DNA of 64,000 nucleotides from positions 1-64,000 of the forward strand of contig JAIXMN010000026.1 in assembly GCA_025716815.1 (NCBI GenBank), read 5' to 3'. Of the stretch, positions 1 through 64,000 are shown in pieces. A program made the position numbers and the translations under genes. The notes beneath the pieces were generated by a model that saw only the letters and a list, made by a program, of their open reading frames with translations, was not told the DNA's origin and did no database searches. Numbering within the stretch: the first letter of the stretch is position 1; each line of letters opens with the position of its first letter. The DNA is from Dichotomocladium elegans. Its lineage: Eukaryota > Mucoromycota > Mucoromycetes > Mucorales > Lichtheimiaceae.

Positions 1-590
1 AGTGGAAGAGATGCCAAAAAAAATTTTTTCGCAAAAAAGCGCCCTGTGCTCTTTATTTTCAAAGCGTACAAAAGGTACGCGGCTGTTTGTCTCTTTCAAG
101 AAGTGTCTTCCTCATATGTCCTTTTATAGTAAAACTGTCAAACGTTTGCGTGCATAAAGGCTCTCTTCTGATGAATATTGTGCACCCTACGAATAAAGGT
201 AGCAGCATGCGAATCTAATCCTACCCGCGAAAATAACTGTTGTTGACGCCAATATATTTTCCTATAGACTACGACGTCTGTGCTACGAAAAATGCCACCC
301 ATTGGTCTGAATCATTGGTGCCGCGAAAATTATCTTCACTTGGACTATTCCTTTCGTCAACTTTCCACCACAAAAATGAAAACAGGGAATACAAATCGGA
401 CTATAGACACAAGGTGCTTTCCCAAGGCGAAATGCATACTTCAACCGGCAATTCCTTTCTCCAACCATAATCCTTTTTCATACTATAGACATAGAGGTAG
501 TTCTTTCCAGAATTCTTCCCTTCCGCTTCTTGAAATATTATTGCTTCAATTATTCTTTTCTTGCACTTCTCGAAAAAATACTCCACCCTA
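1..590. other. no recognisable gene
   Basis: Only short open frames without recognisable domains occur here, and none has a convincing start or context. The stretch is AT-rich, with homopolymer runs near its left end. It lies beyond the broken left end of gypsy element E and may be flanking DNA or an older, unrecognisable repeat. Confidence 0.5.
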
Positions 591-639
591 TTATTTCTTT
601 CCTACCTTTGGCCGGTAGCCAACCGAAAATCCTGTACCA

Positions 640-834
640 TCATTATGTAGGGTCTTGACTATGTGATCTACACCAAAGTGACCCAACAGATGCGCTTTTT
701 CCAACAACTGTGTCCGTTCATTCTCTGGTGGCGTCATGTACTCTGGTCGCGTGAGAGCTGCGACTGTGGGAGTTTTCAAAAGCACAGGCGTATTTGAGAC
801 ATTACCCCTCACCAGCTCTTTTTCCGGAGGGAAC
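640..834 (-). pseudogene. element E integrase N-terminal fragment
   Basis: The peptide YMTPPENERTQLLEKAHLLG continues with HFG and HNDG and matches the start of the integrase HHCC zinc-binding region of element D (MTPPEHERTELLQKAHLLG). Homology stops after HNDG, near 640. It is collinear with the RNase H end at 1485 once the LTR between them is removed. Confidence 0.75.
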
Positions 835-1484
835 TGTCAGAATATAACTGGGGGTAGTCTAGATAACAGGACTTGTGCTCGGACAGAGGACAGGATAAGA
901 GGAAGGCACGGACTAGGAACTGGAAGATAGTGGTAATGCCGGTAATGGAATAAAGTGGAAAGATCAGGAAGCTATTCTAAAATCGACGCTAGTACTACTA
1001 ACCAGAAGTATGCCAGATGGCAGATCAAAACAAGACAAGAAGAGAACAGGAAGCAAGTCAAGAGCTAGACTAAGGGGGTGGGTGTTAGGTACTTTCCATT
1101 ACGCAGCATACACCAAGTCGGATAACTACCAGGAACAAGGCAGAGCCGGAGAGGCATGACAAGACGGATCAGATACTTCGGGATAAGAGCAGAAACGGTT
1201 TACAGGACAGGACTGAGGCTCGACCAGGACAAGGTAAGTGGTTTTCAGTAATTGGGACAAAAATCTGATGATATTTATTAGGACAAACTATGGCAGTATT
1301 TATACTAGCTATGATGTGTAGGACCAGAGTTCAGATAGCCTTGGACGTTGAGATACTGACTGGAAATTAATAAATGCAGTCGATAGATTGCGGAATTGGC
1401 CGGGAAGCAAATTAATGCAATGAGGGTGTCCATTGCATGAATGAAAATGCACGACCCTAAATGATTCCCATTTTGGTCATGACA
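835..1484. repeat. solo LTR with 5-bp duplication GGAAC, inside E pol
   Basis: A 650-bp unit begins TGTCAG and ends GTCATGACA. It is flanked by GGAAC on the left (830-834) and GGAAC on the right (1485-1489), a direct target duplication. Pol reading is collinear across it, so it inserted into E. A second, inverted copy lies at 34107-34755. A purine-rich tract followed by TGTTAGG occurs inside (about 1070-1090) and may be an older structure. Confidence 0.85.
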
Positions 1485-3320
1485 GGAACAGACGAGAAAG
1501 AGCGTCAGGCAACACGTTAAGTACACCAGGACGATGCACAACCGTGAAATTGTAATCGCAAATGGCATCTAACCATTGGACCATCATAGGATTAGCAATG
1601 GGTTGCGTGTGTAAATAGACGAGGGCTTTGTGGTCTGTGTATAATGTGAATGGACAACCCCACAAGAACTGGTGAAATTTCTTGAATGCATACACAACGG
1701 CCAGCAACTCTCGCTTCGTGACAGAATAGTTGCGCTCTGATAGCGACAACGCGCGCGCAACAAAACCAACGTAGCATGTTCGATTTCCGCGCGTTTGGTA
1801 CAAGACAGCACCAATACCACTATTTGAGGCATCAGTTGTGACTTCAAAAGGTAAACTCAAATCTGGGAGACTGAGAACAGGTGCACTTTGTAATAATTTT
1901 TTGATGGCTTCAAAATGACGGAGGTGTGATGGTGTCCATAGATCTTTCAATGATCCAGCATTACGTAGGCTATTCAGCGGTGCCGTCAACTGAGAGATTT
2001 TGGGTAGATGGTCGCTGAAATAATTAACTAAGCCCAGAAATCTTTGGATGTCTTTACCCGATTGGGGAATGGGCCATGTCATAACATTGGACACTTTCCG
2101 GGGATCCACCGAGACTCCTCGGGCACTAACACAGAAGCCAAGTAGGTAGACTGACTGCTGTGCAAAATGGCATTTGTCTGGGTTGAGAATCAAGTTGACC
2201 TTTGTGAGACGCTCTATAGCATCTAATACATGTCCACGATGTTCTTCCATGGAGTTTGAGAACACAACAATCTCATCAACAAAAGCAGTGACATAACGAA
2301 CATCCCGGAACAACAGGTTGATAACCCGTTGAAATTTAGATGATACGGGTTTAAGTCCGAACGGACAACCTTTGAACATATACTGTATATCGTTGAAAGT
2401 GAAGGTAGTCTTATGTTGATGTGGTTCATAAATCTTGAAACGGTGAAACGCATTCTTCAAATCCAATGTGGTAAACACACGAGCACCGCGCATTTTCAAG
2501 AACACATCCTTGATCAGAGGAAGCGGGAACCGATCATCAGGTAGTAAATTGTTGATATGCCGAGGGTCCAGGCATGGTCTACGATCACCAGTATAATTGC
2601 CTTGAGCATCTTTCTTTGGGGCGAAAGTAAGAGGACTATTCCATCCATTGTTACGTGGAGCCAAAGTGATAATATTATCTGCTAACCACTTGTCAATCTG
2701 TTTCTGCAACACGTCATGCAAAGCATATGGCAATGGATACTGCCTTCTATGTGCAACCTTATTAGGGAGAGTGTCTAAATAAATAATTGACTCAGGCATT
2801 GTACAGAAAGATGACATAGGAATGTTTCCATTACGTTCCATAGCTGGACGAATTAAATCCATGAACTGCCTGTGCTCACTCGTCGTGCCAGCTGGAGACG
2901 CATTGGGTTCTTCTTCAGCAACAATTGGATCAATTGCTTTTTGCGTATTGGGACGAATCCAACCTGTTGCCATACCTCCAACAAACAAACCAATGTGCTG
3001 CCATATGTCAATGCCCAAGATAAGGCCAGTTTCATCCTCTACATCCATGACCTCAAACTCATGTTGCACTGATTTCCCATTGTGAATGATGTTAAGGTTA
3101 ACGATGCCAATACGAGCAACCGTTTCCTTTTTGACTGTTAGTTTTATTTCACCCTCGGCAGGTTGAATATACCACTTGAAAGAGGCGCACAAAGAGGGGC
3201 TAACTGCAGATATCGTCGCAGCACTGTCAACCAAGGCAAACAACTCCTGATCATTCACAATAACAGGAACATGGTAAGTCTTCGCTTGAACTGAGTTGGT
3301 AGTACCCATGGCAAGCAACT
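1485..3320 (-). pseudogene. element E pol: protease, reverse transcriptase, RNase H
   Basis: About 610 residues are still open. The aspartic protease motif reads VDSAAT where DSGAT or DTGAT is usual. The reverse transcriptase has the DxKNAFH-like region, PFGLKPVSSKFQ and the active-site segment AFVDEIVVFS, in which the second of the two catalytic Asp residues is Glu. RNase H follows (TTDASNSGIGAVLYQ, YTDHKALVYLH). The frame ends at LPDALSRL, where a solo LTR interrupts it. Normally this polyprotein copies element RNA to DNA in the particle; the changed motifs suggest it is dead. The left flank across the LTR supplies the integrase start. Confidence 0.85.
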
Positions 3321-3322
3321 TA

Positions 3323-3688
3323 CAGGATTTTCAACAAGAAGTTTGCCACAAAATTTAGTTGTTCGTATAGACCGTCTAGGTTTTTCGTTTTTTTTCGCTT
3401 CAAATTCGAATACAAATTTTGGTATTTCGTTGCTACCCTTTTGTCAAATTTAAAGGCAATAGCAGCAAGAACATGTCAACCAAGGCTATATGTGAGTCTT
3501 CCTTCTCCTCCTTTTACACCAGAATAATTTTGGGAGGCCAACCATTTATGTTTCATTCTAATTTCAAAGGAAGAAGAGAAACGAAATACTAAAAATGGTA
3601 TTCGAATTTGAAGCAAAAAAAAAAGAAAAACCTAGACGGTCTATACGAACAACTAAATTTTGTGGCAAACTTCTTCTTGAAAATCCTG
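3323..3688. mobile_element. MITE copy 1 (TA-flanked, terminal CAGGATTTTC)
   Basis: This 366-bp element has long terminal inverted repeats of roughly 110 bp or more. They start CAGGATTTTCAACAAGAAG and end CTTCTTCTTGAAAATCCTG, and a TA flanks each side (3321-3322, 3689-3690). It has no coding capacity. It sits at the E gag/protease junction, and deleting it with one TA restores the reading frame. TA duplication is the hallmark of the Tc1/mariner superfamily. Other copies: 8733, 33345, 48004 and 51102. Confidence 0.9.
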
Positions 3689-3690
3689 TA

Positions 3691-4528
3691 CATTGCTGAC
3701 TGAGGTTGTTAAGCTCAGCATCGATGTCTTGCATATGGACATCATGCTCCATTGGCCACTGCAAATCAGCAAGAGCATCCTCGTCGACACCCAATAAGCT
3801 CTTATCAACTTGCCATCGGGGTGCGATATCGTTTGAGTGCTGACGGATAATGCGCTCGTGTTGGGCGCCGAAGACGAACCAAAGGCCAGGATTACAGCAC
3901 CAGATGCCGAAGCGACTGGAGCAACACGAGCAGAAGATGACACAGCCGAAGCGTTGAAACCTGACTTCTTAGGTTTCACCACACGCGAGAACGCGCGGAC
4001 CACTCTAGTTTCCTGAGGCTGATGACGCGAGCCTCTCACCTCCTTGCGCTTATCTGCGCATATGTGTCCTGGCTTCCAGTTAGGAGCCTGGCACCGATAG
4101 CATGCAGTTCTATCGAATTTGCGCTTTTCCTTGTGTTCCCCACGGGGGCCAGGCGAGCGCGACGCCGAACGACCAGAGTGGTGGGAGAATCGGGACGAGC
4201 AGGACATGGAGTCACCACCAGAAGAACGTTCACTAACCCCGAATAGAGCCGTAGGCTCAAAATAGGTGCGAGCAATAGCAGCTACTTGTACTGCTGTTGC
4301 TCTCTCCTCCAAGGGCACACGCATCAACTTTGCAATTACCTTCTTATTCATGCTACCTGGAAAAGAGCCCACTAAGATAGCAGCTACCACCGGTCCATCT
4401 TGGAAACCTGCCCGCATGCACAGGTCCTGGAACCGGGCAATATGCTCGTCATATGTTACCCCCTTGCTCAACCGGAGTTTGACGAGTTCGTCAGCAGCCA
4501 AAACACGTCGGTCTTCGTCCAACGCACC
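3691..4528 (-). pseudogene. element E gag, C-terminal part with zinc knuckle
   Basis: The frame continues capsid (DEDRRVLAADELVKLRLSKG) into a Ser/Arg-rich basic linker and a knuckle-like motif CYRCQAPNWKPGHIC. That spacing is C-x2-C-x8-H-x-C, looser than the classic CCHC. A frameshift near 3800-3830 moves reading to the frame that holds VDEDALADLQWP and ends ...NNLSQQC at the MITE. Joined across the MITE at a single TA, this frame continues as CKLLAMGTT into protease, so gag and pol formed one frame in this lineage. Confidence 0.7.
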
Positions 4529-4954
4529 TGTAATGGTTTGGGAGCTGGATTGAGACAGGACAAGAAGGGTGTTAGGTGCTTTCCAACAAGACAAGACAAG
4601 ACAGGACAAGACCAATAGGACAGGACAGGACAGGACAGGACAGGACCGAAGCACAGAGGCCAAGAGAAGAGTTGAACCAGAAGGAATCGTATGGAAACGA
4701 AGAAACAAGATAACTGATTGCTCTTTACTATTGATATTACTTTGGCTATATATATATAGGTATGTGCGTATGACTATGGTGAAGAAAGTATTGATGACAA
4801 TAATTACGATAAGGAGATTTGGATGTCTAGCTATGGGCTTCGCTGACGATCGATATAGGAGATTTAGTGGGAAACCGATCAAGGGTCATGATAGTGGACT
4901 TCGTTGACGATCGATATAGGAGTTTGGCTGCATACACGATTGATGACCATTACA
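4529..4954. repeat. solo LTR with 5-bp duplication GCACC, inside E gag
   Basis: A 426-bp unit runs TGTAATGGT...ACCATTACA, flanked by GCACC at 4524-4528 and 4955-4959. It holds an AGGAC microsatellite (about 4590-4645) and a TATATATATA tract. Gag capsid reading is collinear across it. I found no other copy in the window. Confidence 0.85.
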
Positions 4955-5487
4955 GCACCATACTGCTTCAGAATTACTAGACGCACTATCGACCATGAAA
5001 ACTCACGGCAGTTGCGCAGGGTACTCATGTACCACGTGTGCTGACGAGGCGTGATGCACAAAGGCAACAAGCGAAACCAGTCAAGATCGACGTCAAGGTT
5101 GTGGGCTTCAACAACCATTTGAAACTCATAAAGAGCTGATTCCACGTCCAGTTGGACGGGACGCTTGGGATCAACCACCAAGTCTGGCCACTGGAAATAA
5201 GGAAGACCAGTCGGAATGCCTGAGGAGTTCGATACTCCATTACGAGGCGAGACCGACAATTCCAAATGAATGGTTCCAGGGGGAGCATGGCACGCATAGC
5301 GCACCGCTAACTCCTTCAAAACAGCCATTCTGCTGAAGTTCGCCTCCTCTCTTCTTGCTTCATCGTGTTTCGCCAAGACCAACAGTTCCTGCGCCTGGAC
5401 AAAGAGTTGGTTCACCGAAAGTGACGCGAAGTCATTGGTGATGGCATTGGTGTTGGCGATGGTGGCAGACATGGTAAGAGAATTCAC
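4955..5487 (-). pseudogene. element E gag, N-terminal part
   Basis: The open frame starts at the ATG at 5487 and runs into the solo LTR at 4954. The product has a coiled-coil-like N terminus rich in Ala, Glu and Arg, then a capsid-like stretch (with WFRLLPLCI and QHTWYMSTLRN). It ends at LKQYGA, where the LTR cuts it. The capsid resumes beyond the LTR at ALDEDRRVLAADEL, the order expected of retrotransposon gag. The 5-bp sequence GCACC occurs on both sides of the LTR, so the break is a clean insertion. This is a structural protein that would have formed the cytoplasmic particle. Confidence 0.75.
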
Positions 5488-5496
5488 TTAAAAAAA

Positions 5497-5645
5497 TGTT
5501 TTATCACGAGCGGAAGTAAGTGAGACTGGATAAAGGTGCTCTTTATTGTACCATGAGCTGCCTCGCTATAACAAATTGGTAAGCGGTGTTTCACGAGCTA
5601 CTAAGAAGGTCATGTGATCTCCGCTCTAGAGTGATAACCACAACA
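5497..5645 (-). repeat. possible 5' LTR of element E
   Basis: This 149-bp stretch begins TG and ends CA (TGTTTTATCACG...CCACAACA). It contains AATAAA-type sequence on the minus strand and lies directly upstream of the E gag start. No second copy was found, so the LTR call is tentative; it is also short for this lineage (D LTRs are 303 bp). Confidence 0.3.
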
Positions 5646-5709
5646 GTATGTAGAAAGGATTGAATGAATTGCAGTTTACTTACTGGAATGTTAAAAAGCG
5701 GATCAAGTA

Positions 5710-6867
5710 ATGACAGAAGTCGGAAGCCAGCAAGTTTCGTCCAATGTACCTCCACCAATTGCTCATGTCGCTGGTACTGGTGCTTCTAATGCTCGTACAC
5801 AATCTCGCACGACCAAACCTGTCGCCAATTCTAGAGGCAAAGTGTACAAACGCGGTAAAAAGATAGGATATAAGGTGTGGAGCGAAGACCTCGTAAAGAC
5901 CGCGATCGAAAACCATGTGATATATGGTATGACGATGGCAGCCGCTGCCGATACCATCCATATGCCAATCTCAACATTTCAGGGGTACTATCGGCGCTTC
6001 AAAGCCTCGCAAGGAATTACTGTGATGCCAAGACGACGAGGACCTGCGCGGGCGGATGAGTTTGACCATGTTCAGACCCGCTTTCTGCTGGATTTTGTCG
6101 ATGATCATCCAGAATGCGCTGTGGAGGACATCTTGGCGGCACAGGCCGACCAGCAGATTGAAGGGCGTTTCTCGAGCACAAGAGTGCACAAATGGCTTGC
6201 GAAGAATGCGCGCATTACCTTTCGCCGTGGTCATAGTTTTGCGGTAACTCCAAATGTTGACGAAAACAAGCACCTGGAGGGAATTTTCTTCCAGTTGTCG
6301 TCAAGGGAAAACTTCAAACCTGATGACGACGTTATCTTTATTGGTGAAACCTACTTCGATGCTAACGTGCGCCGCCAGTATCCCGCATTGTCCAAGCAGT
6401 CGCCATCCCGGACAAACGTCCAATATAAGCCTGTTCCTCTTGTTTGTGTTTTGGTCGCCTTTTCCTGTGCTGGAATAATCACCCACTCAATGAAGCACTA
6501 CTCCGGGTTCACAAGCGCTGAAGAACTTTCTGCTTTCGTCGACGACGTACTTGGCGAGTTAACCACGAGAGAGCAGAAGAGCTGGCATGTCGGCTTCGAT
6601 TTCCTGCCGGAGCACGTTGCAGGACCAGTTTTCGCAAAGATCAGGGAAGAAGGGTTTACCCCTTTTTCCTTTCCAAGTGCAGATGTGCCTTGGAATGCAG
6701 CCGAGTACTTGTTCCAAGATCTTCCCCATCTTTGCGACCGTAAGCGACTGGACGTGGGAAAAAGAGAGACTATGCTGAGTTGGATGGCCACAGCTTTGGC
6801 AAAAGTCACTGCAGAGAAGTGCGAAGGATATATTTTCCGTGCATTCCCAACTTTGCACGATGCATAA
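5710..6867 (+). CDS. Tc1/mariner (IS630)-like transposase-derived protein
   Basis: An uninterrupted 385-residue frame. Residues about 55-100 look like a helix-turn-helix of the kind at the N terminus of pogo/Tc1 transposases (WSEDLVKTAIE...STFQGYYRRF). A second helical linker follows at about 115-170. The C-terminal half follows the DDE layout: VIFIGETYFDAN (about 210-220) sits where the first catalytic Asp is expected but has Gly (FIGE for FIDE); WHVGFDFLPEHV (about 295) fits the second; and FSFPSADVPWNAAEYLF (about 320-335) fits the PPYSPDLNPIE block in degenerate form. I see no flanking inverted repeats that match each other, though a MITE-type right end lies at 8441-8644. It could be a decayed transposase or a domesticated DNA-binding gene. 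Intact length without stops, amid TEs full of stops, favours recent or selected status. Confidence 0.6.
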   Translation: MTEVGSQQVSSNVPPPIAHVAGTGASNARTQSRTTKPVANSRGKVYKRGKKIGYKVWSEDLVKTAIENHVIYGMTMAAAADTIHMPISTFQGYYRRFKASQGITVMPRRRGPARADEFDHVQTRFLLDFVDDHPECAVEDILAAQADQQIEGRFSSTRVHKWLAKNARITFRRGHSFAVTPNVDENKHLEGIFFQLSSRENFKPDDDVIFIGETYFDANVRRQYPALSKQSPSRTNVQYKPVPLVCVLVAFSCAGIITHSMKHYSGFTSAEELSAFVDDVLGELTTREQKSWHVGFDFLPEHVAGPVFAKIREEGFTPFSFPSADVPWNAAEYLFQDLPHLCDRKRLDVGKRETMLSWMATALAKVTAEKCEGYIFRAFPTLHDA

Positions 6868-8440
6868 TAAAACTACCTTCATATGTTTTGATTGCCACGA
6901 TATTCGCTTTATATCCTTCGCCACTGTGTTCTAGAATTATTTCTGAAAGGTTCCATATATATGATTTCTTTAGTGTTACAGTATGGAGAATGCTTACATC
7001 ATGCACTAAATGTAAGGAATGCAATGGTCTGCTTATGAATGTTAGCTTGCGCGATCGTTCATTTACTTGATAGAGTTGACAAAAGTTTACTTTCCGTTTT
7101 TCAAGTTCTCATAGACAAGCTATACAGAATGCTGTCCTCCGAGAAGCAGCTGACGAATTGCAGTTCAAAAGTGATCTTGTTTTCAACTAATTGTTCTAGC
7201 CTACCAGTAGTAATCGATTCTTGCCGTTATCGCAATTGAAGCACAGAAGAGAGCAGGAATGTTAAACTCCATATCAGCGTAATCAAAAGTAAAATAAAAT
7301 AAAAAGGCTCAACAAACCCGCGATCTCTCCTTTATTTGTGTCGTGAAGTAGAAGAGCAGTCGTAAATAATTTTTGCAGGCGCCTGGCTCTATGAAGCTCA
7401 ACGATCATAGCTTTGTTAACGAAATCTTTAGCTCTATGACATGCTGCTAGCCAATCAAACACCAGGTATATACCATCACAGATGCGTGGCAAGAGCGTAG
7501 GTTTCTTACAATGACTTCTCGTTAGTCCTTGCCTTTCACGAACACTTTGTTCCGCAGTTCTGCTTTTATAGTCTTACCCATATAGGCATAGCACTATGTA
7601 AAGGACAATATCAAATGCTGGCCTTACATTTGGAGCCAGACATTAGCCGCAGCTTGAGTTTGTTGCTGACAACGGAAATATCCTGTCCACATCAGGACTT
7701 CTAATTGTAAAAGACAAAGACGCACAAACGTGTCGAAAGAACCTGCAAATAGAGTGGCAGCACGGGTCTTATGTGAGAGAGCTCGAAGAAGTTGACGTTG
7801 TTCCTTTTCCTCCTCGCAATAATTCGGGTTTAATTAAGAGTAAGATGGGCTCTTTTTTTGCACATGTTCAAAAGTGTAAGGGGAGGAAAGGCACGTCGAT
7901 ATTTCGACAACTGCAGCGCGCCCTTTTTATTTTCCTACTCTATCGTTCGCTCCGTTTGATTTTAAGCTTGAAAAGCTTTCCAGCAGCCCCTTCGTTCGCC
8001 TTCCCATTGGTGTCGTCCACCCACCTTTATGCTCACACTGCAATGGACTGGTCAACAGACATCTTTCCGGTCTAGCTGCACAGAAATGGCGACGGATGAC
8101 AAGGAAAGAATAGCGGATGCCGAGTCTGGTGCATTTCAGTAATTGCTCGTTGCCCAGCGTTCACCATTTTGCTCTTAATCATGCAAATGCGCGAGTTATG
8201 TGTGCAAAGATAGATTGCGAAATATGTAGGGATGCTATATGAACAAAATAAAAGTGCGTTCCAACAATGATTTTGCAGTAACCAAATGGGATTACTGAAA
8301 CCAATCACTTACACTAATTGCGCGATTATCTTTGTCAACCAAATCCATAAAAACGAATTGTCTTGGCGATAAAATAATATTTCAATTTCGAACAACCTCT
8401 CTGTGGCATCGACCTTCGAAATGATGGCGAACAACTAAGC
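6868..8440. other. no recognisable gene
   Basis: About 1.6 kb without a recognisable coding region on either strand; the open frames (for example 7773-8075) have no domains. No LTR or repeat shared with the rest of the window was seen. This may be the 3' flank of the 5710-6867 gene or the body of an old DNA transposon whose right end is at 8644. Confidence 0.45.
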
Positions 8441-8644
8441 TGGGGAAGACGAATTGAACAGAAAAAAAAACGAAAAACCTCGTCCATTTTTTACGAATTC
8501 AACTGCCGCTGGCGGCCAAATTCGGCGCTGCAGGTTGCCAACAACCGAAGCTTCTATGCCCAATTCCCTTTCAACAATGGCCGACTAAAAAACACGGTGA
8601 CGAACAACTAATCCTTAAGGCAAAATTCTTCTTGAAAATCCTGT
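8441..8644. repeat. right-end remnant of an element related to the MITE family
   Basis: The stretch ends ACGAACAACTAATCC...AATTCTTCTTGAAAATCCTG just before a TA at 8645-8646, matching the MITE right terminus. A second matching block, AAAAAAACGAAAAACCT, lies at about 8462-8480, with unrelated sequence between. The left end is missing. It abuts LINE copy 2 exactly where an uninterrupted LINE (14378-14379) has a TA, so this is an insertion boundary. It could be the right end of a longer, possibly autonomous, relative. Confidence 0.55.
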
Positions 8645-8732
8645 AGAAGGAGTGTATGTTAGGATGTTTTCAATACGATGCCGTTGTAAGCCATTGGCAT
8701 TCCAAATAGTAATAGTTATGTTTTATAACATA

Positions 8733-9098
8733 CAGGATTTTCAAGAAGAAGTTTGCCACAAATTTTAGTTTTTCGTATAGACCATCTAGGTTTTTCGTTT
8801 TTTTTTGCTTCAAATTCGAATACCAATTTTAGTACTTCGTTGCTACCCTTTTGTCAAATTTAAAGGCAATAGTAGCAAGAACATTTCAATCAAGGCTATA
8901 GGTGAGTCTTCCTTCTCTTCTTTTTACACCAGAATAATTTTGGGAGGCCAACCATTTATGTTTCATTCTAATTTCAAAGGAAGAAGAGAAACGAAATACT
9001 AAAATTTGTATTCGAATTTGAAGCCAAAAAAAACGAAAAACCTAGACGGTCAATACGAACAACTAAATTTTGTGGCAAACTTCTTCTTGAAAATCCTG
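8733..9098. mobile_element. MITE copy 2, at LINE copy 2 ORF2 start
   Basis: 366 bp, termini CAGGATTTTC and GAAAATCCTG, TA on both sides (8731-8732, 9099-9100). The target TA lies in TTATG of the ORF2 start; in LINE copy 1 the equivalent site is uninterrupted (about 14466). Confidence 0.9.
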
Positions 9099-9101
9099 TA
9101 A

Positions 9102-10741
9102 TTATTGACTATCGGGGTTGGGGGTGGTGCGAGATGAAGATGAGCCAGAGACAGACATGAGTTCGTCGTCAATGGGTGTGGAGCTGTTTTGTGTGCCCTC
9201 GACGTCAACGTTCATCGGGGCTTCGGTGACAAAAGGATTGGCGGTGGTCGCGGCAGTGGTGCGTTTTGTGTTGGGGGCGGACAGGATTTCTTGAAGATCT
9301 ACATGGGTAAACCATCCGTTAGCAGTGAAGGCTCTGGCAACGGCGTACTTAACTGGCGCGCGAATGAAATCGACGGCCTTAAGAAGCTGTTGCTTGTGTA
9401 GTTCGGCGGCCTTTTCGCGACGCTCCTCCTCAGAGAGTGCCGCGAATTTGGGGTCACGGAGGTGCTTTGGATCACGAGGATCAAAGTCCTCTATCACCAG
9501 GATCCGGTGCTTGGCCAGTAATGTGGTAAACTCCTTCACATAGTCATTATGAAGGAGGATAGCCACTACCTGTCGATCGGGGTAATGCACATCTAAAATC
9601 CGTGCATTGTCAAAGCCGAGTTTGCGCAGACGGGTACGGAGCTCCTTGGTCGGCAGGCGGAATTTGCTCGGAATGTATATATATTTGAAGCCTTGCTCGT
9701 CCGAAGCAAAGCTAAATACACGCGAGATGGCAGCAGCGCGGCGGGGGGACAGGATCCGTTTGTTCTTCGTTGTGTGTGGGGACTTGGCTTTTTGCACACG
9801 ATCCGCCCAGGTGAGTGGCGCAGGGGCAGAGGTAGCTTCGGTGGTGAGTGCGGCGGTGGCATACCGAGATGCCGCAGTGCCAGTCGGTGCATCCAAGGGG
9901 TTTTTGACATTGTCATTGGCCGGAGCGTCCAATTTAAGCTGCAGTGCAGCTATCGTAGCCTCTGCATTGGCGAGTTGGTTCTTCAACTGCTGGTTCTCAG
10001 CAAGCAGGGATTCAAGCTGGTCCACCCAACGGCGGGTGGTATTAAGCTCCTCCATGATTTTTTGCATGAAGTCGGGGAGGGCTTCATGGTGCTCAAAGAT
10101 GAGCGGGGCCGAGTTTGTGGCCGAGGTCTCCAAGATGGATTCGATGGTATCCATCGCGTTGCTGGGAGGTGGGAGGGCAGGCGCGGGGGCCGGAATCGAC
10201 TCCAACGAGGTGCAGGCTGGGGCAGACGTGGCATGGGCTGCAAGCAGCTTCTCCATAGCCTGGAACGTGTAGGTCGTGTTGCACTTACACTTGTACTGCG
10301 GGCGCGGGGGAGTGGTTTTGCTGCTGCCGTTCTTCCGTATCCCATTGGGGAGGTGGCACACGGGGCAGACGAGTTCCTGGCGTACTTTTCGGAAAAGGGC
10401 CTCGTGTTCTACAACCATAGTTGCAGCGGAGAAAAATTTTTGGCTTTTTGCACAGCCGTTGCAGTTACTTTTTCTTTTGACGCAGCCCCCATTTCAAAGG
10501 TAAATTGGAACTCGGTCTGGGACTGCAATGTCGGGGATCGAGTAGCCGAGACGCGGTTCTTTTTAATCTCGGGGAGATGTGATGGGCGGACTGAGGTGGT
10601 CGACAAACAGCGTTTACTGATTCCGCTGGTGATGGGGATGCGTGATGTTCGGGAGTTGTGCAAAGTCGAAGGGGCGGCCGATTGGACTTGGGATGTTCCT
10701 TCTGGTGATCGCGATGAGGATTCCTGCGCTATGGGGTGCAC
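9102..10741 (-). pseudogene. LINE ORF1 (copy 2), frameshifted
   Basis: The product begins at the ATG at 10741 (MHPIAQESSSRSPEG) and shifts frame near 10430, where copy 2 has GCAGCGGAG but copy 1 has GCAGCGGGAG, a one-base loss. Downstream it shows a zinc-ribbon-like cluster (CPVCHLPNGIRKN ... YKCKC), a Leu/Gln-rich coiled coil (LESLLAENQQLKNQLANAEA) and a conserved C-terminal domain with FDPRDPKHLRDPKFAALSEE. LINE ORF1 proteins coat element RNA. The nearly identical ends but diverged middle relative to copy 1 are unusual. Confidence 0.75.
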
Positions 10742-10843
10742 GTTTGGAGGTGTTGGTGGTGGTGTTTGAGATGTTATTGTTGCTGACGTCAGGGGTAAAC
10801 TATTAGCCGCCGTAAAAAAGTGTACGGCGAGTGAAAGAGAAGC

Positions 10844-10858
10844 GATTCCTTGGTGTAG
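10844..10858 (+). repeat. 15-bp tRNA-Val 5' fragment, left target duplication of LINE copy 1
   Basis: GATTCCTTGGTGTAG lies between the 5' end of LINE copy 2 and the 3' end of LINE copy 1. It matches the first 15 bases of the tRNA-Val gene (GGTTCGTTGGTGTAG, 16223-16237) at 13 positions. The simplest reading is a target duplication made when copy 1 inserted after base 15 of a tRNA gene. Confidence 0.7.
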
Positions 10859-11288
10859 ACAAAACAGTTTATTTTGAAAGAGAAGGCGGTATGGAACGTG
10901 TGCTCAATAAAGCGGTCGCTCTCGCCAGATCGACAAGGTGGCTGCGGCATGAAAAACCCAGAGTGGCTGGGAAAAATGAGGGGGCAAGAAGAAAAAGAAA
11001 AGAGAAAGAGATAAAAATGGGAACAATGGGGTCGACAAAAGTGGAGAAGAAGAAACTATCTAAAGGGGGAGTGGGAGTGACAACGAGAAAAGAGAGGGTT
11101 AGGGATCAAGAACGAAATCATCCAGAATTGCTTCGGTTGCATGAACAGGGACAGGACGCTCGAGCCACCGGAGAAGAGATCCGCCGAGATCGGGGTCTTG
11201 AGAGGCGGAGAAATCCTCGCCAAGATGACACGCCATGTCGACCTCTAAGAGGATCTGGCACACCACTGGCCAGGTACGTTGCCAGTAT

Positions 11289-14200
11289 TTATCGGGAGGT
11301 GGAGGTGATCTCAGAGCATGGCAGCTGGTTGAGGACCAATGAGAGCGGATCGCGATGATCATCATCATTGGCGACCCTCAACCGAGCATGCATGTTGAGG
11401 CAGAATATGAGGTGGCGGCGGCTTGTGTGGTCTTGCTTACACCGCACGGTTTAGGGCGGCCAGGGAGCCAGCCCATACGCCAGCGGATGCAGCGGCTGCA
11501 CTCCTTGTTGGTCATAGGCAGGTGCATGATAGGATCAATGCCGAGGCGCGGGCGGCAGGCGCTCAGGAGGATGGCGCGGGAGGAGGCGAGCTGGTCGATG
11601 AGGCGGGCTTGCAAGCAGCTGCGGATGGCACCTTTCAAGTCCTCTCTTGAGGCTTCATGCCTAGGACGAGAAAGAGCCACCCACACCGAAGAGCGATGCA
11701 ACTTCGGCCAAAGGTGTCTGGGCTGCTTGATGGAAGGAAGGAGGGCGGAGAGGAGGGTGTCGTCCGGCAGGTGGTATGCACGATGTACAAACTTTGCCTG
11801 GAGGATGGCGACGCGGTCGGCCATGTGGGGGAGGCGGGTGAGATGGCGGAAGACTGCAGTGGAGGCGGTCTTGTGTCCCCCAAAGATCATGCGGAGGCAT
11901 TGGTCTTGGGCCGCTCAAGAGTCTTGATGTCTTGGCGGGTGAGGTTGATCAGCGCCAAACCATATTCCATCTTTGGACGGATAAATTGCTGGTAGAGGCG
12001 GGTGGCGAGGAGGCGAGGGAATCCGTAAGGGCTGACGCCAATGGCGTTCAGCGTCCGCATTGACGTGAGGGCGGCGGTGGTGTTGTGGTGGAGGAGGGCT
12101 TGATGGTCGATCTGGCCAGCAGACGAAAAGGGAATCCCGAGGTACTTGAAGGAGTGGGATCTCGGGAGCTCCGTACCATAAAGGCAGAGGGAGGGGCGTT
12201 GGGCGGGAGCGTGGGCTGTTTCAAACAGCACCACGCACTTCGTGGGGTTCCACCGGTAGCCGAGCTGTATGCTGTGTTGTTCACAAGCAGAGAGAAGAGC
12301 AGGCATGGTAGACCATGATCCAATGAGGACCACGTCATCTGCGTACAGCAAGCAGTTAATCCGCTCATCACGCACCAAGAAGGCGGGGGGCATCTGGAAG
12401 TCGGCATAGTCGTCGTCCGGAGGAATATCACTTTCTGCAACACGAAGCAATCCTGGGAGGGAATTTATATACACGGAATAAAGAAAAGGGGAAAGAACAG
12501 AGCCCTGCAGCACACCTGTGACCGGTTCGAAGCGCCGTGATACTGTTCCTGACAAAAGAATCTCAACAAAAACATCGTTAAACATATTCTGTAGTAGGGT
12601 GAGAAGGGCAGGGGAGGCATAGGGTTCTAACTCATCCCAGACAACTGAACGGTCAACAGTGTCGTAAGCAGACTTGATGTCCAAGAATGCCAATACAGGA
12701 GGGGCGCCGTGGATGTTGGCGTGGAGGGTCGAAAGCTCGTGTAGGCAAAGGGCTTGGTCTAGCGTGCTGCGGTGGTGACGGAAACCGCCCTGGGCGATAT
12801 CCAGGTTGGGATATGCCATCTCGAGGGGATCCATGAGACAAGTCTCAAGAAGTTTGCGGAGAACGGAGGTCAAGCAGATAGGCCGGAAGTTGCCGGGGTC
12901 GGTTGTGGGGCCCTTCTTGTACAGGGGAATTGCTTGGGCAAGACGCCAAGCTGATGGAGTGGTACCCCACCGCCAACAAAGCTCAAAGAGCAATGTCAGC
13001 GTGGGGGCGAGGACACCAGACAGAGGGACGAGCATCTCGGCGCGCAGGTGGTCAGCCCCGGGGGCTTTACGTGGAGGCAGGCGGCCGAGTGCGTCTTCGA
13101 CAGCAGGAATCGTGAACGGGCAATCGTCGGTAAAAGGTGGGGTCGCGGCAGCGGGCAAGGGATCTTCATCAATCGGCGGCCGAGAAGATGACCAGCATAG
13201 ATCTGACCAAGATGGTCGGCCATCCGATCGGCAGCCACCTGCGGACCGCGAGGATCCACAAAGGTGGGATTGAGCCGTCGGTTACGTCTGATTTTGGAGA
13301 TGGTCGCGGTAGCTTTGCTGAAATCACCAGCAGCTAACCGGTCACAGAACTCACGCCACGTCTGACGACGACGCTGCTGGAGGGCGCGGCGGGCAAGGGC
13401 AGCAGCTTCTTGATAGGCAACCCATCGCGAAAGCTTACTAACACCATCCCGAGCACGGCGCCATTGGCGATAACATCTTTCACGGTTGTCCATGGCTTCT
13501 TCGAGGGCGCGGGACCAGAACCACTTGCAGGATCTGCGGGGCGGCGGGCGGGATCCGAGGCTGCTATCCAGGGCTTGGTAGATCGCCTCACACAGCTGGT
13601 CATGGAGTTGATCAAAATCGGGACGAAGATGATCTTCTCTAACTAGATCCGTCAGAGAATCAAGCAGAGGCTGGTTGAGCTCGGTGAAGAGCTGCACATA
13701 ATGTGCAGTCTTCTTTGGGTCTTCCAGCTTGCTTAAATTCCAAAGACGTCTAGTGTGCTGATTAGAGGGGGGTGGCTCGGTGGTGGGTGCTGCAAAGGTG
13801 AGATGCACCATCTTGTGATCGGAACCAATCGATAAGTCGTCCCGGACGTCGAGATGCGGGTCGACAAGAGGTGCGGAGCTCAGGAACCAGTCGATGATGC
13901 TGGATCCCCGGAGTCGGAGATAGGTTGGCATACCAAAGGCGAGGGAGGCATTCCAATGGTAGAGGCCGTTGGCTTGGATCCACTCTAAGAAGAGGGTGCC
14001 GCGTCGGGTGAGTACATGGTCACCAACAAATCGGCCAATGCGGGCATTGAAGTCGCCGCAGAAGATGGTGTTGGATGTGTTGGGCCATGTGAGTGGTAGG
14101 TTGGCAAGGACGTCGAGGGCTTCGTTATCTGGGAGGGAGGGCGGGAGGTAGAGACAATGGATGAGAGTATCACAAAAAAGACAGGAGAGTACATAAGGTG

Positions 14201-14465
14201 AGTCGGAAGGGATGGAAGTTACTTGGTAGGGGCAGTCGGGATTTACTAAAAGCGAAATACCCATGCTGCCTACGAATGCGTTTTCAAGGCGGCGACCATA
14301 GATATGGTGCTGTTGCCAGGATGTGGGATATGAATGAGGGGAAAGGAGCCAAGTTTCGGTGATAAAGAGAAGGGATGTAGAAGGAGTGTATGTTAGGATG
14401 TTTTCAATAAGATGCCGTTGTAAGCCATTGGCATTCCAAATAGTAATAGTTATGTTTTTTAACAT
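11289..14465 (-). pseudogene. LINE ORF2: APE endonuclease and reverse transcriptase, frameshifted
   Basis: The N-terminal 230 residues form an APE-type endonuclease: ITIWNANGL, FITETWLL, FCGDFNARIG and IGSDHKMVHL carry the expected Asn, Glu, Asp/Asn and Asp/His residues. A basic linker leads to reverse transcriptase with FRPICLTSVLRKLLE, FLDIKSAYDTVD, GVLQGSVLSPFLYS and the active site LLYADDVVLIG. A C-terminal Cys/His knuckle (C-x-C ... RRHLIFC) lies near 11380-11445. One-base frameshifts occur near 13160, 11910 and 11445. No RNase H was seen. The enzyme nicks the target and primes reverse transcription there; the apparent tRNA-gene target suggests a site-specific endonuclease. Confidence 0.85.
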
Positions 14466-14467
14466 AA

Positions 14468-16120
14468 TTATTGACTATCGGCGTTGGGGGTGGTGCGAGA
14501 TGAAGATGAGCCAGAGACAGACATGAGTTCGTCGTCAATGGGTGTGGAGCTGTTTTGTGTGCCCTCGACGTCAACGTTCATCGGGGCTTCGGTGACAAAA
14601 GGATTGGCGGTGGTTGCGGCAGTGGTGCGTTTTGTGTTGGGGGCGGACAGGATTTCTTGAAGATCTACATGGGTAAACCATCCGTTAGCAGTGAAGGCTC
14701 TGGCAACGGCGTACTTAACTGGCGCGCGAATGAAATCGACGGCCTTAAGAAGCCGTTGCTTGTGTAGTTCGGCGGCCTTTTCGCGACGCTCCTCCTCAGA
14801 GAGTGCCGCGAATTTGGGGTCACGGAGGTGCTTTGGATCACGAGGATCAAAGTCCTCTATCACCGGGATCCGGTGCTTGGCCAGCAAGGCAATAAACTCC
14901 TCCACATAATCATTGTGGAGAAGGATAGCCACTACCTGTCGGTCAGGGTAATGCACATCCAAAAGACGTGCATTATCACATCCAAGTTGACGTAGACGTG
15001 CGCGGAGATCCTTGGTCGGGAGACGGAACTTGCTGGGGAGGTACACGTACCGGAAACCTTGGTCGCCAGAGACAAAACCAAATACCCGCGAGAGTGCAGC
15101 AGCGCGGCGGGGGGTCAGGATCCGTTTGGACTTTTTCGTGGGGGAGGGCGAGCCGTTCTGCACACGGTCTGCCCATGTGAGTGGCGTGGGTTCGGCGGTG
15201 GCGTACTTTGAGGCGGCGGTGCCAGTAGGAGCATCTAAGGGCACTTTAACGTGCAGGCCGACCTCATCTTGAGACTGCACGCCTAATTGGCGCTGCAGAG
15301 CAGCGATCGTGTTCTCCGCAGCAGCGAGCTTGTCCTTTAATTGCTGATTTTCAGCAAGGAGCGACTCGAGCTGGTCGACGCGGTGGCGGGTGGCATTGAG
15401 CTCTTCCATGATTTTATGCATAAAGTCTGGAAGGGCTTCATGGTGTTCGAAAACAAGAGGGGCAGACACGGCAGCAGGTGGTACCATGGTAGGATCGTCC
15501 ATGGCCATTTGGTTACTGGAAGGCGTGTGGACTGGCACCGGAGCAGGCAAAGGGGCGGGCACAGGGGCGGGCACGGGCTCCAGTGGGGCACTGGGAGCTT
15601 CAGCAGCTACATGCGCAGCGAGTAGCTTTTCCATGGCAGAGAAAGTGTAAGTGGTGCCGCACTTACACTTGTATTGTGGCCGAGGGGGGGTTGCCTTGTT
15701 ACTGCCGTTCTTGCAAATCCCATTGGGGAGCCGGCACGTGGGGCAGACGAGTTCCTTGCGCACTTTGCGGAAAAGGGCCTCGTGTTCTACAACCATAGTT
15801 GCAGCGGGAGAAAAATTTTTGGCTTTTTGCACAGCCGTTGCAGTTACTTTTTCTTTTGACGCAGCCCCCATTTCAAAGGTAAACTGGAACTCGGTCTGGG
15901 ACTGCAATGTCGGGGATCGAGTAGCCGAGACGCGGTTCTTCTTAATCTCGGGGAGATGTGAAGGGCGGACTGAGGTGGTCGACAAACGGCGTTTACTGAT
16001 TCCGCTGGTGATGGGGATGCGCGATGTTCGGGAGTTGTGCAAAGTCGAAGGGGCGGCCGATTGGACTTGGGATGTTCCTTCTGGTGATCGCGATGGGGAT
16101 TCCTGCGCTATGGGGTGCAC
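14468..16120 (-). CDS. LINE ORF1 protein (copy 1), intact
   Basis: 550 residues. Residues about 1-110 are Ser/Thr/Pro-rich and low in structure. Residues about 115-160 hold a Cys cluster (CPTCRLPNGICKN...YKCKC) that looks like a zinc ribbon. An Ala/Pro-rich linker follows. A coiled coil (VDQLESLLAENQQLKDKLAA) lies at about 240-280, then a conserved basic domain (about 330-470) that may bind RNA, then a Ser/Thr tail. The stop is followed by two bases and the ORF2 ATG (TAATTATG), suggesting termination-reinitiation. Expected role is a nucleic-acid chaperone packaging LINE RNA. I cannot name a domain family for the C-terminal half. Confidence 0.8.
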   Translation of the reverse strand: MHPIAQESPSRSPEGTSQVQSAAPSTLHNSRTSRIPITSGISKRRLSTTSVRPSHLPEIKKNRVSATRSPTLQSQTEFQFTFEMGAASKEKVTATAVQKAKNFSPAATMVVEHEALFRKVRKELVCPTCRLPNGICKNGSNKATPPRPQYKCKCGTTYTFSAMEKLLAAHVAAEAPSAPLEPVPAPVPAPLPAPVPVHTPSSNQMAMDDPTMVPPAAVSAPLVFEHHEALPDFMHKIMEELNATRHRVDQLESLLAENQQLKDKLAAAENTIAALQRQLGVQSQDEVGLHVKVPLDAPTGTAASKYATAEPTPLTWADRVQNGSPSPTKKSKRILTPRRAAALSRVFGFVSGDQGFRYVYLPSKFRLPTKDLRARLRQLGCDNARLLDVHYPDRQVVAILLHNDYVEEFIALLAKHRIPVIEDFDPRDPKHLRDPKFAALSEEERREKAAELHKQRLLKAVDFIRAPVKYAVARAFTANGWFTHVDLQEILSAPNTKRTTAATTANPFVTEAPMNVDVEGTQNSSTPIDDELMSVSGSSSSRTTPNADSQ

Positions 16121-16222
16121 GTTTGGAGGTGTTGGTGGTGGTGTTTGAGATGTTATTGTTGCTGACGTCAGGGGTAAACTATTAGCCGCCGTAAAAAAGT
16201 GTACGGCGAGTGAAAGAGAAGC

Positions 16223-16296
16223 GGTTCGTTGGTGTAGTTGGTTATCACACCTGTCTCACACACAGGAGGTCCTCGGTTCGAGCCCGAGGCGAACCA
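16223..16296 (+). tRNA. tRNA-Val (CAC)
   Basis: The cloverleaf folds. Acceptor GGTTCGT pairs with GCGAACC, the anticodon stem CCTGT/ACAGG encloses loop CTCACAC (anticodon CAC), and the T arm contains GGTTCGAGCCC. The discriminator A is at 16296 and TTTT follows at once as a pol III terminator. LINE copy 1 ends one base upstream, and a gypsy LTR starts about 8 bp downstream. Confidence 0.93.
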
Positions 16297-16304
16297 TTTT
16301 GTCT

Positions 16305-16730
16305 TGTTGTCGTGTCGTGTCGTAACCAAATCTATCGGTTATTATAATTCCCGGACATATCTATTTTTGTAATGACCCATGACGTAATGCTCGTCATATA
16401 TCTTCTTGGGGCACTATGACGACATAGACATCATTACCTCTTAGACATCGTCTGCTCCCCATTACGACATCATATGTGTATTTAGCATTTGACAATTAAT
16501 ATAAATATCCAGATAATGAACAGACAATAAAGGATTATCAACTCATCTACCCAATCCCTCGAGATTGCCTTAGTGGTCTACGCTCTTCGTGGTTATCCTT
16601 TGTGGTCCTTCTTCGTGGTTATACTCTCTTCGTGGCGATACTCCTCAGTGGTTATATATATATATATATTCTTCGTGACTCCCTCTGTGGTCGTCTTCTC
16701 TTCGTGATACAAGCAAAAACAAAGACGACA
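16305..16730 (+). repeat. element B 5' LTR
   Basis: The LTR ends AAAGACGACA; its start is placed at TGTTGTCG, though TGTCG at 16313 or 16318 is also possible. It holds a TATA box (TATAAATA, about 16499-16506), AATAAA just after, and then a run of degenerate CTTCGTGGTTA repeats in U5. The primer-binding site TGGTAGCTGATG follows at about 16733 and includes the gag ATG at 16742. Confidence 0.8.
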
Positions 16731-16741
16731 TTTGGTAGCTG

Positions 16742-17467
16742 ATGACTGACCAACAACATCCAAATCCTATGGACCTTATGCACGGAATGCTGGTGCAAAT
16801 GCAGGCACAGCAGCAAGAAATTCGAGCTCTCCGTGAACAACTGAATACAAGGGCCAGCCCAAGAGTTAAACCGGTCCAGCCAGATCTTTTTCGAGGTGGC
16901 CACTCGTCTTCGGCAGTGGAGGCATGGTTGCATACAGTTGACAAATATGGTGAGTGTGCCTCGCTCTCGGACTCCGAACGTGTAACATACGCGTCAACAT
17001 TACTACGTGATGGCGCGGCAACTTGGTGGCGACATCTGGAAATGTCTATCAATCCGGATGACACCCACAGCGACATGACACCCAAGACGTGGCAAGAATT
17101 TCAAATAGCATTCCGTGCCGAATTCAAACCGAGAAACGCGAAAGAAATGGCGCGCAATAAACTTCAGGCCTTATCGCAAGCATCAACGACATCTGGTACC
17201 ATCCGTGAATATGTTACTGAATTCCGCAATATCATGCTCGACCTTCCGGAGATGTTCGACGATGACGCGATGCACGAATTCATCCGTGGACTATCCTATG
17301 ACGCCCGCATCCAGGTGCTCCTCAAGGAACCGACGTCACTACGAGCTGCCTATAATGCGGCAGAAGCGTTCGAGGCTGTCCACGAGTATGCCGCTGGTAT
17401 CCGCGAGACGTTCCAGCACCCTGGGACGAATAACCCACGATCAACACCAGTTGCCGCCGAGGGTCCG
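16742..17467 (+). pseudogene. element B gag, truncated
   Basis: About 240 residues of a retrotransposon gag: an N-terminal Gln-rich helix (MLVQMQAQQQEIRALREQL), then the capsid domain with VEAWLHTVDKYGEC, TWWRHLEMSI and FRAEFKPRNAKEM. It stops at GTNNPRSTPVAAEGP, where D's LTR begins, before any zinc knuckle. The start codon lies inside the primer-binding site. It is homologous to the gags of A, G and H. Confidence 0.85.
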
Positions 17468-17770
17468 TGTCATAGCCCTACTGTTCATAACACTGCGCTT
17501 CTACAGACAGTACTGAGCAGGGTTATCGACTTATCCACCTCTTCTACAGCACGTCTCGACTGTCCTCCCATTCCAACGTTACGAAGCCCGCTAACTGGTA
17601 ATGATTGGAGGACCATGCTCGATGACTACCGCTTGTATCACCACTACCACCCTGGTCCGAAATCATATAAAAAGAGAGTTGTTTTTATTCAATAAAGAGG
17701 ATCCCGTCTCAAAGACTCGATTTTAGCCCCTACGGTTTAAACACCTGCAACTAACTCTCTAACCACCACA
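17468..17770 (+). repeat. element D 5' LTR
   Basis: 303 bp, TGTCATAGCC...CCACCACA, with TATA-like ATATAAAAAG and AATAAAGAGG downstream. A T-run follows instead of the TGGTAGC primer site of the other lineage, so D may prime differently. Confidence 0.88.
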
Positions 17771-17815
17771 TTTTTTTTCTTTGAATTCGCTTACCTCTTT
17801 TTTTTTTTATCACGT

Positions 17816-18185
17816 ATGATGTCAGCTCCCTCTCCCCCCAACAACGACTTCGACCTTCCTTCCGTTCGCGCGGCAACGAGCAGCACCAACCAGCCGCGAA
17901 ATGATGCACCTGTCGCCCCTGTCGTCGAGGCAACCCGCGCCACATCAGTGGTGCAGCAGGCTGTGGAAGCCGTGGAGTCCTTGCGGGGTGATCTCGCCCT
18001 GCTAATGCTGCAACGCACGGCCGCCGCCCGGGCGAACGACCAGGCTGAGCACGCCCGTCTAAGGGAGCAGATGAGCCTGCTTGAGCAGGAGATCGCCGAA
18101 CTGGAGTCGTCGGCACGCCTGCTCGTGAGTCCAGCCCCAGGATCGATATCCTCGCTCGCCGAAACCTCGAGCCCAATACAAGCTG
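17816..18185 (+). pseudogene. element D gag N-terminal remnant
   Basis: About 120 residues of an Ala/Ser-rich segment with a coiled coil (EHARLREQMSLLEQEIAELE). It runs to a point just before the reverse transcriptase, where the sequence jumps into another frame. D' and E have a capsid, knuckle and protease between these regions, so D carries a large in-element deletion. The remnant might still be made as a small protein, but it lacks capsid. Confidence 0.6.
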
Positions 18186-18197
18186 CCAGCGACCCTC

Positions 18198-21170
18198 ATG
18201 GCTCTTCTGCAGCAGCATGTCGACAAATGGCTTGCCGACGGTGTCATCAAGGAATCGCATACTATCAGCCATTGGAACAGTCCGATCGTTTTCGCAAGGA
18301 AGAAGGACAGCGACGGCAACTATACCAAGTATCGCCCCTGTCTCGATGTACGCCAGCTCAATCTACTCCTACCCGAAGATCGGTTTCCACTGCCCCACTT
18401 GTCAGACATCTTCGAGCGCACCGGTGGATCAACAATTTTCACGACTCTCGACTTGACGAATGCTTTTCATCGGTTCCCCATCACAGAAGAGCACCAACAT
18501 AAAACGGCATTCAAAGTCAATGGTATACAGTATGTGTTCCGGGGTGCACCCTTCGGCATCCGCTCGCTGTCATTTAAGTATCAAGCTGTCATGGAACGGT
18601 TGTTTTCCGACCTTCCTTATGTGTCACTCTTCATTGATGATCTTTGTGTCCATAGCGCCAGCTTCAAAGAACACGTTCCTCACGTACAGGAAGTTGTCCG
18701 CCGTCTCACGCGAGCCAATCTCATCCTCAACCGTGATAAGTGTGCCTTTGGACAGCGCAAGGTGTACCTTCTGGGATTCTGTATCTCAGCAGCAGGCATT
18801 GCTTTGGATCCTCGAAAGGTCGCCAACATAGCGGCCTGGCCCCAGCCCGCTACGGGCAAAGATATGCAACGGTTCCTCGGTGCCGTGAACTTCCTCCGGG
18901 ACCATGTACCTCGATTTGCAACGACAACGTGGCCACTGGACAGTTTGCGCAACGCAGGGGATCTCTCGCAGTTGTGGACAGAAGAGCACACGCGCGCATT
19001 CAATAACATCAAACTCGCGCTTACGCAAGCTCCAGTGCTCTGTCATCCAAATTTACAGCAACCTTTCTGCCTAGCTACTGATGCAAGTGACGTGGGGGTG
19101 GGGGTATGCCTCTATCAGGTCATCAACAATCAGATTCATTACATCGGTTTCAAGGCCAAGGCATTATCTCCCAGCCAGCAACGCTGGTCGGTTACTAAAC
19201 GCGAGCTCTTTGCAGTCGTTTACGGACTTCGACAGTTCCGACACTGGCTCTGGGGACGTCGTTTTACCCTTTACACTGACCACGCTGCACTAACATATCT
19301 CCACACGCAACCGCTAGTCAATCCAATGATGGCTCGTTGGCTTGACGACCTGTACGATTTCGATTTCGAGGTAGTGCATCTGCCAGGTATGGACAACGTT
19401 CTGCCTGACGCCTTCTCCCGTCTTTTTCCTGCGGACAAAAGTCTGGTGGGGGGTAAAGGAAAGAGCAACGTTTCAGGCAGCACGTCACGGAACCTTATCA
19501 CCAACGCTGCAGGCTCAGCCACACGACAGGCCTCCTCCTCTTCTTCTTCACATTCCTCTGAGAACAACACCGACGGTCATGCGCCCATTCTCGCACGCGC
19601 ACAACACTTTGAGCCCGTCGACTTCATGACGCCTCCCGAGCACGAACGTACCGAATTGCTGCAGAAAGCGCATTTACTCGGTCACTTCGGTGCCGACGCA
19701 ATCACCAAGTCCATTCACAGTGACGGGCTGCACTGGGCTAACCTACGCAAGGACGCCCAGAAGCTTGTCTCGCAATGCACGGACTGTCAACGCTTCAATG
19801 TCGGCAAACATGGTTTCCAGCCATTGCGTCATGTCACCGCTAAGTACCCAGGCGATCATTGGGCTATTGATCTTGGCACGCTCAACATTACGTCTGACAG
19901 TGGTAACAACTACTTACTCGTCATGGTCGACATTTTCACACGCTACTGCGTCCTGAGAGCAATTCCAGATAAGTCTGCACTTACTATAGCACGACATCTG
20001 TGGGCACATATGATGGAGTATGGACCCATGCGCACGCTCACCAGTGATAATGGCACAGAATTTGTCAACGACCTCATCACGCAGCTTGCAGATATCTCTG
20101 GCCTCGACCACCGCCTTATCACTCCTTATCACCCACGCGCCAACGGCGTAGCAGAGAAATGGGTCGGTCTTGCCAAGAACGCAATCGTCAAACAGCTGCA
20201 AGGCAAAAAGTCAGAATGGGACATTCACGTCCCAAGCGTGCAATTCGCACTTAACATTAAGCATGCCGCCATACATGGCTCACGACCTTTCTCGCTCATG
20301 TTTGCTCGTCCACCCAACGCCTTCACTAACTACACTGACTCAACTACAGGGGATAGCGCACAACCTACAGTTGACTACGAGGCAGCGCGTGAACGACTTA
20401 GCGAGATGGAAGCGGTGGTTATACCAGCCATCCGTCAGCGCATGAAAGCCACCCGAGATGCTGAAAAAGCCCGCTTCGATTCGAATCACCGGATAGTTGA
20501 CCCTTATCCAGCTGGCAGCAAGGTCATGATCCGCAACGTCACCAGGGGTAGCAAGACGGAACCGCGGTATGAAGGACCATTCACTGTTAATGGGGTCAAC
20601 AAGGGCGGGGCATACGTCCTGACAGACTCGACAGGCGCGCTTCTTCCGTTCAATATCCCGCCATCGCACATCAAACTGATCTCGCAAGAACCAGTGCCAT
20701 CCAGCCAGGACCACTATGAAGTGCAGGCAATCATTGATCATGATGGCACTCCAGGCAACTATGTTTATCGTACACGCTGGAAGGGATACACGGAAAAAGA
20801 TGACACATGGGAACCAGCGGCTAACTTCACAGGCACAGAACTAATCACGGAATACTGGCAGCGTCGCAACCCGAAAGCCAACACCCGTATACAACAGGGA
20901 CTAAGGGGACAGACAGCTCCGGCACCACCAACGTCCACTCCTACCACTCGTTCAGCCTCAAAACAGAGTACGCCGACTGAACACTCATCCAGTAGAAGCA
21001 AGAAGGCCATCGTCAACAAGCCGCGCAATGCTCAGGCACGGACAGCACCTGTTCCCTCTGCCACACGTCTGAGCTATCAGTCAGCGGGCCACAACGCCAC
21101 GCTCGCCAAACGCCGGACTGAGAGTACTGCCACCAATGCCATCTACAAACGCTTACGACCACGCGCTTAA
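18198..21170 (+). CDS. element D pol: RT, RNase H, integrase, chromodomain
   Basis: 990 residues open from this ATG; pol-like sequence (AQYKLPATL) extends a little upstream in frame. Reverse transcriptase has SLFIDDLCVHS (about 146). RNase H has ATDASDVGVGVCLYQ (about 293) and YTDHAALTYLH. Integrase shows the H-H-C-C region (KAHLLGHFG ... CTDCQRF, about 490-535) and a DDE triad in WAIDLGT (about 556), SDNGTEFV (about 615) and VAEKWVG (about 652). A chromodomain near 838-888 (YRTRWKGYTEKDDTWEPA) probably steers integration to marked chromatin. No protease precedes it, so the protein would need one in trans. Confidence 0.88.
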   Translation: MALLQQHVDKWLADGVIKESHTISHWNSPIVFARKKDSDGNYTKYRPCLDVRQLNLLLPEDRFPLPHLSDIFERTGGSTIFTTLDLTNAFHRFPITEEHQHKTAFKVNGIQYVFRGAPFGIRSLSFKYQAVMERLFSDLPYVSLFIDDLCVHSASFKEHVPHVQEVVRRLTRANLILNRDKCAFGQRKVYLLGFCISAAGIALDPRKVANIAAWPQPATGKDMQRFLGAVNFLRDHVPRFATTTWPLDSLRNAGDLSQLWTEEHTRAFNNIKLALTQAPVLCHPNLQQPFCLATDASDVGVGVCLYQVINNQIHYIGFKAKALSPSQQRWSVTKRELFAVVYGLRQFRHWLWGRRFTLYTDHAALTYLHTQPLVNPMMARWLDDLYDFDFEVVHLPGMDNVLPDAFSRLFPADKSLVGGKGKSNVSGSTSRNLITNAAGSATRQASSSSSSHSSENNTDGHAPILARAQHFEPVDFMTPPEHERTELLQKAHLLGHFGADAITKSIHSDGLHWANLRKDAQKLVSQCTDCQRFNVGKHGFQPLRHVTAKYPGDHWAIDLGTLNITSDSGNNYLLVMVDIFTRYCVLRAIPDKSALTIARHLWAHMMEYGPMRTLTSDNGTEFVNDLITQLADISGLDHRLITPYHPRANGVAEKWVGLAKNAIVKQLQGKKSEWDIHVPSVQFALNIKHAAIHGSRPFSLMFARPPNAFTNYTDSTTGDSAQPTVDYEAARERLSEMEAVVIPAIRQRMKATRDAEKARFDSNHRIVDPYPAGSKVMIRNVTRGSKTEPRYEGPFTVNGVNKGGAYVLTDSTGALLPFNIPPSHIKLISQEPVPSSQDHYEVQAIIDHDGTPGNYVYRTRWKGYTEKDDTWEPAANFTGTELITEYWQRRNPKANTRIQQGLRGQTAPAPPTSTPTTRSASKQSTPTEHSSSRSKKAIVNKPRNAQARTAPVPSATRLSYQSAGHNATLAKRRTESTATNAIYKRLRPRA

Positions 21171-21296
21171 GCCGATGTCTTTTCCCTTCCACAATTTTTT
21201 CCCACTGGGTTTTTTTAAAGGGTTTTTCCAGACTGAACTTACAAGCGCAGGACCATACACACAGCTCACGGCTGTATCCAGCCTGGTGGGGGGTGA

Positions 21297-21599
21297 TGTC
21301 ATAGCCCTACTGTTCATAACACTGCGCTTCTACAGACAGTACTGAGCAGGGTTATCGACTTATCCACCTCTTCTACAGCACGTCTCGACTGTCCTCCCAT
21401 TCCAACGTTACGAAGCCCGCTAACTGGTAATGATTGGAGGACCATGCTCGATGACTACCGCTTGTATCACCACTACCACCCTGGTCCGAAATCATATAAA
21501 AAGAGAGTTGTTTTTATTCAATAAAGAGGATCCCGTCTCAAAGACTCGATTTTAGCCCCTACAGTTTAAACACCTGCAACTAACTCTCTAACCACCACA
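21297..21599 (+). repeat. element D 3' LTR
   Basis: 303 bp, same ends as the 5' LTR. A G-rich polypurine tract (GGTGGGGGGTGA) lies just before it. Confidence 0.88.
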
Positions 21600-22117
21600 A
21601 AAAGTATATTCGGGTCCTGTAGCCGTTCTGGTTCTTGGTTTCCTTGTCCGGGCAAATGTGTGGCCATTGTCCTTGTTTGTTCCTCGAAGGTAAGTTCGTG
21701 TGTTGCCATGGTTTCGTCGTCCGAGTCCAAAAGGTGGTCTTGAATCTTGCGATATGTTCGAAAATTGGCAGTATCAGGCTGTTTTGATTGTCAGTTATTC
21801 ATCAAGATACATCAGCTACCAGTTGTCGTGTAATTGGCGGATCAGACCGTAGCCAGGAACAGACAAGTAGAAGATATGATAAGATGCCCTTTTATTGTTT
21901 GTAACGGAGGGGAGTATTTATATGTTTTTCTAGCTGTTGTGGTGATGCCAAATATAAGGCAATGGTTACATGGCATGTTGAGGGATGACTACGTGTTCAA
22001 TGGAGAGGAGACTACGTGTTGGCGGCGACGTGGGTTAACGAGAGGCGACTACGTGTTCGAACGGCAACAATGGTGTGGTTACTAAAAAGGGAAATCCCGC
22101 CGAGTCCGACTACGACA
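21600..22117 (-). mobile_element. Ty3/gypsy element C, 5' fragment
   Basis: On the minus strand this holds a 284-bp LTR (21834-22117, TGTCGTGTAATT...CTACGACA on the plus strand), the primer-binding site TGGTAGCTGATG just inside it, and the first ~40 residues of gag (MATHELTFEEQTRTMATHLP) before D's LTR cuts it at 21600. U5-side sequence contains three GACTACGTGTT-like repeats, analogous to the CTTCGTGG repeats of other elements. Confidence 0.7.
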
Positions 22118-22122
22118 ACAAC

Positions 22123-22543
22123 TGTCGTCTTTGTTTTTGTTTGAACACAGGCGACGACGACCACGAAGAGAGTATAACCACGGAGAGAGTATAACCACGA
22201 AGAGTATTACCACGAAGGAGAACCACAAAGGAGAACCACAAAGGAGAACCACGAAGGAGAACCACGAAGGAGAACCACGAAGAGGATGTAAACCACGAAG
22301 GAATATGATAACGAATTGATGATCCCCTTTATTGCCTGTAAACTACTCGCGTATTTATATTCATTTTCTAATGCTGACTATACATATAATATTGTGATGT
22401 CGTAATGGGGAACGGACGATGTATCTAAAGAAGTAGTGATGTGTATGTCGTCATAGCATCCAAAAGAAGCAGTATGACGAGCATTACGTCAGGGATCCGT
22501 ACAAAAATAAACACGGCCGGGAATTATAATAACCGAGTGATTG
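22123..22543 (-). repeat. B-type LTR, split by two later insertions
   Basis: Minus-strand LTR starting TGTCGTCTTTG on the plus strand, dense in ACCACGAAGGAG repeats. Its remaining bases lie at 22854-22860 and about 28036-28049, beyond an inverted A LTR and the whole element A. Removing both insertions gives a continuous end (ATTGGACTACGACACG) like the start of the B LTR at 16305. It ends about 50 bp downstream of tRNA-His. Confidence 0.8.
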
Positions 22544-22849
22544 TGTCATCTTTTTGGATACCACGAAGGAAGGTTGACGACGTCCACGAAGAGAACCACA
22601 AAGGATAGGATCGCCACTGAGAATATATTAGGCAGAGCGGGGACCACGAAGTAAAATAGCCACACAGGCAGTATCCAGAGTAGAAAAGATATTCTGTCGT
22701 TTAATGATAATGATGGTGCTCTATTTATACTATTGTCTATTACGCTAAGCGGCTGCGCACCGCAGCATTTAGTTATGATGATAGCTGCGGCAAAAGGAGT
22801 GCTGCGCATCAAGAAGTGTGTCTGTGACCTCCGACTATTTGCTGCGACA
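22544..22849 (-). repeat. inverted solo LTR of family A
   Basis: 306 bp, TGTCATCTTTTTGG...TTTGCTGCGACA, the reverse complement of the A LTR at 22861-23166 with few differences. It is flanked by ATTG on both sides (22540-22543, 22850-22853), a 4-bp target duplication. Only 11 bp separate it from the next A LTR, making a near-palindrome about 620 bp long. Confidence 0.9.
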
Positions 22850-22860
22850 ATTGGACTACG

Positions 22861-23166
22861 TGTCGCAGCAAATAGTCGGAGGTCACAGACACACTTCTTG
22901 ATGCGCAGCACTCCTTTTGCCGCAGCTATCATCATAACTAAATGCTGCGGTGCGCAGCCGCTTAGCGTAATAGACAATAGTATAAATAGAGCACCATCAT
23001 TATCATTAAACGACAGAATATCTTTTCTACTCTGGATACTGCCTGTGTGGCTATTTTACTTCGTGGTCCCCGCTCTGCCTAATATATTCTTAGTGGCGAT
23101 CCTATCCTTTGTGGTTCTCTTCGTGGACGTCGTCAACCTTCCTTCGTGGTATCCAAAAAGACGACA
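22861..23166 (+). repeat. element A 5' LTR
   Basis: TGTCGCAGCAAA...AAAAGACGACA. TATA box AGTATAAATAGAGC at about 22980, then U5 with CTTCGTGG-type repeats (for example TACTTCGTGGTCC, CTCTTCGTGGACG). Confidence 0.92.
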
Positions 23167-23168
23167 TT

Positions 23169-23180
23169 TGGTAGCTGATG
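23169..23180 (+). promoter_or_regulatory. primer-binding site overlapping the gag start codon
   Basis: TGGTAGCTGATG lies two bases after the 5' LTR. Its first seven bases complement GCTACCA, the usual 3' end of eukaryotic initiator tRNA-Met. The last three bases are the gag ATG. The same arrangement recurs at B (16742), H (58814) and I (46316); in C and G the ATG is present in the primer site, but the frame closes soon after. Confidence 0.75.
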
Positions 23181-24239
23181 TCCAGTGATCCTTCACAAGC
23201 AAATTATCAACAAACAGCATTTCAACACTACCGTTCCCGACGCAACGACATCTCTGATTCAGACGACGATCAGCCAAGCATGGCACAAAATCACTCCGAA
23301 GCAAGTATGATGATAGCAACGATGAAGGCGATGATTGAGCAACTACAGGCGCAACAAGAGGAGCTCAAGCTACTCCACCGGCAAACATCTCCAAGTAAAC
23401 ACAAGATCAAGCCCGTTCAGCCGGATATTTTCCGTGGCGTTCGATCATCCTCAATGGTGGAGGCTTGGTTACACACGGTGGACAAGTATTGCGACTGTTT
23501 TCCCGATATGGAGGATGCTGAGCGAGTGACGTACGCCTCCACATTGCTGCGCGACGCCGCAGCCACTTGGTGGCGCCATCTAGAAACCGCCATCCACCCC
23601 GACGACGGTTCCAATAAAACACCAAAAACTTGGCGGGACTTTCAAGCTGCATTCAGGTCTGAGTTCAAGCCGCGTAACTCGGCTCAGGTTGCGCGCAGTA
23701 AACTACGCATGCTATCACAAGAATCGGTACCATCCAAGACTATCCACGAGTATGTGACTAAGTTCAGGGACATCATGCTTGACTTACCATATATGGACGA
23801 TGACGATGCTGTCCATGAGTTTATCACTGGCTTATCATATGAAGCGAGCATGCAAGTACTACTAAGGGAACCCAAAACCCTGACAGATGCATATAATGCA
23901 GCGGAGCACTTTGAAGCGGTACAAGAGTATGCGATGGGCCTACGCGATTCGGTGCATGCAGTGCCAAGTAAGCCACAGCCGTTTCAAGCAGCACAGCCGC
24001 AGCATGGTCCCACACCCATGGATATTGACGCCATCCAAGACCGACAGCCTTTTTCTCGCCCTCGTCCGTCCATTGGTTTTGGTGGTCCGCGTCGTGGTGG
24101 TTTCCGTTCTCGTCTCTGCTACAACTGTGGTGGACGTAATCATATCGCACGACAGTGCCCATCACCCCCGGAAGGAGAGGCTCGTGGTGTTCGCCAGTCG
24201 CAGGCCAGCGCTTTAAAAGACCAAGCGCGTCGGGAGTAG
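23178..24239 (+). CDS. element A gag
   Basis: 353 residues. An N-terminal Gln/Glu-rich helix (MIEQLQAQQEELKLL) precedes the capsid domain (VEAWLHTVDKYCDC, TWWRHLETAI, FRSEFKPRNSAQV, IMLDLPYMDDDDAVHEFI). A classic knuckle CYNCGGRNHIARQC (C-x2-C-x4-H-x4-C) lies near residue 313. It ends in SALKDQARRE, read through a UUUAAAA slippery site. Gag assembles the particle and packages RNA. The start codon is inside the primer-binding site. Confidence 0.9.
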   Translation: MSSDPSQANYQQTAFQHYRSRRNDISDSDDDQPSMAQNHSEASMMIATMKAMIEQLQAQQEELKLLHRQTSPSKHKIKPVQPDIFRGVRSSSMVEAWLHTVDKYCDCFPDMEDAERVTYASTLLRDAAATWWRHLETAIHPDDGSNKTPKTWRDFQAAFRSEFKPRNSAQVARSKLRMLSQESVPSKTIHEYVTKFRDIMLDLPYMDDDDAVHEFITGLSYEASMQVLLREPKTLTDAYNAAEHFEAVQEYAMGLRDSVHAVPSKPQPFQAAQPQHGPTPMDIDAIQDRQPFSRPRPSIGFGGPRRGGFRSRLCYNCGGRNHIARQCPSPPEGEARGVRQSQASALKDQARRE

Positions 24240-27200
24240 AGAGAGTCCCCTCGCGCCAACCTATATCTCTCAACGTGGTGAACGGTCATCACGAACCAGT
24301 CATGACCGACCACCCCATCAGCAATCCGTCGAACCCACCTGTCGCGCAGTTAATCGATTTTACCGAAGAACCACTGTCCGATGAGGCGCTCCACGACAAC
24401 GAGGCGCAGTTCGAAGCTGATATATCGTACATTGAGTCTTTAAACGCAATAAACACTGATTTGCCCTTGTATTCGATGGTCTGTAATGGGAGGGTGGTGA
24501 CGGTGCTTTTGGACAGTGGCGCCAGTTGTTCATACGTCTCACCTCATCTGGCTGCTGGTTGCCCTGTCCGCGATGTACCAATTCGTCACGCCGAGACGGC
24601 TGGTGGTCACATGTTCAAGATTGATCGAGTCGTCACTTTGTCCTTATCTGCTGCTGGTTTTAGGCACGACGTCTCAGCTTATGTCCTACACACCAAGTTC
24701 GACTTGATTCTTGGGTTGGATTGGATCAGGCGCATACGGCCATTGCCGGATTGGGATGCAGGTACTTGGACGTTCTCTGTGGATGGCGCCCGATATACAC
24801 TACGACCGATCACATCACTTCCGGAACCCAACCTGTCCTATCTCCTCTCATCACGCCAGGTGGAACGGTTGCAAGAACGAGGGCAGGTTGAGGAGTTGTT
24901 CCTCTGCTACGTCCGTAATGATCCGCCTGAGTCAGAGTTCCCCGACCAAGACGACCTCCAATCCTTAATCAAGGCCTATCCGCAGGTTTTCCAAGACAAA
25001 CTGCCGGGGTTGCCACCAGTCCGGGATGTCAGCCATGTGATTGATACTGGCGATGCCTCCCCGATTAATCGTGCGCCTTACAAGATGAGCCCGTTAGAGT
25101 TGGATGAGTTGCGCAAGCAGCTTAAGGAGCTGCTCGACCTACGACTGATTCGCCCAAGCGCGTCTCCGTGGGGTGCACCGGTGTTGTTCGTTCGGAAGAA
25201 AGACGGCTCCATGCGTATGTGTGTCGACTACCGGGCCATCAATCAGGTGACGAAACGTAATTCCCATCCACTGCCCCGGATCGACGAGTGTCTCGAGCAG
25301 CTTGGTGGTGCTAAGTATTTTTCCAGCATTGACTTGAAGAGCGGTTACCATCAGGTACGCATTCGCGAGGAGGATGTGCCCAAGACTGCATTCAACACAC
25401 GATATGGGTCGTATGAGTTCTTAGTGCTACCGTTTGGCCTGACCAATGCCCCACCTACCTTTCAACGGCTCATGAACTCGGTGCTTGGCGACTGCTTGGA
25501 CAAGTTCGCATTAGTATACTTGGACGACATTCTTATTTTCAGCAAGACCAAAGAGGAGCATATGCAGCATGTCCGGCATGTTCTCGATCGCTTGAATGAC
25601 GCTCAACTGGTGGCCAACCTCAAGAAGTGTGAGTTTTTCAAGACCGAGTTGGAGTTTGTCGGTTACCTTGTTTCTAGTGCTGGTTTCCTCCCGTCGCCGT
25701 CCAAGGTAAAAGCAATCCAAGATTGGCCACAACCGACGAATGTCCAAGAAGTGCGACAGTTTGTGGGGTTGGCCTCCCATTATCGCCGCTTTATTCGTAA
25801 CTTCTCGACGATCGCTGCTCCTTTGACCGATTTGACACGTGGTGTAGGTACCAAGAAAAGAGCTATCGACTGGACAAACGAATGTCAAGCCGCTTTTCAA
25901 ACCATCAAGGAGCTTATGACATCAGCACCAGTCTTGCTGCCACCCGACCCTGAATTGCCGTATGTGATCGAGACTGATGCATCCGATTTTGGTATTGGCG
26001 CGGTATTGCTGCAGGAGGGGAAGGATGGCCAGATGCACCCTATCGCCTTTGAATCGAAGAAGTTATCGTCGGCCGAGCGGAACTACCCAGCCCAAGAGAG
26101 GGAGTTACTTGGGATCTTGCATGCCTTACGTTGTTGGCGTTGTTTTGTGGAAGGTCGGCGTTATGTGGTGCGTACGGACCACCATCCTCTCCAGTACTTT
26201 CGCAGTCGCACAAAACCACCACCCCCTCGTCTGATTCGCTGGATCGCGGAGCTTGAGCTATATGATCCCGAGATCCACTACAAGTGTGGCAAAGACAACC
26301 AGGTGCCAGACTTGCTGTCCCGACGGGACGGGCCCAACTGTCATACCAAGGAGGTTTCTCTAGAACCAGAATACCTGTATGCATTGAAGTCTATCGAGGA
26401 ATCGGATTGGCCTAAGTTTTATACGCGCGAAGAGAGCAAGTGGCCAACCACGTATAAGGATCTTTTAGACAAGCATCGTGAGAAGTTCGTCGTACACGGA
26501 GACAAAGTCTTCCGCAAGGTACGATCGGGTGGATCGACGCAGGAAATCCGGTTTGCCTTGTTTGCTCGGCGTGCAGATATCGTACAGTACACCCATACCA
26601 GTTTTGGACATACGGGAACGGAAACGGTGTACGATATCATCAAGAAACGTTGGTGGTGGCCAGGAATGAAAGAGGACATCCAAGACTGGCTGAGATCTTG
26701 CCCACAATGCCAGTTAGCATCCAATGCTGACCGCGGCAAGCATCATGCACCCATGCGCCCTTTAGATGTTCCTCCCGTTTTTTCTCGATGGCACTTGGAT
26801 TTCATCGGCGAATTGCCTACAACCCTCAAAGGAAATCGATGGATATTAGTCGCTGTTGACTATACAACAAACTGGACGATTGCTCGCGCCGTACCTGCAG
26901 CTACTGGTCAAGCCATTGCGGATTTTGTCTTCGAAGAAATCGTCATGCGATTTGGTTGCCCGGAGGAAATCCTGACTGACCGTGGCGCTAATTTCATGTC
27001 ACAAGTCCTAAATTTCTACCTCGGGCGTGCCAAGATCCATCACAAGCTCACTTCCGCATTCCATCCTCGGACAAATGGCAAGGTTGAACGCACGAATGGC
27101 ATCTTGAAGCAGATGATCCGTAAGTATACCAATGGCGCGATTTACCGATGGGATGATTTCTTGGAGCCAGCATTGTTTGCATGCCGCATCCGTAAGCATC

Positions 27201-27766
27201 GCACAACCAATCTCAGCCCCTTTTTCATGGTTTATGGCGTTGAACCCCGTTTACCTGGAGATGTATTACGACCAATGGTATTGCAAGACCCAACTGCCGT
27301 ACCTGCCGCGTTAGTCGATAGTCGAAATCCCTCGTTGCTGCGTCTGCGAGAGGAACGGGCCACTGCTGCCGAACGCCTCCGTGTCAACGCCAATCGTGAC
27401 AAGGCTATCTGGGATTCCACCATGACTCATCAAGTTTTTTCTGTTGGTGACCTTGTGGCCATGCGCCACGAAAACAAATTAAGCCTCGAGTACAATTGGA
27501 AAGGCCCTTACACCATCATCAAGCGCAATCTCGATTCCGACACCTACCAGCTCAAGGATATGAATAATCAAGTATACCGCTCCTGGGTGCATACCGATCG
27601 TTTACGTCCTGTCCATGCAAAGTCTCCGCCCACCTCCCCTTGGTATGATCCTGTCGCCATTCGTAATCTCGACCGCCCAAAGCCCATGTTGGTCGAGGAC
27701 GCCCAACAGTCTGGGGGGGAGATAATGTCGCAGCAAATAGTCGGAGGTCACAGACACACTTCTTGA
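24155..27766 (+). CDS. element A pol (protease, RT, RNase H, integrase), by -1 frameshift
   Basis: The open frame overlaps gag by 85 bases and is in the -1 frame. Functional reading should begin at the slippery site (24212-24218), giving FKRPSASGVE. Aspartic protease DSGAS is at about 120. Reverse transcriptase has YLDDILIFS at about 455. RNase H has ETDASDFGIGAVLLQ at about 605 and TDHHPLQYF at about 673. Integrase shows HTSFGHTG...CPQCQLAS (about 812-855) and catalytic residues in LDFIGELP, TDRGANFM and NGKVERTNG. A GPY/F-like module (YNWKGPYTIIKR) ends the protein; no chromodomain is seen. The stop lies inside the 3' LTR. Confidence 0.92.
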   Translation: MPITPGRRGSWCSPVAGQRFKRPSASGVERVPSRQPISLNVVNGHHEPVMTDHPISNPSNPPVAQLIDFTEEPLSDEALHDNEAQFEADISYIESLNAINTDLPLYSMVCNGRVVTVLLDSGASCSYVSPHLAAGCPVRDVPIRHAETAGGHMFKIDRVVTLSLSAAGFRHDVSAYVLHTKFDLILGLDWIRRIRPLPDWDAGTWTFSVDGARYTLRPITSLPEPNLSYLLSSRQVERLQERGQVEELFLCYVRNDPPESEFPDQDDLQSLIKAYPQVFQDKLPGLPPVRDVSHVIDTGDASPINRAPYKMSPLELDELRKQLKELLDLRLIRPSASPWGAPVLFVRKKDGSMRMCVDYRAINQVTKRNSHPLPRIDECLEQLGGAKYFSSIDLKSGYHQVRIREEDVPKTAFNTRYGSYEFLVLPFGLTNAPPTFQRLMNSVLGDCLDKFALVYLDDILIFSKTKEEHMQHVRHVLDRLNDAQLVANLKKCEFFKTELEFVGYLVSSAGFLPSPSKVKAIQDWPQPTNVQEVRQFVGLASHYRRFIRNFSTIAAPLTDLTRGVGTKKRAIDWTNECQAAFQTIKELMTSAPVLLPPDPELPYVIETDASDFGIGAVLLQEGKDGQMHPIAFESKKLSSAERNYPAQERELLGILHALRCWRCFVEGRRYVVRTDHHPLQYFRSRTKPPPPRLIRWIAELELYDPEIHYKCGKDNQVPDLLSRRDGPNCHTKEVSLEPEYLYALKSIEESDWPKFYTREESKWPTTYKDLLDKHREKFVVHGDKVFRKVRSGGSTQEIRFALFARRADIVQYTHTSFGHTGTETVYDIIKKRWWWPGMKEDIQDWLRSCPQCQLASNADRGKHHAPMRPLDVPPVFSRWHLDFIGELPTTLKGNRWILVAVDYTTNWTIARAVPAATGQAIADFVFEEIVMRFGCPEEILTDRGANFMSQVLNFYLGRAKIHHKLTSAFHPRTNGKVERTNGILKQMIRKYTNGAIYRWDDFLEPALFACRIRKHRTTNLSPFFMVYGVEPRLPGDVLRPMVLQDPTAVPAALVDSRNPSLLRLREERATAAERLRVNANRDKAIWDSTMTHQVFSVGDLVAMRHENKLSLEYNWKGPYTIIKRNLDSDTYQLKDMNNQVYRSWVHTDRLRPVHAKSPPTSPWYDPVAIRNLDRPKPMLVEDAQQSGGEIMSQQIVGGHRHTS
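24212..24218 (+). promoter_or_regulatory. -1 ribosomal frameshift site UUUAAAA (element A)
   Basis: In the gag frame the bases fall as GC[T TTA AAA], the canonical X-XXY-YYZ layout. Slippage joins gag to pol at FKR. The identical heptamer sits at the same place in G and H. Confidence 0.75.
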
Positions 27767-28031
27767 TGCGCAGCACTCCTTTTGCCGCAGCTATCATCAT
27801 AACTAAATGCTGCGGTGCGCAGCCGCTTAGCGTAATAGACAATAGTATAAATAGAGCACCATCATTATCATTAAACGACAGAATATCTTTTCTACTCTGG
27901 ATACTGCCTGTGTGGCTATTTTACTTCGTGGTCCCCGCTCTGCCTAATATATTCTTAGTGGCGATCCTATCCTTTGTGGTTCTCTTCGTGGACGTCGTCA
28001 ACCTTCCTTCGTGGTATCCAAAAAGACGACA
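27726..28031 (+). repeat. element A 3' LTR
   Basis: 306 bp, apparently identical to the 5' LTR. It contains the last residues and stop of pol. Confidence 0.92.
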
Positions 28032-28100
28032 TACGACACGACGACAACACGAAGACGACAAAAATATAAGCACGACACACACAGCTTAAAGAGTTTGATA

Positions 28101-28171
28101 TGCCGTGACCTGGAATCGAACCAGGGTCAGTGCGGCCACAACGCAATGTACTGCCACTATACTATCACGGC
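28101..28171 (-). tRNA. tRNA-His (GTG)
   Basis: On the minus strand, acceptor GCCGTGA pairs with TCACGGC, the T arm is CCTGG/CCAGG around TTCGATT, and the anticodon loop TTGTGGC gives GTG. The anticodon stem has one mismatch at its top pair, and the D loop is one base shorter than usual, so the gene may be weakened. No strong T-run terminator follows. The nearest LTR end lies about 50 bp downstream. Confidence 0.85.
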
Positions 28172-28361
28172 GAGAGCTTATTTTGTCATGGACGCGCCCA
28201 ATCAAAGCATTAGGCGGTCACAAAATAAATGAAGGTTCAAGCCCAGAAATCCAGGCCGACGTGAAAACCTTCGATCCGAAACCGAAACCGAAACCTTGGA
28301 TACTGCGCGAATATTCTAGATGTTGGCTGCACAACAACCACCTCATACACCAATCAGTATG
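28172..28361. other. unassigned 190 bp between tRNA-His and element D'
   Basis: No gene, LTR or repeat recognised, apart from a short CCGAAACCGAAACCGAAACC run near 28277-28296. Confidence 0.5.
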
Positions 28362-28723
28362 TGTTGTTGTGTAGAGAGTTAGTGGCAAGTAGAAACCAAT
28401 GAGTCAAAATCGAGTCTTTGAGACGGGATCCTCTTTATTGAATAAAAACAACTCTCTTTTTATATGCGTTGGGATGGACCATGTTAGCTTTGCCAGAACA
28501 AGTGTTAGCCGTTGACACCGCTTCTCCGCTACTCTCCATCTGTAGTTAATATTCCAGGTGATTGTTCCCTCCATCTTCATTAAGAGGAAATCACCGATTG
28601 GATAGATGTGAGATGGAAGAAGTCAGGGCATCAAGACGTACTTGCGGGAATTGTTGGATGAATAGCAGTTCCGCTCACTACTGACTGTGCAAGTGCAGTG
28701 TCATGAACAGGAGGACTACAACA
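28362..28723 (-). repeat. element D' 3' LTR
   Basis: About 360 bp, starting TGTTGTTGTGTAGAG and ending near CTACAACA, a diverged relative of the D LTR. The adjacent minus-strand polypurine tract reads CCTGGTGGGGGTGA. Confidence 0.75.
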
Positions 28724-28868
28724 TCACCCCCACCAGGCTGGAGGCAGCCAAAAGCTGTGAATGGTCTTGCGCTTGTGGTGCTATCAATAAACATGTAGCA
28801 AGTTCAGTCCGGAAAAACCCTCGTAGCAAAAAACCCAGTGGGAAAAATAAAAGGGAAAAGACGTCAGC

Positions 28869-31696
28869 TTAAGCGCGTGGTCGCAAGTGTTTGTGGATCG
28901 CATTAGCTGCAGTATCTTTGGCTGGGCGTTTGTTTGTCGAGCTGTGTTGCGGAGCACGTCTAGTAGCCGTTGTGATGGATGGCGTGCTAGGAGCTGCTCG
29001 TGATCGTTGCTCGCGTGTTTTGCCTTTACCATGGTTGGGATTACGGCGCTGCCAATATTCATTAATTAGTTCAGTGTCCATAAAATGAGCAGCTGGTTCC
29101 CATGTATCATCACTTTCCGTGTATCCCTTCCAGCGTGTGTGATAAGTATAGTTGCCTGGAGTGCCTTTATGATCAATGATGGCCTGCACTTCGTAATGGT
29201 CCTGACTCAGTGGTACCATGTCGTGCGATATCAGCTTGATGTGAGAAGGCAGGGTATTGAACGGAAGGAGTGCGCCTGTGGAATCAGTTAGAATGTAAGC
29301 GCCGCCCTTGTTGACACCATTAACAGGAAATGGTCCCTCATAGCGTGGATCCGTCTTACTGCCTCTAGTGACGTTACAGATCATAATTTCGCTGCCGATT
29401 GGATAAGGGTCGATTATTCTGTGATTCGAATCGAAGCGGGCTTTTTCAGCATCTCATGTAGCTTTCATGCGTTGACGAATGGCTGGTATGACGACCAATT
29501 CCATCTCGCTGAGTCGTTCCCGTGCTGCTTCATAGTCAACTGTAGGCGGGGCGCTGCCTGTAGTCATGTCTGTGTAATTTGCGAAGGCGTTAGGTGGACG
29601 AGCAAACATAAGCAAGAAGGGTCGTGAACCGTGTATCGCAGCGTGCTTAATATTGAGTGCGAACTGCATGCTAGGGACATGGATATCCCATTCTGACTTT
29701 TTTCCATGCAGCTGCTTGATGATCGCGTTCTTGGCAAGACCGACCCATTTTTCTGCTACGCCGTTAGCGCGTGGATGATAAGGTGTAATCAAGCGGTGGT
29801 CAAGGCCCAATATCTTTGTAAGCTGCGTGATGAGGTCATTGACAAATTCCGTGCCATTGTCACTGGTATGTGTGCGCATTGGTCCATATTCCATCATGTG
29901 TGACCAGAGTACTCGGGCGACACTAAGAGCTGACTTATCCGGAATTGCTCGCAGTATGCAGTAGTGTGAGAAAATGTCGACCAGAACAAGTAAATAGTTA
30001 TTTCCGCTGTCAGACGTTATATTGAGCATACCAAGATCGATGGCCCAATGATCGCCAGGGTAGTGAGCAGTGACATGACGCAGTGGCTGAAAGCCATGTT
30101 TGCCGACGTTAAAGCGTTGACAGTCCGTGCATTGTGAAACGAGGTTCTGGGCGTCTTTGCGCAGGTTAGCCCAGTGAATGCCGTCATTGTGAATGGACTT
30201 GGTGATTGCATCAGCCCCGAAGTGACGAGTAAGTGTGCTTTCTGCAGCAGTTTGGTACGTTCGTTCTCGGGAGGCATCATAAAGTCGACAGGTTCAAAGT
30301 GTTGTGCGCGTGCAAGAATGGGCGCATGACCGTCGGTGTTGTTCTCAGAGGAATGTGAAGAAGAAGAGGAGGAACCCCCAGCTTTTCTTGTGGCTGAGCC
30401 TGCAGTGTTGGTGATAAGATTTCGTGACGTGCTGTCTGAAACGCTGTTCTTTCCTTTACCCCCCGCCAGGCTTTTGTCTGCAGGAAAAAGACAGGAGAAG
30501 GCGTCAGGCAGAACATTATCCATGCCAGGCAAATGTACTACCTCGAAATCGAAGTCATACAGGTCGTCAAGCCAACGAGCCATCATAGGGCTGACTAACG
30601 GTTGCGTGTGGAGATACGTTAGTGCAGCGTGGTCAGTGTAAAGAGTAAAACGGCGTCCCCAGAGCCAGTGTTGAAACTGTCAGAGCCTGTAGATGACTGC
30701 AAAGAGCTCACGTTTAGTAACCGACCAGCGCTGCTGGCTGGGGGAGAGTGCCTTGGCCTTGAAACTGATGTAACGAATCTGATTGTTGATGACCTGATAG
30801 AGACACACCCCCACACCAACGTCACTCGCGTCTGTGGCCAAACAAAAGGGGTGTTGCAAATCAGGGTGACAGAGCATTGGAGCCTGTGTGAGTGCAATTT
30901 TCACGTTGTTGAAGGCGCGTGTGTGTTCTTCCGTCCATAATTGCGAGAGGTCACCTGCGTTGCGTAAACTGTCCAATGGCCACGTAGTTGCGGAAAACTG
31001 AGGTACATGGTCACGGAGAAAATTCACGGCGCCGAGGAACCGTTGCATGTCCTTACCAGTGCTTGGTCGTGGCCATACTGTGATGTTGGCGACTTTGTGT
31101 GGATCCAAAGCAATACCCGCGCCTGAGATACAAAATCCCAAGAGGTAAATCTTGCGCTGTCCGAAGGCGCACTTGTCCCGATTAAGAATGAGGTTGACCT
31201 CGGTGAGGCGACGGACCACTTCTTGGACATGTGATACGTGTTCTTCGAAGCTGGCACTATGGACACACAAATTGTCAATGAAGAGCGACACATATGGAAG
31301 GTCGGCGAAGAGCCGTTCCATGACAGCTTGATACTTAAATGACAGAGAGCGGATACCAAAGGGAGCACCTCGGAACGCATACTGCACGCCATTGACTTTG
31401 AATGCTGTTTTGTGCTGGTGCTCTTTTGCTATGGGAAATCGGTAGAAAGCATTGGTCAGATCTAATGTCGTGAACACTGTCGATCCGGCCGTGCGCTCAA
31501 AGATGTCGGACAAGTGGGGTAATGGGAACCGATCCTCGGGGAGCAGTAAGTTGAGCTGACGCACATCCATGCAAGGGCGATATTTTGTATAGTTGCCCTC
31601 GTTGTCCTTTTTTCGCGCGAAGACGATCGGACTATTCCAATGACTGATCGTGGTCAAGCGTGTGATTACTCTGTTCGGCGAGCCATTTGTCGACAT
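28869..31696 (-). pseudogene. element D' pol: RT, RNase H, integrase, chromodomain
   Basis: Collinear with D pol throughout: RT with SLFIDNLCVHS (the second Asp of the active site is Asn), RNase H (ATDASDVGVGVCLYQ), integrase HHCC region, SDNGTEFV, VAEKWVG, and a chromodomain (YHTRWKGYTESDDTWEPA). TGA stops at 30680-30682 and 29454-29456 replace CGA Arg codons of D. A one-base deletion near 30235 breaks the integrase zinc region. The product cannot be made whole. Confidence 0.87.
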
Positions 31697-33342
31697 GCTG
31701 CTCTAATAAGGGTTGAAGAGCAACGGGTAACTTGTATTGTGCGTGGTAGGCAACAGCTCCAGGAGGGGTTTCAAGTCGAACAACAGCCTCTGGTAGTGTA
31801 CAGAAGGAATCAATAGGGATCGCTGCATTGGCCTCGAGGTAAGGTTGGATGGCATCCATGAACGTCTGGTGTTCACGTGGCGAGCCAGCTGGAGAGTTGT
31901 TGGGCAGAACCGAATCGTCATCGCCAGTGGACTCTGGTACTCGGGCTAGTGCTGATGCGTCCCAATGCGTGGGTAAACCTACTAAATGGATACCAATCTG
32001 ATTCATAATGTCAGTACCAATACAAACGTCAACATGGCCATGTAAGTCCAGCACGTCAAAAGTATGGAGAATGGTCCATTGGTTGCAGCTCAAAGCCAAT
32101 TTTTTATTAACCAATCCCACACGCGGTGGGCTAAGACCAGCCAACGCCAGGTGTATGACACCCTCAGCCAGTGTCACCGACCAACCGAAACGCGCGCACA
32201 AAGAAGGGGAAACAGTACTGTCAGTAGCACCGGTATCCAGGAGGGCCCAAAGGCGCTTGCCTTCTAATGTGATTGGGAAATGGCATGAGCGTGTGTTTGC
32301 GAATGTTAAGTCCTGTGGGAGCGTGTACTTACACTCGCTGGAGGGACCATGTAAGGCCTTATACACCTCGGCCATCTCTACATCCTCTGGTTCGTCATCA
32401 GAACCCGCGAGGGACGCAGAGGGCGAGGCGGCAGGCAAGGGAATGACAGGCGTTGTGCGCGAGGACGAACGCGAAACAGACGAGGACGAGGAGGAGACCG
32501 AAGACGACACATCGTTTACCTTATTTTCCGGTGACGCCGGCTTCGTCGCGTCACTGCTGTAGGTTCGCGAACCAACGTGCACCAGGTTCTTGTTTTTTCC
32601 CTTGGCGTGCACGTGCAATCGAATCGCCAAGTGCTTTGTGGGGCACTTGTGGCCTGGCACAAAGGCACCACCACACTGGAAGCAAGTGCGACTCTTGTTG
32701 CTTTTTGGCGATGGCTGCGGTGATGGGGGCATGCTTCTTGGGCGGCGGCCCTCGTGCTCGTCCAGTCACTGGTGCACCTTGCACTCGTCCGTGTCGTGGC
32801 GGCCCATTCCGAGGATCAAACATTTTTTCTTGGTGGGAGCACCTCCCACCGACATGGCAGATGACCCAGCCGAGGTGCTCGCCCGTCGTTTGGGCGCGTG
32901 GATGGAGTCCATGAGGGATCGACCTGGTGGAGCAGCGGACGATGGGGAGGACCAAGGAACAGTGGCGCGGGCAGACTGAGAACCAGCCAAGGAAAATGAG
33001 TGCTCCAATGTTAACGCTATGTGTCCCAACTGTTGGGACGTATGTTTCGCCGAGGGAGGCAGGCTGGCGCGGGCAATGTTCACCCTTTCGGCAATGGCAG
33101 GCAGGAGTCCGTTCAGGTATCAGTTGGCCGCAATGGCGTCGTCGGGCATGTGGGCCTCTCTGCGCAACATTTGGAACCAGGCATTCCAGGCAGAGACAGC
33201 TTCTCCCTGGACCATAGACGCTGTCATGACTGCGTGGACAGCAGCAGCCAGTTGCTCAGTCAGATCGACTGAGAACTCTTGCTGGAGGACAGCGCAGGTG
33301 AACGACCATGGCTCTTGGGTGTGGGGCTGTAGGTGCTCTTCA
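31632..33342 (-). pseudogene. element D' gag and protease
   Basis: One frame from the MITE edge leftwards. It has capsid (VSAWNAWFQMLRREAHMPDD), a basic Ser/Pro linker, a knuckle-like CFQCGGAFVPGHKC and protease with LLDTGATDSTVS (canonical Asp-Thr-Gly). In-frame TGA codons interrupt it at 33120-33122 and 32766-32768. A frameshift near 31680 separates it from RT. As in E, gag and pol appear to share one frame. Confidence 0.8.
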
Positions 33343-33344
33343 TA

Positions 33345-33657
33345 CAGGATTTTCAAGAAGAACTTTGCCACAAATTTTAGTTGTTCATATAGACGGTCTA
33401 GGTTTTTCGTTTTTTTTGCTTCAAATTCGAATACAAATATTAGTATTTCGTTGCTATCCTTTTGTCAAATTTAAAGGCAATAGCAGCAAGAACATTTCAA
33501 TCAAGACTATAGGTGAGTCTTCCTTCTCCTCTTTTTACACCAGAATAGTTTTGGGAGGCCAAACATTTGTGTTTCATTCTAATTTCAAAGGAAGAAGAGA
33601 AACGAAATACTAAAATTGGTATTTGAATTTGAAGCAAAAAAGTTCTTGAAAATCCTG
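33345..33657. mobile_element. MITE copy 3, internally deleted
   Basis: 313 bp with a TA on each side (33343-33344, 33658-33659). The right inverted repeat lacks about 55 bp between the A-run and GTTCTTGAAAATCCTG. It cuts the D' gag. Confidence 0.88.
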
Positions 33658-33807
33658 TATTGTTTACTGAAAATTTTTTGGGTGGCTTTAACTGAGTTTT
33701 AAAGCTGACTGTATTTGAAAATCCTGTATTTTTTTAAAATTCAAACACCCCAGAAAGGCAACTCCAACTGAATTTGAAATGTGTAGGGATAAACTACCTT
33801 TCAACCC

Positions 33808-33982
33808 TGGTAATGATCAGAGGACCATGCTCAATGACTACCACTTGTATCACCACTACCACCCTGGTCTGATATCGTATAAAAAGAGAGTTGTTTTTAT
33901 TCAATAAGGAGGATCCCATCTCAAAGTCTCGATTTTAGCCCCTACAGTTTAAACACCTGCAACTAACTCTCTAACCACCACA
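33808..33982 (+). repeat. D-family LTR fragment
   Basis: Matches the 3' 175 bp of the D LTR (GAGGACCATGCTC...CTAACCACCACA), with several substitutions; the 5' part is absent. Confidence 0.8.
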
Positions 33983-34106
33983 AGCAGAATATAAGAATAA
34001 GAGTAGATATATTGACTGTTCTTTATTGTAGTAAAGGATACAGCTTATTTTTATACTAATGTCTAAAGAAGATACTAGCAAAAGCTATTAATGATTCTAG
34101 AGATTT
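33983..34106. repeat. possible partial LTR
   Basis: AT-rich, with TTCTTTATTGTAG and TTTTTATACT that read on the minus strand like a TATA box and AATAAA signal in an LTR. No partner copy was found. Confidence 0.3.
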
Positions 34107-34755
34107 GTCATGACCAAAATGGGAATCATTTAGGGTCGTGCATTTTCATTCATGCAATGGACACCCTCATTGCATTAATTTGCTTCCCGGCCAATTCCCC
34201 AATCTATCAACTGCATTTATTAATTTCCAGTCAGTATCTCAACGTCCAAGGCTATCTGAACTCTGGTCCCACACATCATAGCTAGTATAAATACTGTCAT
34301 AGTTTGTCCTAATAAATATCATCAGATTATTGTCCCAATTACTGAAAACCACTTAACTTGTCCTGGTCGAGCCTCGGTCCTGTCCTGTAAACCGTTTCTG
34401 CTCTTATCCCGAAGTATCTGATCTGTCTTGTTGCGCCTCTCCGGCTCTGCCTTGTTCCTGGTAGTTATCCGACTTGGTGTATGCTGCGTAATGGAAAGTA
34501 CCTAACACCCACCCCTTTAGTCTAGCTCTTGACTTGCTTCCTGTTCTCTTCTTGTCTTGTTTTGATCTGCCATCTGGCATACTTCTGGTTAGTAGTACTA
34601 GCGTTGATTTTAGAATAGCTTCCTGATCTTTCCACTTTATTCCATTACCAGCATTACCGCTATCTTCCAGTTCCTAGTCCGTGCCTTCCTCTTATCCTGT
34701 CCTCTGTCCGAGCGCAAGTCCTGTTATCTAGACTACCCCCAGTTATATTCTGACA
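34107..34755. repeat. LTR, inverted copy of the 835-1484 unit
   Basis: 649 bp, TGTCATGACCAAAA...ATTCTGACA, the reverse complement of the solo LTR in element E with scattered differences. The flanks (AGATT left, GATGT right) do not match, so one side may have been rearranged. Confidence 0.85.
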
Positions 34756-35009
34756 GATGTCCTTTTTCTAGAAGAGTTGACATGACATGACTGGTGTGGT
34801 GGGGAAGTGATTGTGGAGCAAGTTCTAGAAGATGCCAGGAAGCGCGATGGCATTTTAGCTTCCGAAAGGCACGTGAAAAGAGGGATGTTTGGTATCACGT
34901 GCTTCGAATTGAGCGCTTGGGCAGACCAGGATTTCTGGGCTTGAATCTTCGCCTTGATTTGGAAGTCTTGGAGCCAAAACTCTGTTCGTCCACGACATAA
35001 CAAGGTCTG
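34756..35009. other. unassigned 250 bp upstream of tRNA-Asp
   Basis: No gene or shared repeat recognised. It is the 5' flank of tRNA-Asp and, unlike the 3' flank, holds no recognisable insertion. Confidence 0.5.
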
Positions 35010-35081
35010 TCTCGGATAGTATAGTGGTCAGTATCCCCGCCTGTCACGCGGGAGACCCGGGTTCAATTCCCGGTCCGAGAG
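35010..35081 (+). tRNA. tRNA-Asp (GTC)
   Basis: Acceptor TCTCGGA pairs with TCCGAGA. Anticodon stem CCCGC/GCGGG encloses CTGTCAC (anticodon GTC). The T arm is CCGGG/CCCGG around TTCAATT, and discriminator G is at 35081. TTTT follows at about 35083. The LTR of element G starts 20 bp downstream. Confidence 0.94.
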
Positions 35082-35118
35082 ATTTTATTTGCTGTTGTTG
35101 TGTCGTTCTCCTTTTTTG

Positions 35119-35515
35119 TGTCGTCGCACAATATTCACATGTTCGATGAAGCATCCCTGCTGCGGCAACAAGACGTCCTTGACGTAATGCGCAGCAACTT
35201 ACGCATTATACACTTTTACTACGCCATCACCGCAGCTTGTCATTGTAATCACCTTCATCATCATCATATCCGCAGCAATACTCTCGCATGGTTTTACCAT
35301 TAGAAAATAGTATAAATATAACCCAACCTCCTTATCTAATAAAGATATCTACTCTCTCGTTTCTCATTGTCACCTTTGTGGTCTCATCCTCTTCGTGGTT
35401 CTCCTTCGTGGTAATACTCTCTTTGTGGTTATACACACTCCGTGGTTACACTCTCTCCGTGGTTACTCTTTGTGGTCATCTTTCTACCGAATTCAAGTAA
35501 AAGATAAAGACGACA
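35119..35515 (+). repeat. solo LTR F1, 4-bp duplication TTTG
   Basis: 397 bp, TGTCGTCGCACA...AAAGACGACA, with TATA box (AGTATAAATATAACC) and many CTTCGTGGTT repeats in U5. TTTG lies on both sides (35115-35118, 35516-35519). It sits inside the first LTR of element G. Confidence 0.9.
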
Positions 35516-35523
35516 TTTGTATA

Positions 35524-35842
35524 TGTCGTAGTACAGTCCAGTCGATTATTTTAATCACCGGCTACATGACCATTACCGCGGAGCGTAGCACTTTTTAGAC
35601 AAAGTCCGAATGACAATGGTTGCTAAACATGAGTCATCAGTAGCAATCTTGACAGCATTGCACTCATTTCTTACAAGTCAATACAGTATAAATAATGGGA
35701 CATTTATCGTAATAAAACATCATCATATATTGTCCGGACGACTATCTGTGTGGTTCTATCTCTCCGTGGTTATCTCTTCGTGGTTATTCTCTCAGTGGAC
35801 GTCGTCTCTTCTCAGTGGTATCCAAGTTGATAAAAAGACGAC
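35524..35842 (+). repeat. solo LTR F2, 4-bp duplication TATA
   Basis: 319 bp, TGTCGTAGTACA...AAAAAGACGACA, with AGTATAAATAATGGG and CTCTTCGTGGTTA-type repeats. TATA flanks it (35520-35523, 35843-35846). Its target directly adjoins the F1 target. Confidence 0.9.
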
Positions 35843-36101
35843 ATATATAGGTTTTAAAGGCAATAAACAGGCTCACGAAGTAAACGCCTGAGGGGATCAC
35901 GAAGTAGATGATAGACAAAAGGTCTACTTTATTCCTATGCATATTATTACCTATTTATAATTTGTTTCTTTCTAGTTCCTTCCATTCTTTTGGATGTTTC
36001 AGACATTCATGTCATCGAGATTGATTATAAGCGCCCAAAGCAATAAAAGGAAATCTAGAATCGGGCCAAAATGATTGGCTATTGCCCAATGGGTCACGAC
36101 A
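35843..36101 (-). repeat. element G left LTR (main part)
   Basis: Continues the LTR begun at 35101-35118 (TGTCGTTCTCCTTTTTTG) after the F1 and F2 insertions and ends GGGTCACGACA. On the minus strand it has TATA box ATTATAAATAGG and two CTTCGTGA repeats. Confidence 0.9.
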
Positions 36102-39100
36102 TTACTCCCCCCCAAGAATGTTGGTCGTCCCCGGCCAAGACAGTCAGAGAAGAGGAGCCTGCAGAAGCAGCACGATCGAGGGTCCGAGACGCAGAAGGAT
36201 CATACCACGTTGTGTTCTGAACAGCGGACAAGTGAACAGGACGAAGTCGATCGGTGTGAACCCAAGATGTGTATGGTTTGCCGTTTAGGTCATGTAATTG
36301 ATAGGTATCAGATTCAAGGTTGCGAGCGACGACGGAAAAAGGACCCTTCCAATTGTATTCGAGAGTGTACTTGTTCTCATGGTGCATGAGGACATGATCG
36401 CCAATGTCAAAGACCTGATGCTTCATGATATTATCCCAAATGACCTTATCTCGTTGAGCATTGGAGCGGAGACGGTCAGCAGCTGCTGCACGTGCCTCCC
36501 GTAAACGAAGAAGTTCGGATAGTCGCATTTCTGCTAAGTCTCGAGAATTTTCGTCACGAAAGTCATAAGAAATGGAAGGATGCATGAGATCTCCTGGAAT
36601 GCGAGGTTCTACGCCATAAACCAGAAAGAACGGGCTGACACTGGTGGTGCGATGCTTACGTATGCGGCAGGCAAATACTGCGGTGTCCAGATGCTCATCC
36701 CATTGGGAAATTGCGCCGTGAACATATTTGCGAAGCATTTGCTTAAGAATCCCATTCGTGCGTTCGACTTTGCTGTTAGTGCGAGGGTGGAAGGCAGATG
36801 TAAGTTTATGGCGCAGACGAAGGCGACCAAGATAGGCATCTAGGACTTTTGACATAAAGTTAGCTCCGCGATCGGTGAGAATCTCCTCTGGGCAGCCAAA
36901 TCGCATCACAATCTCCTCATAAAGGAAAGCGGCAATTGCTTGGCCTGTGGCGTCCGGTACTGCACGAGCAATGGTCCAGTTTGTGGTGTAGTCAACAGCA
37001 ACAAGAATCCATCGATTGCCGTTATTGGTGATGGGTAGTTCACCAATAAAATCAAGGTGCCATCGAGAAAATACCAGGGGAACATCTAAGGGGCGCATCG
37101 GTGCATGGTGGGTGGATCGATCTGCATTAGCAGTCAACTGACACTGAGGGCAAGAACGAAGCCAATCTTGGATGTCATGCTTCATATTCGGCCACCAGTA
37201 GCGTTTGGAGACCAGGTCGTAAACTGTAGCATTACCTGCATGCCCAAAACCGTCATGGTATGCCTTTACTGTATCGGCACGTCGGGCGAAGAGCACGTAC
37301 CGCCGTTCTTGAATAGAATTGCCGACTTTGACAAGACGATACACTTCGTTATTACGACTAACAAATTGATCACGATGCTGTATTAAAAGATCTCGATAAG
37401 TATTGGGCCATTTGGACTCTGATGCGGTATAAAATCGTGGCCAGTCCGACTCTTGGATCGCCTTCATTGCGTAAAGGTAGTCAGGTTCGAGTGAAGGTTC
37501 CTCTGAGACACAAGCAAAACCATCGCGACGGGACAAGAGATCAGGTATATGGTTTTCGCGGCCGGGTTTATACAGGATCTCGGGATTATAAAGCTCAAGT
37601 TCAGCCATCCATCGTGTTAACCGTGGAGTCGGCTTAATCTGGGCACGGAAATACCGCAGCGGGTGGTGGTCTGTATAGACCACATATGATCGTCCTTCTA
37701 TGAAACAACGCCAGGTGCGCAAAGCGTGGAGAATTCCCAACAATTCTCGTTCTTGAGCTGGGTAGTTACGTTCAGCAGGAGAGAGCTTTTTGGACTCGAA
37801 AGCCACAGGGTGCATCAAACCGTCTTCGCCTTTTTGCAGGAGGACAGCGCCAACGCCAAAATCAGAAGCATCTGTCTCAATCGTAAAAAGTTTAGAGCCA
37901 TCTGGTGGGATTAGAATCGGCGCCTGGGACATTCGGAATTTGATTTCATCAAATGCGGCCTGGCAACGGGGAGTCCATTCTATAGCTCTCTTTTTCGCAC
38001 CAGTTCCTCTCGTCAAGTCGGTTAGTGGGGCAACAATCGTAGAAAAGTCCTTAATGAAACGGCGGTAATGTGAGCCGAGTCCAACGAATTGGCGTACCTC
38101 ATGCACGTTTGTTGGCTGTGGCCATTCTTGAATAGCTTTAACTTTTGACTCGGAAGGCCGTATACCGGCAGCTGAAACACGAAACCCTACGAATTCGAGT
38201 TCTGTCTTGAAAAATTCGCACTTCATGGGGTTTGCAACAAGCTTAGCATCGCGGAGATGATTAAGCACCTGACGTACATGGCGATGGTGCTCGTCTTTAC
38301 TCTGACTAAAAACCAAAATGTCATCAAGATACACTAGGCAGAACTTGTCGAGGCAATCGCGGAGTACTGAGTTCATGAGCCGTTGAAACGTAGGCGGGGC
38401 GTTTGTCAGGCCGAACGGTAGTACTAGCCACTCCCAACTGCCATAGCGTGTATTAAACGAGGTTTTTGGAATATCCTCTTCGCGAATGCGAACTTGATGG
38501 TACCCACTCTTAAGGTCAATACTGGAGAAGTATCGTGCACCACTGAGACGCTCGAGGCACTCATCAATCCGCGGCAATGGGTGTGAATTGCGTTGGGTTA
38601 CTTGATTAATAGCGCGGTAATCAATGCAGAGGCGCATAGTCCCGTCTTTCTTTTTTACGAATAGGACAGGGGCACCCCAAGGTGACGTGCTGGGTCGGAT
38701 TAGACCAAGGTCAAGCAGTTCCTTAAGTTGCTTGTTTAACTCGTCGAGTTCCAGAGGGCTCATCTTATATGGATGACGGTTGATTGGCGAAGCATCGCCA
38801 GTGTCAATCACATGGGACACTCCGCGATCAGGCGGAAGCCCAGATAACCTGTCTCGAAAAACGTCTGGATACTCGTCACGAAGATCTTGCGGAACGCCTG
38901 TGCTGGTTGAACCATCGGAATGTACATGACAAAGGAACATATGGACGATTTTCTTTTTCTTTGCAAGGCGCTGTACTTGTTTGTGTGATATCAGGTACGC
39001 CAGACTTGGGTCTAATCGATCGTATGTGGGGTGTAGCGTGAAGGTCTCGTTATTGGTATGGATATGCCATATATCGCTCTCCCAGTCGGGAATCGGATTG

Positions 39101-39698
39101 ATTTGCTTGATCCAGTCGCGCCCAAGAATCAGGTCGAACTTAGTGTCAAGAATGAAGGCTAATGTTTGATGGACAAATCCAGCGGCATTTACCGCCAACG
39201 TAGCGCATTTGTTGATGTTCAATTTATGACCACCGGCTGTTTCGACTTGTCGTTTTGAAATGGACTTTAAAGAGCTGCCGCGAGCTATTGTCGAAGATAC
39301 GTATGTTGCAGTTGCACCACTATCGATCAATGCACGAATAGTTCGACCATTACATTCCATAATATACAGAGGCAAAGGGGTGTTTTTTATTGTGTTCAGA
39401 CTTCAATGTGTCTTACGTCAGCAGTTAGATCGATCGTTGGTGAATTGTTGAGATTTTGATCTGATTCGTTTCGTTCATCTGAAAGGTCGATTAGAGCGGC
39501 TTCTTTTGTTTCAACGTTCTTTAGAGGTGTGGATATGGCATGAAGGGATGGGTTCTGGCGCGAAGGGACTCCCTTCAGTCCTGACGCGCCTGTTCTTTTA
39601 AATTCACTGGATGACTCCATTGAGTAACTTTTTGCTGCTGTCCCGAAGCGTTCGGAGGAGCTAGACAATGACGAGCCAAGTGGTTGGCACCGCCACAA
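36094..39698 (-). pseudogene. element G pol, left copy, one-base frameshift
   Basis: Same protein as the right copy but split at about 39401, where this copy reads CAGACTTCAA and the other CAGACTTTCAA. The break lies between the frameshift-linked N terminus and the protease (LIDSGATATYVS). Downstream RT, RNase H and integrase remain open for 1,093 residues. The slippery site is at 39596-39602. Confidence 0.9.
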
Positions 39699-40537
39699 TT
39701 ATAACAAAGCCTTGGTGCGCGTGGGCCATTGGGTACTTCCTGGGAATGTTGACGGTCACTTCTTCGGCGCCACCCACCATTCATGACTCGATTGTTTGCG
39801 AAGTATGGTCCCCGGATAGCATCCAGTTCCATAGGTGTAGGACCTGTTTGCGGGACAAAATATGGTTGTTCCACCTCCTTCTGCGAGGTCTCAAAGGAGC
39901 GTACTCCTTGCGCTAGTTCTTGTGCAGCTTCAAACGCCTCGGCTGCGTTATACGCGTCTGCCAAAGTGCGTGGATCCTTCAGTAACACTTGGAGTCGAGC
40001 GTTATATTCCAAGCCACTTATAAACTGGTGTTTTGCGTCCTCATCGTACATGTCAGGCAAGTCTAACATGATGTCTCGAAAAGCAGTTACATATTCACGA
40101 ATCGACTGGTTTTGCCTCAAGCTTTGCAAACGGAAACGAGCGATCTGGGAGCCGTTCTTTGGCTTGAATTCATTCTTGAAGGCTATCTTGAACTGTGCCC
40201 ATGTCTCCGGCTTGGCTGGACCGCCGTCCCTCGGGTCAATGCTTGTCTCAAGATGTCGCCACCATGTGGCTGCTCCCTCGCGTAGTAGAGTCGATACGAA
40301 TTCGACTTTCTTGTTCTCTTTGACGTCTGGTTTGCAGCTCAAGTACTTCTCCACAGTGTGAAGCCAAGCTTCGACCTTAGATGTAGAACGTTCGCCGGTG
40401 TAGACATCGGGTCTTGTGGGGTTCAGGTCGGTATGTGGAACTGCAGCTAATCGTAGCTGTCTGATCTCTTCTTGCTGCTGCTGCATTTGTTGCATCATTG
40501 CTTGCATGGCCGCAAGCATTTCGTTGGTTCCTACCAT
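39575..40537 (-). CDS. element G gag, left copy
   Basis: 320 residues identical to the right-copy gag. Starts MVGTNEMLAAMQAMMQQ with a Gln-rich helix. Capsid has VEAWLHTVEKYLSC, TWWRHLETSI and FKNEFKPKNGSQI. The knuckle is CYNCGGANHLARHC. It ends NLKEQARQD across the UUUAAAA site. The ATG in the primer-binding site upstream gives a frame that closes after a few codons, so this later ATG is used. Confidence 0.88.
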   Translation of the reverse strand: MVGTNEMLAAMQAMMQQMQQQQEEIRQLRLAAVPHTDLNPTRPDVYTGERSTSKVEAWLHTVEKYLSCKPDVKENKKVEFVSTLLREGAATWWRHLETSIDPRDGGPAKPETWAQFKIAFKNEFKPKNGSQIARFRLQSLRQNQSIREYVTAFRDIMLDLPDMYDEDAKHQFISGLEYNARLQVLLKDPRTLADAYNAAEAFEAAQELAQGVRSFETSQKEVEQPYFVPQTGPTPMELDAIRGPYFANNRVMNGGWRRRSDRQHSQEVPNGPRAPRLCYNCGGANHLARHCLAPPNASGQQQKVTQWSHPVNLKEQARQD

Positions 40538-40585
40538 TGTTCAAATATTTGCGGATCGTTCAAAGGAGGGGCATCAGCTACCAAA

Positions 40586-40861
40586 TGTCGTTCTCCTTTT
40601 TTGTATATAGGTTTTAAAGGCAATAAACAGGCTCACGAAGTAAACGCCTGAGGGGATCACGAAGTAGATGATAGACAAAAGGTCTACTTTATTCCTATGC
40701 ATATTATTACCTATTTATAATTTGTTTCTTTCTAGTTCCTTCCATTCTTTTGGATGTTTCAGACATTCATGTCATCGAGATTGATTATAAGCGCCCAAAG
40801 CAATAAAAGGAAATCTAGAATCGGGCCAAAATGATTGGCTATTGCCCAATGGGTCACGACA
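40586..40861 (-). repeat. element G shared middle LTR
   Basis: 276 bp, TGTCGTTCTCC...GGGTCACGACA; 5' LTR of the left unit and 3' LTR of the right unit. A minus-strand polypurine tract (TGGGGGGGAGTAA) adjoins it on the right. Confidence 0.92.
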
Positions 40862-43800
40862 TTACTCCCCCCCAAGAATGTTGGTCGTCCCCGGCCAAGA
40901 CAGTCAGAGAAGAGGAGCCTGCAGAAGCAGCACGATCGAGGGTCCGAGACGCAGAAGGATCATACCACGTTGTGTTCTGAACAGCGGACAAGTGAACAGG
41001 ACGAAGTCGATCGGTGTGAACCCAAGATGTGTATGGTTTGCCGTTTAGGTCATGTAATTGATAGGTATCAGATTCAAGGTTGCGAGCGACGACGGAAAAA
41101 GGACCCTTCCAATTGTATTCGAGAGTGTACTTGTTCTCATGGTGCATGAGGACATGATCGCCAATGTCAAAGACCTGATGCTTCATGATATTATCCCAAA
41201 TGACCTTATCTCGTTGAGCATTGGAGCGGAGACGGTCAGCAGCTGCTGCACGTGCCTCCCGTAAACGAAGAAGTTCGGATAGTCGCATTTCTGCTAAGTC
41301 TCGAGAATTTTCGTCACGAAAGTCATAAGAAATGGAAGGATGCATGAGATCTCCTGGAATGCGAGGTTCTACGCCATAAACCAGAAAGAACGGGCTGACA
41401 CTGGTGGTGCGATGCTTACGTATGCGGCAGGCAAATACTGCGGTGTCCAGATGCTCATCCCATTGGGAAATTGCGCCGTGAACATATTTGCGAAGCATTT
41501 GCTTAAGAATCCCATTCGTGCGTTCGACTTTGCTGTTAGTGCGAGGGTGGAAGGCAGATGTAAGTTTATGGCGCAGACGAAGGCGACCAAGATAGGCATC
41601 TAGGACTTTTGACATAAAGTTAGCTCCGCGATCGGTGAGAATCTCCTCTGGGCAGCCAAATCGCATCACAATCTCCTCATAAAGGAAAGCGGCAATTGCT
41701 TGGCCTGTGGCGTCCGGTACTGCACGAGCAATGGTCCAGTTTGTGGTGTAGTCAACAGCAACAAGAATCCATCGATTGCCGTTATTGGTGATGGGTAGTT
41801 CACCAATAAAATCAAGGTGCCATCGAGAAAATACCAGGGGAACATCTAAGGGGCGCATCGGTGCATGGTGGGTGGATCGATCTGCATTAGCAGTCAACTG
41901 ACACTGAGGGCAAGAACGAAGCCAATCTTGGATGTCATGCTTCATATTCGGCCACCAGTAGCGTTTGGAGACCAGGTCGTAAACTGTAGCATTACCTGCA
42001 TGCCCAAAACCGTCATGGTATGCCTTTACTGTATCGGCACGTCGGGCGAAGAGCACGTACCGCCGTTCTTGAATAGAATTGCCGACTTTGACAAGACGAT
42101 ACACTTCGTTATTACGACTAACAAATTGATCACGATGCTGTATTAAAAGATCTCGATAAGTATTGGGCCATTTGGACTCTGATGCGGTATAAAATCGTGG
42201 CCAGTCCGACTCTTGGATCGCCTTCATTGCGTAAAGGTAGTCAGGTTCGAGTGAAGGTTCCTCTGAGACACAAGCAAAACCATCGCGACGGGACAAGAGA
42301 TCAGGTATATGGTTTTCGCGGCCGGGTTTATACAGGATCTCGGGATTATAAAGCTCAAGTTCAGCCATCCATCGTGTTAACCGTGGAGTCGGCTTAATCT
42401 GGGCACGGAAATACCGCAGCGGGTGGTGGTCTGTATAGACCACATATGATCGTCCTTCTATGAAACAACGCCAGGTGCGCAAAGCGTGGAGAATTCCCAA
42501 CAATTCTCGTTCTTGAGCTGGGTAGTTACGTTCAGCAGGAGAGAGCTTTTTGGACTCGAAAGCCACAGGGTGCATCAAACCGTCTTCGCCTTTTTGCAGG
42601 AGGACAGCGCCAACGCCAAAATCAGAAGCATCTGTCTCAATCGTAAAAAGTTTAGAGCCATCTGGTGGGATTAGAATCGGCGCCTGGGACATTCGGAATT
42701 TGATTTCATCAAATGCGGCCTGGCAACGGGGAGTCCATTCTATAGCTCTCTTTTTCGCACCAGTTCCTCTCGTCAAGTCGGTTAGTGGGGCAACAATCGT
42801 AGAAAAGTCCTTAATGAAACGGCGGTAATGTGAGCCGAGTCCAACGAATTGGCGTACCTCATGCACGTTTGTTGGCTGTGGCCATTCTTGAATAGCTTTA
42901 ACTTTTGACTCGGAAGGCCGTATACCGGCAGCTGAAACACGAAACCCTACGAATTCGAGTTCTGTCTTGAAAAATTCGCACTTCATGGGGTTTGCAACAA
43001 GCTTAGCATCGCGGAGATGATTAAGCACCTGACGTACATGGCGATGGTGCTCGTCTTTACTCTGACTAAAAACCAAAATGTCATCAAGATACACTAGGCA
43101 GAACTTGTCGAGGCAATCGCGGAGTACTGAGTTCATGAGCCGTTGAAACGTAGGCGGGGCGTTTGTCAGGCCGAACGGTAGTACTAGCCACTCCCAACTG
43201 CCATAGCGTGTATTAAACGAGGTTTTTGGAATATCCTCTTCGCGAATGCGAACTTGATGGTACCCACTCTTAAGGTCAATACTGGAGAAGTATCGTGCAC
43301 CACTGAGACGCTCGAGGCACTCATCAATCCGCGGCAATGGGTGTGAATTGCGTTGGGTTACTTGATTAATAGCGCGGTAATCAATGCAGAGGCGCATAGT
43401 CCCGTCTTTCTTTTTTACGAATAGGACAGGGGCACCCCAAGGTGACGTGCTGGGTCGGATTAGACCAAGGTCAAGCAGTTCCTTAAGTTGCTTGTTTAAC
43501 TCGTCGAGTTCCAGAGGGCTCATCTTATATGGATGACGGTTGATTGGCGAAGCATCGCCAGTGTCAATCACATGGGACACTCCGCGATCAGGCGGAAGCC
43601 CAGATAACCTGTCTCGAAAAACGTCTGGATACTCGTCACGAAGATCTTGCGGAACGCCTGTGCTGGTTGAACCATCGGAATGTACATGACAAAGGAACAT
43701 ATGGACGATTTTCTTTTTCTTTGCAAGGCGCTGTACTTGTTTGTGTGATATCAGGTACGCCAGACTTGGGTCTAATCGATCGTATGTGGGGTGTAGCGTG

Positions 43801-44459
43801 AAGGTCTCGTTATTGGTATGGATATGCCATATATCGCTCTCCCAGTCGGGAATCGGATTGATTTGCTTGATCCAGTCGCGCCCAAGAATCAGGTCGAACT
43901 TAGTGTCAAGAATGAAGGCTAATGTTTGATGGACAAATCCAGCGGCATTTACCGCCAACGTAGCGCATTTGTTGATGTTCAATTTATGACCACCGGCTGT
44001 TTCGACTTGTCGTTTTGAAATGGACTTTAAAGAGCTGCCGCGAGCTATTGTCGAAGATACGTATGTTGCAGTTGCACCACTATCGATCAATGCACGAATA
44101 GTTCGACCATTACATTCCATAATATACAGAGGCAAAGGGGTGTTTTTTATTGTGTTCAGACTTTCAATGTGTCTTACGTCAGCAGTTAGATCGATCGTTG
44201 GTGAATTGTTGAGATTTTGATCTGATTCGTTTCGTTCATCTGAAAGGTCGATTAGAGCGGCTTCTTTTGTTTCAACGTTCTTTAGAGGTGTGGATATGGC
44301 ATGAAGGGATGGGTTCTGGCGCGAAGGGACTCCCTTCAGTCCTGACGCGCCTGTTCTTTTAAATTCACTGGATGACTCCATTGAGTAACTTTTTGCTGCT
44401 GTCCCGAAGCGTTCGGAGGAGCTAGACAATGACGAGCCAAGTGGTTGGCACCGCCACAA
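40854..44459 (-). CDS. element G pol, right copy, intact
   Basis: 1,201 residues open; functional reading should start at the slippery site 44357-44363 (FKRTGASGLKG). Protease LIDSGATATYVS lies near residue 130. RT has YLDDILVFS. RNase H has ETDASDFGVGAVLLQ and YTDHHPLRYF. Integrase shows HDGFGHAG...CPQCQLTA and DDE residues in LDFIGELP, TDRGANFM and NSKVERTNG. A GPF-type module (YNWKGPFSVVAR) ends it, with no chromodomain. The stop codon overlaps the first bases of the LTR. Closest to A, H and I in this window. With the intact gag upstream, this unit could be active. Confidence 0.92.
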   Translation of the reverse strand: MWRCQPLGSSLSSSSERFGTAAKSYSMESSSEFKRTGASGLKGVPSRQNPSLHAISTPLKNVETKEAALIDLSDERNESDQNLNNSPTIDLTADVRHIESLNTIKNTPLPLYIMECNGRTIRALIDSGATATYVSSTIARGSSLKSISKRQVETAGGHKLNINKCATLAVNAAGFVHQTLAFILDTKFDLILGRDWIKQINPIPDWESDIWHIHTNNETFTLHPTYDRLDPSLAYLISHKQVQRLAKKKKIVHMFLCHVHSDGSTSTGVPQDLRDEYPDVFRDRLSGLPPDRGVSHVIDTGDASPINRHPYKMSPLELDELNKQLKELLDLGLIRPSTSPWGAPVLFVKKKDGTMRLCIDYRAINQVTQRNSHPLPRIDECLERLSGARYFSSIDLKSGYHQVRIREEDIPKTSFNTRYGSWEWLVLPFGLTNAPPTFQRLMNSVLRDCLDKFCLVYLDDILVFSQSKDEHHRHVRQVLNHLRDAKLVANPMKCEFFKTELEFVGFRVSAAGIRPSESKVKAIQEWPQPTNVHEVRQFVGLGSHYRRFIKDFSTIVAPLTDLTRGTGAKKRAIEWTPRCQAAFDEIKFRMSQAPILIPPDGSKLFTIETDASDFGVGAVLLQKGEDGLMHPVAFESKKLSPAERNYPAQERELLGILHALRTWRCFIEGRSYVVYTDHHPLRYFRAQIKPTPRLTRWMAELELYNPEILYKPGRENHIPDLLSRRDGFACVSEEPSLEPDYLYAMKAIQESDWPRFYTASESKWPNTYRDLLIQHRDQFVSRNNEVYRLVKVGNSIQERRYVLFARRADTVKAYHDGFGHAGNATVYDLVSKRYWWPNMKHDIQDWLRSCPQCQLTANADRSTHHAPMRPLDVPLVFSRWHLDFIGELPITNNGNRWILVAVDYTTNWTIARAVPDATGQAIAAFLYEEIVMRFGCPEEILTDRGANFMSKVLDAYLGRLRLRHKLTSAFHPRTNSKVERTNGILKQMLRKYVHGAISQWDEHLDTAVFACRIRKHRTTSVSPFFLVYGVEPRIPGDLMHPSISYDFRDENSRDLAEMRLSELLRLREARAAAADRLRSNAQRDKVIWDNIMKHQVFDIGDHVLMHHENKYTLEYNWKGPFSVVARNLESDTYQLHDLNGKPYTSWVHTDRLRPVHLSAVQNTTWYDPSASRTLDRAASAGSSSLTVLAGDDQHSWGGVMS

Positions 44460-45298
44460 TTATAACAAAGCCTTGGTGCGCGTGGGCCATTGGGTACTTC
44501 CTGGGAATGTTGACGGTCACTTCTTCGGCGCCACCCACCATTCATGACTCGATTGTTTGCGAAGTATGGTCCCCGGATAGCATCCAGTTCCATAGGTGTA
44601 GGACCTGTTTGCGGGACAAAATATGGTTGTTCCACCTCCTTCTGCGAGGTCTCAAAGGAGCGTACTCCTTGCGCTAGTTCTTGTGCAGCTTCAAACGCCT
44701 CGGCTGCGTTATACGCGTCTGCCAAAGTGCGTGGATCCTTCAGTAACACTTGGAGTCGAGCGTTATATTCCAAGCCACTTATAAACTGGTGTTTTGCGTC
44801 CTCATCGTACATGTCAGGCAAGTCTAACATGATGTCTCGAAAAGCAGTTACATATTCACGAATCGACTGGTTTTGCCTCAAGCTTTGCAAACGGAAACGA
44901 GCGATCTGGGAGCCGTTCTTTGGCTTGAATTCATTCTTGAAGGCTATCTTGAACTGTGCCCATGTCTCCGGCTTGGCTGGACCGCCGTCCCTCGGGTCAA
45001 TGCTTGTCTCAAGATGTCGCCACCATGTGGCTGCTCCCTCGCGTAGTAGAGTCGATACGAATTCGACTTTCTTGTTCTCTTTGACGTCTGGTTTGCAGCT
45101 CAAGTACTTCTCCACAGTGTGAAGCCAAGCTTCGACCTTAGATGTAGAACGTTCGCCGGTGTAGACATCGGGTCTTGTGGGGTTCAGGTCGGTATGTGGA
45201 ACTGCAGCTAATCGTAGCTGTCTGATCTCTTCTTGCTGCTGCTGCATTTGTTGCATCATTGCTTGCATGGCCGCAAGCATTTCGTTGGTTCCTACCAT
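44336..45298 (-). CDS. element G gag, right copy
   Basis: 320 residues with helix, capsid and a CCHC knuckle (CYNCGGANHLARHC). Gag and pol overlap, and pol is in the -1 frame. Primer-binding sequence TGGTAGCTGATG lies just upstream, next to the LTR at 45347. Confidence 0.9.
   Translation of the reverse strand: MVGTNEMLAAMQAMMQQMQQQQEEIRQLRLAAVPHTDLNPTRPDVYTGERSTSKVEAWLHTVEKYLSCKPDVKENKKVEFVSTLLREGAATWWRHLETSIDPRDGGPAKPETWAQFKIAFKNEFKPKNGSQIARFRLQSLRQNQSIREYVTAFRDIMLDLPDMYDEDAKHQFISGLEYNARLQVLLKDPRTLADAYNAAEAFEAAQELAQGVRSFETSQKEVEQPYFVPQTGPTPMELDAIRGPYFANNRVMNGGWRRRSDRQHSQEVPNGPRAPRLCYNCGGANHLARHCLAPPNASGQQQKVTQWSHPVNLKEQARQD
44357..44363 (-). promoter_or_regulatory. -1 frameshift site UUUAAAA (element G)
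   Basis: In the gag frame AA[T TTA AAA]; slippage yields FKRTG in pol. Same heptamer and protein context as element A. Confidence 0.75.
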
Positions 45299-45346
45299 TG
45301 TTCAAATATTTGCGGATCGTTCAAAGGAGGGGCATCAGCTACCAAA

Positions 45347-45622
45347 TGTCGTTCTCCTTTTTTGTATATAGGTTTTAAAGGCAATAAACAGGCTCACGAA
45401 GTAAACGCCTGAGGGGATCACGAAGTAGATGATAGACAAAAGGTCTACTTTATTCCTATGCATATTATTACCTATTTATAATTTGTTTCTTTCTAGTTCC
45501 TTCCATTCTTTTGGATGTTTCAGACATTCATGTCATCGAGATTGATTATAAGCGCCCAAAGCAATAAAAGGAAATCTAGAATCGGGCCAAAATGATTGGC
45601 TATTGCCCAATGGGTCACGACA
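45347..45622 (-). repeat. element G right LTR
   Basis: 276 bp, the 5' LTR of the right unit, ending CGACA at 45622. Six bases later the LTR of element H begins. Confidence 0.92.
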
Positions 45623-45642
45623 GTTGTGTGTCGTTGTCCTGG

Positions 45643-45990
45643 TGTCGGATTAGATTTGGTGGCCAATTGAAATACTAGCAACACCGACTATGCTCACGGT
45701 CATCACCTCCTGTTTTTGTGTGGATTACCAATGCCTCCTTACTGTCAATTATTACCAATGGATTGTCTGCCTGCTTCCTTCCATCCTTCACGACTGCATC
45801 TCTCACATAGTTATATTCATTCTATTATTATTATTATCCTCCCGTATCTTTTCTTTAGTAACCATCAAAGTAGTAGTATATACGTATATAGGCTCACCAA
45901 TTCATACATTAAAAAGGGAATAATCATCTTCTTCTCTAAATTCAGTTGTCTCTACATTTGGCCAAGGTCTATCCGCCAAAAACAACGAAA
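45643..45990. repeat. solo LTR J, 4-bp duplication CTGG
   Basis: 348 bp starting TGTCGGATTAG. The right end reads AACGAAA rather than CGACA, likely a mutated terminus. CTGG flanks both sides (45639-45642, 45991-45994), inside the H 3' LTR. The undivided H LTR at 58826 confirms the junction. Confidence 0.7.
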
Positions 45991-46012
45991 CTGGTCACGA
46001 AGATCCTTTTGC

Positions 46013-46304
46013 TGTCGTAGCACATATTGCTTGACCAATCAAATGTCCTCTTTTATTTTTATCGCTTTTCAGAGTCCTCTCCAAGAAGTGCACGAATAAC
46101 AATAGCCCTCTCAATGTATGCACAGCCCACATCTATTTCCCTTTTCTCTCTCTTTTCCATGATTATTATTAGATAGCAAAACAGTATAAATATCCAAGTA
46201 TTTCCATGTAATAAACATCATCGATCCGTTACTCTTTATCTCTATTGTTACGCTTGAGTCGTTGCTATTGGCTACGGTGTAACCGCCAAAATATATGCAC
46301 GACA
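46013..46304 (+). repeat. element I 5' LTR
   Basis: TGTCGTAGCACA...TATGCACGACA, TATA box AGTATAAATATCC. The primer site TGGTAGCTGATG follows and contains the ATG at 46316. Confidence 0.9.
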
Positions 46305-46315
46305 ATTGGTAGCTG

Positions 46316-46567
46316 ATGAATTTCGATCTACTGATGGACCACCCTAGAACCAACATCGATATTTGCATCAACTGCAGTGGTTATGGCCATGAATTCGACG
46401 ACTGTGCTTCAGAACCACCAGAGCGATGCTATAACTGTGGCGGCCATGGTCATGATGAATATGACTGTGCTTCCAAACGAACCTTGCGATGTTACAACTG
46501 TGGTAACGAAAACCATTTCGCCAGACAATGTATGCTACCGACTCTACCGAATAAATACTGCTTCTGA
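46316..46567 (+). CDS. element I small triple-zinc-knuckle protein
   Basis: 83 residues with three perfect C-x2-C-x4-H-x4-C knuckles in tandem (CINCSGYGHEFDDC, CYNCGGHGHDEYDC, CYNCGNENHFARQC). It begins at the ATG within the primer-binding site. Relatives A, G and H have about 300 residues of capsid before a single knuckle; here capsid is absent and the knuckle is triplicated. It ends at TGA, and pol continues in the same frame. It may be a deletion relic of gag or a functional nucleocapsid-only protein used with capsid supplied by a relative. Confidence 0.7.
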   Translation: MNFDLLMDHPRTNIDICINCSGYGHEFDDCASEPPERCYNCGGHGHDEYDCASKRTLRCYNCGNENHFARQCMLPTLPNKYCF

Positions 46568-46594
46568 CCGATTCGACAGTGGTGTCAACAAGCG

Positions 46595-49500
46595 ATGCCC
46601 AAAAGAAATTACCATACAACATCACGGCAATATGATGAACGGCAGGATGATCTGAACACTCCCATAAAGGGCGACTCGGCGTTTGAAAACATAAGTGGCA
46701 GTACTATGGACGATTTTATGGAGGCGCAGTATGAAGGCCAATTTGATGAAGACGTTCATCACCTAGACAAACTCTACACCACCAACGAAACAGATCTACC
46801 ATTATACGACCTGTTCTGCAATGGACGCTCATGCGAGACACTTTTGGACAGTGGCGCATCTGCGACATATGTGTCACCCCGTGTCGTAGAGGGTCTACCT
46901 CGCACTCGAATCACCAACCGCCAAGTCCAAACCGCTGGCGGCCACACTCTCAGCATATCAGCAAAAGTTACCCTGATACTCAATGTCGATGGTCTTGTCC
47001 ACCAGGTTCCTGCATATATCCTCGATACTAAATTTGACTTAATTCTCGGCCGCGACTGGATAAAACGCATGAAGCCTGTACTGGATTGGGAGCTCGACCA
47101 GTGGCGTATTGTTCATAACAACACAACACACATTTTACGCCCGAAATACAACTGTGACATCCCGGATCTGGCGTACCTGATTTCTCCTCGACAGCTCGAG
47201 CGCTCTGAGCGTGACAAACGCATTGCGTCCATGTATCTATGATTTGTGCGACCAGAGGATGCCCCATCAGAGACATCACAGGATGATGCTCGCATCAAAT
47301 CCTTCCTCGCCGAATATGCCGATATCTTCCGCGACAAGCTCCCCGGACTACCTCTCCAACGCGATGTCACCCATGTAATCGACACTGGTGAGGCTGCACC
47401 AATAAGCCGACCTCCTTTTAAAATGAGTCCCCGCGAGTTGGACGAGTTACGCAAGCAACTCAAGGAGCTTCTTGATCTTCGCCTCATTCACCCATCCACT
47501 TCGCCTTGGGGAGCACCTGTGCTTTTCGTACGTAAGAAGAATGGAGAGATGCGTATGTGCGTCGATTATCATGCCATCAACCGAGTAACTCGAAGGAACT
47601 CCCATCCACTTCCACGAATTGACGAATGTTTGGAGCGCCTCGGCGGAGCCAAATATTTTTCAAGCATTGATCTCAAGAGCGGATACCATCAAGTCCGAAT
47701 TCACGACGATGATGTACCAAAGACCGCATTCAACAGTCGCTATGGCTCATACAAGTTCCTTGTGCTCCCATTCGGCTTGACGAATGCACCACCTACATTC
47801 CAGAAACTAATGAACTCAGTACTGGGTGAGTACCTCGACGATTTTGCCCTTGTATATCTCGATGATATCCTTATCTACAGTAAGACCGCCGATGAACACT
47901 ATAAGCATGTCAGACAGGTTTTGGATCGGCTCCGCTCTGCACAACTGATAGCTAACCCGAAGAAGTGCGAATTTTACAAGACCGAGCTCGAGTTCGTCGG
48001 GTACAGGATTTTCAAGAAGAAGTTTGCCGCAAAATCTGGTTATTGGTATAGACCGTCTAGGTTTTTCGTTTCTTTTGCTTCAAATTCGAATGCAAATTTT
48101 AGTATTTCGTTTCTCTTCTTCTTTTGAAATTAGAATGAAACATAAATGGTTGGCCTCCCAAAACTATTCTGGTGTAAAAAGAGGAGAAGGAAGACTCATC
48201 TATAGCCTTGATTGGAATGTTCTTGCTGCTATTGCCTTTAAATTTGACAAAAGCGTAGCAACGAAATACTAAAATTTGTATTCGAATTTGAAGCAAAAAA
48301 ACGAAAAACCTAGACGGTCTATACCAATAACCAAATTTTGTGGCAAAGTTCTTCTTGAAAATCCTGTACAAAGTAACAGCGCGTGGTATCCTCCCATCAC
48401 CAACGAAGGTGAAAGCGATTCAAGACTGGCCTGTACCGAAGAATGTCCAAGAGGTGTGACAATTCATTGGTCTTGGATCCTATTACCAGAGATTCATCCG
48501 CGACTTTGCTGTGATTGCTTCTCCATTAACAGACTTGACAAAGGGTACAGGTGCGAAACAAAGAGCAATCAAATGGACTCCAGTATGCCAAGCCGCATTT
48601 GATGAACTCAAACGCCGCCTAATTGATGCCCCGATCCTGCTGCCACCCAATACAGACTTGCCGTTTGTTATTGAAACAGATGCATCGGATTACGGCGTGG
48701 CGCCGTTCTACTCCAAGCGGGAGAGGATGGGTCGATGCACCCTGTCGCGTTCGAATCCAAGAAGTTATCATCTGCCGAATGGAACTACCCAGCACAAGAA
48801 CGTGAGCTGTTAGGTATTTTACATGCATTGCGATCATGGCGCTGCTTTATCGAAGGCCGGCCGTACACGATCTATTCCGACCATCTTCCCCTCAAGTATT
48901 TCCGAGAGAAAGGCACGCCGACTCCTCGCCTAACCCGATGGATAGCAGAAATCGAATTGTACGACCCAGATATATGCTACAAACCTGGTGCAGAAAACAA
49001 TGTACCAGACCTACTATCTCGCCGTGACGGTGTCACAAGCACGGCCACGGATCAAACAATGGAGCCAGAGTATCTTTATGCTATAAAGTCCTTACAAGAA
49101 ACCGACTGGCCCAAATTTTATGCAAAACTGGAAAACTCGTGGCCAACCACATACTGCGATCTACTTCTTAAGCACCGAGATAAGTTCTCCGTACGTAATA
49201 ATTGCGTGTTTCGTAAGGTCAAGGTTGAAAAAGACGTCAGCGAAGTCCGTTACGTTCTTTTTGCTCGCCGCGCCGATCTCGTACAAGAGTCACACAAGTC
49301 CTTTGGTCACGCAGGTAATGGCACGCTTTATGATTTACTACGAAAAAGATACTGGTGGCCCGATATGCGGAATGATATTGCGGAGTGGATCGCTACATGC
49401 AAGGAATGCCAATTGGCCGCCAAAGCAGACAAGCACGTACATCATGCCCCAATGAAACCTCTCGACATCCCACCGCCGTTCTCCCGTTGGCACCTCGATT

Positions 49501-50552
49501 TTATTGGCGAGCTCCCTACGACGGCGAATGGAAACCGGTGGATTCTTGTGGCTGTCGACTCTGCTACCAGCTGGCCTATCGCAAGATCAGTCCAAGATGC
49601 CACAGGCGAAGCTATCGCCAAGTTCCTTTACGAGGAAATTGTGCTCCATTTCAGATGCCCTGACGAAATTGTCACGGATAGAGGTGCAAATTTCATGTCG
49701 CAGGTCCTGGCACATTACACTGGCCGGATTAAGATACGCCATGTCTTTACTTTGGCATTTCATCCTCGCACTAACGGCAAGGTCGAACGAACGAATGGTA
49801 TCCTAAAGCAAATGCTACGCAAGTATGTGAATGGCAAGATACATCGCTGGGATGAATTTTTGGAACCCGCTTTATTTGCTTCGCGAGTGCGTAAACATCG
49901 GACAGCTGGTTTCAGTCTATTCTATATGGTTTACGGCCAAGAACCCAAGCTCCCAGGTGATCCTCTTCGACCTTACATAACCATTGACAAGGATGGTAGC
50001 AAACTGACCGATGCCGATGCATCCAAGACCCGAATTGCAGCCCTACGTGAACTACGGATTGCCCGAATAGCCGCTGAGGAACGCCTCCGCGCAAATGCCG
50101 CTCAAGATAAAGCGCAATGGGATGCTGTGCTAAAACCTCAGGTCTTTTCTGAAGGTGACCATGTTCTCATGCGACACGAAAACAAGTTCGGTCTCGAGTA
50201 TAACTGGAAAGGCCCATTCCGCGTAATCAAGACCAATCATGATACCGACATATATAAACTCGAAGATATGAACGGCAAAACATACAACTCTTGGGTACAC
50301 ACCGATCGCCTCCGACCCATCTCGATTAAAGACAACCCCACTGATATATGGTACGACCTGACAGCTGCCCGTGCTGCTGAACGTCGACATCTCGAAGCTA
50401 CCACCACCGCCCAGTCACAATTGTCTCTGTTGTTCGAGGACGAACAACATCTGGGGAGGGGATATTGTCGTAGCACATATTGCTTGACCAATCAAATGTC
50501 CTCTTTTATTTTTATCGCTTTTCAGAGTCCTCTCCAAGAAGTGCACGAATAA
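46595..50552 (+). pseudogene. element I pol
   Basis: Protease has LLDSGASATYVS. RT has YLDDILIYS near 47865 and ends at ELEFVGY, where the MITE sits. After the MITE the frame resumes (KVTARGILPSPTKVKAI). TGA codons occur at 47240-47242 and at 48457-48459, the latter where element A has CGA in EVRQF. A one-base loss near 48700 shifts RNase H. Integrase is open, with HKSFGHAG...CKECQLAA, LDFIGELP, TDRGANFM and NGKVERTNG. The last residues run into the 3' LTR. Confidence 0.87.
48004..48366. mobile_element. MITE copy 4, in element I pol
   Basis: 363 bp; TA at 48002-48003 and 48367-48368. Removing it with one TA restores GTC GGG TAC AAA (VGYK), proof of TA-targeted insertion. Confidence 0.93.
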
Positions 50553-50757
50553 CAATAGCCCTCTCAATGTATGCACAGCCCACATCTATTTCCCTTTTCT
50601 CTCTCTTTTCCATGATTATTATTAGATAGCAAAACAGTATAAATATCCAAGTATTTCCATGTAATAAACATCATCGATCCGTTACTCTTTATCTCTATTG
50701 TTATGCTTGAGTCGTTGCTATTGGCTACGGTGTAACCGCCAAAATATACGCACGACA
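50466..50757 (+). repeat. element I 3' LTR
   Basis: 292 bp; differs from the 5' copy at two sites (TTATGCTT for TTACGCTT, ATATACGC for ATATATGC). The polypurine tract TCTGGGGAGGGGA precedes it. Confidence 0.9.
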
Positions 50758-50761
50758 TTGC

Positions 50762-51053
50762 AATAGACAACGGCGAGTTCACACAGAACTGGAATGTCAC
50801 TAAGACGATTCAGGGAAATATCAGAAAAGGAGATGTCCTTTATTTAATTAAACTATTTGAGTATTTATATGTTTTTCTGTATCTAAGAATATGTGGCTAA
50901 TGTATATATATATAGATTGTGGCTAGTCGTTTGAATCTTGTGGACTGGTCTTGGATGTGGTACGTGGCTTGGCAAGGGTACTGCGCCTTGTACGTTCTTG
51001 TGAGTCTTGCAAAATAAATTAGTTTGTGTGGCCAACTGAGCCTGGCCATGACA
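50762..51053 (-). repeat. element H 3' LTR (main part)
   Basis: Matches the H 5' LTR at 58858-59147 closely and ends GGCCATGACA. Its first bases lie at 45629-45642 and 45995-46012, displaced by J and I. Confidence 0.85.
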
Positions 51054-51101
51054 ATACCCCCTCTCGAGATTGTTGGTCATCCGCGAGCAACTGAGAAGAT
51101 A

Positions 51102-51466
51102 CAGGATTTTCAAGAAGAACTTTGCCACAAATTTTACTTGTTCGTATAGACGGTCTAGGTTTTTCGTTTTTTTTGCTTCAAAATCGAATACAAATTTTAG
51201 TATTTCGTTTCTCTTCTTCCTTCGAAATTAGAATGAAACATAAATGGTTGGCCTCCCAAAACTATTCTGGTGTAAAAAGAGGAGAAGGAAGACTCATCTA
51301 TAGCCTTGATTGAAATGTTCTTGCTGCTATTGCGTTTTAATTTGACAAAAGGGTGGCAAAGAAATACTAAAATTTGTATCCGAATTTGAAGCAAAAAAAA
51401 ACGAAAAACCTAGACCGTCTATATGAACAACTAAAATTTGTGGCAAAGTTCTTCTTGAAAATCCTG
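51102..51466. mobile_element. MITE copy 5, at the end of H pol
   Basis: 365 bp; TA at 51100-51101 and 51467-51468; terminal CAGGATTTTCAAGAAGAAC. Confidence 0.92.
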
Positions 51467-51468
51467 TA

Positions 51469-54400
51469 GGAGGGTGGAAGGTTGTCTATTGGAAGTGCGG
51501 GAAGAAGTAGGGTCGTACCACACAGTCGGTGAAAGTGTGGTAGGTGGTAGGTGTATGGGGCGGAGGCGATCAGTATGAACCCAAGAGTGGTAAGGTACGC
51601 CATTCATGTCTTTTAGCTGATAGATATCCATGTCTAGATTTCGTGCGGTGATGACATAGGGCCCCTTCCAATTGTATTCTAGGCTGAGCTTCTGTTCATG
51701 ACGCATTAAGACGTGATCACCCACGGCGAAAACCTGGGGCTTGAGGATGGAATCCCATATGGCTTTGTCTCGTTTAGCGTTAGCGCTGAGTTTCTCGACG
51801 GCAGTTGCTCGTGCTTCTCGTAAGTGCAGGAGTTCGGGTAGGCGTATGTCGACGATTTTTTCTGCATCGCTGGTGGGTGTCGTAACGATGAAAGGTGGGA
51901 GGACATCACCAGGGAGTCGAGGTTCTGTACCGTAAACTAAATAGTAGGGGCTAAGGCCTGTTGTGTGATGCTTTCGTACTTGACACGCGAAAACTGCAGT
52001 TTCGAGAAACTCATCCCATTTGGATACGGCGCCGTCGACATACTTTCGGAGCATCTGTTTAAGTATACCATTTGTGCGTTCAACTTTGCCATTCGAGCGG
52101 AGGTGGAATGCCGAGGTAAGTTGGTGGTTAATTTTCATTCGTCCCAAATAGGAGTTGAGCACCTTCGACATGAAATTCGCACCACGGTCGGTAACGATCT
52201 CGGCTGGCCATGAAAAACGCATTACAATCTCGTTGAACAAGAAATTAGCGATGGCTGGGCCGGTGGCATCCGGGACAGCATGGGCGATTGTCCAGTTTGA
52301 TGTATAGTCAACAGCTACTAGGATCCATCGATTGCCTTTGGCTGTTGTTGGTAATTCTCTGATAAAATCAAGATGCCATCGTGAAAACACTGGGGGTACA
52401 TCACGTAGGCGCATGGGGCCATGGTGCATATTCTTATCGCATTTGCTGCTAGTTGGCATTGTTTGCAATCCTTGAGCCACTGCTGTATGTCGTTCTTCAT
52501 ATCTGGCCACCACCAGCGCTTTTTGATCATGTCATGGACTGTCGATCGCCCTGCGTGTCCGAAGCCTTTGTGAAATCCTTGTACAATGTCGGCTCGACGC
52601 GCGAATAAGGCGTAACGGATCTCTTCAATAGCGTTGCCGATTTTTATCTTTTGAAAGACTTGACCATTATGACAGACGAAGCGGTCTCGGTGTTTTGCAG
52701 AAGGTCTTTGTAGATGGGTGGCCACTCGGATTCGGCTAGTGTATAAAATCGGGGCCAGTCAGACTCTTGAATTGATTTGACGGCAGCTGCGTATAAATAA
52801 TCAGGCTCCATGGAGTTATCCACAGCTTGGCACTCTGGCCCATCACGACGAGAAAGGGCGTCAGGGACATTGTTTTCACAGCCAGGCTTGTATTGCACGT
52901 CCGGATCATATAACTCTAGCTCAGCGATCCAACGAGTTAGTCGAGGTGTTGGCTTACGTTGGCTGCGGAAGTATCATAGTGGATGATGATCGGTATAGAC
53001 GACATATGGTCTACCATCGACAAAACAACGCCACGTACGTAAGGCGTGTAGGATGGCGAGGAGTTCGCGTTCTTGAGCGGGGTAGCGGCGTTCCTCTTCC
53101 GAAAACTTCTTGGTCTCAAATGCGACTGGTCGCCACAGCTTGTCTGGTCCCTCCTGAAGCAGTACAGTGCCAGAGCCAAAGTCAGATGCATCTTTTTCGA
53201 TTACAAAAGGGCGGTCTTGATCAGGTGCCTGGAGGACCAGGGCATTTGATAAGCGGGATTTCAATTCTGCAAAAGCGGCTTCACACGCGTCTGACCATTG
53301 GATTGCCCGTTTCTTTGCTCCCATACCTTTTGTGAGATCGGTCAATGGGGAAGCAATGGAAGCGAAATCTTGGATGAAGTGACGATAATGAGATCCTAAG
53401 CCAATGAACTGTCTCACCTCCTGAACGTTGGTCGGACGCGGCCAGTCTTTGATAGCTTTGACTTTCTTTGCGGACGGCAAAATACCTTGGGCGGAGAGGC
53501 GATATCTGAGGAATTCGAGTTCGTTTTTAAAAAAGGAGCACTTCTTGAGGTTCGCAATGAGTTGGGCCTTGCGGAGACGGTTGAGTACTTCCCAGACATG
53601 TTGGCTATGTTCTTCCTCCGTCTTTGAATAAATGAGAACGTCATCTAGATATACAAGCGCAAATTTGTCAATGCAGTCACCCAGTGTATGGTTCATAATA
53701 GTCTGAAAGGCTCTTGGTGCATTGGACAGGCCGAAACTGAGTACACGCCACTCGAACGAGCCATAGCGGGTGTTAAAGGCAGTTTTCGGAATGTCCTCGT
53801 CACGTATCTGGACTTGGTGATATCCACTTCGTAAGTCAATGCTGGAGAAGAATTTGGCTCCTGAGAGACGTTCGAGGCATTCGTCGATACGTGGTAAGGG
53901 ATGGGAATTGCGTTTGGTGACGGCATTTAAGGCATGGTAGTCTATACAGAGCCATAAGGAGCCATCTTTCTTTCGGACGAAAAGGCAAGGTGCACCCCAC
54001 GGTGATGAACTTGGACGGATCAGGCGTAGTTGTAGCAGCTCATCAAGTTGCTTTCGTAGTTTGTCCAGTTCTCGGGGGCTCACCTTGTACAGTTGACGAT
54101 TGATAGGTTTGGCCTCGCCGGTGTCGATGACATGCGTAACTTCGCGTTCCGGTGGTAACCCTGGTTACCGATCCTGAAAAACATCGGAGTACTCCTTGAC
54201 GAGTGCTTGTACCTTGATTGCTTCATCAGGTATACCCGGGCCAGCGAGATCTATGGAATCATCGACATGCAGTAAAAACATTTCGGCTATTAGCTTCTGA
54301 CTCTTGGGGCGTTCTACCTGTCGTTGTGAAATAAGGTATGAGAGTTCTGGGATTTCCTGCTGGAACTTGGGTCGTAGTATGTAGTCAGTCTGATTTTGTG

Positions 54401-54541
54401 TAATTCGCCAAGTATCGAGATCCCAATCGGGTACTGGTTTTAATTGCTTGATCCAGTCGCGGCCGAGGATAAGGTCAAATTTGGTATCGAGAACATAGGC
54501 AGGTACATGATGTACGAGACCACCAGCATTGAGTGAGAGTG
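51469..54541 (-). pseudogene. element H pol: RT, RNase H, integrase
   Basis: Read leftwards from the Harbinger insertion: protease end, a TAA near 54168 (FQDR*PGLP), RT with YLDDVLIYS, RNase H with EKDASDFGSGTVLLQ, a TGA at 52974 after TDHHPL, then integrase with HKGFGHAG, LDFIRELP, TDRGANFM and NGKVERTNG. Frameshifts occur near 52720 and 52440. The layout matches A and G, but the copy is dead. Confidence 0.87.
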
Positions 54542-54707
54542 TAAGAGCATCCCCAACGGAGCTTCTAAAAATTATACGAAATTGGTAGGCTACTAAAATG
54601 GGATAGCCTTCTAAATGTTTGTCATCCCCAATGGTTATTCTATTTTGATATGCCCAGTATTTTCAGTTGCCGCCTTTTTCTTTCTCTTATCACTATTTTT
54701 ATATACA

Positions 54708-56022
54708 ATGGACTTACGCGACTTGATTGACGACCATTTTGAGGCCAATGAGCTTGAAGATGACATCCTTGAGCTCGAGATTATCCGCTCATTGATGAAG
54801 CGTAGAGGAAGAGGCGGCTCTGTCGAGGGACACAGAGTTAAAGACAGAGGACGCGAAAACGGCCACCAGCAGCTCGTCAAAGACTACTTCGCGCAAGGGT
54901 CTCTTAACAACGGTGATGACTTCAGCTGCCGTTACAGAATGGAGCGCGGCTTGTTTCTGCGTATTTTGCGTGACGTGGAGCAACACGATCCTTACTTCTC
55001 GCAACGAAAGGACGCAGCAGGCAAGCTCGGTCTTTCCCCGCTCCAGAAAGTCACCGCTTCAGTCTGGCAGCTAGCATACGGTTATTCGTCGCATGTCCTG
55101 GAGAACTATATTAGGATCAGTGAGAGCACCGCGCGGGAGTGCCTGAAGAAGTTTTGCCGCGCGGTGATCGAGGTGTACGAAATTGAGTACCTCAGAAGAC
55201 CGAATGAGGAGGATGTTCGTCGCCTCTTGGCGATTGGAGAGAGACGCGGTTTTCCAGGCATGCTTGGGTCCATTGACTGCATGCATTGGACCTGGAAAAA
55301 CTGTCCAACCACATGGCATGGGCTGTACAAGGGCAAGGAACGAGTGCCGACCATGATCCTGGAGGCAGTGGCATCCCAGGATCTATGGATATGGCATTAC
55401 TTTTTTGGCCTTCCTGGGTCATATAATGATATCAATGTTTTAGATTGTTCACCGGTGTTCACACAGTACTTGCAAGGTAGTAGCCCATCTGCGAGCTTCA
55501 CTATCAACAATCGACAGTATGACACGGGCCACTACCTTGCAGATGGTATATACCCAAACTATACTACCTTCGTGAAGACGATCCACGAACCGCAAACACG
55601 AAAGCATAGCGTAAAAGAAGAAAACAACTTTTTCTAAAACTGTATCTTAAGCTTTTTTATCACAGGTGTTTGCGAAGGCCCAGGAAGGTGCAAGAAAGGA
55701 TGTCGAGCGGGCCTTCGGTGTACTGCAGTCTCGCTTCGCCATTATACAACAGCCGGCGAGACTGTGGTCGAAGGAACACGTCGAAGACGTTATGAAGGCG
55801 TGTGTCATCCTCCACAATATGATCGTAGAGGACCGAAGGCCTGCTGATGATATAGTGCGCCGTGCCCAGCCCACAGATGCGACAGCACCACCGCCAGTTC
55901 AAGAGGCTAGTGTATTTGAGAGGCGTATCCGAGCCATGCGGGACTCGCGAGCACATTACCAGCTGCGGGATGACCTTGTAGAGCATCTCTGGGCAAAGCT
56001 TGGGGCAGGATCGGTCAATTGA
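54708..56022 (+). CDS. PIF/Harbinger DDE transposase, two exons
   Basis: Start at MDLRDLIDDHFEANE (54708); exon 1 to 55610, a 55-bp intron 55611-55665 (GTAAAA...CACAG), exon 2 55666-56022; 419 residues. The upstream in-frame ATG at 54615 would add 31 hydrophobic residues and is less likely. Residues about 60-170 hold a helix-turn-helix (VTASVWQLAYG, STARECLKKFC). Catalytic residues fit SIDCMHW (about 220), GSYNDINVLDCSP (about 266) and DVERAFGVLQ in exon 2. It acts with the accessory protein to cut at the inverted repeats. All three acidic residues are present. Confidence 0.9.
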
Positions 56023-56107
56023 GCCCCATTCAATAAATATTTTGTTGACATCATCGCACACGTTCACCTAAATAGAGATCATATATATTTATGCTTGTAT
56101 ATAAGCT

Positions 56108-57030
56108 TTATTTATCATCTCCTTCTTGCTGAAGGCGAAGCAAAACTTGCTTCTTCAAAAGCTGCAATATCGCAGCAGACGTCGGATCTGCGGCGGCAGA
56201 GACATCAGCGCTCGCGATTTCAAAATCGCTACGCTGAAGGTCCAGAGCATGACGCTCGGCATCCAAAGCATAGCGCTTGGCGTCCAGAGCATGACGCTCG
56301 GCGTCCAACGCAAGTCGCCGCTCGTCCAGGTCGGATCGCCGAGACAAAAGCGCATCCGCGTGCACTCTGCGCCGCGCAATTGCCTCCAGCCTCTCGCTGG
56401 CCTCAGCCTCTACCTCGTCCAGGCTGTGCTTCATTCGCGCCTTCTCTTGCTTCCTTCCAGGAGGACGCGAGACAAAGGTATCAGCTGTAGCTTCAGCTTC
56501 AACCGAGACCAGGGAAGAGGCGTGGCTTGGTCTTGCCTTTGGAGCCACCGACTCGGCCCACTTTGGCACCTCTCGTAAGATGCGCCAGCATGCTCGAACT
56601 TGAAGCGCCCTTTATTGAGCGCTTCGTATAACTCGTGAGCTTTGACAACCTAATCAAACCTGTTTAATCAAAGTAATTTATTAGATGGATTTACTTAAGA
56701 TAATACCTTGTCTTCAAAGGTTGTGCCACTCTGCTGAAGCGCCTCAACTTGCGCGAGCAGACCGCAAAACTTGGACACCAATCGCTGGATGACACCCCAG
56801 CGAGCTGCCAACCCGGTAGCATTTCGTTCTATCCGGGTAATCTTGTGGCAGGCGAAATCAGCGTGGATTCGCTGCCACATCGTGGCATTCTTCTGATCAG
56901 TCCCAACAACTGCATCGAGGGAAACATTGATCCACGATCGGCAGAGTTGTTCATCTTCTGCAATCACCCAGTTCTGGTTCCTGTTTGAAATAGCAGGCGA
57001 AGATTGCTGCTTAGATTCAGGGTTGGACAT
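56108..57030 (-). CDS. PIF/Harbinger accessory Myb/SANT-like protein
   Basis: Exon 1 57030-56707 (108 codons) starts MSNPESKQ and contains a trihelix-like domain: NWVIAEDEQLCRSWINVS, TMWQRIHADF, GLAARWGVIQRLVSKFCG. A 57-bp intron (56706-56650) joins it to exon 2 (VVKAHELYEALNKGRFKFEH). One base appears to be missing near 56585, before CWRILREVPKWAES, so this copy may be frameshifted. The C terminus is a long Ala/Arg/Leu-rich coiled coil with repeated LDAERHALDAKRYALDA units. In the family this protein binds the transposon ends and brings transposase into the nucleus. Confidence 0.75.
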
Positions 57031-57221
57031 GACTTTGAGTAAAAGGGAAAAATAGAAGGTCTCGTCAGGGCGTACGATTTTAGGAGCCCTGAGCCTGAAA
57101 AACAAGGGTGCTTTTATTTTAAGAGGTCGTTTAGGAGGACCGTTGGGGATGACCAATTCCAAAATTGAGCTTCTAATTTGAAATAAATTTCGGTTTAGAA
57201 GCTCCGTTGGGGATGCTCTAA

Positions 57222-57652
57222 CAGCTTCTTTAATCGTCAGCGTATGCCCGCCAGCAGTTTCTACCTGACGGCCAGCCACTTGTTGTTTTGGGAGGTCCTT
57301 GACCACGTTTGGTGCGACATACATACCCGTCGCTCCACTGTCCAGCAATACCTCGATCCGCTGCCCATTGCAAATCATCTCGTACAGGGGCAATTGTGTT
57401 TGCTTTATTGAATATAACGATTCTATGTGATTGATGTCGTGTTGCGCGACTGCTAAGCGCGGTTCACTTGGCGTGTTGTTTAAGTCGGGCTTCTCTTGTG
57501 TGTGGTCGGCGGCTGGACACATGAGCGTGGTATCAGTACCATGGGCCGGGGGATCCTCCACGTCGGCGTCAATGGGCATCATCGTATCGTGCACGGTATT
57601 GAGGGATGGCAAAGTGCGCGTCCGGACTCCCTTTAATCTGAACGCGCCGCCT
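57222..57652 (-). pseudogene. element H protease, N-terminal part
   Basis: Pol frame after the frameshift (FKRGGAFRLKGV), with VLLDSGATGMYVA and VETAGGHTLTIKEA, cut by the Harbinger element. It resumes at 54541 on the other side. Confidence 0.85.
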
Positions 57653-58817
57653 CTTTTAAATCACCAGCATGTGACGAGGTGCGCGGGGCAGATGAACAAG
57701 TTCGAGCAATATGGCCGACACCACCGCAGTTGAAACATCGTTTGTTAGAGAGGCGGTTGGGTCCTTGGTGTGGCGTTGTGTCAGCTCGACGTTGACCCTG
57801 GTATCCTGACGAGGAGCGCCACTGACGTTGGTTTGTGGGTCTGTCTCGCGAGAAACGGGCCTGCATTGCATCTAGGTCCATAGGCGTGGGACCCTCGTGA
57901 TGTGTGACGCCGTGCGGAGTATGGCTGTGGGTGGTACTGGTGTAATCTTGCACAGTGTCGCGGATTCCGCGGGCGTATTCTTGGACGGATTCGTATGATT
58001 CAGCAGCATTATAGGCATCTACAAGCGTCACTGGTCGTTGCATGGAGACTTGCATGCAGGCTTCATAGGTCAATCCTCTAATGAAGTAGTGGATTGCCTC
58101 ACCTACACCCATTTCTGGGAGCTCCAGCATTACGTCGCGGAATGCAACAATGTACTCGCGAATGGTGCCGGAGGACGTGGTCCTTTGGTGGAGCTTCATG
58201 AGTTTGTTGCGGGCAATGTCCTGGGAATTATGTGGCTTGAATTCCTGGCGGAAAGCGGTCTTGAAAGCTTGCCAGGTCTTCGGTGTTCTATTGGAGAGAC
58301 TATCGTCGGGGTCGGACGTGGTTTCAAGATGGCGCCACCATGTGGCTGCGCCGCTCCGTAACAGGCTCGAGGCGTAGGAGACCTTCCCATTATCATTGAG
58401 GCTGGTGCAGTCAAGGTATTTTTCAACCATGTGTAACCAGGCCTCTACCGTGGCAGTCGAACGTGTCCCACTGAACGTGTCAGGTTGGACAGGCTTGACA
58501 TTCGCATACTTGTTGGTTGTCGATTCGCGCAATGCTTTCAATTCTTCTTGCTGGGATTGCATCTGTACAAGCATCCTTTGGATTGTTTCGAGTAAGTTCT
58601 TGTTTTCCATGGCGGCAATTACAGTCTTGGCTATCGATTGGGCTCGTGTTCTAAGAGTGGCAAGATTGTTCGAGTTGAAAACTGCACGTTCACCTAGGGG
58701 GATCTGGATCTGTTCGAAGTTGGTGCAGTATTGTCCTTGGTATTCTTGAGGGAGAAGCTCGTAGACGTATTCTTGTATAACAAATTTCTTTTGTTCTTTG
58801 GAGGTAAATGGCATCAA
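57633..58817 (-). CDS. element H gag, open
   Basis: About 394 residues. Reading starts at the ATG within the primer-binding site (58814, MPFTSKEQ). An N-terminal extension of about 90 residues, longer than in A or G, is followed by a Gln-rich helix (MLVQMQSQQEELKALRE), capsid (VEAWLHMVEKYLDC, TWWRHLETTS, FRQEFKPHNSQDI) and a CCHC knuckle CFNCGGVGHIARTC. It ends DLKEAARSD across a UUUAAAA site. Confidence 0.87.
   Translation of the reverse strand: MMPFTSKEQKKFVIQEYVYELLPQEYQGQYCTNFEQIQIPLGERAVFNSNNLATLRTRAQSIAKTVIAAMENKNLLETIQRMLVQMQSQQEELKALRESTTNKYANVKPVQPDTFSGTRSTATVEAWLHMVEKYLDCTSLNDNGKVSYASSLLRSGAATWWRHLETTSDPDDSLSNRTPKTWQAFKTAFRQEFKPHNSQDIARNKLMKLHQRTTSSGTIREYIVAFRDVMLELPEMGVGEAIHYFIRGLTYEACMQVSMQRPVTLVDAYNAAESYESVQEYARGIRDTVQDYTSTTHSHTPHGVTHHEGPTPMDLDAMQARFSRDRPTNQRQWRSSSGYQGQRRADTTPHQGPNRLSNKRCFNCGGVGHIARTCSSAPRTSSHAGDLKEAARSD
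57654..57660 (-). promoter_or_regulatory. -1 frameshift site UUUAAAA (element H)
   Basis: In the gag frame GA[T TTA AAA]; slippage gives FKRGGAF. Third family in the window with the same site. Confidence 0.72.
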
Positions 58818-58825
58818 CTACCAAT

Positions 58826-59147
58826 TGTCGTTGTCCTGGTCACGAAGATCCTTTTGCAATAGACAACGGCGAGTTCACACAGAACTGGAATGTCACTAAG
58901 ACGATTCAGGGAAATATCAGAAAATGAGATGTCCTTTATTTAATGAAACTATTTGAGTATTTATATGTTTTTCTGTATCTAAGAATATGTGGCTAATGTA
59001 TATATATAGATTGTGGCTAGTCGTTTGAATCTTGTGGACTGGTCTTGGATGTGGTACGTGGCTCGGCAAGGGTACTGCGCCTTGTACGTTCTTGCGAGTC
59101 TTACAAAATAAATTAGTTTGTGTGGCCAACTGAGCCTGGGCACGACA
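58826..59147 (-). repeat. element H 5' LTR, undivided
   Basis: 322 bp, TGTCGTTGTCCTGG...GGGCACGACA, with minus-strand TATA box CATATAAATACTC. It serves as the reference for the 3' LTR broken by J and I. The primer site (TGGTAGTTGATG, one change) adjoins it on the left. Confidence 0.9.
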
Positions 59148-59211
59148 CGTGTCGTCGTTGTCGTTGCTGTTGCCTAGGTCACTGAGATCCTTTTGTCATG
59201 CTTATATTTTT

Positions 59212-59437
59212 GTCGTCTTTGTTTTTGCTTGTATCACGAAGAGAAGACGACCACAGAGGGAGTCACGAAGAATATATATATATATAACCACTGAGGAGTA
59301 TCGCCACGAAGAGAGTATAACCACGAAGAAGGACCACAAAGGATAACCACGAAGAGCATAGACCACTAAGGCAATCTCGAGGGATTGGGTAGATGAGTTG
59401 ATGATCCTTTATTGTCTGTTCATTATCTGGATATTCT
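59212..59437 (-). repeat. truncated B-type LTR fused to the Helitron
   Basis: 226 bp matching the 3' part of the B LTR (TGTCGTCTTTG...CTGGATATT), dense in CCACGAAG repeats. It lacks U3 and stops abruptly within TATAAATATCC, where Helitron coding sequence begins. A 50-bp H-like LTR scrap (59160-59211) precedes it. Confidence 0.82.
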
Positions 59438-62400
59438 TGGCGGCAAGGATGGCACCGTCGTGGAACTGATCGGGCTGTGGATTTGCTACACGAATGTCAG
59501 GATAAATAGCAAGGATTAAATCCATGCTATTGTCAGTCCGAATGAGCCATCCTGAAGGGATCTGAATGCTCTGATCATGCGGTGGTCAGCTGTCACCAAC
59601 GGCAAGGAGGAAATCAGCAAAGTTAGCAGCTCCAGGGCCAGCATTTCTTATGCGCATGTTGATTGTCAGTGGGAGGATGCGAACATCCCTCCAAAAAGAA
59701 GCTGATTGAATTGTTCCAGCGACAATCTCGGAGCGATTTCCCTTCTTGATAATCGGAAGCAGCTGGCGAAAGTCCCCACCAAACACGACAACCTTATCAC
59801 CGAAAGGAACACGTTCGCAGGCGGAGTTGCGGGCACCCATGATATCCTTGAGCGTCTTATCGACCGCCTCAAAATTGTGCTTGATGCTCATGACGGCCTC
59901 ATCCCAAATAATTACAGAAGCTTCTTTTATGAGATGGGCATGCGAACTTGTGAGGCTGATATAGCAGGTACTATTCTCGTCAGCATTCAATGGGATCTTA
60001 AAACGGCTATGCGCGGTCCGACCACCGGGGAGCAGGATGGCAGCAATTCCAGAAGAAGCAACCGGCAGAGCAATCTGCTGCTGAGAGTGCACGTAACTCA
60101 ACAGAGCCTTGAAGACCTGGGATTTTCCTGTACTGCCAGGACCATCTAGGAAGAAGATGCGGGGAGCAGGAGGGCAGGCAGACTGCTCACGGATAGCAGT
60201 AACGATTGTATTGTATGCAGCTCTCTGATCGTCATTGAATGTATTCACCAAGTTCGTGTTGATGGTGGATTGTTCATCAGCAGGGTACTCGGCAAACTCG
60301 GCGTGGGCAAGTGCGTGGACAGGCAGGACATCCTCATAAAGGGTTGACAGATATTCCTGAGGCAAGGAGGGATAATCTGACAGCCGATGTCCTGCGGCTT
60401 GTAACCGTACGTCGATGTCACCAAGTGTGCGCTGGTAAATCCGGTCAATGTCGGCTTGCTCCAGGTCTTGTTCATTCTGCAACTGCTTATCCCGTCTGAG
60501 CTGAAAGAAATAATCGTCTGCCACCCTCTCGCGGTGATTGTCCCACAACTGAAGAGGATCAGCAGGTGAGCAGTACATCAGGATGCATGTGAAAAGTCTG
60601 CGTAGGGATGATGCCGATCCGGTGAGTGATGTCTCGGTCATGGCACGATCCCATTCCTCGTCAGACTCCAAATAACCACGTGCAAGCGCTGCTGCCTCGA
60701 ATGTCGGGTGTGGGGCATCGTCACCATTAGCAAGCAGCGCAGCAAAACTTGTTGGACCTGGGATATGGAGTAAGAGCAAACGAAGGCAGTAGAGAGGCAT
60801 GTTAGAAAGTCCTATGGAATAGATGCGTGGTACTACGTTGGCGATCTCGTTTCTAGCTCGTCGTCTCCACTGGCGGTTCTGCTGGTCCCATGTGTAATGG
60901 TAGGGAACTTCCGAGTAGCAGAGTGTGCAGGCGAATTCATCCTGGGCGCAGAGAACAAAGAAGCCGAGGAGTGTTGTCCCCGTTGCCGCCATTTGTCTTA
61001 CAGCGTCGAACTGTTCTTGTGACATTGATGCATGGAACGTCACATACTGCTCTGACGGAAGAGGTATCTGTAGCCGTACAACTGGTGGATCGTGCATGTG
61101 GAGGTCGAACTTAAGAATACACCAGATCGCTTCAGATGGGCCAATATACCTTGGATGTTTTCATTAGCAAATTCTTAATCATGTACATCTACGGTTTTAC
61201 TAACATACCTGGCATTCTGATACTGGGTGATCTCGTCGACCGGTTCTGGGTCTGTGGCAGTCGCAGAAGCAATCTCAAGTTGGGCTCGGTCCATACCCTT
61301 GGTGATATATTTGCAAATGTACTTGACAGCGCGGGCGGTCGTGCAGATTTCAACATTGATGTGTGAATCATACATATGGCTGAGGTAAGGGTTGTAAGGA
61401 ATCACCCAGCGATTGTCTGCCTCGCCGCGCTGTTCTCCCAAGAAGTATCCTTGGCCGGTGTTATTGCGCCTCCGATATACAGGATAGCCGTCTCTGCTGT
61501 CGCGTGTCTCTGAGCAAAAGCTTTTCGGATATCCCTTCTTGCACCGTCCCGTTGCTGCACAGCATGGAAACTGGCTATGAGGTCCAGATGGTCCATGGAT
61601 CATTGTCGACGTGACAGTATGATACAGCTGTGGGTGAGCGACTGGGTCAGGCAATTCTGCGCACACAAATTTATCATAGGCGGATGGATTCCTGGGTCGG
61701 TCCTGTCAGTGGAGAATGAATAGCATATGGACATGGGGTAAACCACGCTTTTGGAATTCCACAGTTGCAATATATCCCTCAACACGGCCAAAGCATTTTG
61801 ATTCTCTGATGTGCTTGATCATATGCTTCATCTTCATGTTGAAGACACGGGCGCAAAGGTCTGGGCAGTCAGAGGCAGTCTGTCCAGGAAAAAGCTCATC
61901 AGTAATCTCAGGCCACTTTGGGTTGCAGGTAAAGGTGATAAAGAGACTGGGATTGCCGCGAACATGTGTGATAGCCAGGGAGTCTTGAAGCACTTGCTTC
62001 ATATATCGTGGTCCTCCAGTGAAACTGGAGGGTAAGACTATAGATCGGCCAACTTGTCGAGGGTCCGTCCCATCACCAATACCACGATAGAGTTCGCTAT
62101 GTAGATCGTCCTGGTTGCTGCGGAGATAATTGAGGCGGCTGCTCTCAATTCGGACATAATTATCCACCACCATTTGTTGAAAAAGTCTGCCAAAATAATG
62201 GTGGTATGTCTTTTGGGCCCCGTCACGTATCATGAGCATATAGGCGCAATACTCACGTAGAGTGACCTCTTCAGTGTCACCAGTGTTGTTCCGGCATTGC
62301 ATTCTGTCATACCACCCCTGATCTCCAAATGGGAACATGAGAACATAATGGAGCGGAATATATGCTGAGTGCAGGGAGCTGATGGTCTCAAGAGCTCCAC

Positions 62401-63160
62401 CTGCCCTGTCATGGAGCACGATGTCATGTGGATCGACCCGTCCGTCGGTGGATTGCTCGACAACTAAAGCAGCGACTTCTGGGTGAGATTGCGGATCGTA
62501 ACGCCTGCCCATATGACGCGCAGTGCGAATGGTAGCCTGGAGACTTCCTATAGGTAAATCTCGATAGCGCTCTGCTGCAGACATGTATGATCGGACGAAG
62601 GGGTTGTCACGTTCCATGACCTGCTGGAGAAGTGCGATTGTATCCGTGTTGAGGTCTGCAAACATAGATGTCCTTAGCCCCAGTTGGTCAGTCGTGTCGG
62701 CAAAGTAGATCTGTGAAAACCTGGCGTTGTTGTAATTCTCAGCTCTCAGCGATCCGATGCGGTGGTACATGGCACCACTGATCCTGAAAGTTGAAACACC
62801 ATTTGACCCATTTGCCAATTGCTCGTCCCAGTTCCCTCTAATGGAAGCGAAGGAAAACATATTGTTGTACGCGCGAATAAATCTTCGAAAGTCCCATGCA
62901 GAAGGATCCATGTTGGTAAGAAGTGCAATGATCTCCTGTGATGGAGCACGGGGGAGAGGAAGTTGAATTCCACTGGGCGTGCAGCACATTCCAAAGCGAG
63001 GATTGATCAGTGATGAATTGGCCGTTCGTTCGTGAATCCACATTTTCGCATTGCAAAAGTGGCAAGAAGCTTCCATCCAACCAAAAATGCTACGTCGATA
63101 GTTCGGGCCTGGGGTGTGGCAGATGCTACGTCCGACTATGTTCTCAGGCTGAAACGGCAT
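59438..63160 (-). pseudogene. Helitron RepHel protein (Rep and PIF1 helicase)
   Basis: Rep part: MEASCHFCNAKMWIHER near the start, then FITFTCNPKWPEI, the HUH motif GLPHVHMLF near 61720 and the Tyr motif KYICKYITKGMDRA near 61300. An in-frame TGA lies at 61706-61708. A 59-bp intron (61150-61208, GTATGT...CAAG) splits NAR/YIGPSEAIW. The helicase part has Walker A GPGSTGKS, Walker B IIWDEAV and FGGDFRQLLPI. Another in-frame TGA lies at 59586-59588, after which homologous sequence continues (IQIPSGWLIRTDNSMDL) to AILAAKN at the LTR junction. Rep nicks DNA for rolling-circle transposition and the helicase unwinds it. The stops and lost C terminus imply inactivity. Confidence 0.87.
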
Positions 63161-63541
63161 CCTGAGTGCAATCTGGTACTAAGCGCCGTGTTGAGACTGA
63201 AAGTTGAGTGGATTAAATGGGCATAGACTGTGTGTCCGTCAGCTGTGGGAAGGAGATCCGCATTGACTACAGGATTGAGCTGGGGTTGGGGCTGGGGCTG
63301 GGGCTGGAGCAGGAGCTGCATCACACTGAAAATTAACATTGGCATTCTTCGCAATATTTGCATATTCAGTAATACCTTGTTGACGCCGCGGATTTGCAGG
63401 GTGATCGCGATGGGTTGATCGCCGATGAGAAGAGGAGCCACAGGAAGGACAGCTTGGGGCTGTTTGATTTTGGGTTTGGACAAAGGAGACAAATTCCTGC
63501 ATATATACGTCAATGTTAACCACTGAAAGCAGAATCTTCAT
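63161..63541 (-). pseudogene. Helitron N-terminal Cys/His region
   Basis: Frame starting MKILLSVVNIDVYMQEF, with CPSCGSSSHRRSTHRDHPANP and a second CSQCGSPSHS motif separated by an Ala/Pro repeat. A TGA near 63236 and a TAG near 63190 separate it from the Rep frame, in which Cys/Pro-rich sequence (LCPFNP) continues. An intron here cannot be excluded. Such paired knuckles may bind nucleic acid. Confidence 0.6.
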
Positions 63542-64000
63542 AGGGTATAAAACATACTTCAGTAGCTGTAGTTCTTGGACGAACTCTACGAACGTTTAAA
63601 GGACAATCATTCGAAGATGGATCGGTGTGTGTGATAGAGCCGCAGATGCAGGTTCCTGGAGACTGATCCCCCTGGTGATGATGGTTAAAAGTCACGCGTA
63701 TCGATTATACTCCTTAGTAAAAGTTACCATCTTTGCTAAGCAATATGAGAAAAGAAAGAGGAGGTCAGAAAGTATGAATGGTAGGATAGGTGAAAAAACT
63801 CAGGTTTACCAATGCATGACGGGATCTATATTTATATGAATTCGAAGCAAGCTTTGATTTAGAGAAGTAAGACATCCACGGATGCAAACAGTTTCATATG
63901 TTAGGATATACAGGATCAGTTCCTCTATTGTGAGCTATGTACATGTGTTAGAATACCAAGGCTTCTATATGGATGCTTCACTTAAGAACGCCAAGGCTTC
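63542..64000. other. no recognisable gene
   Basis: A minus-strand TATA-like CATATAAATATAG near 63825-63840 could belong to the Helitron promoter. No 5' Helitron terminus could be fixed. Confidence 0.4.

Follow-up and report, generated by a model that had tools for sequence, protein, structure and literature searches.

How does an intact tRNA-Val gene come to stand directly beside a LINE whose opposite end carries the first 15 bases of a tRNA-Val gene once more? This question is raised by the initial 64 kb of contig C42, the whole stretch of DNA that was analysed (here called the window), within an assembly of 39.4 Mb and 122 contigs that was searched for comparison. The original prediction placed one LINE copy (copy 1) at 10859 to 16222 between two such 15-base blocks, with the tRNA on its 5' side, and held that successive insertions after base 15 of the gene had each rebuilt it. 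The features of the locus are the following.

16223 to 16296, plus strand: intact tRNA-Val(CAC) gene, rebuilt after insertion (ARAGORN; Rfam RF00005 at 58 bits for the same stretch in L009)
16223 to 16237, plus strand: tRNA bases 1 to 15, GGTTCGTTGGTGTAG, the downstream copy of the target block (sequence reading)
10844 to 10858, plus strand: upstream 15-base block GATTCCTTGGTGTAG, Val-AAC type, adjoining the LINE 3' end and matching the downstream copy at 13 of 15 bases
10859 to 16222, minus strand: LINE copy 1, 5364 bp, both ends present (5' end at 16222, 3' end at 10859)
14468 to 16120, minus strand: ORF1 frame of copy 1, with no Pfam family above cut-off and a weak zinc-ribbon match
12996 to 14465, minus strand: part of ORF2 with the endonuclease domain (Exo_endo_phos_2, 5.2e-13)
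11887 to 13158, minus strand: part of ORF2 with the reverse transcriptase (RVT_1, 3e-26)
11378 to 11890, minus strand: C-terminal piece of ORF2 in a different frame, with no Pfam match
9099 to 10843, minus strand: LINE copy 2, 5' part only, 3' part lost; two pieces, 84% and 93% identical to copy 1
8642 to 8732, minus strand: detached piece of copy 2, 98% identical to copy 1, separated from the remainder by an inserted element

The predicted position of copy 1 between two tRNA-Val blocks was confirmed, as was its orientation, since the minus strand encodes the reverse transcriptase (RT) and the endonuclease and the tRNA side is therefore the LINE 5' end. On the 3'-end side of copy 1 the sequence reads GAGAAGC, then GATTCCTTGGTGTAG (10844 to 10858), then ACAAAACAG, which is the LINE 3' end; on its 5'-end side it reads GAGAAGC, then GGTTCGTTGGTGTAG (16223 to 16237), running on into tRNA-Val(CAC). 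Copy 1 occupies the point between tRNA-Val bases 15 and 16, and the intact tRNA adjoins its 5' end. The claim that copy 2 shares this junction also proved correct: its 5' end, at 10843, abuts the block at 10844 and has the same GAGAAGC terminus, and an alignment of 628 bp that takes in the block shows 93% identity between the two copies. Its own target duplication is not visible in the window because the 3' part is missing there. The ORF2 of copy 1 is broken into several frames, and both Exo_endo_phos_2 and RVT_1 are present in the Val-family copy L127, with an open frame of 1123 amino acids, and in L128. The block GATTCCTTGGTGTAG corresponds to bases 1 to 15 of tRNA-Val(AAC) as found at other loci, and the two window blocks agree at 13 of 15 positions because one is of the Val-AAC and the other of the Val-CAC type. 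A plain duplication was rejected as the origin of the two blocks, given these two isoacceptor types.

Searches of the assembly yielded 26 matches to the LINE 5' end plus tRNA and 21 matches to the 3' end. A tRNA-Val-like block, exact or with few changes, precedes the LINE 3' end in 18 of these 21, and the junction in the window is therefore not a matter of chance. The genome-wide collection of copy ends thus bore out the original prediction, and instead of lying at random sites, the Val family has 3 of its 21 3' ends elsewhere. An off-target copy on C55 has GTAATGGTCATGTAG on both sides (15 bp), without an apparent tRNA, and another on C1 has AATAAAACATGTA on both sides (13 bp) and directly precedes what appears by eye to be a tRNA-Pro gene. 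At C46:496434, a diverged Val-family copy, read at its 3' end only, follows ...GATGATGAATAG without a tRNA-like block. Both off-target duplications (C55 and C1) hold ATGTA or ATGTAG next to the cut, resembling the TGTAG found on target, and they indicate that the enzyme, and not the tRNA, sets the distance between the two cuts. A pattern for the tRNA-Val 5' region matched 12 sites, with a LINE directly upstream in 10 (one of which, C101:516928, is a tRNA fragment only) and two unoccupied genes (C46:495661 and C101:521508).

Both ends were readable in 14 Val-family copies, compared with the 2 to 6 extra bases present at some junctions excluded. Eight have identical 15-base on-target blocks and two have identical off-target duplications (15 and 13 bp), while the blocks agree at 13 of 15 positions in three copies and at 14 of 15 in one. 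The 13/15 copies, including that in the window, pair blocks of unlike tRNA-Val types, and the type switches in both directions: the window combines an AAC-type block with a CAC gene, and C59 combines CAC-type outer blocks with an AAC gene. Furthermore, the Val copies have a mosaic make-up, with two types in both ORF1 and RT; identity to the window copy switches along the element between about 70 to 85% and about 100%, in blocks and combinations that differ from copy to copy. As the simplest account of the type switch, these mosaics suggest that arrays exchanged sequence through recombination or gene conversion, and the 13/15 mismatch in the window would be best explained by a later exchange between Val-AAC and Val-CAC arrays through LINE sequence. 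Successive insertion that rebuilds the gene is thus supported at many loci and in sister families, but the pair of blocks in the window needs this later exchange as well. Copies truncated at the 5' end still bear their blocks (254 bp at C33, 286 bp at C59), in agreement with what target-primed reverse transcription (TPRT) predicts, and the C59 array contains at least three Val copies plus one truncated copy.

The choice of tRNA-Val as the target held for the Val family (18 of 21 3' ends), but the lineage as a whole is not Val-specific. An RT search of the genome gave 124 matches (99 scored among 159 candidates), many of them at 40 to 62% identity. Predicted 5' ends of these sister families were read in 57 short windows, in which the LINE end was recognised by end motifs. 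It was present in 47; L068, L094, L096, L097, L106, L116, L117, L120, L122 and L123, which have no LINE 5' end, were excluded from the fractions. The 47 informative windows show an intact tRNA (20), a tRNA prefix that runs straight into the next LINE (12), a tRNA-like block (5), another target (8) or an LTR-like element (2), so that a tRNA start or prefix stands at 32 of 47 sister-family 5' ends and a tRNA-like block at five more. Ten of the 20 windows with an intact tRNA had been picked with a nearby tRNA already known; among the other 37 informative windows, 27 have a tRNA or tRNA-like sequence, eight another target and two an LTR-like element. As a separate observation, LTR-like elements in the same genome also end about 10 to 12 bp upstream of tRNA genes.

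The intact genes encode tRNAs Leu-AAG, Ser-AGA, Phe-GAA, Lys-CTT (two), Thr-AGT (two), Thr-CGT, Ile-AAT (two), Met-CAT, Asn-GTT (three), Glu-CTC, Glu-TTC, Gln-TTG (two), Gln-CTG and Ala-AGC. The 12 prefixes followed by the 3' end of the next LINE belong to Ser, Gln, Glu (three), Asn (six) and Lys. In all, tRNAs for twelve amino acids serve as targets, with the Leu, Ile, Met and Ala insertions read at the 5' junction only, and copies stack. Rebuilt genes are whole also at tRNAs with differing acceptor stems. Outer ends fetched separately for a Phe (GCCTTTGTAGCTCAG) and a Thr (GCCCACTTGGCTCAG) insertion each show a full duplication (15/15), and the Gln block of L082 has two bases unlike the intact Gln genes found. 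Several families terminate in a conserved TATATAAAG...GACAAGGTCTC stretch ahead of the tRNA. An RNA-family search for tRNAs scored 63 of 1319 candidates and returned 59 tRNAs; compared with 30 hand-picked members of the 124 RT matches, 11 of the 59 lie 2.8 to 3.0 kb from an RT match, in antisense orientation.

Individual families occupy one tRNA or a small number of them, and near-identical copies of one family occur at genes for Phe, Thr and Lys. The terminal 240 bp are identical among the Phe, Thr and Lys insertions (L077, L108, L110), and the 3' 335 bp between those at Phe and Thr. An ungapped 240-bp comparison with six other insertions gave full identity in two (Phe and Lys) and 119 to 206 of 240 in four; a Thr insertion at C60 that differs in this comparison has RT DNA 99.9% identical to that of the C44 copy. 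At tRNA-Asn, two families are stacked with a tRNA-Asn block between them (C35, C68 and the right end of C13; L101, L114, L113 and L102). They are distinguished by RT identity and 3' ends, and their representatives fall into separate, well supported clades of the RT tree; such a stack is not what later duplication of one insertion would give. In the C97 array, six RT-bearing copies are present and five junctions were read, with a block, typically GCCGGTGTAGTATAG, that resembles a tRNA start. A pattern search of the assembly found no tRNA gene matching this block, and the search with one mismatch returned three matches, below the reversed-pattern control.

One family, with an RT 57 to 60% identical to that of the Val family, inserts likewise and stacks at a non-tRNA sequence. 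Its target at L069 resembles an HDV-like ribozyme at 34.3 bits (E = 0.044), below the Rfam gathering cut-off of 50. Genome-wide, 23 such sites were found at 28.7 to 38.8 bits, all below the cut-off (86 scored of 547 candidates), and the search also gave matches in 4 of 14 control genomes; a ribozyme identity of the target is thus a lead and not a result. The sites include six inverted pairs 10.6 to 12.8 kb apart. In the C37 pair, the only one with fully fetched ends, the inverted ends span at least 912 bp and are 99.5% identical, and the L069 target is 98% identical to a C37 inverted end over 188 bp. At L069, and for this locus only, the target is accordingly read from sequence as the terminal repeat of an element of about 11 kb, four ORFs of which gave only sub-cut-off matches in Pfam. 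A related non-tRNA target occurs in L072, L074, L075, L118 and L119. The idea that the LINE 5' end itself folds as an HDV-like ribozyme, raised by eye, was dropped because the helix proposed for the Asn family failed in the Thr family; Rfam searches of L084 and L009 with E up to 1 gave no ribozyme match.

Where in the tRNA gene do these LINEs insert? Where the junction can be read, the cut follows base 15, with a margin of 1 to 3 bases in some families, and falls within the Pol III A box. Val, Ser and Gln leave no doubt about its position; in Asn, Glu, Phe, Thr and Lys it may be 1 to 3 bases later, since the LINE terminus is identical to the tRNA bases that come next. Among nine tabulated target types, T8, A14, T16 and one further G are invariant and base 15 is always a purine, positions that we take to belong to the A box by tRNA numbering. 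We conclude, with a probability of about 0.92, that a lineage of APE-type LINEs inserts between tRNA bases 15 and 16, in the middle of the A box and antisense to the tRNA, and leaves the gene whole. Position, orientation, duplication, truncation, stacking and rebuilt genes can all be read in the assembled sequence.

To account for this pattern, we propose that ORF2p would nick the sense strand of the tRNA gene after A14-R15 and that reverse transcription would be primed from the nicked 3' end (TPRT). The second cut, in the other strand, would fall some 15 bases off, across from the mature 5' end, and fill-in would duplicate tRNA bases 1 to 15. One 15-base copy adjoins the 3' end of the LINE; its counterpart is continuous with the remainder of the gene and forms the complete tRNA at the 5' end. 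The tRNAs are not known to vary in length over bases 1 to 15, so a stagger of fixed size starting at base 15 ends at the mature 5' end, which would explain why on-target duplications start at +1 and rebuilt genes are complete. The rebuilt gene offers a fresh target, and insertions from one family or from several stack on it. The occurrence of one family at Phe, Thr and Lys genes suggests that the shared A-box region is read and not the acceptor stem; the A box would then be the feature recognised, and the cost to the host is presumably low.

An insertion that rebuilds its target has to be weighed against the reading that the tRNA is a component of the LINE, carried at its 5' end and mobile with it. 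A complete tRNA indeed stands at the LINE 5' end in 8 of the roughly 20 Val-family 5' ends that were read, and likewise in 20 of the 47 informative sister windows. However, near-identical elements stand at different tRNAs (Phe, Thr and Lys), which refutes the tRNA as part of the element, and the sequence beyond the tRNA differs among most loci. The outer ends of the arrays have a tRNA prefix beyond the LINE, two tRNA-Val genes stand unoccupied without a LINE, and two off-target copies bear duplications of their own, leaving this reading extremely improbable. It is also very unlikely that the arrays represent one insertion spread by unequal crossing over or segmental duplication, with no repeated insertion. 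The mosaic Val copies, of two types in ORF1 and RT, show that exchange is common, which speaks for such spreading, and C2 and C62, which have the same flank behind the tRNA, may be one duplicated locus. Adjacent copies at tRNA-Asn, by contrast, belong to two families differing in RT and 3' ends, short 5'-truncated copies lie inside arrays, and many different tRNA loci have been hit; duplication as the sole origin of the arrays was rejected on account of the mixed-family stacks.

The site could be found with the help of Pol III factors (TFIIIB or TFIIIC), the route proposed for Dictyostelium TRE5, and not through DNA recognition by ORF2p. TFIIIC contacts the A box, and both the cut within this box and the use of many tRNAs favour such guidance. 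The near base-level precision in the cases read, the preference of families for particular tRNAs, the ATGTA before the cut in both off-target duplications and the family whose target has no tRNA all argue against it, each of them indirectly, and we regard Pol III guidance as rather unlikely.

How old is the lineage? Among the best 120 of 330 RT matches, the closest named relatives are from Lichtheimia ornata (55%), Rhizopus (55%), Absidia (53%), Circinella and Mucor (both 51%) and Umbelopsis (48%). All of these belong to the Mucoromycota, and the host is therefore probably a fungus of that phylum; matches from Rhizopus, Mucor, Lichtheimia, Circinella and Umbelopsis in this set span 44 to 55% RT identity. 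In the RT tree, sequences of Lichtheimia, Circinella, Mucor and Rhizopus join different host families with good support, and Umbelopsis falls near the Ala family. Since these foreign RTs join different host families, the lineage looks older than the host. The best solved relative is a LINE-1 ORF2 protein (2.2e-11), and the accessible part of PMC7928374 reports LINE/L1 elements in other Mucoromycotina. In the scans for relatives with readable flanks, viral contigs gave no match, and genome contigs gave 11 pattern matches, none of which was confirmed. A wider picture may be drawn tentatively, as possible but doubtful: an old, Mucoromycota-wide lineage would have radiated over the tRNA set, led by the A box from isoacceptor group to isoacceptor group and using the genes as self-renewing landing pads. 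The LINE 5' end would then have become a permanent 5' flank of the tRNA gene, and tRNA expression would depend in part on this flank.

Site-specific LINEs are a known kind of element, and we rate the renewable site within the gene as their unusual feature here. It amounts to a retrotransposon strategy of entering an essential kind of gene, leaving it whole and keeping the site reusable. The families also offer a natural series of related endonucleases that differ in their choice of tRNA and share one homologous cut base, suited to the study of how LINEs gain or change target specificity and of gene insertion at harmless sites. The system also lets the function of tRNA genes with a replaced 5' flank be tested.

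With endonuclease and RT, a fixed site, a target duplication and 5' truncation, the elements belong to the site-specific APE-type LINEs. Insertion of R2 disrupts the 28S gene, and Ty3-type elements are integrase-based. In the literature outside Repbase Reports and subscription journals, as far as its texts were accessible, we found no LINE that enters a tRNA gene and leaves it restored. R2, Mutsu, Keno, Dewa and others target 28S, 5S and U2 genes or a tRNA-Leu spacer (PMC3706591); they share with the LINEs described here a fixed target in or beside a multicopy RNA gene but use other genes or a spacer, and stacking through a rebuilt site is not described in the accessible sections of that paper. 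The available part of PMC8869645 names tRNA genes among non-LTR targets, leaving inside or beside unspecified. According to the corresponding part of PMC5911963, Ty3-type LTR elements are likewise directed to tRNA genes but insert upstream of the gene, and in the excerpt of PMC2699053, LTR elements, and not LINEs, are placed near tRNA genes in Rhizopus.

Dada DNA transposons have likewise split into tRNA-specialised families, several of which enter the A box at nucleotides 8 to 13, as given in the accessible sections of PMC3706591 and PMC8869645. Dada elements have a DDE transposase, produce duplications of about 6 bp and, according to these authors, disrupt the genes, whereas the elements described here are APE-RT LINEs that produce duplications of 13 to 15 bp and leave a complete gene.

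The nearest counterparts are TRE5, TRE3, NLTR-A and NLTR-B of Dictyostelids, which are also non-LTR and directed to tRNA genes; TRE5 also shares the orientation opposite to that of the tRNA. The original prediction that Dictyostelium LINEs insert near and not within tRNA genes agrees with the accessible parts of PMC5911963 and PMC5006619, which give insertion 40 to 54 bp (TRE5), 39 to 64 bp (NLTR-B) and 2 to 6 bp (NLTR-A) upstream and 40 to 150 bp (TRE3) downstream. The review PMC5911963, in the part available, places tRNA-directed LINEs outside the gene only, 2 to 64 bp upstream or 40 to 150 bp downstream. In contrast to these Dictyostelid elements as they are described there, the LINEs of the present genome insert inside the gene, at one base position (after base 15), and with a duplication that restores the gene.

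Several LINE families whose RTs are only distant relatives of one another have in common a conserved stretch at the 5' end, ahead of the tRNA, in which a TATA-like box is followed by CGCGATGCTCGACAAGGTCTC or close variants. This stretch might serve as an upstream element for Pol III, as a promoter of the LINE or as a signal in the RNA. It is present in the LINE 5' ends of these fetched sequences:

L077-L080
L083-L085
L105
L108-L112
L115

The same tRNA flanks are common to LINEs and LTR-like elements. LTR-like ends, identified by eye as TGTCGTGG or TGTCATGG, are found about 10 to 12 bp upstream of several tRNA genes: tRNA-Asp, tRNA-His and some that are flanked by LINEs. At the LINE-flanked genes they sit within the LINE 5' ends. 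Those near tRNA genes are as follows (C, contigs of the same genome):

Window 34998-35009
Window 28172-28183
L103
L121
C2:304230
C59:54791
C117:1350

At the start of ORF1, the first LINE frame (minus strand, 14468-16120 of the window; in copy 2, the frame at 9102-10418), a CxxC...CxC stretch resembles a zinc ribbon, with Zn_ribbon_10 matches at E values of 0.034 and 0.076, both below the cut-off, and is followed by a possible coiled coil. The ORF1 product might bind the target DNA. By eye, the ten LINE 3' ends inspected (window 10859-10880, L071, L076, L082, L087, L088, L089, L100, L101 and L125) all lacked a poly(A) tail and all had AATAAA at most about 23 bases from the end.

LINE copy 2 is broken by an inverted-repeat element, recognized by eye at window 8550-9098 (CAGGATTTTCAAGAAG ... 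CTTCTTGAAAATCCTG); L068, L116 and L117 hold sequence of the same kind. Contig C97 consists, at positions 1-33200, largely of six stacked LINE copies, between which lies a tRNA start-like spacer block, typically GCCGGTGTAGTATAG; a tRNA gene matching this block was not found in the assembly.

One sister LINE family has a non-tRNA sequence as its insertion target. In L069, this target has an HDV ribozyme-like look, with an Rfam score short of the cut-off, and its sequence matches the inverted ends of an ~11-kb element on contig C37:

L069, L072, L074, L075, L088, L089, L118 and L119 (contigs C31, C68, C43, C7 and C62): sister family with non-tRNA target
C37:229700-240650: ~11-kb element, inverted ends of at least 912 bp, 99.5% identical
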